A DNA stretch of 34,377 nucleotides from an uncultured Saprospiraceae bacterium (GTDB taxonomy: Bacteria; Bacteroidota; Bacteroidia; Chitinophagales; Saprospiraceae). The position numbers and the translations under genes are program-made. Positions 1 to 34,377 of this stretch are shown here, one piece after another (position 1 is the stretch's first letter; the number at the start of each line of letters is the position of its first letter). A model generated the notes under the pieces. It did no database searches and was not told the DNA's origin. It saw only the letters and a program-made list of their open reading frames with translations. The stretch is from positions 1 to 34,377 of the forward strand of contig CAKZTD010000025.1 of assembly GCA_937921595.1 (NCBI GenBank), read 5' to 3'.

Positions 1-1
1 G

Positions 2-445
2 ATAGAGATCGTCAATAGAAAGGCGTCTTTTGAATATAGCTTCCTCGATGAGTATGAGGCCGGGGTGATGCTGACTGGAACAGAAGTAAAATCTCTTCGC
101 GAAAGTAATGCTAATCTAAAAGAAGCTTATTGTGCTTTTAAAGGTGATGAACTCTTTATTCGGAATATGTACATTGCTGAATATAAATTCGGAACGATCC
201 ATAATCACGAAACCAAGCGGATGCGGAAACTTCTGCTAAAAAAAGTAGAGCTCAAAAAACTCCAACGTAAGGTAAAAGAAAAAGGTCTTACCATTGTTCC
301 ATACAAAATATTCATCAACGAAAGAGGCTTCGCAAAGATCACGATTATGCTCGCCCAGGGTAAAAAGACTTTCGATAAAAGAGCAACCATCAAAGAACGA
401 GATAACAAACGAGACCTAGATCGAATAAAAAAAATACGAAGATAG
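2..445 (+). CDS. smpB: SsrA-binding protein SmpB (5' end missing)
   Basis: SmpB binds tmRNA and delivers it to stalled ribosomes in trans-translation, in the cytoplasm. The frame is open from base 2 and lacks only a few N-terminal residues and its start codon. The family core is clear: IEIVNRKASFEY, then EAGVMLTGTEVKSLRE, then NANLKEAYC, NHETKRMRKLLL and a middle block ending VPYKIFINERG. The tail is very basic (KERDNKRDLDRIKKIRR), as expected for the SmpB C-terminus that enters the mRNA channel. The visible part is 148 codons including the stop, near the usual 150-160 residues. Internal GTG and ATG codons at 65 and 68 are not the start, because conserved sequence lies upstream. The tmRNA gene itself is not in the window. 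Confidence 0.96.
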   Translation: MEIVNRKASFEYSFLDEYEAGVMLTGTEVKSLRESNANLKEAYCAFKGDELFIRNMYIAEYKFGTIHNHETKRMRKLLLKKVELKKLQRKVKEKGLTIVPYKIFINERGFAKITIMLAQGKKTFDKRATIKERDNKRDLDRIKKIRR

Positions 446-449
446 TTTT

Positions 450-680
450 TATCACAACGTGAGAAAAAAAGGGATAGATTCGCCGATGGCGCATAGTGAG
501 TTTAATTCTACATTCAAATTCATTCGATAAAAGTAAAAACCTGAACAAGCCCTTTCTCTTTCACGTAGCGAAATTATCTCTATTGCCGAAGGCAATCTAT
601 CCCTTTTTCGATTTATCGAAATCTATCCCTATCACGAAGTGATCTATCCCTATCATCAAGCATCGCGAGATGACCTATCT
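450..680. repeat. Array of very short hairpins separated by ATCTATCCC
   Basis: Between smpB and the next gene lie small perfect stem-loops: TCAC/GTGA (452-462, loop AAC), CGCC/GGCG (481-491, loop GAT), ATTGCC/GGCAAT (582-596, loop GAA), TTCGAT/ATCGAA (607-620), ATCAC/GTGAT (631-643, loop GAA) and CATC/GATG (661-672, loop GCGA). The spacer ATCTATCCC recurs at 595-603, 621-629 and 642-650, with a degenerate form near 673, and its reverse complement GGGATAGAT stands at 471-479. The array ends almost on the stop codon of the minus-strand gene at 679. It resembles accumulated short palindromic repeat units. A role in 3'-end stability or termination for both convergent transcripts is possible but unproven. 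Confidence 0.7.
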
Positions 681-1443
681 ACTCATTCAAATTCCAATCA
701 TAATCCAAATACTCAATCCCCGCTCCATCCTCATGAGTTGGCCCGTATTTTTTCAACAAACCCTTGACTCCATTATACGGCTTCCTTTTAAAATCACCGC
801 CATACCATTTAAGGATTTTTGATAATTTTAAATTATTTGGATTACTAAAATTATTCTTTACCGTATTCGCTAAAAAGTATCGGGCGTTATCTGCTAACTG
901 AACATCAAGTTTGTCCGCTTTGAAAGCTTCGTTTCGTAATCTTGGACAAGAAATCGAAGCGCAATTTACCGCAAAATGAATCCGAGGCTCCTTAAAATTT
1001 TCGCGAATGATTCCATGTTCGATGTTATTCAAGTCATAAGTGGCTCCTTCAATTTTGATAAATTTAATATCCCAAACCGTATTGACAAAAGGGATTCCAT
1101 TCTTGATATCCTTGATGCTCTTTACCGGGTAATTATCAACGATTAATTTTACAGTAAAAGCATTATAGGCATTGATCCAATACGCGAGTTGTTCATCTTT
1201 ATTCCAGTTGGCTTTATTGGGGTGATTATTTTTTAAAAGGCTTAAATATTTATTGAATTTTACGCTATCGGCAATTATTCCTTTATAATTAACTGCGCCT
1301 TCCTCCGTAACATTATCCTGAAGTAGGCTGTCCCAAATCTCATGCGTGATAGGTCGGGAGGAAGATTTATAATCTTTTACACCACAACCAGTGATAAATA
1401 ATGCAGTGAATATAAAGACAGAAAAAAATAATATCTTTTTCAT
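679..1443 (-). CDS. DUF547 domain lipoprotein
   Basis: This is a 254-residue protein of unknown biochemical role. The N-terminus is a lipoprotein signal: basic MKK, a hydrophobic stretch, then the lipobox I-T-G-C with the lipidated Cys at residue 20. The rest matches the DUF547 family: WNKDEQLAYWINAYNAFTVK, then VWDIKFIKIEG, DLNNIEHGIIRE, a RIHFAVNCASISCP block with conserved cysteines, and a late KWYGGDF segment. It is therefore expected to be membrane-anchored and face the periplasm. ATG at 1443 is chosen because the signal sequence starts there. It converges on smpB and diverges from the hydrolase at 1555. No catalytic activity is assigned. Confidence 0.87.
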   Translation of the reverse strand: MKKILFFSVFIFTALFITGCGVKDYKSSSRPITHEIWDSLLQDNVTEEGAVNYKGIIADSVKFNKYLSLLKNNHPNKANWNKDEQLAYWINAYNAFTVKLIVDNYPVKSIKDIKNGIPFVNTVWDIKFIKIEGATYDLNNIEHGIIRENFKEPRIHFAVNCASISCPRLRNEAFKADKLDVQLADNARYFLANTVKNNFSNPNNLKLSKILKWYGGDFKRKPYNGVKGLLKKYGPTHEDGAGIEYLDYDWNLNE

Positions 1444-1554
1444 TTTATTTAATTGTTTAAGTTTGTTGATATTGTGTCTTTAACAATACGATAGAAAGAG
1501 TGATTGTGGATTTATCGGAAACCAATAAGGATTGTCAATCTACGGACTTTTGCA

Positions 1555-2343
1555 ATGGATAAAGATTTTTTAAAATATAAAAACGAGTCAGTGCATTACT
1601 TGCGCTATGGTCATGGAGAAAAACTCCTGATTGCTATGCATGGATTTGCAGATCAAGCGACTATGTTTTTAGCGCTAGAAGAAAGTCTGAAAAACGAATA
1701 TACGGTCTACTGTTTAGATCTGCCTTTTCATGGTTTAACAGAATGGAATAAGGAGGAATACGATCGAGAAAACATGATGACTATTTTTAAAATAATATTA
1801 GAAAAAGAAAAGAAGGAGCGATTCGATTTGATGGGTTTTAGTCTGGGAGGAAGGATCGTACAAAAGATGCTTTTCGAATGCTATGATAAAGTAGACAAAG
1901 TTTTTTTAATTGCTCCATATGGTTTGACTAGAGGAGGTGATTTCGTTCCTCAATGGATGAAATCATTTTTAAATGCCATCCTTCAAAAACCTGCTTGGTT
2001 TATCAAGATGATCAAAGTTTTACATCAAATAGGTTTCATCAATCGGGGGAGACATAATTTTGCACACTATCATGTTGGCACAGAAGAAAAACGTAACCGA
2101 TTATTTAAAACCTGGAAATCTTTGCACCATTTTAAACTCCACCCTCAGAAAGTGAAATCCCTTTTTAAAAATAAAAACATCAAAGTAGAACTCTACTTCG
2201 GAGCCAAAGATAAAATCATCCCGGTCGCTCTTGGCGAAAAACTAAGCAGTGGTCTGCCCAATGTTAATCTCCATGTTTTGAATACAAGCCATAGACTAGT
2301 CGAGAAAGAATTGAATGCATTACTCAAAGAACAACTGTGTTAA
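1555..2343 (+). CDS. Alpha/beta-hydrolase fold protein
   Basis: Probably a cytoplasmic serine hydrolase of about 262 residues; the substrate cannot be told. The fold's landmarks are in order: oxyanion strand LLIAMHGFAD, nucleophile elbow G-F-S-L-G-G (Ser nucleophile), acid in YFGAKDKIIP, and histidine in LNTSHRLVE. A helical cap with many Lys, Trp and Phe residues lies between the nucleophile and the acid. A frame extension begins at TTG 1504, but the ATG at 1555 precedes the first conserved strand and is the better start. GACTTTTG, one mismatch from the Bacteroidota -7 box, lies 2 nt upstream of this ATG. If real, it would imply an almost leaderless transcript. No signal peptide is visible. 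Confidence 0.82.
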   Translation: MDKDFLKYKNESVHYLRYGHGEKLLIAMHGFADQATMFLALEESLKNEYTVYCLDLPFHGLTEWNKEEYDRENMMTIFKIILEKEKKERFDLMGFSLGGRIVQKMLFECYDKVDKVFLIAPYGLTRGGDFVPQWMKSFLNAILQKPAWFIKMIKVLHQIGFINRGRHNFAHYHVGTEEKRNRLFKTWKSLHHFKLHPQKVKSLFKNKNIKVELYFGAKDKIIPVALGEKLSSGLPNVNLHVLNTSHRLVEKELNALLKEQLC

Positions 2344-2360
2344 ACTAAAATGCTTAAAAC

Positions 2361-2390
2361 AAAAAAAGCCAACGAGAAAATCTCGCTGGC
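2361..2390 (-). terminator. Intrinsic terminator of the sigma/beta-barrel operon
   Basis: The hairpin at 2368-2390 pairs GCCA and CGAGA with TCTCG and TGGC, with one A-C mismatch. Read on the minus strand it is followed by a run of seven T (2361-2367), a standard Rho-independent terminator. It lies 23 bp past the stop of the minus-strand gene ending at 2414. On the plus strand it lacks a good T-run. Confidence 0.75.
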
Positions 2391-2413
2391 CTTCAAAAAT
2401 GAGTTTCATACGT

Positions 2414-3982
2414 TTATTTCTTCAGTCTTTTTCTTTTCTTTAAAGTAACCTTAGCACCAGTTAAAATAGAAATCGTATTAATCTGATCGCTCTGAGGTCC
2501 AAGACCTTTAGAGAACTGATGTTGATAACCAGGTTGTAAAAAGATACTCATCCTAGGAGTGAAATATCTTTCCACGCCGAAACCAAGATTTGCTGTCAAG
2601 AAAGTATTTTTAGAAAGGCGTCCACCTTCGAAGATGCCATCATAACTATCATATTTTTCTTCCTCTATTCCTTCTGGACCACCACGACCCGCGAAATTTC
2701 TAGAAGCTTCAGAACTTCCTAAATCAGTAGTTGTAAAATTATAGAAGGTTTCAACAGCCACGTTTACAGAAGAACCAGTGTAAGCATATACATTCCATTT
2801 CTTTTTGGTAAAGAAATTATATTTTAAATTTAAAGGCAATCTAATCAAATCTATCTGCGCACCTTCAAAACCTTGTTGCACATAACCACCATCAGCAAAA
2901 CTACCCTTGATTTGGAAAACATTTCTAGAGGCATAACTTACCGCAGAATATAAAGCACCTGTCTCAATTTCCCACTTGCTATATTTAAAACCTAAAGTAA
3001 AACCTCCGCTATATCCAGGAGCCACCTGATTGAAAGCATCCAGGAAGTTTTGGTTGTCAAAAGGCGTCATGATATAATTAGCGTCAGCACCAACTGCCAT
3101 TCCTATTCTTACTTTGATCGGTTGTTTTAAATCAGAGAAGATTTTACCTCCATTCAATTCTTCAATGGTGGCAATTTTAAATTGTTCTTCTTTTAAAAGA
3201 ATTGGATTCATTAAAGCTGCATTGATATTTACATCTTCAGCAACAGGAATATCAGCTTCTACAATTTCAGATTTTTGAATAGTTGAAGATTGAACTACTG
3301 CTGTTTCAGATTCAGAAACAATTACTTCATTGATGATTTCAGGAGTGTTGTTGATGTTCTCTTCTGATTGATCATTAAGTGTAAATAGAGTATTAGGATT
3401 TGAAGAAGAAGGATTATTTATTGAAGCACTACTAGAAAGAGACTTTGTTTCATTCGTTGAAATCTCCGCAATACTAGTAGTTGTATTTGAATCAGAAATA
3501 ACTTTTGAAGTCTGTTCGGAATTATTACTTACTTGATCTTCTTGCGACGAAATGCTATTTATGATTTCGATCTCTTGTGATTGCTGATTAGATGTTGAAT
3601 TATTATTTAAAGCTTCAGTAGGAGTACTCGAAGCGATGTCTCGTGATTGTGACTTTTGAAGTGGTAAAAACTGAACCAAAGTAAATATAAAAAGTGCCAC
3701 CAATGACATTTCCAAAACTTTATATCGCATCAGTTTTCTTCTAAACGCATAAGGTGCGTCTAGCTTCTCTCTCATTAGATTCCAATGCTCTGGCTGATAA
3801 GGCTCTTCCAAATTAAAAAGACTATCAAAAGCAACTCCATCAATCAAAGCGTCTTGCAATTCAGGTTGTAAGTCAGAATGTTCCTCGATCTTCTCTTCCA
3901 TGAGATTCCAGTCCGAAGGCTTGTATTCCACCTCGTAGTCTTGCATTATTTTTTTGACCGCCTTGTCAAAATTATTTTCCAT
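2414..3982 (-). CDS. Sigma-linked membrane protein with C-terminal outer-membrane-type beta-barrel
   Basis: Protein of 522 residues encoded just after an ECF sigma factor. Visible parts in order: a cytoplasmic N-terminus with two copies of a P-x-x-W-N-L-M-x-E-K motif (KPSDWNLMEEKI at 21-32, QPEHWNLMREKL at 63-74); a hydrophobic segment at about 89-107; a long Ser/Thr/Asn/Glu-rich linker to about 225-280; then about 240 residues of alternating beta-strand sequence with aromatic ends, typical of Bacteroidota outer-membrane barrel (PorT-like) domains, and a basic KKRKRLKK tail. The Trp motifs resemble N-termini of sigma-linked proteins in this phylum, so the N-terminus may bind the sigma factor (inference). 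ATG 3982 is preferred over TTG 4003. It overlaps the sigma gene by 11 bp, suggesting translational coupling. Confidence 0.75.
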   Translation of the reverse strand: MENNFDKAVKKIMQDYEVEYKPSDWNLMEEKIEEHSDLQPELQDALIDGVAFDSLFNLEEPYQPEHWNLMREKLDAPYAFRRKLMRYKVLEMSLVALFIFTLVQFLPLQKSQSRDIASSTPTEALNNNSTSNQQSQEIEIINSISSQEDQVSNNSEQTSKVISDSNTTTSIAEISTNETKSLSSSASINNPSSSNPNTLFTLNDQSEENINNTPEIINEVIVSESETAVVQSSTIQKSEIVEADIPVAEDVNINAALMNPILLKEEQFKIATIEELNGGKIFSDLKQPIKVRIGMAVGADANYIMTPFDNQNFLDAFNQVAPGYSGGFTLGFKYSKWEIETGALYSAVSYASRNVFQIKGSFADGGYVQQGFEGAQIDLIRLPLNLKYNFFTKKKWNVYAYTGSSVNVAVETFYNFTTTDLGSSEASRNFAGRGGPEGIEEEKYDSYDGIFEGGRLSKNTFLTANLGFGVERYFTPRMSIFLQPGYQHQFSKGLGPQSDQINTISILTGAKVTLKKRKRLKK

Positions 3983-4535
3983 ACTCAATGTAATTTTTTG
4001 CAAGAAAGCCTTTAAGCTTTAATCTTGCTTTCACTAAATTCGATCGTGACGTACTTTCGGTGATACCTAGTTGTTTTGCGATTTCTTTGTGCGAAAAACC
4101 CTCAATCACATATAGATTGAATACGGCTCGATAAGCAGGGGATAACTTCTGAACAGCAATAAGAATTTCTTTTTCGCTACATTGACTCACAGCATCGGCA
4201 CCATCACCACTTAGACCATAAGCTTTTTCTAGGTCTTCAGTTCGGCGACGAATACTCTTACGGTAAAAGTCAATGGAAGTATTCACCATGATCCGACGTA
4301 TCCATGCTGATATGGATGTCCCGGGTTGGTATTTGGATATGTTGTTGAAAACTTTGAGGAATCCATCATGGAGGATATCAAGAGCATCTTCACGATTATT
4401 GCTATAACGAAGGCATACACCCATCATCTTGCTATAGTGTTCCTCATATAGCTGTTTTTGCGCCCAGCGCTCCTTGTTTACACAAGCGGTAATGAAATCT
4501 TTTTCTTCGTGTTGCAAATCTAAAGCGATATCCAT
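3972..4535 (-). CDS. ECF-type RNA polymerase sigma factor
   Basis: Sigma-70 family extracytoplasmic-function sigma factor, 187 residues. Region 2 is visible as QKQLYEEHYSKMMGVCLRY, then the acidic REDALDILHDGFLKVF core-binding helix, then the -10 recognition helix around SISAWIRRIMVNTSIDFYRK. Region 4 is a helix-turn-helix: LSPAYRAVFNLYVIEGFSHKEIAKQLGITESTSRSNLVKARLKLK. There is no region 1 or 3. It overlaps the next gene by 11 bp, so the two are likely one operon, and that protein is a candidate membrane-bound regulator. A promoter-like pair of boxes precedes it. The regulon is not visible, although sigma factors of this class often control their own operon. Confidence 0.93.
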   Translation of the reverse strand: MDIALDLQHEEKDFITACVNKERWAQKQLYEEHYSKMMGVCLRYSNNREDALDILHDGFLKVFNNISKYQPGTSISAWIRRIMVNTSIDFYRKSIRRRTEDLEKAYGLSGDGADAVSQCSEKEILIAVQKLSPAYRAVFNLYVIEGFSHKEIAKQLGITESTSRSNLVKARLKLKGFLAKNYIEYGK

Positions 4536-4548
4536 GAATAACGATTAT

Positions 4549-4579
4549 TAAAGTTAGTCCAAATAGCTGTGGTTTCCAA
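4549..4579 (-). promoter_or_regulatory. Putative Bacteroidota-type promoter of the ECF sigma operon
   Basis: On the minus strand, TTGG (4576-4579) is followed after exactly 19 bp by TAACTTTA (4549-4556). Each differs by one base from the known TTTG-N19-TAnnTTTG promoter of the primary Bacteroidota sigma factor. The -7 box lies 13 bp upstream of the ATG at 4535, giving a short leader. The assignment rests on motif and spacing only. Confidence 0.45.
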
Positions 4580-4826
4580 CATAATTGACCAACGGGTTTT
4601 AAGTTTAACGCTTTGGTATTATAAACGCATTAAAGCTTGATTCCGCTGCTATTGAAGTGTTTTAAACCATAAATACAAAGTTGATTTAAATAGATAAGCT
4701 TTGTATTCTTATGGATAAACTGACCTTCGGATATAATTATTGGCTACAAAAGGCGAAAATTGGAGGACGAACAGTGTTTAGTTTTCATTGAAAGGAACTA
4801 TTTTAGCGGAAGAAACAACAAACAAA

Positions 4827-5690
4827 ATGAAAGAACAAAGTCAAGAAAAGGCAAATACCGTCTTAAGTGAAACGGATAAACTCGCCAAGTATATGGGCGA
4901 ATTTACAGATTGGGCAGTAGCTTTTGCGCCAAAACTATTATTAGCCATCTTTATTCTAATAATAGGGTTTTGGTTGATCAAAAAGCTAAGCAAAATTTTT
5001 GATTTCAGCTTGGAGAAGGCTAAAATGGCCCCTGAAGTCATTTCATTTCTTTCTTCATTAGTGAATATGGCTCTTAAAGTAGCGATCCTGTTAATTGCTG
5101 CAGGAGTTATAGGTTTTGAAATGGGCTCACTAGTGGCAGTACTTGCTGCGGTAGGATTTGCAGTAGGTATGGCACTTCAGGGAAGTCTAGGCAATTTTGC
5201 TTCAGGGATCATGATCATGGTTTTTAAACCATATAAAGTAGGGGATTATGTAGAGGTGAGTGAGAAATTTGGAAAAGTAGAAAGTATTCAAATTTTTAAT
5301 ACCTCTATCGTTACGCCAGGCATGAAAACACATATCGTTCCTAATGGACAAGTAACGGAAGGAGTGATTACTAACTTCTCTGCCAAAGGACATATTCATC
5401 TTGAGCTCGCTGTTTCTATGCCGTACGAAGAGAGTTTTCCAAAAGTAAAGCAAGTTATCCTTAGTGCATTATATGAAATGCCTAACATTATGCAGGACCC
5501 ACCTCCAGTAGTAGGTATTGAATCTTACGATAGCCACAATGTTATTTTAAGTGTCCGGCCTTTTATAAAACCTGAAGATTATTGGGCAGTAACTTTTGAG
5601 GCCAATAGTAAAATCAAAGAAGCTTTTAGCCGAGCCGGAATTAAAGTCGCTTACTCAGAAGGTGTAGAACTTGGGCCGATTGGGATTTAG
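4827..5690 (+). CDS. Small MscS-type mechanosensitive channel
   Basis: Inner-membrane channel that opens under membrane tension and releases solutes on hypo-osmotic shock. The 287 residues fit the short E. coli MscS layout: TM1 at about 30-50, TM2 at about 70-90, then the Gly/Ala-rich pore helix TM3 (VAVLAAVGFAVGMALQGSLG followed by NFASGIMIM). The soluble beta domain starts KPYKVGDYVEV, with IQIFNTSIVTPG and HIVPNGQV, and an alpha/beta C-terminal domain closes the protein. ATG 4827 is preferred over an in-frame TTG at 4788, because the family needs no such extension and the ATG lies in a typical A-rich context. It is a single gene upstream of parC with a 283-bp gap. Confidence 0.92.
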   Translation: MKEQSQEKANTVLSETDKLAKYMGEFTDWAVAFAPKLLLAIFILIIGFWLIKKLSKIFDFSLEKAKMAPEVISFLSSLVNMALKVAILLIAAGVIGFEMGSLVAVLAAVGFAVGMALQGSLGNFASGIMIMVFKPYKVGDYVEVSEKFGKVESIQIFNTSIVTPGMKTHIVPNGQVTEGVITNFSAKGHIHLELAVSMPYEESFPKVKQVILSALYEMPNIMQDPPPVVGIESYDSHNVILSVRPFIKPEDYWAVTFEANSKIKEAFSRAGIKVAYSEGVELGPIGI

Positions 5691-5701
5691 ACAAGTGAAT
5701 G

Positions 5702-5763
5702 AAGTAGATATTTAACAAGCGAACAATAGACTAATCTTATGATCTCGTGTTAAATATCTACTT
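5702..5763. repeat. 16-bp perfect inverted repeat with 30-bp loop
   Basis: AAGTAGATATTTAACA (5702-5717) is exactly repeated in inverse at 5748-5763, separated by 30 bp. It lies just after the MscS stop codon. There is no T-run right behind it, so it is not a textbook terminator. It could be a 3'-end stabilising hairpin or a protein-binding site. Confidence 0.6.
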
Positions 5764-5886
5764 GTTAAACTTTAGGAGAAGAAAGAAGCGCTTGTTTTTA
5801 AAACAAATAATTGTATTTTTAAAAACAAAAAGTTAATATTTAAAACTTTTTACCTATCTTTACACTCCAATTTGAAGCATTTTGAG

Positions 5887-5894
5887 TATTTTTG
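5887..5894 (+). promoter_or_regulatory. Possible -7 box upstream of parC
   Basis: TATTTTTG matches TAnnTTTG exactly, 79 bp upstream of the parC ATG. A second near match, TATCTTTA, lies at 5855-5862. Neither has a convincing TTTG 19-21 bp upstream, so the exact promoter is uncertain. Confidence 0.25.
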
Positions 5895-5973
5895 CCGATG
5901 AAACACTAAGTGTTTGGTCATGAGCTATATTTTTTTGACCGAGGGCTTTCTTACCAATAAATCCATAAAGTAA

Positions 5974-8565
5974 ATGAGTAACGGAAAAAATGGGCCTTTT
6001 CCTGGGAATGACAAAGCAGATGATAATGTGGTCACGCTTTCAGGAATGTATAAAGAATATTTTCTGGATTATGCATCTTATGTAATCCTTGAGCGAGCGG
6101 TCCCATCTATCGAAGATGGACTAAAGCCAGTACAAAGAAGAATCCTTCATTCCATGAAAGAAATGGATGATGGACGATACCATAAAGTCGCAAATATCAT
6201 TGGACAGACAATGCAGTATCACCCGCATGGTGATGCGGCGATTGGAGATGCCTTAGTGAATCTTGGTCAAAAAGATTTGCTGATTGACTGCCAAGGAAAC
6301 TGGGGAGATAACCGAACTGGTGACCGTTCTGCTGCACCTAGATATATTGAAGCGAGACTAACTAAGTTTGCTTTAGATGTTGCCTTTAATGCACAGACTA
6401 CAGATTGGCAAGTGACTTATGATGGTCGAAAAAAAGAACCAATCAATTTGCCAATGAAGTTTCCATTATTACTTGCTCAAGGAGCAGATGGAATCGCCGT
6501 TGGTTTATCAACAAAAATTCTTCCTCATAACTTTATTGAATTAATCAGGGCTTCTATAAAAATTCTTCAAGATAAATATGTTCAGATTTATCCGGATTTT
6601 CAAAATGGAGGTTCTATTGATGTTACCAATTATAATGGTGGGAAGCGTGGTGGAAAGGTTAGGGTAAGAGCCAAAATCGAAAAAGTAGATAAAAATACTC
6701 TGGTTATTCGTGAGTTACCTTATGCGGTGACGACCACCTCTTTAATTGAGAGTATTTTAAAAGCAAATGATAAAGGAAAAATCAAAATAAAAAAGGTCGT
6801 TGATAATACGGCAAAAGATGTAGAGGTGTTGATTGATCTTGCCCCAGGAATTTCACCAGATGTAACCATCGATGCGCTTTATGCTTTTACGAATTGTGAA
6901 GTTTCAATATCTCCAAATGCTTGTGTGATCATTGAAGATAAACCGCATTTTTTAAAGATCACCGATATGCTCAAAACCTGTACGGAGCTCACAAAAGAGT
7001 TGCTACGGATGGAGTTGGAAATTCGAAAAGGAGAATTGGAGGAGAAATTACATTTTTCTAGCCTTGAAAAGATTTTTATTAAAAATAGAATCTATCGAGA
7101 GATTGAGGAGTGTGAAACTTGGGAAGCTGTTATCAAAACAATCGACAAGGAGTTGGAGAAATATGTGTCTACTCCAAAAGATAAAGCGAAGAAAGGAGAT
7201 AAGCGAATTAAGTTACTTCGGGATGTTACAGAAGAAGATATTACAAGACTGACCGAAATCAAGATCAAAAGGATTTCAAAATACAACTCTTTCAAAGCAG
7301 ATGAGATCATCGCGAAACTGGAAGAGGAATTAAAAGAAGTAAAGCATCATCTAAATAATCTAACAGCGTATGCGATTGCTTACTATGAAAACCTTTTGAA
7401 AAAGTATGGGAAAGGAAAAGAACGAAGAACGAAGATCGAAGAGTTTGACAATATTGAAGTGAGGCACGTTGTTCAAAACAACACTAAACTTTACGTTGAT
7501 CGAAAAAGTGGATTCCTTGGTTCTGGATTGAAAAAAGATGAATTCGTAAGTGATTGTTCTGACATTGATGACATTATTGCTTTTTGTAAAAATGGAACTT
7601 TTAAAGTCGTGAGAATGGCAGATAAAGTTTTTATTGATAAGGACATTATTCACATTGCTGTTTGGAAAAAAGGAGATGAGCGTACGACTTACAATATGAT
7701 TTATGTTGATGGAAAATCAGGGAAATCTTATGCTAAGCGTTTCAATGTAAAAGCCATCACCAGAGATAAAGTATATGATCTAGGAAAAGGAGCGAAAGGT
7801 ACAAAGGTGCATTACTTTACTGCAAATCCAAACGGAGAATCGGAAACGGTGAGCGTCCAATTGTCTCAAGGATGTAAAGCACATAAAAAAATATTTGAGT
7901 TCGATTTTGATTGGATCGCAATTAAAGGTAGGGCTTCACAAGGGAATATTGCGACGAAATATCCAATACGGAAAGTAACCCAATTGGAAGTAGGTAAGTC
8001 AACGCTTGGAGCAATCAAAATCTGGATGGATGAGGTGAGTGGGAAATTAAACACAGAAGAACGTGGACTTTTCCTCGGAGACTTTGATACCGGAACTAGT
8101 ATCTTGGCTGTTTATAAAGATGGATCTTACGAGGTAGCGGACTTGGATATGATGCGCAAGTTTGATCCTAAGGAACTCTGTTCTATTAGTAAGTTTGACG
8201 AACAGACCGTCATTACTGCGGTGTATTTTGAAGGAGCTAAATCTTGTACGGTTGTAAAACGATTTCAGGTCGAAACAACAACCAATAATCAAAAATTCAA
8301 TTTCTTGACAGAGCATAAAAATTCGAAACTTTATTTCGCCAGCATCAAGGAAAATCCGGTAATTACTTATAGTACAAAATTGAAATCCAAGAAGACAGAT
8401 TGGGAACTAGAAGTAGCTGGTTTTATCGATGTCAAAGGATGGAAAGCAATCGGAAATAAATTGATTGATCAGAAATTAATTGGCGTGAAGGAACTAACGA
8501 CAGATGCGAGTGATAAAGATAAACTTCAGGCAGGCGACAGCATCGAATTTGATGTTGATAAATAA
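5974..8565 (+). CDS. parC: DNA topoisomerase IV subunit A (ParC, GyrA family)
   Basis: Subunit A of type IIA topoisomerase, which cuts and rejoins both DNA strands and decatenates daughter chromosomes together with ParE. ParE is not encoded nearby. The 863 residues start with the breakage-reunion domain: YASYVILERAVPSIEDGLKPVQRR at about 33-56, then the QRDR helix with HPHGDAAIGDAL at 83-94, and the catalytic Arg-Tyr pair R123-Y124 in SAAPRYIEARLTK. A coiled-coil arm follows (about 340-460), then a degenerate beta-pinwheel C-terminal domain with several short repeats. The overall look is ParC rather than GyrA, and no clear GyrA-box (QRRGGKG) is seen. The residue aligned to E. coli ParC Ser80 is Ala and that aligned to Glu84 is Asp. 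I take these as lineage-typical, not resistance mutations. Confidence 0.9.
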   Translation: MSNGKNGPFPGNDKADDNVVTLSGMYKEYFLDYASYVILERAVPSIEDGLKPVQRRILHSMKEMDDGRYHKVANIIGQTMQYHPHGDAAIGDALVNLGQKDLLIDCQGNWGDNRTGDRSAAPRYIEARLTKFALDVAFNAQTTDWQVTYDGRKKEPINLPMKFPLLLAQGADGIAVGLSTKILPHNFIELIRASIKILQDKYVQIYPDFQNGGSIDVTNYNGGKRGGKVRVRAKIEKVDKNTLVIRELPYAVTTTSLIESILKANDKGKIKIKKVVDNTAKDVEVLIDLAPGISPDVTIDALYAFTNCEVSISPNACVIIEDKPHFLKITDMLKTCTELTKELLRMELEIRKGELEEKLHFSSLEKIFIKNRIYREIEECETWEAVIKTIDKELEKYVSTPKDKAKKGDKRIKLLRDVTEEDITRLTEIKIKRISKYNSFKADEIIAKLEEELKEVKHHLNNLTAYAIAYYENLLKKYGKGKERRTKIEEFDNIEVRHVVQNNTKLYVDRKSGFLGSGLKKDEFVSDCSDIDDIIAFCKNGTFKVVRMADKVFIDKDIIHIAVWKKGDERTTYNMIYVDGKSGKSYAKRFNVKAITRDKVYDLGKGAKGTKVHYFTANPNGESETVSVQLSQGCKAHKKIFEFDFDWIAIKGRASQGNIATKYPIRKVTQLEVGKSTLGAIKIWMDEVSGKLNTEERGLFLGDFDTGTSILAVYKDGSYEVADLDMMRKFDPKELCSISKFDEQTVITAVYFEGAKSCTVVKRFQVETTTNNQKFNFLTEHKNSKLYFASIKENPVITYSTKLKSKKTDWELEVAGFIDVKGWKAIGNKLIDQKLIGVKELTTDASDKDKLQAGDSIEFDVDK

Positions 8566-8657
8566 GAAGAAATCAGTAGTTTGGAAATTAGGTTCACCGA
8601 CGTACGATAATTAAGAGATTTAAACTTGAAAAAGTTTGATGACATAAATAAAAAATA

Positions 8658-8696
8658 AGCCAGGTATTCTCAATTGAATACCTGGCTATTTTGTTT
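8658..8696. terminator. Strong bidirectional terminator between parC and the T9SS cargo gene
   Basis: AGCCAGGTATTC (8658-8669) pairs perfectly with GAATACCTGGCT (8676-8687) around a 6-nt loop. The plus strand continues ATTTTGTTT, and the minus strand continues into the complement of an A-rich stretch (about 8646-8657). It therefore serves both convergent genes. Confidence 0.88.
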
Positions 8697-8728
8697 GACA
8701 CTAAAGCTTTTTAATATTGATTAATCAT

Positions 8729-10468
8729 TTACAACTTCATAACTCTTACGCTTGAAATTTGTTGATTGTTTTGTAAAAGCACAATCGTATTCATACCACT
8801 ATGGAAATTGATCGAATTGATGGAGAATGTATTGGTCCCATTCGTTACAATTTGTTCAGTTTTGTAAATCAACTGACCTTGCACATTATAGACTAAAAGA
8901 TCTAGATTCGCATCCATATTACTTAAATATTTTAAGGTAACATTCGCTGCATTTTTATGTAAGAGATTTGGATAAGCAATAAGTTCATGATCTCTTAATT
9001 CTGTATTGATGGTAGATGGTTCTATCAGGATGTCTTCAACAGGAGGTAAAATACTTAACTCCGGTGAATCAGAATTATCAAAATTTAATTCATCACAAGG
9101 AATGGTTTCTGGTTCATTATGCCATTCTTCAACATTGGATTCAGCTTCTTCTGCAAAACTATATACGTCATATTTTTGTTTCCAGAAATGAACGCCAGAT
9201 GGATATTTCTTAATCGGTTCGTCCTCTGCACAATCTGTTTCTCCATTTAATTCAGTTCTGATCAAACCAATACTCCAAATACCATTCGCTCGATGATCTG
9301 TTTTTAAAACATAATTTTCATGTGTACCAGTAAAGTCCTGAGCCATAAAAGTACAAGTCTGATCTTGCTCTAAATTATAACGAAAATAATTTACCGTATT
9401 GCCATTTGGTTTAATGCGAAGGAAAGATGCATTTCTTACACCATTTGGATTGCCTTCGTAGCCATCGTAAATAAAACACCCCAAATCATAATAACCATGA
9501 GGATCTACATAGATTGAGTTTGCATGACTTTCGTAAGCATTAGGAGAAGCATAAAGATTAGCAGCAATAGGGCTTAGATTATATTTTAACAACATAGTTG
9601 ATATAAAAGATACCGTCCCACTTTGTACTCCGCCAGCTCGAGTTCCAAAAGCCATTGCGAATCCATCGTTATCAAAATCGCGAATAATATGTGGATTGTT
9701 TTCATTGTCTCCAAGATCGAGATCGTATTTCTTATACTGTCGGATAATATTTCCGTTGATACCAATTCCAAAAGTAAAAAGATCAAGTGTAGAAGAACCA
9801 GTCGTATAATAATCATGCTCCGTACCTGCAATTATATAACCTCCCCTTTCTTTGTCCTCAACCATAGAAGTAACATAGTCATATTTAGAGTCGACTAGAG
9901 ATGGTTTGTAATATTGATGAGACCAATAAAGATTACCATTGGGGTCCATCTTCATTGCAAAAATTCTTCGAGGTTGACTTGCCGTTCCAACTACCATGTA
10001 GGTTTCATTTCCTTCATAGGTTCGGGTAGCTACATAACCTTCACTCACTGAAAGATTCGGGTCGCTATACCATCGGGACCACATTAGATTTCCGTTGTTG
10101 TCAATACGGAAAACCCAACATCCATATCCAAGTTCACTGTCTTTGCGAACACCAACAATAAGGTAACCATCATCATCAGTTTTGCAAATGCCATTTGCGC
10201 GATCATCAGTATCTGGTAATCCAAATTGCTTGGACCAAAGTACATTTCCTTGATCATCAACTTTTACAACTCGGGCATCATAAACAGGACTGTTTTGATA
10301 TTCTCTGATGGTATGAACAGTAACTGAAGAGCCATCTTCGTCGATAACCATACTTTCTTGTGAGCTATAAGTTTGTTCATTAACGGTATAACTGTTGTTG
10401 AATGTTTGTGCTGTAAGGGAAAACGAAATAAAGCAGCAAATAAGTGCTAGTAATAATTTGTTTTTCAT
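8729..10468 (-). CDS. Secreted protein with repeat beta-propeller-like body and T9SS C-terminal sorting domain
   Basis: Exported protein of 579 residues. It begins with a signal peptide (MKNKLLLALICCFISFSLTAQ, cleavage near residue 21). The body has recurring units of the kind VxKxDxxGNxxWSxxYG followed by (D)GYxIxG, for example DDQGNVLWSKQFG, DNNGNLMWSRWY and DPNGNLYWSHQYY. Such repeats are known in beta-propeller-like Bacteroidota proteins. The last 85 or so residues (from about YPNLLHKNAAN) carry LDLLVYNVQGQLIYKTE, then NTFSINSINFHSGMNTIVLLQ and VRVMKL, which fits the T9SS type A sorting domain that guides cargo across the outer membrane. Ligand and activity are unknown. It is transcribed alone, with terminators on both sides. 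Confidence 0.85.
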   Translation of the reverse strand: MKNKLLLALICCFISFSLTAQTFNNSYTVNEQTYSSQESMVIDEDGSSVTVHTIREYQNSPVYDARVVKVDDQGNVLWSKQFGLPDTDDRANGICKTDDDGYLIVGVRKDSELGYGCWVFRIDNNGNLMWSRWYSDPNLSVSEGYVATRTYEGNETYMVVGTASQPRRIFAMKMDPNGNLYWSHQYYKPSLVDSKYDYVTSMVEDKERGGYIIAGTEHDYYTTGSSTLDLFTFGIGINGNIIRQYKKYDLDLGDNENNPHIIRDFDNDGFAMAFGTRAGGVQSGTVSFISTMLLKYNLSPIAANLYASPNAYESHANSIYVDPHGYYDLGCFIYDGYEGNPNGVRNASFLRIKPNGNTVNYFRYNLEQDQTCTFMAQDFTGTHENYVLKTDHRANGIWSIGLIRTELNGETDCAEDEPIKKYPSGVHFWKQKYDVYSFAEEAESNVEEWHNEPETIPCDELNFDNSDSPELSILPPVEDILIEPSTINTELRDHELIAYPNLLHKNAANVTLKYLSNMDANLDLLVYNVQGQLIYKTEQIVTNGTNTFSINSINFHSGMNTIVLLQNNQQISSVRVMKL

Positions 10469-10871
10469 GATTGATTTTTTTGTTCTTATACAATAATTAT
10501 GTCAAGCAATAATTAAGACTCCTGATTGATTTGGAAGAGCATTTTTATCTATTTAGCTGAAAAATATAATCTGTAAAAGAATCATTTATTAATAAGGTTT
10601 GGTTCTTGGATAAATGAGGATGAATCAGGTTTTGCGTTATTTAGAATATCACAAACCATTTATGAAATACATTCGTCAAATAGCCATAAAACTTCAAAGC
10701 ATGAAAACCGGTTATCGTTGCTGATTCAAAGGTAGGTTCCTTTTCTACTTTAAACCATTACAGTTTTTTTTTGAAATTCTTTTTATGAAAGTTCCTAGAT
10801 TTTTTAAAATAAAAAAAACTCCTTTTCACATAAGTGATAAGGAGCTGGGGAAATGAAATTATAAAATGAAA
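10469..10871. other. 403-bp intergenic stretch without a gene
   Basis: No plausible coding region is seen. The 3' part holds the terminator of the neighbouring minus-strand gene (10811-10844). At 10752-10771 lies a 20-bp string that recurs with one change at about 12230-12249. The remainder should contain the promoter of the gene at 8729-10468, but I cannot fix its boxes. Confidence 0.6.
10811..10844 (-). terminator. Intrinsic terminator of the 10872-12059 gene
   Basis: CTCCTT-T-TCAC (10819-10829) pairs with GTGA-T-AAGGAG (10834-10844) around ATAA, with one T-T mismatch. On the minus strand eight T follow (10811-10818). It lies 27 bp downstream of the stop codon. Confidence 0.85.
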
Positions 10872-12059
10872 TTATTTAATTTTTATTATTTTTATCGTTT
10901 CGGGATGGTTGTTGTGTTCTATAGTACAAGTGTAAATACCTGAGGCTAGGTGTGACATTGGGATTTTGATTTGGTGTATTCCTTGTTCCCGATTATTTAA
11001 AACAATGTTGCTAATAGGTTTTCCGAAAAGATCTAATAACTGGAGTTTGATGCTACCTGATTGAGCTAAAGTAACATCAATAGTTAAATCATCTTTAACT
11101 GGATTTTGGTATTTTAAAACTTTAGATTCGAAACGTTTTTTAAAAACTTGTTCTTCAAATATTCTTGTTCTCCTACATTTACACCTAGTAAGTTCAATCT
11201 TTCCAGAAGCCATAATATCAGGGTCTTCTATGTTTATTCTTATATTACTATTAAATTCTAAATGGTATTTTCCAGGATCGCCAGCGTATAAGCTTGTTCC
11301 TGAAATCAAATTTAAATTGTTACTACAAAGAGGATGGATGTATATGTTTTGTGGACTAGTATTAGACTCGTGGACAAAAAATGCAGAAGCCTCATAAGAA
11401 GTAGTTACATCATCAATGTCAATGATGTATTTGGTGATTGCGCAAGATGGGGTATTCGGAAAACTGAATTGAGCATATCCAAGTATTGGCCAAGGAGAGC
11501 CAGGAGGAGCAGGAGACTTTGTTAGCGAAATCTGAATTGGTGTTTTGCAATTACAGGATTGTAATTCTGGTGGACCGTTCAGCATAACATCTTTATCGAC
11601 AATAATGATATTGGCTTTGCTTACTTTTTGGTTCGGACAAACACTATTGAAAAGGAACAAGTAAAACCCCGAAGAGATATTGTATTCCGCATAACCTTCA
11701 TCGGTTATACCATACTCGGTAGCTCCTGTATAAAGATCAAGTGAACGGTGTTCAAAATAAATGACATCATCTAATGGAGTGTCCCATTCAAAAGCGATGA
11801 GTTCCGGGTTGTATTCTACGATATTTGTTTCAGGTGTTTGACAGTTTCCACTATAATTATTTGCGTTAATTGCTTCAGTTAAAAAAACATTGATTTCGTC
11901 AAGGTTGATTTCAATTTGTGAGCCATATGCTTCTTCTATATGTTCTAGTACCTCGTTTATATTTTCCGGTTCTAGTATAAAAGGTGCCTGAGCAAATAAA
12001 GGAATGTTAGAAAATAATAATAGAACGATAAATGAAAGTAGGGATTTAGTAGTATACAT
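10872..12059 (-). CDS. Secreted protein of unknown function with T9SS C-terminal sorting domain
   Basis: Exported protein of 395 residues. The N-terminus is a signal peptide (hydrophobic LLSFIVLLLFSNIPLFAQ, cleavage after about residue 24). The middle part is not recognised. It holds several cysteines in pairs (SCNCKT, RCKCRR), which may form disulfides after export, and beta-rich segments such as GYAQFSFPNTPSC. The C-terminal 75 or so residues (KYQNPVKDDLTIDV, then LQLLDLFGKPISN, HLASGIYTCTIE and TIKIIKIK) are a typical T9SS type A sorting domain, so it is predicted to be surface-bound or released. It is next to a second T9SS cargo gene in the same direction but has its own terminator. The function is unknown. 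Confidence 0.82.
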   Translation of the reverse strand: MYTTKSLLSFIVLLLFSNIPLFAQAPFILEPENINEVLEHIEEAYGSQIEINLDEINVFLTEAINANNYSGNCQTPETNIVEYNPELIAFEWDTPLDDVIYFEHRSLDLYTGATEYGITDEGYAEYNISSGFYLFLFNSVCPNQKVSKANIIIVDKDVMLNGPPELQSCNCKTPIQISLTKSPAPPGSPWPILGYAQFSFPNTPSCAITKYIIDIDDVTTSYEASAFFVHESNTSPQNIYIHPLCSNNLNLISGTSLYAGDPGKYHLEFNSNIRINIEDPDIMASGKIELTRCKCRRTRIFEEQVFKKRFESKVLKYQNPVKDDLTIDVTLAQSGSIKLQLLDLFGKPISNIVLNNREQGIHQIKIPMSHLASGIYTCTIEHNNHPETIKIIKIK

Positions 12060-12221
12060 AATAAAGTGAAGTTTGTTTAATTTAGTAAACTGTTTTGATA
12101 GGCTGGGTTTTTATAAACAATTGACTAAAAGGAAGTTGTGTTGAAAAATCTAGTATGATTAAAAATAATATTTTGTTGATGATTCTATGTAATTTATTAA
12201 TTAATAAAGTTGACTTATATT

Positions 12222-12256
12222 TAATGGAAAAACCATTACAATTTTTTTTCTTTTTT
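12222..12256 (+). terminator. Terminator-like hairpin in the leader of the 12300 gene
   Basis: TAATGG (12222-12227) pairs with CCATTA (12233-12238) around AAAAA. It is followed by eight T (12242-12249) and six more at 12251-12256. No plus-strand gene precedes it after the 8658 terminator. It may therefore be a leader attenuator, the end of an antisense transcript, or chance in AT-rich DNA. Confidence 0.4.
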
Positions 12257-12299
12257 CCGCATTTAAAGCAACTTAAAGACATTTATTTAATTAATAAAA

Positions 12300-13745
12300 A
12301 TGCGATCAAGTAAATTAATTGAACTTATTAAAGTTCTCAATAAAGAAGAATTAAAGCAACTTGATTCTTTTTTGCGTTCTCCTTTTTTTGTAGAAGAAAA
12401 GGTGGTTAAACGTATTTACCCGTTATTTAAATATTTGGCGACTCTATTTCCTGGGTTTAATGAAGAAGTTTTAGTTAAAGAAAATATTTATAAAAACTTA
12501 TTTCCAAATGAGGATTATGTAAAAGGAAAATTGGAAAAAATCATGACGCTTTTGTATCAAACGATCAAACGGTTTGTCGTAGAAAGTTATACTCAGAAAA
12601 GTAAAGAGGCTATTCATGATGAATTAAAATTAGCAGGATTTTATCGACAAAAAAAATTAGACAAATCTTTTCAACGTACCTTAAAACAGATTCGTAAAAG
12701 ACAGGATAGTATTAAAAAGAAGGATAAGAACTTTTTTTTTAATGAATATCTAATTGCAAAAGAATATTCTGAATATGAGTCTTTTTACAATACTCGCCAA
12801 AAAGATTTAAACCTACCGTCAACACTTAGGAATTTAGATATTTTTTATATCCTAGCAAAACAGGAATATAGCAGTAGATTACTTTCTCAAGATAAACATC
12901 ATGTACCCTTAAGTGTAGATGAAAATCTAATTGACCTAGAGGATTTTTTATTATTGAAAAAGCAAAAATATCTTAATATTCCATTAATTAAAGTATATGA
13001 TTTGGCGCTTCAGCTTTTACAAAACACAGAAGGTAAAAGTGTAGTTAAAGAACTAAACGAACTGATTGAAGAATACAAAAATGAAATCCCTCTTGAACAG
13101 TTAAAAGCAATGCAAGCCCTTTGTCGTAATTATAGTGTACGTTTTTATAATGAAGGAAATCGGGAATACCTTCAATTGTCTTTTGATTTATATGAAAAAC
13201 ATTTGGAAGAAGGGTTTCTTTATTATAATGATGGCCTGTTGCCAAGTACGATTAAAAACATTGTGGTCTTAGGTTTGAAGCTGAAAAAAATAGATTGGGT
13301 TTATAGTTTTTTAGAAAAATATAAAAATAAACTCGTTGGGACTAAACATAAGAAAGAAGTTTATCATTTTAATTTAGCAAGTTATTACTTTGCAAAAAAA
13401 TCTTATGATGAAGCCTTGCGTTATCTTTCTGAAACTTACGAAGATTGGTATTATCAGATTGCAGCTAGACGTTTAGAAATCAAAATTTATTATGAAATTA
13501 AATCGCTGTTACTTGATCCCAAATTAGATGCTTTTAAAATCTATATTTTTCGGATTTCAAAATCTAAATTGACTAAATTGCAAAAATTAGGGAATAATCA
13601 TTTTGCAGATGTTGTAAGGCAAATAAATTCTCCTAAAACAATAGGTAATGCTGATCGTATTGGTCGATTGATTGCCAGAGTGAAAAATAAAAAGGTTATC
13701 GCAGAAGAAGAATGGCTATTAGAAAAGCTAGATGATTTGAATTAA
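12300..13745 (+). CDS. Conserved-looking helical protein of unknown function, upstream of uvrC
   Basis: I do not recognise a named family. The 481 residues have no signal peptide and no membrane segment, and are almost wholly alpha-helical and Lys/Leu/Tyr-rich. The start, with LIELIKVLNKEELKQLDSFL then RSPFF, looks like an N-terminal motif (F/L-x-x-F-L-x-S-P-[YF]-F) I associate with hypothetical proteins of Saprospiria. The C-terminal half has TPR-like helix pairs, for example FNLASYYFAKKSYDEALRYL. The ATG at 12300 follows an AT-rich leader with a possible attenuator hairpin. It ends only 14 bp before uvrC, so the two are probably co-transcribed, but I draw no functional link to DNA repair. 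A protein-protein interaction scaffold is the most that can be suggested. Confidence 0.7.
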   Translation: MRSSKLIELIKVLNKEELKQLDSFLRSPFFVEEKVVKRIYPLFKYLATLFPGFNEEVLVKENIYKNLFPNEDYVKGKLEKIMTLLYQTIKRFVVESYTQKSKEAIHDELKLAGFYRQKKLDKSFQRTLKQIRKRQDSIKKKDKNFFFNEYLIAKEYSEYESFYNTRQKDLNLPSTLRNLDIFYILAKQEYSSRLLSQDKHHVPLSVDENLIDLEDFLLLKKQKYLNIPLIKVYDLALQLLQNTEGKSVVKELNELIEEYKNEIPLEQLKAMQALCRNYSVRFYNEGNREYLQLSFDLYEKHLEEGFLYYNDGLLPSTIKNIVVLGLKLKKIDWVYSFLEKYKNKLVGTKHKKEVYHFNLASYYFAKKSYDEALRYLSETYEDWYYQIAARRLEIKIYYEIKSLLLDPKLDAFKIYIFRISKSKLTKLQKLGNNHFADVVRQINSPKTIGNADRIGRLIARVKNKKVIAEEEWLLEKLDDLN

Positions 13746-13759
13746 ATACTTTTACATAA

Positions 13760-15562
13760 ATGAAGACTGAAGACTATCAAAAAATATCTTCCACTTTACC
13801 TAAGCAACCTGGGATCTATAAATTCATCGATCCAGAAGGTACCATTATCTATGTCGGTAAAGCCAAGAATTTAAAAAATAGACTTGCCTCTTATTTTGGT
13901 AGTACTAAACACCAATCAGGAAAGACCAAAACCATGGTCCGCAATGCTCATCATTTTGAATATACGATTGTAGAAACAGAGACAGATGCATTGCTCCTCG
14001 AAAGTACTTTAATCAAAAAGTTTCAACCGAGATATAATGTGATGCTAAAGGATGGGAAGAACTATTCCTATATCTGCATCAAAAAAGAACGCTTTCCAAG
14101 AGTGTTTTTAACCAGACGAGTGATCAAAGACGGCTCTACTTATTTTGGTCCATACATGTCAAAGCATCGAGTAAAAATAATCCTTGACCTGATTAAAAAT
14201 TTGTTCCAGCTTCGGACCTGCAATTTCAATTTGTCAGCAGAAAATATCGAAAGGAAAAAATTTAAAGTCTGTCTTGAATATCATATAAAAAATTGTGAAG
14301 GCCCTTGTGTCGGTCTCGAAGCAGAAGAGGATTATAACAATAAAATCGATCAGATCAAAAACATGCTTCGTGGAAATTTTGCTGCAGTAAAACAGCACCT
14401 CAAACAAGAGATGCAAAAACAAGCGGAGAATCTAAAATTTGAAAGAGCTCAAAAAGCAAAAGAGAAATTAGATGCTTTTGTAGACTATCAGGGTAAGTCC
14501 ACTGTGGTCAGTGTGAATCATCGCGATCTCGATATTTTTTCTATTGCTACGGATGAAAAAACGGCTTATGTTAATTACCTGAAAGTCATCAACGGTGCAG
14601 TGATCAACACCTACACACAAGAGATGACCAAGAATCTTGATGAAGATGAAAAAGATTTATTGGAATTTGCCATTCCGGAAATTCGTAAGAAATTCAATAG
14701 CATTACCAAAGAAATTATTCTAGCAGAGAAAGTTCAACTTCTGGAAGCTGATATCACGATTACAATTCCACAGCGAGGCGATAAAAAGAGCCTGTTAGAA
14801 CTTTCCGAAAAGAATGTAAAATACTATTTGCTACAAAAGAAAAAAGAAGAGATCAAGCATCAGAGTAAACAAACGCATGCGGAGCGAATTCTGAGAACGC
14901 TTCAGACAGATCTTAGTATGAAAGATCTTCCTATGCATATAGAATGTTTTGATAATTCCAATATTCAAGGTTCTAATCCAGTAGCCTCCTGTGTCGTTTT
15001 TAAAAATGCCAAGCCTGCGAAAAGAGATTATCGTCATTTTAAAATAAAAACCGTTGTTGGCCCTGATGATTTTGCATCGATGGAAGAAGTCGTTCATCGT
15101 CGATATCGGAGAATGCTAGATGAAGGCGAATCACTTCCTCAATTGATTATCATTGATGGTGGAAAAGGACAATTAAGTTCATCTGTAAAAAGCCTCGAAT
15201 TGCTTGGTATTCTCGATCAGGTCACGGTCATCGGTATTGCTAAAAGACTCGAAGAAATATTTTTTGCCAACGATTCTATTCCGCTTTATATTAATAAAAA
15301 ATCAGAATCACTCAAACTGATTCAACAAGCTCGAAACGAAGCACACCGCTTTGCCATTAACTTTCATAGGGATCAACGTTCCAAAGATTTTACAACTTCA
15401 GAAATAACTAATATCCCCGGGATCGGTGAAAAGACCGCCGAGAAATTACTCACTCATTTCAAGTCTGTCAAAAAAATGAAAGCAGCAAGCACAGAGGAGA
15501 TAGTAGCAATAGTAGGGCAGTCTGCAGCGAAGAAGATTAGGCTTTACTTTGATAAAGGATAA
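13760..15562 (+). CDS. uvrC: Excinuclease ABC subunit C
   Basis: UvrC makes both incisions around bulky DNA lesions in nucleotide excision repair, after UvrA/UvrB have loaded. All domains are present in 600 residues. The GIY-YIG nuclease is at 12-95 (PGIYKF at 17-22, YVGKAKNLKNRL at 31-42 with the catalytic Arg). A Cys-containing region with CNF, CLEYHIKNCEGPC follows, then a UvrB-binding UVR helix pair (LKFERAQKAKEKLDAF). The RNase H-like C-terminal nuclease has ECFDNSNIQGSNPVAS and IIDGGKGQL acidic motifs and EAHRFAINFHR. Two helix-hairpin-helix motifs close the protein (TNIPGIGEKTAEKLL). The ATG at 13760 lies just before the GIY domain. It is likely in an operon with the helical protein upstream. 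Confidence 0.97.
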   Translation: MKTEDYQKISSTLPKQPGIYKFIDPEGTIIYVGKAKNLKNRLASYFGSTKHQSGKTKTMVRNAHHFEYTIVETETDALLLESTLIKKFQPRYNVMLKDGKNYSYICIKKERFPRVFLTRRVIKDGSTYFGPYMSKHRVKIILDLIKNLFQLRTCNFNLSAENIERKKFKVCLEYHIKNCEGPCVGLEAEEDYNNKIDQIKNMLRGNFAAVKQHLKQEMQKQAENLKFERAQKAKEKLDAFVDYQGKSTVVSVNHRDLDIFSIATDEKTAYVNYLKVINGAVINTYTQEMTKNLDEDEKDLLEFAIPEIRKKFNSITKEIILAEKVQLLEADITITIPQRGDKKSLLELSEKNVKYYLLQKKKEEIKHQSKQTHAERILRTLQTDLSMKDLPMHIECFDNSNIQGSNPVASCVVFKNAKPAKRDYRHFKIKTVVGPDDFASMEEVVHRRYRRMLDEGESLPQLIIIDGGKGQLSSSVKSLELLGILDQVTVIGIAKRLEEIFFANDSIPLYINKKSESLKLIQQARNEAHRFAINFHRDQRSKDFTTSEITNIPGIGEKTAEKLLTHFKSVKKMKAASTEEIVAIVGQSAAKKIRLYFDKG

Positions 15563-15673
15563 ATCAGTTTAACTGAGAGAGGTAGCTCTATGTTAACCAA
15601 AATTGCTTCACCTATTAATCTTTTCTTAATTCGCCTAGAAGAATACAATAATTACGTCAATAAAAGTCTTTTA

Positions 15674-15703
15674 TTTAAAGCACCGTGAATTTTATTACTT
15701 TTG
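15674..15703 (+). promoter_or_regulatory. Putative promoter of the thioredoxin-like gene
   Basis: TACTTTTG (15696-15703) matches TAnnTTTG exactly, with TTTA (15674-15677) 18 bp upstream. A start site near 15709 would place the ATG at 15730 about 20 nt downstream. This supports that start codon over an in-frame codon at 15685. Confidence 0.45.
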
Positions 15704-15729
15704 TATTTAATACACGAAATCAGAATACC

Positions 15730-16191
15730 ATGAAGCATCTAACAATCCTCCTCATATTTCTTCTTCCTTTTACCTTACTCCATTGTAATGGTTCTAAAAA
15801 AGCGACAGGTTCTAAGCCTATCTCTCAAAAGGGAGTAGATTTTGTAAAGTCCAAGACGCTAACTAGTGTTCTTGAAGATGCCCAGTCTAGTGGTAAAATT
15901 GTTTTCTTGGATATGTATACCACTTGGTGTGCACCTTGTAAAATAATGGATGAAGAAGTGTATACCGATACTTCTGTTGAAGAATTATTGGATACTAAAA
16001 TGATCAGTTATAAGGTCGACGCTGAAAAAGGGAATGGCCCTGATTTGACCGTTATTTATAATGTACAGGTTTTTCCAACTTTGATTTTTTTGGATGATAA
16101 AGGCCGAGAGATTGTTAGAAATGATGGAGCATTGAGTACGACTGGTTTTTTGGAATTAGCTCAACGAGCTTTGGACCAGCAGGGTTTGTAG
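15730..16191 (+). CDS. Exported thioredoxin-like protein
   Basis: Thiol-disulfide oxidoreductase-type protein of 153 residues. An N-terminal hydrophobic signal (residues 4-17) ends in L-L-H-C. Cys19 could be lipidated, but His at -1 is atypical for a lipobox, so a normal signal peptide is also possible. The thioredoxin fold follows, with the redox motif W66-C-A-P-C70 in DMYTTWCAPCKIMDEE and the cis-proline P116 in VFPTLIFLDD. The gap between these is typical of the family. It should act in the periplasm, perhaps reducing or forming disulfides in exported proteins; the partner is unknown. The start at 15730 is chosen because the signal sequence begins there and a -7 box lies upstream. It converges with the channel gene at 16268. 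Confidence 0.85.
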   Translation: MKHLTILLIFLLPFTLLHCNGSKKATGSKPISQKGVDFVKSKTLTSVLEDAQSSGKIVFLDMYTTWCAPCKIMDEEVYTDTSVEELLDTKMISYKVDAEKGNGPDLTVIYNVQVFPTLIFLDDKGREIVRNDGALSTTGFLELAQRALDQQGL

Positions 16192-16267
16192 TCTTTTTTG
16201 ACAAGGGGCTATATTAATATAAAATCATTTTATTTTACTGGAATACATATTCGAAAAATTGGTACCA

Positions 16268-17512
16268 TTAACGGATCAATTTATTGAAATCCCTACCACT
16301 AGGATCTTGATATACCTGCAAATCAAATTCCGAAACCACAGCTAAAATATGATCAAAGATATTTGCCTGAATACTTTCATATTTTACCCATTCTTTGTCT
16401 TTACTAAATACATAAATCTCGATGGGCAAGCCATGTTCTGTTGGAGCTAATTGTCTTACCAAAAAAGTCATTTCTTGGTTGATCATCGGTTGACTTCTTA
16501 AATAAGTTTCAATGTAGGCACGAAATGTTCCAATGTTGGTCATCCTTCTTCCGTTAACAAGGTTAGATTCATCAACCAGTTCCTGTTCATTATATACGTC
16601 CATCTCCTTTTTCATTTTTTCAATATAGTTGGAGATATACTGGATTTTGCCAAATCGGTTGAGCATTTCTTCGGTACAAAATTGAATGGTGTTTATATCA
16701 ATATTAATGGATCGTTTGATCCTCCTTCCTCCTGATTCATCCATACCGCGCCAATTTTTAAATGATTCGGTAATTAATGCATAAGTCGGAATTGTAGTAA
16801 TTGTTTTATCCCAATTTTGCACTTTAACTGTCGTTAAAGCTATTTCAATAATATCACCATCTGCGCCATATTTGGGCATTGAAATCCAGTCACCATTAGC
16901 AACCATTTGATTGGCAGATAATTGTATACCGGCTACAAACCCCAAAATAGCATCCTTAAAAATAAACATCAATACTGCAGTAAGCGCCCCCAGGCTACTG
17001 AATAAATAGACCGGTGTTTTATTCAGTAGAATGGAAATGATAAAAATGCCACTAATGAAATAAATGATTATTTTAAAAACTTGGACAAACCCCTTTATCG
17101 GAATTCTATTTGAAACCTCATAGGTGTTGTAAATATCCAAGGAAGCATTTAGGAAAGCATTAAGTGCAAGGATCCCCATAGCAATCATATAGATTACAGC
17201 GGCACCACTAATCAAAGAAATAGCCAAACCATAACCTTCTAGAGGGATGGAAATAAATACGTAAATGACCATGGCTGGAGCCAGATGAGCAAGGCGATTA
17301 AATACTTTTTTACGAAGGATAACATCATCCCATTGTGTTTTGGTCCGGCTAACAATAGCAGTCACTCCCCTCAGAATAAAATGTTTTGCGATGAAGTTAG
17401 CAACAAGGCTTAAAAAAATAATCAAAACAAAAATTAAACATCGTGCTAGAATGTCTGCCGTGGATAATTCCAAACCCTGGTCTAGTATCCAGCTTCTAAT
17501 AATTTCTAACAT
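16268..17512 (-). CDS. MscS-family mechanosensitive channel of the YbdG/MscM type
   Basis: Inner-membrane channel protein, 414 residues, longer than the MscS at 4827-5690. Several hydrophobic segments (about 25-45, 75-95, 100-120, 140-165) precede a pore-lining helix with LFSSLGALTAVLMFIFKDAI and LGFVAGIQLSANQM. The beta domain reads VANGDWISMPKYGADGDI, then EIALTTVKVQNWDKTITTIPTY. The KNWRGMDESGGRRIKRS motif is characteristic of the E. coli YbdG (MscM) group, which makes a small-conductance contribution to osmotic protection. ATG 17512 gives a short N-terminus before the first membrane segment. It is transcribed alone. Two MscS-type channels in one window most likely reflect separate osmotic thresholds. 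Confidence 0.88.
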   Translation of the reverse strand: MLEIIRSWILDQGLELSTADILARCLIFVLIIFLSLVANFIAKHFILRGVTAIVSRTKTQWDDVILRKKVFNRLAHLAPAMVIYVFISIPLEGYGLAISLISGAAVIYMIAMGILALNAFLNASLDIYNTYEVSNRIPIKGFVQVFKIIIYFISGIFIISILLNKTPVYLFSSLGALTAVLMFIFKDAILGFVAGIQLSANQMVANGDWISMPKYGADGDIIEIALTTVKVQNWDKTITTIPTYALITESFKNWRGMDESGGRRIKRSINIDINTIQFCTEEMLNRFGKIQYISNYIEKMKKEMDVYNEQELVDESNLVNGRRMTNIGTFRAYIETYLRSQPMINQEMTFLVRQLAPTEHGLPIEIYVFSKDKEWVKYESIQANIFDHILAVVSEFDLQVYQDPSGRDFNKLIR

Positions 17513-17734
17513 TAGTTTTCTTAGTTTTAGTCAAATGATTTCGTCCAAGTGCTAATGCTTTGGAAATAAGATTAAAGGTAGCTAAACAATTGACTTGTGA
17601 GGTATAAACATTTGGTGGTCATTCATAATCGATAATCGTAAGCATAAAAAATTGACGAAATTTGATGTTGCGGAGAACTAATTAAGGATTCCAATGGTCT
17701 TATAGAAAACTAAGGAATTATATTCTAAATAATT

Positions 17735-18961
17735 TTAATCAAGCTCAATATCAGGAATTGGCTTTTTAATTTTTTCTAAAACGAATAGAAGAAGAATCGA
17801 ACTCCCACCGCAAGCTAAAAATCCAATAAACAAAGGCAAGGCAGTTTGGTTTATAAAATGACCAACTAACATAGCGATTGGAACGGCCATTATCGTAGAA
17901 ATAGCTCCATTTAAAGACGCACCAATCCCTGCTATATGCCCAATGGGTTGCATCGCTAAAGCCCTAATGTTTCCAAAGATAAATCCGATGCAACCGAACT
18001 GTACACTAATAAATAACAATAGAATATACAGGTTCGGATTTTCAGCATAAAAAAATAAAATAGTATAAACCAAAGACGAAAAGGTGAAAAAATATAAGGC
18101 GAAGCTTGCTAATTTTTTCATTCCATATTTCAACACCAAGGAACCATTAAAAAATGTAGACAGCCCTAGGAAAAAAGAAAGGCCTGCAAAGATGTAAACA
18201 AATTCCTCGACCAAACCATATTGATCTTGAAATATTTGTTTGGAAGAACTTAAATAGACCATAAAACTACCCGTCATGAAACCAGAAATCAAGGTATAGA
18301 TAACCGTTTCTTTAAACCCAAAAAATATCTTTACCCCGTCGATAAATAAGTGTTTAGTCAGTTTTATTCTATTGCTTTCTTTCAGGGTTTCTTTTTGCCT
18401 TAAACCAAACCAGATTATGGTGAGAAAAGTAAAACCCATTTGAAAATAAAAGATGGCCTGCCAGTTAAAAAATTCTAGAATCAACTGCCCTGAAATAGGT
18501 GCAAGCATAGGCACCAAAATAAAAATGACGGCGATAAATGACATGATTCTCGCCATATAATTACCGCTGTATAAATCTCTGATGATAGAAATACTTACAC
18601 TTCTTGGAGCAGAAAGTCCGACGCCTTGGAAAAACCTGCCCACCAACATTATTTCCAAACTAGTGGCCGTTACGATAACAACACTGGCCACCATAAAAGT
18701 CGCTACTCCAAGATACACAACAGGTTTTCTACCCAGGCTATCCGATAGGGTTCCAAAAAAGAGTTGGCCTATGCCCAATCCCAAAAAGATCATCGTAATG
18801 ATCGATTGCAAATCTGTACTATTTGTATGCTTGAGCGATTGACCGATATTGGTCAATGCGGGGAGAATGCCATCTATGGACAAGGCGACATTAGACATTA
18901 AAAAAGCCATTAAGGCAATGAACTCCAATTCAGATATGCTGTGGGTAGTTTTTTTATTCAT
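17735..18961 (-). CDS. MFS transporter, Bcr/CflA drug-resistance type
   Basis: Proton-driven inner-membrane exporter of 408 residues with about 12 predicted membrane helices. The N-terminal half shows MSNVALSIDGILPALTNIG (helix 1), the MFS motif A in GQLFFGTLSDSLGRKPVVYLG between helices 2 and 3, and GRFFQGVGLSAPRSVSISIIRD, a pattern typical of the DHA1 Bcr/CflA group. It may export drugs or small metabolites, but the substrate cannot be read from sequence. ATG at 18961 is preferred. An in-frame TTG three codons upstream adds nothing conserved. It stands alone, with no regulator gene next to it. Confidence 0.88.
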   Translation of the reverse strand: MNKKTTHSISELEFIALMAFLMSNVALSIDGILPALTNIGQSLKHTNSTDLQSIITMIFLGLGIGQLFFGTLSDSLGRKPVVYLGVATFMVASVVIVTATSLEIMLVGRFFQGVGLSAPRSVSISIIRDLYSGNYMARIMSFIAVIFILVPMLAPISGQLILEFFNWQAIFYFQMGFTFLTIIWFGLRQKETLKESNRIKLTKHLFIDGVKIFFGFKETVIYTLISGFMTGSFMVYLSSSKQIFQDQYGLVEEFVYIFAGLSFFLGLSTFFNGSLVLKYGMKKLASFALYFFTFSSLVYTILFFYAENPNLYILLLFISVQFGCIGFIFGNIRALAMQPIGHIAGIGASLNGAISTIMAVPIAMLVGHFINQTALPLFIGFLACGGSSILLLFVLEKIKKPIPDIELD

Positions 18962-19044
18962 TGGGCGCAAGTTACGAATACGAGAAACAAGGCAAGCTTA
19001 TTTTTATCATTATTGATATAGGGAACAAGTGATGGGGTTGTATT

Positions 19045-19072
19045 AAAAAACGAAAGTCGCCAACGGGGGCGA
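19045..19072 (-). terminator. Probable terminator of the sigma/TPR/CHAT operon
   Basis: On the minus strand a GC-rich stem (TCGCC at 19057-19061 with GGCGA at 19068-19072) is followed by CTTTCG and then six T (19045-19050). It lies about 85 bp beyond the stop of the CHAT gene. The T-run is set 6 nt away from the stem, so efficiency is uncertain. Confidence 0.5.
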
Positions 19073-19156
19073 TCTGTTTTAAAATAAAAATTGGGAAAGA
19101 AAGGAATAATGCAAAAGAGAAAGGAGTTTTTTGGTTAATGTATAAGAATGAGGCTA

Positions 19157-22021
19157 TCAGTGTTTAGTGTTTATTTTTATAGAAATAAAACCAAGAAAAG
19201 CTAACAAGGCAAGCCCTAAGGCCCACCATAAAAGATTTTGATTTTCCAAAGTAATCCCTTCATTGTCACCAGTCAAGACGAAGGCGGCCCAATAGTGAGG
19301 AAAGTTTTTTCTACTCTGATCGAGGTAGGATAATTTGGCGAGTCGTAAGGCTTCGGCTTTTCCTTTTCCAGCTTTTAGGTTTTTGTAAAAGGAGTCCATC
19401 AAAATGGAAGTAGTTTGATCATCGGCTTGCCAAAGACTTTGGACGATGTTGGGACAACCTGCCTGTCGGAAAGATCGAGCTAAACTAATTGGCCCTTCGC
19501 CTGCAACCTGTTTTCCGGAACCTGTATTGCAGGCACTCAATACCACTAAGTCGGAAGACAATTTCATATTGGCGATCTCGTAGGCATAAAGTATTTCCTC
19601 TTGTTGTTCTGCGGAATTTCCAGGAAAAATTAAACCTGAAAAAGAAGGGTTTTCATCGTCAGTAAAAGCATGCATGGCTAGGTGCAATAAACGATATTGC
19701 TGCGCTAGATTTTTAAAATTGTCTTCTGTCGCAGAAACACCAGTCATGGTTTTTGTGGAAAATATTTTACCTAGATTTTTGATTTCTTTTTGAGCAAATT
19801 CCAAAGGCGAGAAGCCAGATCGCATTGACAAAGGTGAATTGTCATTTGAAGTGTAGGTAGGTGCAAAGGCTAAAATTTCATCTTTGGTCGATTCGTTTTT
19901 GGTCACATCATTTAATAAAAAGGAAGGGGCATAAGCATATCTGACGCTGGCTTTTTTTAATAAATAAGGTAAAATGCTATAATCGATTTCAGTCGTTTTT
20001 TGGGAATCATCAGTCAACAGTATTTCAAAAGGAATCAAATTTAAAATGCCATCAGGAATTAAAACCACCGACTTTGGGATTGATATTTCTGCTGGAAAAA
20101 TTTCTTGGAAAATAGATTTTGACTGACGGATAAAATCTAAATACAGTTGTTTGGAATTTCCTTTTTTGCTGGCTAAAAGGTTGTCATTTAGCATTTTAGA
20201 AAAGGTGGAGATGGAAATTTTAAAATCCTCGGGTTTTTCCAATCGTTTAAAATCAATCCGATCATTCGTTATTTTAAAAAAGAATAATTGAGTTTCGCCT
20301 GTAAACCACGCAAAGACTGCTTCCTCATCTTTTATATTTTGCTGAATGTCCGAAAGCTTAAATTCGGCCAATTCATTTTTTATTTGAAAGTACTTCGGGA
20401 AGTTTTCTTCGAGTTCATTTACATTGGATTGATATACTCGATTTTTTTCAAAAAGCATATTTTCCAATTCACTTTTTTGGGAAGCATCGAAAGCTTCTTT
20501 TATTTGAAAAACGATTTCATTTAATTCCTTTTTCAAAGAACCCACTTGTTGTCTTATGCTGTCGGGGATTTCAGCTAGACTTTTGGCTCGTTCATTTTGT
20601 AAAATATCTCTCAATAAAAATGCTTTGCTCTGTTCGTAAATTTCCAATGCTTTTTCATTGTAGATCGAATCACCCGTTTTTTCAAAAAGCGCTAAACAGA
20701 AGCTCAATGCTTTTTCAAAAACTGACCTTGAATCTTCTGAAAAAAGAAATTTAGAATTTTCGGATTCGATGTCCTGTTGCGTGAAAATGATGGTTTGAAT
20801 TAATGCTTCGGCAGTATTCAGGGCTGCTTTTAATTTAAAGACTTCCGGAGTTTCTTTATTCCAGGCGTTGAGTGTTGACATTTTTTCTCTTAGGACTTGG
20901 AACAATCGCTGGGACACAAAATATTTTTCTATTGTCGGGTTGTCGAATGGGGTTTCTTCCATCGGAAGAGGGGAAAGCATTTCCAAAGCTTTTTGATAAT
21001 AAGGAAGCGCTTGCTCATATTTTTTTGCTGATTGGTAAATCGTCCCTAAATTCTGATAAGCAGTAGCGGCATAAATCGGATTTTCTTTTGATTTATTATA
21101 ATAATCAATCGCTTGGTTGCCATATTTTACAGCAAGTTCAAATTCATTTTTATGAAAGTATGCTTCACTTAAAGAGGTTAAAGTGTGAGCTAGTTTTCGA
21201 TTCTGATCTTCTTCGTTTGCTTGATTAATGGCCAGTGCCTTTTCAAAAAAATCAATGGCCTTGTCATAATTCTCATCCCTAACATAAACGCTACCGATAT
21301 TAAAATAGGTGTCGGCCACCCTTGGGTGTTGATCGCCAAGTTGCTGGATTTTAATCTTTAATGCTTTTTGATAGTATGCAGTTGCTTTGCTGTTATCGTC
21401 TAATAAATAATAAACGTTTCCAATATTATTTAAGGTAATACCAACCGACCGATCGTTCTTTCCAAAGGCTTCAATTTTAATATTTAAAGCTTGATCATAA
21501 TAATTTAAAGCCTGCTCATAATCTTTTTTTCTCATCCAATACATAGCGAAGACATTATAACATCCAGCAATCGACTTTCTGTTATCTCCCTTATCTTTTT
21601 TTAGGATGTCCAAAGCTTTAGAGGTTAGATGAGGTATTTGTTCCGCATTTCTAAATCTGTGGTCTATTTTGGCAAACAAATAAAATAACTCTCCCATTAG
21701 TAAATGCTGCTCTCCCAAATGTAGCGCACATTGCTCTTGGACGGGTTTCATCAATGTAAATATTTCATTGGAATTGGCTAGGTAAAAATAGCATTCCATT
21801 ATACTTATTTGATCTGTAATATACCGCTCCCAGTTTTTCTCTTTTTCAAATATTTGAGTGGAGGATTTATATTTTTCTATGGCGAGAGAAAACTTTCCTT
21901 GGTTATAAAGTTGATCTCCTTCTTGTTCTAGTTTTAGTCCCAATGAATCGAGAGGAGCACTTTGGCTAGCTAATGGATTGATCGTATGAAATAAAAAAAA
22001 GCAGAAAATGATTAAACGCAT
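19157..22021 (-). CDS. Exported TPR-CHAT protein (caspase-like protease fold)
   Basis: Protein of 954 residues. It has a signal peptide (first 20 or so residues, ending SQS) and an array of TPR repeats at about 25-380 (for example YNQGKFSLAIEKYKSS, NNIGNVYYLLDDNSKATAYY, NIGSVYVRDENYDKAIDFF). A long helical region follows (about 390-570), then a CHAT domain at about 640-925 with the caspase-like dyad: His784 in HLAMHAFTDD and Cys831 in VVLSACNTGSG, followed by GEGPISLARSFRQAGCPNIVQSLW. A hydrophobic segment at about 930-949 precedes a short basic tail. With a signal peptide and a C-terminal anchor, the TPR and CHAT parts should sit in the periplasm. It is last in an operon, 6 bp after the anti-sigma-like gene. 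CHAT domains are cysteine proteases in known cases; the substrate here is unknown. Confidence 0.88.
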   Translation of the reverse strand: MRLIIFCFFLFHTINPLASQSAPLDSLGLKLEQEGDQLYNQGKFSLAIEKYKSSTQIFEKEKNWERYITDQISIMECYFYLANSNEIFTLMKPVQEQCALHLGEQHLLMGELFYLFAKIDHRFRNAEQIPHLTSKALDILKKDKGDNRKSIAGCYNVFAMYWMRKKDYEQALNYYDQALNIKIEAFGKNDRSVGITLNNIGNVYYLLDDNSKATAYYQKALKIKIQQLGDQHPRVADTYFNIGSVYVRDENYDKAIDFFEKALAINQANEEDQNRKLAHTLTSLSEAYFHKNEFELAVKYGNQAIDYYNKSKENPIYAATAYQNLGTIYQSAKKYEQALPYYQKALEMLSPLPMEETPFDNPTIEKYFVSQRLFQVLREKMSTLNAWNKETPEVFKLKAALNTAEALIQTIIFTQQDIESENSKFLFSEDSRSVFEKALSFCLALFEKTGDSIYNEKALEIYEQSKAFLLRDILQNERAKSLAEIPDSIRQQVGSLKKELNEIVFQIKEAFDASQKSELENMLFEKNRVYQSNVNELEENFPKYFQIKNELAEFKLSDIQQNIKDEEAVFAWFTGETQLFFFKITNDRIDFKRLEKPEDFKISISTFSKMLNDNLLASKKGNSKQLYLDFIRQSKSIFQEIFPAEISIPKSVVLIPDGILNLIPFEILLTDDSQKTTEIDYSILPYLLKKASVRYAYAPSFLLNDVTKNESTKDEILAFAPTYTSNDNSPLSMRSGFSPLEFAQKEIKNLGKIFSTKTMTGVSATEDNFKNLAQQYRLLHLAMHAFTDDENPSFSGLIFPGNSAEQQEEILYAYEIANMKLSSDLVVLSACNTGSGKQVAGEGPISLARSFRQAGCPNIVQSLWQADDQTTSILMDSFYKNLKAGKGKAEALRLAKLSYLDQSRKNFPHYWAAFVLTGDNEGITLENQNLLWWALGLALLAFLGFISIKINTKH

Positions 22022-22027
22022 TTGGCT

Positions 22028-22762
22028 TTATTTATTGATTTGTTCAAGAGTTTCTACAGCTTCTTTATATTTAAAATGACGAGGTTGATCTGCTATTTTT
22101 TGCAATGTTCTTTTTGCTTCGGTTAAATTTTCCATTTTTAAAAAAGTCAATGCTAGAAACCATTCTGCATCTTGAATAAAAGAGCTTTCCGCATTAATAG
22201 CCTCAAAATAGTTGACTGCTTTCTGATTTTTATCTTGCATCAATTGACTCAATCCCAAGTATAGATTTCCACGATCGGTAAAAGGAAAGTTAGGTTGATT
22301 CACCAAAGGAGAAAGCAATTCAATCGTCTTTTTAAAATCCTGATTGGAATAAGCGGTCATCGCTTCATTCCAGATTTCTGTTTGAGTATTGGCATTCCGT
22401 TCCCCAGCTGGATCAGGTAATTCAAAATGACTAGCAAATAATTCATTTCCTGATTGAACTTGTCCATTTTGCAAGAGGAAAAAAGCTGCTATAGCAAAAG
22501 CAAATATAGCAGCTATTTGTATTGCTTTTTTTAGCGAAAAAATTGGAGTCGGTTTCTTTTCATGATTTTCCAAAGCAGCGAATGCTTTCTTTTTAAGTTC
22601 TTGTTTTGCAGTCGAACGGATGACTTGCAGGTCTTTTTGATGTAAGTCAAATTCCTGTTTTAATTCCGAGTCGGATTCAAGGCGCTGTTTAAAATCTGTT
22701 TCAGAAATTTCTCCTGATCGGTATCGGTCTATGTATTCTTGTCGATCTTTGAGGGGATTCAT
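22028..22762 (-). CDS. One-pass membrane TPR protein, probable anti-sigma-like regulator
   Basis: Protein of 244 residues between a sigma factor and a CHAT protein. The cytoplasmic N-terminus (1-75) has YRSGEISETDFKQRLESDSE, the kind of acidic helical segment found at the start of Bacteroidota anti-sigma proteins. One membrane helix lies at about 79-98 (KKAIQIAAIFAFAIAAFFLL). The remainder, including TPR-like helices (NQDFKKTIELLSPLV, GNLYLGLSQLMQDKNQKAVNYF, AEWFLALTFLKMENLTEAKRTL), should be periplasmic. No zinc-binding anti-sigma motif is visible. It starts 31 bp after the sigma gene and ends 6 bp before the CHAT gene. Inference: it holds the sigma factor and senses a periplasmic signal through its TPRs, possibly with the TPR-CHAT partner. 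Confidence 0.72.
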   Translation of the reverse strand: MNPLKDRQEYIDRYRSGEISETDFKQRLESDSELKQEFDLHQKDLQVIRSTAKQELKKKAFAALENHEKKPTPIFSLKKAIQIAAIFAFAIAAFFLLQNGQVQSGNELFASHFELPDPAGERNANTQTEIWNEAMTAYSNQDFKKTIELLSPLVNQPNFPFTDRGNLYLGLSQLMQDKNQKAVNYFEAINAESSFIQDAEWFLALTFLKMENLTEAKRTLQKIADQPRHFKYKEAVETLEQINK

Positions 22763-22793
22763 AATTTAAGATATTTCATTTAACAAAATGATT

Positions 22794-23357
22794 TCACTGC
22801 ATCAGGTTTCGTAGTTTTTGCAAACATTTATATTTTCGATCTTTGGCTTGTTTGCTTCCTTCGAGTCCAACTCGTTCGGCAATCTCAGTCATATTATAGC
22901 CCCAAAATCCCCAGTCTAACAGTATTTGTTTACAAGGCTCACCGATTTGATCCATGAATTTGTAAAGCTCCTTTATTGCTTCATTGGTTTCCATACTTTT
23001 AGCCACCAGAGGTTCCTGGTCGGTCAAATCTGGAAGCTCCGCTCTGTAGTCTATCTTGTTAGTCGTATTTTTTCTGAAAAGGTCGACGGATTTGAAATAA
23101 AAAATTTTATAGAAGTAGGAACTCAGTTTGCTTTCTCCTTTAAACTCCCCTTTTGCTACCTGATCGGACAGCATGATGATCGCATCTGTAAACATATCCA
23201 ACGCTTCCTCTCTGGTGAGTCCCGTCTTTTTAGCTACAGTTGGGACATAATGAATGAATTGCTTCATGACGTAGTCAACTGCATTTTCTCTTGACTTTCC
23301 ACCTGTAGTTAGATTATCAATTATTTTTTGATCTGACCAGCCGTTTATTTCCCGCAT
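22794..23357 (-). CDS. Sigma-70 family (ECF-like) sigma factor of a CHAT operon
   Basis: Sigma-70-like transcription factor, 187 residues, divergent from the ECF at 3972. Region 2 is seen as a helical bundle around REEALDMFTDAIIMLSDQV, KLSSYFYKIFYFKSVDLFRK. Region 4 is a helix-turn-helix with CKQILLDWGFWGYNMTEIAERVGLEGSKQ and AKDRKYKCLQKLR. This variant (GGKSRENAVDYVMKQF at the front, a D/E-rich loop with LTDQEP in the middle) is a type I know from Bacteroidota CHAT/TPR operons. It is first in a three-gene operon with the TPR anti-sigma-like protein and the TPR-CHAT protein. The promoter could not be pinned in the AT-rich 210 bp upstream. Confidence 0.85.
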   Translation of the reverse strand: MREINGWSDQKIIDNLTTGGKSRENAVDYVMKQFIHYVPTVAKKTGLTREEALDMFTDAIIMLSDQVAKGEFKGESKLSSYFYKIFYFKSVDLFRKNTTNKIDYRAELPDLTDQEPLVAKSMETNEAIKELYKFMDQIGEPCKQILLDWGFWGYNMTEIAERVGLEGSKQAKDRKYKCLQKLRNLMQ

Positions 23358-23567
23358 TTGTTATTTCAGATTCGTTTGCGTGAAAGTAATAATAAATATT
23401 AAATAATTATTTAATTCGTTAAGGGTTGTACTTGTAGATGTTGTGTTGGGAACAATAAAAGGTTTGATTCGGTCGAGGAAAACCTGGATATGTGTTTACT
23501 GAAGGAATTCTATGAGTTTTTTGGATGTCACTTGGTCTCTCAAAGCGAGTTGTTGGGGAATTCGTTT

Positions 23568-24662
23568 TTATATACCGTTTGTTTTTCGGTAAGTATCCAA
23601 AGTCTTTCTTGCAGTTTCTTTAGTGGAAAAATTCTTTAATTTTTGAAGGCCATTTGAAATGAAGCTAGATTGAAGTTCATGATTATCGAGTAAAGTTAAA
23701 ACATGTTCAGCCAGTTGTTCTGCATTTTTAATATTTCCAACAAGCCCTGTTTTCATGTGCTCAATCACCTCGGGCGCACCACCGGCATTAGTTGCGACGA
23801 CCGGAATTTTACAAGCCAAGGCATCCAATAAACTAGTGCCCAAGCCTTCTTCTTTGCTGGTAAAAAGGAATAGGTCAATTCCTGGTAAAACTTTAGGGAT
23901 GTCATTGCGAAAACCGGTGAGTTGGATTTTGTCACCAAGATTCTTTTCTTGAATATAGTTTCTAATCTTTTGCATTTCACCACCATCACCGCCAATGATC
24001 AGAAAACGAGTATCTGATCGGTTATTCAAAATCAAAGCAGCCGTATCTACGAAAGTAAAGTAATCTTTATGAGGTGCGATTGCCGCTACATTCGCGATCA
24101 AGAAATCTGAGTCTGGAATTTTATATTCTTTTCGAAGGATATTGTTTTTTGTAAAACGAAATTTCGAAAGATCAACTCCGGAATGTACAACCTGAATGAT
24201 CGAAGGATCTTTAATATCTGACTGAATGACTTTTTTTATAAAAGCAGAAACACAAAGGATTGCTTTGATGTTTGGATGATTATATTTCCATTGAGAAAGG
24301 AAACTTTTTCGGATCGGAAAGTCTACTCGGCGGCTTAAAACGAAAGGCGTTTTTATATTAAAAAAAGCAGCTCCCATACAAGCAAAGGTATGAGCATGAG
24401 CATCATGTATATGAATTAAATCGATTTTGTTTTTAGAAATAATTCTTGAAAGTTTCAATGCAGGGGTAGGATCAATAGATGCTCTTTTTTTATAAACCTC
24501 AAAAGCAAATTTTTCCTTTTTACAAAAGCTAGCAAGTGCAGAATTTTGAACACAAAAGACAGTCTGTTCGATTCTTTGCTCACGTAGTTCCACCAAGAGG
24601 TAAGCGATCTGTTGTTCGCCACCTCTCCAAGTTTTTGCTGATGAAAAATGTAATACTTTCAT
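23568..24662 (-). CDS. Glycosyltransferase family 4 (GT-B)
   Basis: Retaining glycosyltransferase of 364 residues, GT-B fold, probably acting at the cytoplasmic face in surface-glycan synthesis. The N-terminal acceptor half has KTWRGGEQQIAYLLVELREQ and IDLIHIHDAHAH. The C-terminal donor half has VHSGVDLSKFRF, NVAAIAPHKDYFTF, LIIGGDGGEMQKIRNYI and the nucleotide-sugar site KEEGLGTSLLDALACKIPVV then ATNAGGAPEVI. In the usual E-x7-E motif the second acid is Asp here, a mild change. There is no signal peptide. It shares orientation with the GT2 gene at 24798, but a 135-bp palindrome-bearing gap separates them. The sugar and acceptor cannot be inferred. Confidence 0.92.
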   Translation of the reverse strand: MKVLHFSSAKTWRGGEQQIAYLLVELREQRIEQTVFCVQNSALASFCKKEKFAFEVYKKRASIDPTPALKLSRIISKNKIDLIHIHDAHAHTFACMGAAFFNIKTPFVLSRRVDFPIRKSFLSQWKYNHPNIKAILCVSAFIKKVIQSDIKDPSIIQVVHSGVDLSKFRFTKNNILRKEYKIPDSDFLIANVAAIAPHKDYFTFVDTAALILNNRSDTRFLIIGGDGGEMQKIRNYIQEKNLGDKIQLTGFRNDIPKVLPGIDLFLFTSKEEGLGTSLLDALACKIPVVATNAGGAPEVIEHMKTGLVGNIKNAEQLAEHVLTLLDNHELQSSFISNGLQKLKNFSTKETARKTLDTYRKTNGI

Positions 24663-24691
24663 AAATTGCTAATTACGACAAAGAAGGAATA

Positions 24692-24790
24692 CTCTTTTAA
24701 GATTAAGACGATAGGAACGAGTTTGTAACTTAAAAGAATCATATAATGACAAGTTTGTAACTTGTCTCATGCGGCGATTCATGAATGAGA
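24692..24790. repeat. Palindromic intergenic element with two AAGTTTGTAACTT-type units
   Basis: The gap between the two glycosyltransferases holds GACAAGTT-TGT-AACTTGTC (24748-24766), a perfect 8-bp hairpin, and a near copy of its core, GAGTTTGTAACTT (24719-24731). TCTTTTAAG and its inverse CTTAAAAGA flank the first copy, and TCTCAT/ATGAGA brackets the 3' end. This looks like a short repeat-type element rather than a simple terminator, since no T-run follows. Confidence 0.5.
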
Positions 24791-24797
24791 TAATAAC

Positions 24798-25553
24798 TCA
24801 AAGTTCTTTCCGATTCAAATCCCTCAATATCCGATATTTTAAACGCACTAACTTAGCATTCCGAACACTAATCAACCAGCCATTTCGACCATCTAAAAAG
24901 CCTAGTTTCAAAAAATAAGTTTTCAAAAAACGAACGATTGGTGATATCCATAATTTTATAAAATTACTTTGCTTGCCTTTTGACTTCATTTCTTCTGCAG
25001 AAAGCTTAGCATACTTTTCGATTCGTCTCCAATGATCAGCTTTTGTTTTATAAGAATAATGAAAAAGTTTGCCCTCTATTTTTTCTGTTTGAACTGACTT
25101 AGAATGAGTTAGTTTCTCATGTACAAATTTGCCTTCCCAGTGAGTAAATTTTTTATTAAAAAGACGAACCTTCCATTCCGGATACCAACCACTATGTTTG
25201 ATCCATTGACCACAGAAATTCGTCAAGCGATCAAGTGAATAAATTTTTCCATGATCTAGTTTAAGTGAATTGATATTATTAATTAACTCATCAGACAAAA
25301 CTTCGTCGGCATCAATAGAAAGTATCCAGTCATGCTTCGCTAATTCGTTGCCTAAGTTTTTAGTTGCAGAATATCCTTTCCAGTTTACCTCTATTACTTT
25401 CGCTCCAAGATCTTTAGCAATTTCCACTGTCTCATCTTCGCTTTTTGAATCAACAATCAAAACTTCATCCGCAACTTTCAACAATGCAACAACACAAGGC
25501 TCAATGTTTGAAGCTTCATTTTTAGTGATGACGACTGCTGAGATTTTATTCAT
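24798..25553 (-). CDS. Glycosyltransferase family 2 (WaaE/KdtX-like)
   Basis: Inverting GT-A glycosyltransferase, 251 residues. The fold starts ISAVVITKNEASNIEPCV, then EVLIVDSKSEDETVEIAKDLGAKV, and the metal/nucleotide D-x-D motif in HDWILSIDADEVLSDEL. The following EWKVRLFNKKFTHWEGKFVHE block is typical of the lipopolysaccharide-core beta-1,4-glucosyltransferase-like group (WaaE). A C-terminal basic amphipathic part (FIKLWISPIVRFLKTYFLKLGFLDG) is also family-typical and may touch the membrane. A role in LPS core or other envelope glycan assembly is likely; the exact linkage is unknown. The ATG at 25553 lies one base from a palindromic element separating it from cysQ. Confidence 0.9.
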   Translation of the reverse strand: MNKISAVVITKNEASNIEPCVVALLKVADEVLIVDSKSEDETVEIAKDLGAKVIEVNWKGYSATKNLGNELAKHDWILSIDADEVLSDELINNINSLKLDHGKIYSLDRLTNFCGQWIKHSGWYPEWKVRLFNKKFTHWEGKFVHEKLTHSKSVQTEKIEGKLFHYSYKTKADHWRRIEKYAKLSAEEMKSKGKQSNFIKLWISPIVRFLKTYFLKLGFLDGRNGWLISVRNAKLVRLKYRILRDLNRKEL

Positions 25554-25554
25554 T

Positions 25555-25714
25555 AGACTTTATACTAAATGGTTTTATGAGTTAAAAAAGTTGGATTTTG
25601 TTTCCAGTCAAGGAGCCCCGCAGCATAATAGCCCTGCTATTAAGCGAGGACGTGACGAAGAATGGGGAGAAAAGACAAATTTTTAGCCATACTAAACTAT
25701 TTAGAGTAAAGTCT
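25555..25714. repeat. 160-bp element with 22-bp terminal inverted repeats and internal hairpin
   Basis: The ends at 25555-25576 and 25693-25714 are inverted copies, 19 of 22 positions matching (both begin AGACTTTA). ATT directly flanks both outer ends (25552-25554 and 25715-25717), which could be a 3-bp target duplication. Inside lies a perfect 7-bp hairpin, TAATAGC-CCT-GCTATTA (about 25626-25642), in a G+C-richer patch. It fills exactly the space between the cysQ stop and the GT2 start codon. It has no coding capacity. It fits a miniature inverted-repeat element or a large stem-loop repeat. Confidence 0.55.
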
Positions 25715-25715
25715 A

Positions 25716-26501
25716 TTAATCAACAAGATTACCGTAAGCAATAAAATGCGGATTCAATAGATCTTCTTTGTTATATTGAAGCGGTTTTTTTGTTTCCGCA
25801 TGTATGACTTTTCCACCTGCTTCTTCCAAAACAATCTGAGCGGCAGCCGTATCCCATTCCATAGTTGGAGCAAGTCTAGGATAGATGTGCGCTTCCCCCT
25901 TTGCGATTGTTGTAAACTTTAGAGAACTTCCTTTTGAAACGAGATTCGGTGAGTCAAATTGTTCGATGAATTCGGAAGTCGCTTCATTAAGATGAGACCG
26001 AGAGCAAACAATACCCAGGCCTGATTCTTTTTTTGAAAAAGGATTGCAAGATAATTTTCTAACCGCCTCATTTCCTTTTTTATAAAAAGAACCTTCTCCT
26101 TTGATGGCCCAAAATAATTCTTCCGTAACCGGAACATAAACAACTCCTGCAATTGGAGTATGTTCTTTAATCAAAGCAATGTTTACTGTGAATTCTCCAT
26201 TACGTTTGATAAATTCTTTCGTGCCATCCAAAGGGTCAATCAACCAGTAATGTTCGTATTGACTTCGCTCTTCGAAAGTACATAATTTATTTTCTTCAGA
26301 AATAATCGGAAACTTTGGGTCTAGCAAATCAAGCCCCTTGCAAATTTCTTCATTGGAAGCTTGGTCAGCTTTTGTCAAAGGGGAATCATCGGCTTTATAT
26401 TCGACCCCTAAATCATTACCTGCTTCATACACTCCTAGTATGGCGTTTCCAGCTTCTACTGAGATCCTGCAGATCTCAGGCATTATTTTATTTAAATCCA
26501 T
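25716..26501 (-). CDS. cysQ: 3'(2'),5'-bisphosphate nucleotidase CysQ
   Basis: Mg-dependent phosphatase that removes the 3'-phosphate from PAP/PAPS, preventing build-up of PAP from sulfotransfer reactions; cytoplasmic or membrane-associated. The 261 residues carry the inositol-monophosphatase superfamily sites: DDSPLTKADQASN at 38-50, ISEEN with metal-binding Glu at 67-71, WLIDPLDGTKEFIKRNGEF at about 86-104 (D89, D92), and EWDTAAAQIVLEEAGG near 213-228. The DGTKEF form and the DSPLT motif favour CysQ over inositol monophosphatase. It lies upstream of two glycosyltransferases in the same direction, separated by the 160-bp palindromic element. A -7 box precedes it. Confidence 0.92.
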   Translation of the reverse strand: MDLNKIMPEICRISVEAGNAILGVYEAGNDLGVEYKADDSPLTKADQASNEEICKGLDLLDPKFPIISEENKLCTFEERSQYEHYWLIDPLDGTKEFIKRNGEFTVNIALIKEHTPIAGVVYVPVTEELFWAIKGEGSFYKKGNEAVRKLSCNPFSKKESGLGIVCSRSHLNEATSEFIEQFDSPNLVSKGSSLKFTTIAKGEAHIYPRLAPTMEWDTAAAQIVLEEAGGKVIHAETKKPLQYNKEDLLNPHFIAYGNLVD

Positions 26502-26532
26502 ATTGGTTATTTTAATTCATTCCTTACATTTG

Positions 26533-26540
26533 CAAAAGTA
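26533..26540 (-). promoter_or_regulatory. Probable -7 box of cysQ
   Basis: On the minus strand TACTTTTG matches TAnnTTTG exactly and lies 31 bp upstream of the cysQ ATG, giving a leader of about 25 nt. No TTTG is found 18-22 bp upstream, so the promoter is incomplete by the consensus. Confidence 0.4.
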
Positions 26541-26662
26541 TAAAAAAAGCCGAACAGTGTTGATTTTAGAAAAAGGCGTGATATTTGATATTGTTAATGT
26601 TTGTAATATAATAAGGTGTTAGAACTTATCTGGATGACCTCCAGCGTATAAAAATCACAATA

Positions 26663-27694
26663 ATGAGCAATAAAAAAGTACTTGTTACCGGAGGGTGTGG
26701 ATATATCGGAAGTCATACGATCGTAGATCTGATTGATCACGGATTTGAAGTGGTTTCTGTAGATAATAATGTGAATTCATTTCCTCATGTCATGGAAGAG
26801 GTTGAAAGAATCATAGGTAAGAAAGTTCAAAATTATACCCTTGATCTTTGTGATTTTGAAGCGACTAAACAAATCTTTGAAGATCATCCTGATATTAGTG
26901 GCGTTATTCATTTTGCTGCATTAAAAAGTGTCAACGAGTCGGTCACAGAGCCTTTAGAATATTTTAGAAATAATCTCAACTCTCTGATCAATATGTTGGA
27001 GTGTTGTAAACAATATGATGTAAAAGGATTTATCTTTTCTTCAAGTTGCTCGGTATATGGAAATGCAAAAGAATTACCCGTTACAGAAGAAACTCCATTT
27101 GAAGAAGCAGAAAGTCCTTATGCTCGAACCAAGCAAATCGGAGAACAAATCGTTCAGGATTTTGCCGCGAATAATCCGAATACGAGTACCATTATGCTTC
27201 GATATTTTAATCCGGCGGGTGCGCATGAGACGGCTTTGATTGGAGAGCAAGCTAAGAAAACAGCTTGGAATCTAGTACCCGTCATTACAGAAACTGCGAT
27301 TGGCAAGCGAGAAAATATGGTCGTTTTTGGTGATGATTATGATACACGAGATGGAAGTTGTGTCAGAGATTACATCCATGTGATGGACATTTCTAATGCA
27401 CATACAAAGGCCGTTCAGTATCTTTTTGGAGATAAGAATTCTTCGAATTACGAGATATTTAATTTGGGTACTGGAGAAGGGGTTACGGTCATAGAAGCAA
27501 TCAAAGCTTTTGAAAAAGTGTCTAATAAAAAACTTAATTACACAATAGCTCCAAGAAGAGAGGGAGACGTCGTAGCGATCTATGCTAACAATGATAAAGC
27601 GATGAATTTACTCGGATGGAGTCCTGTCAGAGGGATAGAGGATATTATGAGAACAGCTTGGAAATGGGAAGAAAAGAGAATATCAAAAGTATAA
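26663..27694 (+). CDS. galE: UDP-glucose 4-epimerase
   Basis: NAD-dependent epimerase interconverting UDP-glucose and UDP-galactose (or the GlcNAc pair), feeding surface glycan synthesis and galactose use. It is an SDR-fold protein of 343 residues, normal for GalE. The NAD-binding G-x-x-G-x-x-G is GGCGYIG at 10-16. NNVNSFPHVMEEVERI is the usual post-beta2 segment. IHFAALKSVNESVTEP, the catalytic Ser in FIFSSSCSVYG (about 124-133) and the Y153-x3-K157 pair in SPYARTKQIGEQI follow. LRYFNPAGAHE, DYDTRDGSCVRDYIHVMD and FNLGTGEGVTV continue the family pattern. It diverges from cysQ with 161 bp between them. The neighbouring glycosyltransferases could use its product. Confidence 0.95.
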   Translation: MSNKKVLVTGGCGYIGSHTIVDLIDHGFEVVSVDNNVNSFPHVMEEVERIIGKKVQNYTLDLCDFEATKQIFEDHPDISGVIHFAALKSVNESVTEPLEYFRNNLNSLINMLECCKQYDVKGFIFSSSCSVYGNAKELPVTEETPFEEAESPYARTKQIGEQIVQDFAANNPNTSTIMLRYFNPAGAHETALIGEQAKKTAWNLVPVITETAIGKRENMVVFGDDYDTRDGSCVRDYIHVMDISNAHTKAVQYLFGDKNSSNYEIFNLGTGEGVTVIEAIKAFEKVSNKKLNYTIAPRREGDVVAIYANNDKAMNLLGWSPVRGIEDIMRTAWKWEEKRISKV

Positions 27695-27814
27695 AAACAT
27701 GCCTAACAACTTAAATGTGAGTCGATATTGTTAACGAATTATTTTTATTTTTTATATATAATGTTATGATAATTTGGAGGCTCGATCGGTTTTAGCTGAT
27801 ATGAAGTTGTTTTC

Positions 27815-27845
27815 TTGGTAAATCCACCTAATTTTTGCATATTTG
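27815..27845 (+). promoter_or_regulatory. Putative promoter of the 27851 ncRNA candidate
   Basis: TTGG (27815-27818), then exactly 19 bp, then CATATTTG (27838-27845): one mismatch in each box against TTTG-N19-TAnnTTTG. A start site around 27851 would coincide with the first structured base of the candidate RNA. Confidence 0.4.
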
Positions 27846-27850
27846 TTAAA

Positions 27851-27959
27851 GGTCACATCGTGATCTAAACAATCTATGGGTTAGGTTCTAAAAGAACAGT
27901 CATAGGGTGTCCATAGTCTTGTTGCCTTGTCGAGCCTACTCTCTCGACAAGGTTTTTTT
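27851..27959 (+). ncRNA. Candidate structured small RNA, about 109 nt
   Basis: The segment has three parts. A 5' hairpin pairs GGTCAC with GTGATC (27851-27865, one G-U, loop ATC). A central arm pairs AACAA and CTATGG (27868-27872, 27874-27879) with CCATAG and TTGTT (27911-27916, 27919-27923), and contains an inner hairpin GTTCT-AAA-AGAAC (27885-27897). A 10-bp GC-containing terminator hairpin with seven T closes it. CATAG at 27901-27905 can compete with CCATAG for CTATG. It has no coding capacity and starts 156 bp beyond galE. It does not match tRNA, SRP RNA, tmRNA or any riboswitch I know. It could instead be the galE 3'-UTR or the leader of the next gene. Confidence 0.5.
27925..27959 (+). 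terminator. Strong intrinsic terminator
   Basis: CCTTGTCGAG (27925-27934) pairs perfectly with CTCGACAAGG (27943-27952) around an 8-nt loop, followed at once by seven T (27953-27959). It ends the candidate RNA and any read-through from galE. Confidence 0.93.
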
Positions 27960-27973
27960 GTACTTGGACTTAG

Positions 27974-28022
27974 GTTTAGGAAACATTGAAAGTTTCCTAA
28001 ACTTGCAAATTTTTTCCTAAAC
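27974..28022 (+). promoter_or_regulatory. Hairpin with two alternative 3' arms
   Basis: GTTTAGGAAAC (27974-27984) pairs perfectly with GTTTCCTAAAC (27992-28002) over a 7-nt loop. A second copy of the 3' arm, TTTCCTAAAC, lies at 28013-28022 and could replace the first. A six-T run (28010-28015) sits between or overlaps them. The layout allows two exclusive folds, as in attenuators, but may be simple repeat expansion. Confidence 0.4.
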
Positions 28023-28112
28023 CCCGCCTATTTATTCACAATTTATAAGCTAGATGTATGATATGTCTAGAAAATTGGAATATAATTCCCTTCCTTCAAT
28101 TTTATCTTTCGT

Positions 28113-28120
28113 TAATTTTG
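28113..28120 (+). promoter_or_regulatory. Possible -7 box of the enolase-superfamily gene
   Basis: TAATTTTG fits TAnnTTTG exactly, 61 bp before the ATG at 28182, but no TTTG-like box lies at the right distance. A near match TATCTTTC is at 28103-28110. The perfect palindrome GATCAATTGATC (28156-28167) lies between this box and the ATG and could be an operator or chance. Confidence 0.25.
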
Positions 28121-28181
28121 TGGTAACCCAGGCAAGTATACATTATTGTGTACAAGATCAATTGATCATTAAGCCCCAAAA

Positions 28182-29309
28182 ATGAAAATAACGCTGATCG
28201 AATGGTATCGAATTCGGATACCATTTACTCAATCTATTGATCATAATTTAAAGAACCGCCGATTTTCTGAATCTATTCTTGTTAAGGTCGGCTCTGCTGA
28301 TGGTATTGTAGGATATGGAGAAGGAGCACCTAGAGATTATGTGAATGGAGAAAGCATGGAGCAGATTGAAATTGCTCAAAAATTCTTGCTTCAAAGCAAG
28401 GTGTTTCCAGTGATCGAAGAGGTCGATGATATCCAAGAATATTGTGACTTTATTTCAGCTCAGTATCAATTGCCATCATTGGTTTCTGCAATAAATATAG
28501 CTTTGCTGGACTGGTTGGGAAAACAAAAAAGCTGCAATATTTCGACTTTTTTTGGAACGGCTAATTTTTTCCCAATTCAATATTCTGCTATCCTTCCTTT
28601 TCTTCCTATGGAGAAGTTGGAGTCTTGGTTGTCCTTGATTAAGGATTATAATTTCAAACATCTAAAAGTAAAGGTTGGCCTTTCAAATGACATGGAAGTG
28701 TTGGCAAAGGCTCGTGAAATTTTAGGGACAGAAATTGATATTCGAGTAGATGCTAATCGCTCTTGGAATTACGAACAAGCGGTTGAGCGAATTCGTCAAA
28801 TGGAAGCTTATAATGTAAGTTGTGTGGAAGAGCCTTTAGTGGCAACAGAGATTGAACGCTTGCCTCAATTGAGTGACTGCGTCGGATCAGCTATCATGCT
28901 AGATGAATCTGTTTGTAACATACAGGATGCTCGTTATTATACAAAGCGTTTCCAGCCGTCTAGACTTATGTTTAATTTAAAATTATCTAAATCAGGTGGT
29001 CTTTTATTTGCATCCGATTTGCATCGCTTCGCTACTGATCATGGAGTAGATTGTCAGTTGGGATGTAACGTTGGTGAAACAACGATTCTCAGTGCCGCTG
29101 GAAGAATTTTCGCTCAAACCCATCGCCTTCGTTATCTGGAAGGATCTTATGCTTCTTTCTTCATGGAAGACGATATCGGATTACAAAAAATTGGATTTCA
29201 CAAAGAAGGAAGATCTTTTCCAATAATCGGTAATGGTCTGGGAATTGAGATTGATCAAAATAAATTGATGATTTATGGTAACCATTTTCAAAAAAGTAAA
29301 ATATACTAG
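28182..29309 (+). CDS. Enolase-superfamily enzyme (MLE / dipeptide-epimerase-like)
   Basis: Enzyme of the enolase superfamily, muconate-lactonizing (MLE) subgroup, 375 residues, predicted cytoplasmic. It would abstract a proton next to a carboxylate: racemisation or epimerisation of N-acyl amino acids or dipeptides, or the o-succinylbenzoate reaction. The N-terminal capping domain (1-125) has GYGEGAPRDYVNGE. The barrel carries the K162-x-K164 pair in HLKVKVG, metal ligands D190 in RVDANRSW, E216 in VEEP and D241 in MLDES, and K267 in NLKLSKSGG. The late block QLGCNVGETTILSAAGRIFA contains the eighth-strand region. All catalytic residues are thus present. It is followed by an unrecognised protein gene and a desaturase gene in the same direction. 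The exact substrate is unknown. Confidence 0.85.
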   Translation: MKITLIEWYRIRIPFTQSIDHNLKNRRFSESILVKVGSADGIVGYGEGAPRDYVNGESMEQIEIAQKFLLQSKVFPVIEEVDDIQEYCDFISAQYQLPSLVSAINIALLDWLGKQKSCNISTFFGTANFFPIQYSAILPFLPMEKLESWLSLIKDYNFKHLKVKVGLSNDMEVLAKAREILGTEIDIRVDANRSWNYEQAVERIRQMEAYNVSCVEEPLVATEIERLPQLSDCVGSAIMLDESVCNIQDARYYTKRFQPSRLMFNLKLSKSGGLLFASDLHRFATDHGVDCQLGCNVGETTILSAAGRIFAQTHRLRYLEGSYASFFMEDDIGLQKIGFHKEGRSFPIIGNGLGIEIDQNKLMIYGNHFQKSKIY

Positions 29310-29428
29310 TGGTTTTTAAATTGTTATCGATTTTTGAAAAACGGCATTGAGTAAGGTACTAAAAATCAAGATTTCACCAGAAAAGTGTCTAGGAACTTAA
29401 TTTTTTTATAACCCCAAAAGATTTAAAA

Positions 29429-30505
29429 ATGACAAACACAGCTAAAGCCCAACAAGCGATGGAGCATTCCGATGTTCGCTTCAATGAAATTCCAATAAGT
29501 CAGTTATTCGAAAAATATGAATCCATTGGATTTACCTATCCGGCTAAAAAAAGAATCCTTGAGCCTTACCTCGAACAAATTAAACACCATTGGAATCAAT
29601 TGATAAGCAGTAAGGATGACTTACTCTGGATTATGACCAATTCGCCAGAAGCAGAAAGTTTCGCTTCAGTCAGTGTGATTAAACAAGGGAATACAGGATT
29701 GATGGCTCAACATTTAGTATCAGAAGGAAATCCAATCACTTCATTGAAAGTCATGTTGGCTGCTCAACTCCGAGCGCAATATCATTACGATAAATCTGAG
29801 GTTAATTCTAGTCAAAATTGGTTTCGACCAGATAACCGTTATGCCTTTCGGGTATTTGCTTCAATGTGTAAAGAACTAGGCCCACAAAAATCTTCACTAC
29901 GCAGATATGAATATTTACATTTTCCTTTTGACCAAATTAATACAGGACAGCGTAGTGTTTTTAAAGTGGAAGAAGTTAAGTCAAAAGATTACGATTTTAT
30001 AAATTTTGTAAGAATACAATATGGCAATGTTTTTATGCTTGCTGAAGAATTGGATTCGAATGATCCAGAGCTATCTCAATTAGGAAAGGCATACAAAAAA
30101 TGCGGAATGGATTATAGCCGGAAGGTATTTAAAATTGTGAATCAAAAGACTCATGAAATTGTGGCTGCGGTCGTTGCTCGTCGAGCACCTCTTGGACTTA
30201 ATTTTAGTTTTCTAGAAAACCGAAGTTATTTTATTGTTGACAAGAATTTATCGGCAGATCAACTAAAGCCCATTGTACAATGTATGCTTGATGCCGTACA
30301 GCCTTATTACCAGGGTTTTCCATTAAAAGCTATTCCGATTACTACGGATGCTCGGACGTCTGTAGAACTACAAGGGCAAGGCGCTAAATATCTAAGAACT
30401 TACATGCAAAGTATTTGGCTCCGATCAGGGTTCTCGCAGTGGTTTGAACACATCAATAGTTTTCTTGAAAAAATAGATCAAAGAAAGAGTCGTCGCGCTC
30501 GTTGA
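29429..30505 (+). CDS. Unrecognised protein, possibly two GNAT-like domains
   Basis: I do not recognise a named family for these 358 residues. There is no signal peptide and no membrane helix. Two halves look broadly alike in pattern. The first (about 20-175) has DDLLWIMTNSPEAESFASVSVIKQG and WFRPDNRYAFRVFASMCKELG. The second (about 180-340) has DYDFINFVRIQYGNVFMLAEELD, RKVFKIVNQKTHEIVAAVVARRA and then LSADQLKPIVQCMLDAVQPYY. The beta-strand/helix order of the second half suggests a GNAT acyltransferase fold, but no Q/R-x-x-G-x-G/A acetyl-CoA loop is evident. The C-terminus is basic (DQRKSRRAR). It lies 119 bp after the enolase-superfamily gene and 65 bp before the desaturase, so a common role is likely. 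An acyl-transfer role is a guess. Confidence 0.5.
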   Translation: MTNTAKAQQAMEHSDVRFNEIPISQLFEKYESIGFTYPAKKRILEPYLEQIKHHWNQLISSKDDLLWIMTNSPEAESFASVSVIKQGNTGLMAQHLVSEGNPITSLKVMLAAQLRAQYHYDKSEVNSSQNWFRPDNRYAFRVFASMCKELGPQKSSLRRYEYLHFPFDQINTGQRSVFKVEEVKSKDYDFINFVRIQYGNVFMLAEELDSNDPELSQLGKAYKKCGMDYSRKVFKIVNQKTHEIVAAVVARRAPLGLNFSFLENRSYFIVDKNLSADQLKPIVQCMLDAVQPYYQGFPLKAIPITTDARTSVELQGQGAKYLRTYMQSIWLRSGFSQWFEHINSFLEKIDQRKSRRAR

Positions 30506-30570
30506 TTTGTCAAGCATCATTTTTTAATAAAAAGACCTGTTTCTCATTTAGCTCAAAAAACATATAAATT

Positions 30571-31530
30571 ATGCAAATTTCATTTAATGATACAAAGGCG
30601 CTCAGTGGCCAATTAAATTCTCCCGAATTCAAAGCACTTTTCAAAACCAAGCCTCTTCTTCATGCAGGGCATATACTCATAAACTGGCTGATTATTTTTG
30701 CTACGATATATTGGGCGACTCAGTTTGCTTCGCCTTGGTTTTATCCTTTGATAGTACTGATCATAGGTGCTCGTATGCATGCGCTTGCGATCCTCATGCA
30801 TGACGCTACTCATTACCGGTTTTTAAAGAATCGCGTATGGAATGATCGTCTTTCAAATTATTTGACGATGTATCCGATTTTTACTTCTATTGAAAAATAT
30901 CGGCCCAACCATTTGAGTCATCACCAACATTTAAACACGGACGGAGATCCTGATTGGGTAGCGAAACTGGGAAAACGAGCGTTTACTTTTCCTAAGACAC
31001 GAACTGAATTTTTATTGACCTTGAGTTCTTATTTGGTATTATATCAAGGAGTGATGGATGCTTTTTGGTTTTTAAAACGCTTTGGAGGAAATTCTGGAAA
31101 ATCAACACCTGAGCCGAAATGGGAAAAGCTAATTTTTTATGTATTGATGTTTGGAGCGATCACTTATTTTGGCGTATGGACGGAGTATCTATTGTACTGG
31201 GTAGTGCCTTATTTCTCGGCCTTCTTTATGTTTCAATATATTCGGAGTGTTGCGGAGCATTTTGGAGAACTAGCTTATGAAAATGATCTTAATTCGACAC
31301 GTACCGTCAAGCCTTCACTTCTTGAGCGTTTTTTCATTGCACCACATCATGTTGGTTATCATTTAGAACATCATCTTTATCCTGGTGTTCCTTATTATAA
31401 TTTACCAAAGCTTCATGAGCTTTTGATGGAGAATGCGGATTATAAGTCTACGGCACACATCACCGAGACTTATACTTTTGGATTATTAAAAGAATTAGGA
31501 AAAGTAGAAAAGGCGTCAGTGGCAATGTAA
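30571..31530 (+). CDS. Membrane fatty acid desaturase family protein
   Basis: Integral-membrane di-iron enzyme of 319 residues, of the fatty acid desaturase/hydroxylase superfamily, which introduces a double bond or hydroxyl into lipid chains using O2 and electrons from a redox partner. All three histidine clusters are present: H-D-A-T-H in ILMHDATHYRF, H-L-S-H-H in RPNHLSHHQHLNTDGDPDW, and H-L-E-H-H in HHVGYHLEHHLYPGVPYYNLP. About four hydrophobic segments lie between and around them. There is no fused cytochrome b5 or ferredoxin domain. It is third in a same-strand group with an enolase-superfamily enzyme and an unrecognised protein, which suggests a lipid-modifying or acyl-conjugate pathway. 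Substrate and position of attack are unknown. Confidence 0.9.
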   Translation: MQISFNDTKALSGQLNSPEFKALFKTKPLLHAGHILINWLIIFATIYWATQFASPWFYPLIVLIIGARMHALAILMHDATHYRFLKNRVWNDRLSNYLTMYPIFTSIEKYRPNHLSHHQHLNTDGDPDWVAKLGKRAFTFPKTRTEFLLTLSSYLVLYQGVMDAFWFLKRFGGNSGKSTPEPKWEKLIFYVLMFGAITYFGVWTEYLLYWVVPYFSAFFMFQYIRSVAEHFGELAYENDLNSTRTVKPSLLERFFIAPHHVGYHLEHHLYPGVPYYNLPKLHELLMENADYKSTAHITETYTFGLLKELGKVEKASVAM

Positions 31531-31532
31531 GA

Positions 31533-31637
31533 AATGAGCGAATGAGTGAATTTAGTAAATGAGTGAATACTCTCCCGAATGTCAAAGAAACAAACTTGGG
31601 ACTTAAGGTTCCTCTAATATTCACTCATTCACTCATT
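31533..31637. repeat. Inverted and direct repeats of AATGAGTGAAT behind the desaturase
   Basis: A 19-bp arm of tandem AATGAGYG units (31533-31551) is the inverse of 31619-31637 with one mismatch. A third copy, AATGAGTGAAT, lies at 31558-31568. The loop is 67 bp. It begins 3 bp after the desaturase stop and could act as a 3'-end hairpin or be a repeat element. There is no T-run typical of a terminator. Confidence 0.6.
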
Positions 31638-31715
31638 TTGATAAGAAACATTGAATAAAACACTGAAATCAAAATTCTAACAAGAAAATTCATAATGATT
31701 TTTTCGAAACGCTTC

Positions 31716-32312
31716 TCACTTCCTAGTCAAAACCGCTCGCTGATATCCTCCAATAGGAAAAGTTCTAACCGCAGGAATATCCTCGCCGTCAACTTTTTGA
31801 TCACCAGTAATACTCACCGGTTCAGCACTTCCAAAAATAATCTCAAAGATCATTTGATCTCCTTGCTTTTCATAGATGCAAAGAATTTTACTCCCAGCGA
31901 CTTCATACCAGGAGAGGAGTTTGTTTTGAAAAAGATAAGTCTCCAGCTTGATAGAATTATTCTCATCAACTCGATATTGTCCCTTCTCAGCGTTTAAAAT
32001 TTCTAATTCATAAGCACGCCTTCCTTTAATCTTGTCTTCTCCATAGATAATGGCCCAGATAAAATTATTAGACGTGTCAATCTCCAGCATTTCCAATTCC
32101 ATAGGAATCGTTTGAACGATTTTATTGTCTTTAAAGATGTTTAAATCACCTTCCCAATTGCCAAGCCATGAATTAGGAAAAGTGTTTGTGTCAACTGTTA
32201 AAGTATTATCAACAACTGCTGAATTATTGCTAATTTCGATCGTGCTCTTTTTTGTCGTAGAACAGGCGTTCAAAACGAAGCAAAATAATAGAAATACCGT
32301 ACACTGTTTCAT
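31716..32312 (-). CDS. Small lipoprotein of unknown function
   Basis: Protein of 198 residues. The start is ATG 32312, since it opens a lipoprotein signal: MKQ, hydrophobic core, lipobox L-N-A-C with Cys17, then STTKKS. Longer in-frame extensions to 32378 lack this logic. After a Ser/Thr/Asn-rich spacer comes a compact beta-rich domain beginning NSWLGNWEGDLNIFKDNKIVQ then TIPMELEMLEI, with NFIWAIIYG and further strands. This layout (lipoprotein with a W-x-G-x-W/L-start beta-barrel-like lobe) is common among uncharacterised Bacteroidota lipoproteins. No enzyme residues are seen. It diverges from the peptidase at 32329 with only 16 bp between the start codons. Confidence 0.68.
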   Translation of the reverse strand: MKQCTVFLLFCFVLNACSTTKKSTIEISNNSAVVDNTLTVDTNTFPNSWLGNWEGDLNIFKDNKIVQTIPMELEMLEIDTSNNFIWAIIYGEDKIKGRRAYELEILNAEKGQYRVDENNSIKLETYLFQNKLLSWYEVAGSKILCIYEKQGDQMIFEIIFGSAEPVSITGDQKVDGEDIPAVRTFPIGGYQRAVLTRK

Positions 32313-32328
32313 ACTTAAATTTTTATCA

Positions 32329-34377
32329 ATGAAAAATATCGCAATCACCTTTGTTTTTGTTTTTGGAATGCTAGTCAATAGCTATGCTCAAAAGGACTAT
32401 TTCCAACAAGAGGTAAATGTCAAAATGGACGTAACGCTCAATGATGTCAGTCATACGCTTAGCGGGAATATCGAAATGGAGTACGTTAATAACTCCCCTG
32501 ATGAACTCACGGAGATTTACATGCACCTCTGGGCCAATGCGTATAAAAATCGATCCTCTGCTTTTTCAAAACAAAAACTTCGGGATGGAAGTACGAAGTT
32601 TTATTTTGCTAAAGATAATGATTTAGGAAATCTATCCCAATTGAATTTTATGGTTGATGATACTTCTATAGAATGGGATTACGATCCAACGCATCCTGAT
32701 ATTGCTTTATTGAAATTGAACAAGCCTCTGAAACCTGGAGATAGAATAATGATTACGACTCCTTTTAAATTAAAAATTCCAGCGTCTTTTTCAAGGCTTG
32801 GCCATGTAGGGCAATCTTACCAAATGACACAGTGGTATCCAAAGCCAGCAGTTTATGATAAAGATGGCTGGCATCCGATGCCTTATCTGGATATGGGAGA
32901 GTTTTATTCTGAATTTGGAGATTACGAAGTGAAGATCACTTTGCCTCAAAATTATGTGGTTGGTTCTACAGGCGTTTTAGAAGACAATGAAAAGGAGGAA
33001 GATTTTTTACAAAAAAGAATAAAAGAGACCAATGAAATCATGGCGAAAGTTGATGGTTTTAAAAATGGAAATATAAGAGATACTATTCCTGATTCTAGCC
33101 CTGAAATTAAAACGTTGATCTATAAAGCGGACAACGTTCACGACTTTGCTTGGTTTGCAGATAAGAGATTTTATGTTCAGAAAAGTGCAGTGACCTTAGC
33201 TTCTGGAAAGACAGTGGATACCTGGGTAATGTTTACCAATAAAGAAACAGAATTGTGGAAAGATGCGATGAGTTATGTTGATCGGGCGGTAAAATTCTAT
33301 TCAGAAAAAGTGGGGGAGTATCCTTACCCTCAAGCTTCGGCTGTACAAAGCGCACTCAGCGCAGGTGGTGGAATGGAGTACCCGATGATTACTGTAATTG
33401 GTTTGAGCGGGGATGCTCAAGCATTAGACAATGTAATCACTCATGAGGTCGGCCACAATTGGTTTTATGGAATCCTTGCTTTCGATGAACGAGATCATGT
33501 GTGGATGGACGAAGGATTAAATTCTTATTATGATCACCGTTATACTTTGCAATATTATACAGGCGATGGGATAGAAATTGCGCCAGATTTTTTAATGAAG
33601 TCAACGGACATGTCTACACTGGAAATGGGGTATCTTTTTCAAGCTCGTAGAAATTTAGATCAAGCTCCACAGACTCCTTCCAATGATTTTGTACCGATCA
33701 ATTATTGGCTCGGCGGATATGAAAAACCAGCACAGTTTTTTAGAATGACAGAGATGTATCTAGGGACGGAAACCTTTGATCGAATCATGCAAAGTTTTTA
33801 TAAAGAATGGGAATTCAAACATCCACAGCCAGAGGATTTGAGGAGTCATTTTGAAAAAGGAACGGATAAAGATCTTGGTTGGTTGTTTGATGGAATGATC
33901 AATTCGAATGGACATATCGACTATGCCGTAAAAGGAATTCAGAGCAAAGAAGATTATGAAATAACAATTGAAAACAAAGGAGAAATTCGTTCGCCATTTC
34001 CAGTATCAGGAATCAAGGATGGTAAAATAGTACACACCCAATGGTATGAAGGATTTGAAGGGGCGAAATCGATTTCTTTAAAAAAAGGAGATTACGATCT
34101 GATTGTCATTGACGAGGAACGTGTCACTTTGGATATCGATAGAAGGAATAATAATGTCAAGCCTTCCGGAATATTTAAAAAGATAGAACCTGTGAAGTTG
34201 AAATTCTTAACAGGTATCGAAAATTCGAAAAAGACAAGTCTATATTGGTCTCCATTAGCCACCTGGAATAATTACGATGGTTTGATGCTTGGCGGACTTT
34301 TTTACAATACATCAATCCCTGCTAATAAATTTGAATTTTCAATTGCTCCTATGTATGCGATTGATTCAAAAGATGTG
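32329..34377 (+). CDS. M1 family zinc metallopeptidase, C-terminus beyond window
   Basis: Exported gluzincin aminopeptidase-type protein; 683 codons visible, no stop before the window ends. A signal peptide (MKNIAITFVFVFGMLVNSYAQ) is followed by the M1 N-terminal beta domain. The exopeptidase motif is GGGMEYPM at 346-353. The zinc site is H372-E373-V-G-H376-N-W-F with the third ligand E395 in VWMDEGLNSYYD. A helical and beta segment extends to about 600. From about 640 the sequence (TSLYWSPLATWNNYDGLMLG then GLFYNTS) becomes beta-strand-like and resembles an outer-membrane barrel, as in large M1 peptidases of this phylum. It could degrade peptides at the cell surface. The promoter would have to lie inside the divergent lipoprotein gene. 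Confidence 0.88.
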   Translation, partial: MKNIAITFVFVFGMLVNSYAQKDYFQQEVNVKMDVTLNDVSHTLSGNIEMEYVNNSPDELTEIYMHLWANAYKNRSSAFSKQKLRDGSTKFYFAKDNDLGNLSQLNFMVDDTSIEWDYDPTHPDIALLKLNKPLKPGDRIMITTPFKLKIPASFSRLGHVGQSYQMTQWYPKPAVYDKDGWHPMPYLDMGEFYSEFGDYEVKITLPQNYVVGSTGVLEDNEKEEDFLQKRIKETNEIMAKVDGFKNGNIRDTIPDSSPEIKTLIYKADNVHDFAWFADKRFYVQKSAVTLASGKTVDTWVMFTNKETELWKDAMSYVDRAVKFYSEKVGEYPYPQASAVQSALSAGGGMEYPMITVIGLSGDAQALDNVITHEVGHNWFYGILAFDERDHVWMDEGLNSYYDHRYTLQYYTGDGIEIAPDFLMKSTDMSTLEMGYLFQARRNLDQAPQTPSNDFVPINYWLGGYEKPAQFFRMTEMYLGTETFDRIMQSFYKEWEFKHPQPEDLRSHFEKGTDKDLGWLFDGMINSNGHIDYAVKGIQSKEDYEITIENKGEIRSPFPVSGIKDGKIVHTQWYEGFEGAKSISLKKGDYDLIVIDEERVTLDIDRRNNNVKPSGIFKKIEPVKLKFLTGIENSKKTSLYWSPLATWNNYDGLMLGGLFYNTSIPANKFEFSIAPMYAIDSKDV

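Follow-up and report, generated by a model that had tools for sequence, protein, structure and literature searches.

A three-gene set encoding an ECF sigma factor, an anti-sigma-like TPR protein and a TPR-CHAT protein is a conserved module that recurs in related bacteria. We found it in a window of 34,377 nucleotides, which is the whole stretch of DNA analyzed here, from an uncultured Saprospiraceae bacterium. Several copies of the module exist in the same bacterium, and up to seven complete sets were counted in one genome. An earlier note on this DNA had regarded a sigma-coupled, exported CHAT protein as a distinct use of the domain. Sigma coupling as such is known from Csx29/Csx30 and DdvA, and the claim stands for the exported, separately encoded, multi-paralogue form only. 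What is new here is that TPR-CHAT/sigma coupling occurs as two proteins, in an exported form that is recurrent and has paralogues. Among the open-access literature matches listed, titles and abstract openings contained no description of the trio.

Co-conservation of the three genes

All three genes lie on the minus strand. They encode the sigma factor (187 aa, 22794..23357), the TPR-CHAT protein (954 aa, 19157..22021) and, between them, an anti-sigma-like single-pass TPR protein (244 aa, 22028..22762), which is referred to as mid after its middle position in the trio. Open reading frames of these lengths are present at these coordinates, and all three genes are real. The gaps of 31 bp (sigma/mid) and 6 bp (mid/CHAT) agree with the tight packing noted before.

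We analyzed 40 mid loci in 17 further genomes of the order, which were chosen regardless of CHAT and represent the best 41 foreign mid matches minus one at a contig end (G001:C186). The sigma gene adjoins mid in all 40 loci, and a CHAT gene lies within five genes in 22 of them (21 from the automated count plus L221, where CHAT was confirmed separately), while the CHAT counts of the same genomes predict about 1.1 within 8 kb by chance. In other members of the phylum, 13 of 16 mids are located within approximately 6.5 kb of a CHAT domain, as judged by comparing the coordinates by eye, with 0.2 expected within 8 kb. Starting from loci chosen by CHAT, both sigma factor and mid were present within five genes in 30 of 80. 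Cultured bacteria that carry the trio include Kordia zhangzhouensis (L134) and Flagellimonas hymeniacidonis (L091). At the level of whole genomes of the order, CHAT was found in 17/17 genomes with a mid locus (best mid match at least 86 bits) compared to 8/41 others (at most 77 bits); in a wider sample, the numbers were 8/9 genomes with mid and 1/9 controls, the latter being hand-picked. The association of the three genes proposed in the earlier note thus extends well beyond the window. One genome (G129) harbors mid without CHAT, and 18 of the 40 mids have no CHAT within five genes, which indicates that the anti-sigma can serve other partners. Other proteases as general partners of mid were nevertheless set aside, as subtilases near mids were seen in a single genome only (G001).

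The order of the genes is variable. Among 58 triplets, CHAT is divergent in 27, convergent in 17 (8 of which overlap at their 3' ends), downstream on the same strand in nine and upstream on the same strand in five; the trio has thus stayed together through rearrangement. Sequence distances between paralogues of the same genome correlate at r = 0.60 for mid and CHAT (4 of 5000 shuffles as high) and at 0.43 for sigma factor and CHAT (219 of 5000). Across all pairs, the distances correlate at 0.57 for sigma factor and mid and at 0.32 for mid and CHAT.

Features of the sigma factor, mid and CHAT proteins

The sigma protein, for which paralogues were aligned, passed the ECF sigma model TIGR02937 (55.4 bits, cut-off 42.9) and had no Pfam match at E 0.01. 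Mid itself matched only weak TPR models, for example TPR_6, and no anti-sigma family in the profile searches. Its relatives L139 (26.1 bits) and L135 score above the cut-off of 22.2 for zf-HC2 (PF13490), while L091 (21.5 bits) and L118 remain below it. Identified through these relatives, the N-terminus of mid is probably anti-sigma-like. Mid has one transmembrane helix and an adjoining ECF sigma gene, and it probably restrains the sigma factor by binding it. The AlphaFold model (mean pLDDT 91.3) displays N-terminal helices at residues 3-15, 21-30 and 32-68, within the predicted cytoplasmic sigma-binding part (residues 1-75, 22538..22762). The transmembrane helix follows at residues 80-98 (22469..22525) according to hydropathy; it is preceded by K/R and corresponds to model helix 77-99. 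In a Foldseek search, no match of the mid model reached E 0.001, and the 50 rows listed were mostly TPR proteins, none of them titled anti-sigma factor.

The CHAT protein contains TPR repeats and a CHAT domain (PF12770) at residues 649-919 (19265..20077; E 7e-58, 196.8 bits compared to a curated cut-off of 24). Its structure model (pTM 0.82) matches the fold of Csx29/TPR-CHAT and of separase. His780, His784 and Cys831 are present; in line with the CHAT family, we take His784 (codon 19670-19672) and Cys831 (codon 19529-19531) to be the catalytic residues. A first, pooled count found this pair in 127 of 134 proteins, 96 of which came from loci detected by a peptide pattern that includes the Cys. 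As this weakens the pooled figure, we recounted by source. The pair is invariant in 13/13 aligned paralogues of the same bacterium, a set that excludes truncated or caspase-like matches, and is kept in 22/25 proteins from mid-chosen and 92/96 from pattern-chosen loci. In the sets chosen without the Cys-bearing pattern, the pair is therefore kept in 35/38 proteins. The three misses from the mid-chosen loci (L182, L183 and L213) are CHAT-like proteins of 733-781 aa from one genome. The dyad described as intact in the earlier note is thus present, and no general loss across homologues was seen.

Hydropathy further predicts a signal-peptide-like N-terminus of the CHAT protein with a hydrophobic run (residues 1-19, 21965..22021) and a C-terminal transmembrane helix (residues 930-946, 19184..19234; model helix 929-953), which is followed by a positive tail. 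A signal-peptide-like type of start was assigned to 117 of 134 CHAT proteins by hydropathy rules. Judged by these rules, a cytoplasmic location of CHAT is disfavoured by the export-type N-termini and by the positive tails that follow the membrane segment at the C-terminus. Both the CHAT domain and the TPR half of mid are predicted to be periplasmic, with CHAT anchored in the membrane and the N-terminus of mid inside, in line with the topology drawn previously.

The juxtamembrane segment of mid and a proposed switch

Behind its transmembrane helix, mid carries a segment conserved among the aligned mids, LFASHFELPDPAGERN (residues 108-123, 22394..22441), which represents a candidate protease recognition or cleavage site. 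In the model, a helix at 105-112 passes into a loop that extends to residue 125. The position of Arg122 (codon 22397-22399) is occupied by R in 43 and by K in 4 of 54 aligned mids. A regular expression for the segment matched 48/62 CHAT-linked and 18/26 unlinked mids, with a rate of 0.29 in shuffled sequences. As unlinked mids carry the segment about as often, it does not distinguish CHAT partners. The cleavage residues of Craspase are described as not conserved in the passage cited (L|D, M|K, A|S) (PMC11106740), and by this comparison the cut may lie elsewhere than at Arg122. We therefore rejected Arg122 as a proven CHAT-specific cut site.

A long linker shifts the segment away from the membrane and goes along with a partner CHAT without membrane anchor. 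Short linkers occur with an anchored CHAT in 51 cases and with an unanchored one in three, long linkers in none and three cases, respectively (p 7e-4; p 3e-7 once four class II loci are added). These values use a tail-length rule for L160; a plain hydropathy rule, which mis-scored one L160 protein ending six residues after the domain, gives p 0.018 when only class I is counted and 1e-5 when class II is included. Class II, as read from sequence, denotes proteins that combine a zinc-like N-terminus and a long linker with a C-terminal part lacking TPR. Four such proteins, noticed while going through the unanchored CHATs, served as seeds of an HMM, which detected no additional class II protein beside an anchored CHAT; the remaining HMM matches were weak class I proteins or unrelated. 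The linker count leaves out the CHAT-like L182, L183 and L213, the broken L153, L129 and L030 (CHAT runs off the contig) and L033 (no mid in view). L088, L089 and L221 have a short linker, yet their CHAT lacks a C-terminal anchor. On a tree of 60 rows, which omits L115 as its sigma factor was not recognised, the match between linker and anchor amounts to only two independent changes (independent-pairs sign test p 1, two pairs). This tempers the covariation as statistical proof.

We lean slightly towards the view that the trio forms an envelope-to-nucleoid switch, in which CHAT would be the dedicated site-1-type protease of the anti-sigma mid. Mid would retain the sigma factor at the inner membrane through its N-terminal anti-sigma domain, and its TPR half would lie opposite the membrane-anchored TPR-CHAT protein in the periplasm. 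A signal may be sensed by the TPR array of the CHAT protein, upon which the His/Cys site would act on mid near segment 108-123, in the vicinity of Arg122. RseP or another site-2 protease might then complete the cleavage and free the sigma factor; an RseP-family gene is present in the genome (206.9 bits, above the cut-off). The model predicts a Cys831-dependent shortening of the anti-sigma near residues 108-125. DegS is a serine protease acting in the periplasm, and CHAT is a cysteine protease of caspase/separase fold. The proposed switch would follow the same logic as the RseA-DegS-RseP pathway of sigma-E, in which DegS is described to cut RseA, and RseP and ClpXP to finish the process (PMC10028731).

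Related systems and alternative readings

The nearest solved CHAT by sequence is that of DdvA from Myxococcus xanthus (8rot, 3.6e-7; further entries 8rw5 and 8rlz), which is titled a transmembrane anti-sigma factor and described to restrain the ECF factor DdvS (PMC4374960). The comparison is based on the structure title and the sequence match, and the alignment places the His and Cys of DdvA at positions corresponding to those of the window protein. DdvA is one polypeptide, whereas anti-sigma and CHAT are encoded here by separate genes and CHAT has its own signal-peptide-like start and anchor; the trio is thus not a DdvA-type single-chain protein. The N-terminus of DdvA scored only 12.4 bits against L139, which gives no support for a likeness. 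By analogy, DdvA looks like a fusion of mid and CHAT, which would fit a partnership of the two proteins here. Type III-E systems share a TPR-CHAT protease, an ECF sigma factor and a sigma inhibitor with the trio, and the fold matches as well: Csx29 cuts Csx30, which inhibits an ECF sigma factor, and this cut has been proposed to lift the inhibition (PMC10028731). RNA is described to activate Csx29 within the Cas7-11 complex (PMC10028731), whereas the CHAT protein of the trio is predicted to be exported and membrane-anchored.

CHAT could be an output rather than a regulator. In this case, the sigma factor would switch on the adjacent CHAT gene, and the product would be exported as an effector, for example in cell death or defence, and would have no contact with the anti-sigma. 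Regulation of neighbouring genes is common among ECF factors, and the two genes might share their control region in the 27 divergent triplets among the 58, many of which contain intervening genes. The SAVED-CHAT protease is described as an immune effector (PMC11229360). We nevertheless consider this reading unlikely, given that 17 of the 58 triplets are tail-to-tail, 8 with overlapping 3' ends, that mid/CHAT distances within a genome correlate better than sigma/CHAT distances, that DdvA, by title an anti-sigma factor, has CHAT in the same chain, and that mid and CHAT are predicted in one compartment. A CHAT protein that acts as a receptor, binding the TPR half of mid and reshaping it without cutting, appears somewhat less likely still. 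TonB-dependent transducers act in this manner on FecR-type anti-sigmas. TPR domains on both partners would suit such binding, and sigma/mid pairs also adjoin outer-membrane barrel genes (L188 by Pfam, L191 and L206 by eye); a pure binder, however, would not need the His/Cys pair that is kept in 35/38 proteins.

We regard it as very improbable that the trio belongs by descent to the Csx29/Csx30/CASP-sigma family of type III-E, as a non-CRISPR member. The same three roles are present, and the best Foldseek matches of the CHAT model are Craspase chains (8d9g, 1.1e-15; 8eey, 1.3e-15). The sigma protein has a weak match to the III-E sigma model NF041236 (24.6 bits), far below the cut-off of 100 and also below other ECF models, and at the sequence level the CHAT profile scores 3.6e-7 against DdvA compared to only 0.026 against a Craspase chain. 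Mid was matched by no Csx30-named family in the libraries searched. In PADLOC, the only matches of the trio were a generic TPR family and, for the sigma protein, a weak one to Cas7b (14.9 bits, E 0.0038), and 10 other window proteins matched no family at E 0.001. No CRISPR protein was present among the window proteins tested, with no Cas7-11/gRAMP nearby, and the flanks consist of ordinary genes. Membership in type III-E was therefore rejected.

Returning to CHAT as the protease of mid, a broader reading, plausible to us but just short of evenly balanced, is that exported proteases of caspase/separase fold form a large family of paralogues in Bacteroidota and would cut dedicated anti-sigmas from outside, as a cysteine-protease counterpart of DegS. 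DdvA and the III-E trio would then represent fused and cytoplasmic variants derived from this scheme. If this is true, many uncharacterised CHAT proteins of Bacteroidota would gain a role in signalling, not killing, and the phylum would have candidate site-1 proteases for its anti-sigma factors. It would also provide a cellular, non-CRISPR setting for comparing the Csx29/Csx30/CASP-sigma pathway and DdvA.

Two further systems resemble the trio. CalpL/CalpT/CalpS of type III CRISPR is likewise a triad of protease, anti-sigma and ECF sigma factor, in which the protease is described as Lon-type and cA4-activated, unlike CHAT (PMC11417357). Neighbourhoods of ECF54 contain CHAT, subtilase and carboxypeptidase proteins, and proteolytic control has been proposed; in the passage cited, ECF54 is described without an anti-sigma factor, whereas the trio has mid (PMC8999054).

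Co-occurrence and gene order of the three genes

In the window, the three genes lie on the minus strand in the order ECF sigma factor (22794-23357), anti-sigma-like TPR protein, here termed mid (22028-22762), and TPR-CHAT protein (19157-22021), separated by gaps of 31 bp and 6 bp, which bears out the tight packing claimed in the earlier note. The CHAT protein matches PF12770 with 196.8 bits as well as several TPR models, the sigma factor passes TIGR02937 and has no Pfam match at E 0.01, and mid shows TPR matches only, all of them weak. None of the nearest flanking genes is unusual: they encode a Bcr/CflA-type transporter, an MscS-like channel, and two glycosyltransferases. Elsewhere in the window, a second ECF sigma gene (3972-4535, minus; Pfam Sigma70_r2 and r4_2) overlaps a gene (2414-4003, minus) whose 529-aa product has no Pfam match at E 0.001, and the product of 10872-12059 (minus) bears a Por_Secre_tail T9SS sorting domain.

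The association of the genes was tested both ways, using loci picked by CHAT alone and loci picked by mid alone. For the former, the top 80 of at least 574 relatives were taken as named loci, mostly from Saprospiraceae and other Bacteroidota. Within five genes of CHAT, a sigma match was found in 35, a mid match in 35, and both in 30 of these loci (29 if mid matches are restricted to >40 bits), counts that include many loci truncated at contig ends. Among the mid-chosen loci (40 of the top 41 foreign mid matches, from 17 genomes), a sigma gene adjoins mid in all 40 (39 by HMM, L212 by Pfam), and CHAT lies within five genes in 22, compared to about 1.1 expected within 8 kb from the CHAT count per genome. 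Of 16 strong mids in nine genomes from other parts of the phylum, 13 are at most about 6.5 kb from a CHAT domain (0.2 expected within 8 kb). Counted by genome, CHAT occurs in each of the 17 genomes yielding mid loci versus 8 of the 41 others of that sample, and, in a wider sample, in 8 of 9 genomes with mid versus 1 of 9 hand-picked controls. The three genes very probably constitute one sigma/anti-sigma/exported-CHAT signalling module. Since no more than 13 of the 148 genomes sampled throughout the phylum yielded a mid at E 1e-20 or better, this module is recurrent but patchy.

Gene order was compared in 58 triplets (7 from the host genome, 29 CHAT-chosen, 22 mid-chosen). CHAT has a divergent orientation in 27 triplets and a convergent one in 17; of the same-strand cases, 9 have it downstream, as in the window, and 5 have it upstream. 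The trio genes have remained together despite rearrangements. Co-occurrence, which the earlier note had proposed to examine along with order, is borne out in both sets; the order varies. Distances between same-genome paralogues correlate most strongly for mid-CHAT (r 0.60; 4 of 5000 permutations as high), followed by sigma-mid (0.49; 35 of 5000) and sigma-CHAT (0.43; 219 of 5000), which suggests that mid is the partner contacting CHAT. Over all pairs, the correlations are 0.57 for sigma-mid, 0.32 for mid-CHAT, and 0.21 for sigma-CHAT.

Mid as a putative anti-sigma factor and CHAT substrate

The zinc anti-sigma finger zf-HC2 was detected in two relatives of mid, above the cut-off in L139 (26.1 bits) and below it in L091 (21.5 bits). 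The window mid itself has no zf-HC2 match, and it is therefore by family that we consider it probably an anti-sigma factor. In 54 aligned mids, the membrane helix is followed by a segment with the pattern L-[YF]-A-x-x-[YF]...P...R-[GS], in which 43 have R and 4 have K at the Arg column; the segment is found both with and without a neighbouring CHAT. In four mids (L115, L129, L156, L160), a long linker shifts this segment 39-83 residues outward, and a second mid type at four loci, with a zinc-like N-terminus and no TPR, has a similar segment after a long linker. Where its end is visible, the partner CHAT of both groups has no C-terminal anchor. Such a match between linker reach and CHAT anchoring would be expected of an enzyme-substrate pair; with two independent changes on the tree and three short-linker loci as exceptions, we regard it as suggestive.

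On balance, and with moderate confidence, the best explanation is regulated proteolysis, in which CHAT would cleave the anti-sigma factor on the periplasmic side and a site-2 protease would act afterwards. An RseP-family gene occurs in the host genome.

Relation to known systems

In Csx29/Csx30/CASP-sigma, a TPR-CHAT protease is linked to an ECF sigma factor in that the inhibitor of the latter is cleaved (PMC10028731), and CalpL/T/S achieves a like coupling by means of a Lon protease (PMC11417357). DdvA, titled a transmembrane anti-sigma factor, is by sequence the closest CHAT protein of solved structure. These three precedents narrow the novelty of the trio: of the exported, sigma-coupled CHAT that had been put forward as a distinct use, the exported form stands as distinct, whereas sigma coupling is preceded by Csx29/Csx30/CASP-sigma and DdvA. 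CHAT neighbours and proposed proteolytic control without an anti-sigma factor have also been published for ECF54 factors (PMC8999054), and gene neighbourhoods of caspases that include an ECF factor together with a TPR protein have likewise been noted (PMC8195603). What sets the window trio apart is its predicted export, its encoding by separate genes, and its multiplication within genomes. Titles and abstract openings among the open-access matches listed contained no description of this trio.

Host paralogues and other partners of sigma/mid pairs

The host genome (8.04 Mb, 465 contigs) has 22 CHAT matches, 20 of them above the family cut-off, 16 mid matches (13 >70 bits), and 59 sigma matches. 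For seven of the 13 strong mids, a CHAT gene is no more than five genes away, in differing arrangements, and at one more host CHAT (L033) the sigma gene is truncated by the contig end. Paralogues are only 22-27% (mid) and 21-28% (CHAT) identical to the window proteins, indicating an old family rather than a recent copy. Another genome, G035, holds 45 CHAT matches in 7.6 Mb.

At four host loci (L025:7582-8568, L028:3717-4688, L030:7760-8686, L033:3245-4156), secreted-looking proteins of ~300 aa, with ends resembling T9SS sorting domains by eye, are encoded between sigma and CHAT; a role as sensor or cargo is possible. The window trio has no such protein. At a further host locus (L038:843-10585), caspase (Peptidase C14) TPR genes are preceded by a sigma gene and by an anti-sigma-like gene whose product has a long linker.

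Near sigma/mid pairs of genome G008, three CHAT-like proteins of 733-781 aa (L182:14848-17187, L183:9823-12168, L213:1176-3377) have no His/Cys catalytic pair at the aligned places and are possibly inactive partners. Other proteases may replace CHAT beside some pairs: in genome G001, subtilases occur at L201, L202, L203, L209, and L210, those of L201 and L203 being LRR-subtilases, and L210 also has a T9SS-tailed M43 peptidase. Outer-membrane barrel genes adjoin sigma/mid pairs at L188 (a TonB-dependent receptor by Pfam), L191, and L206 (both read by eye), a pairing that recalls FecIRA-type signalling.
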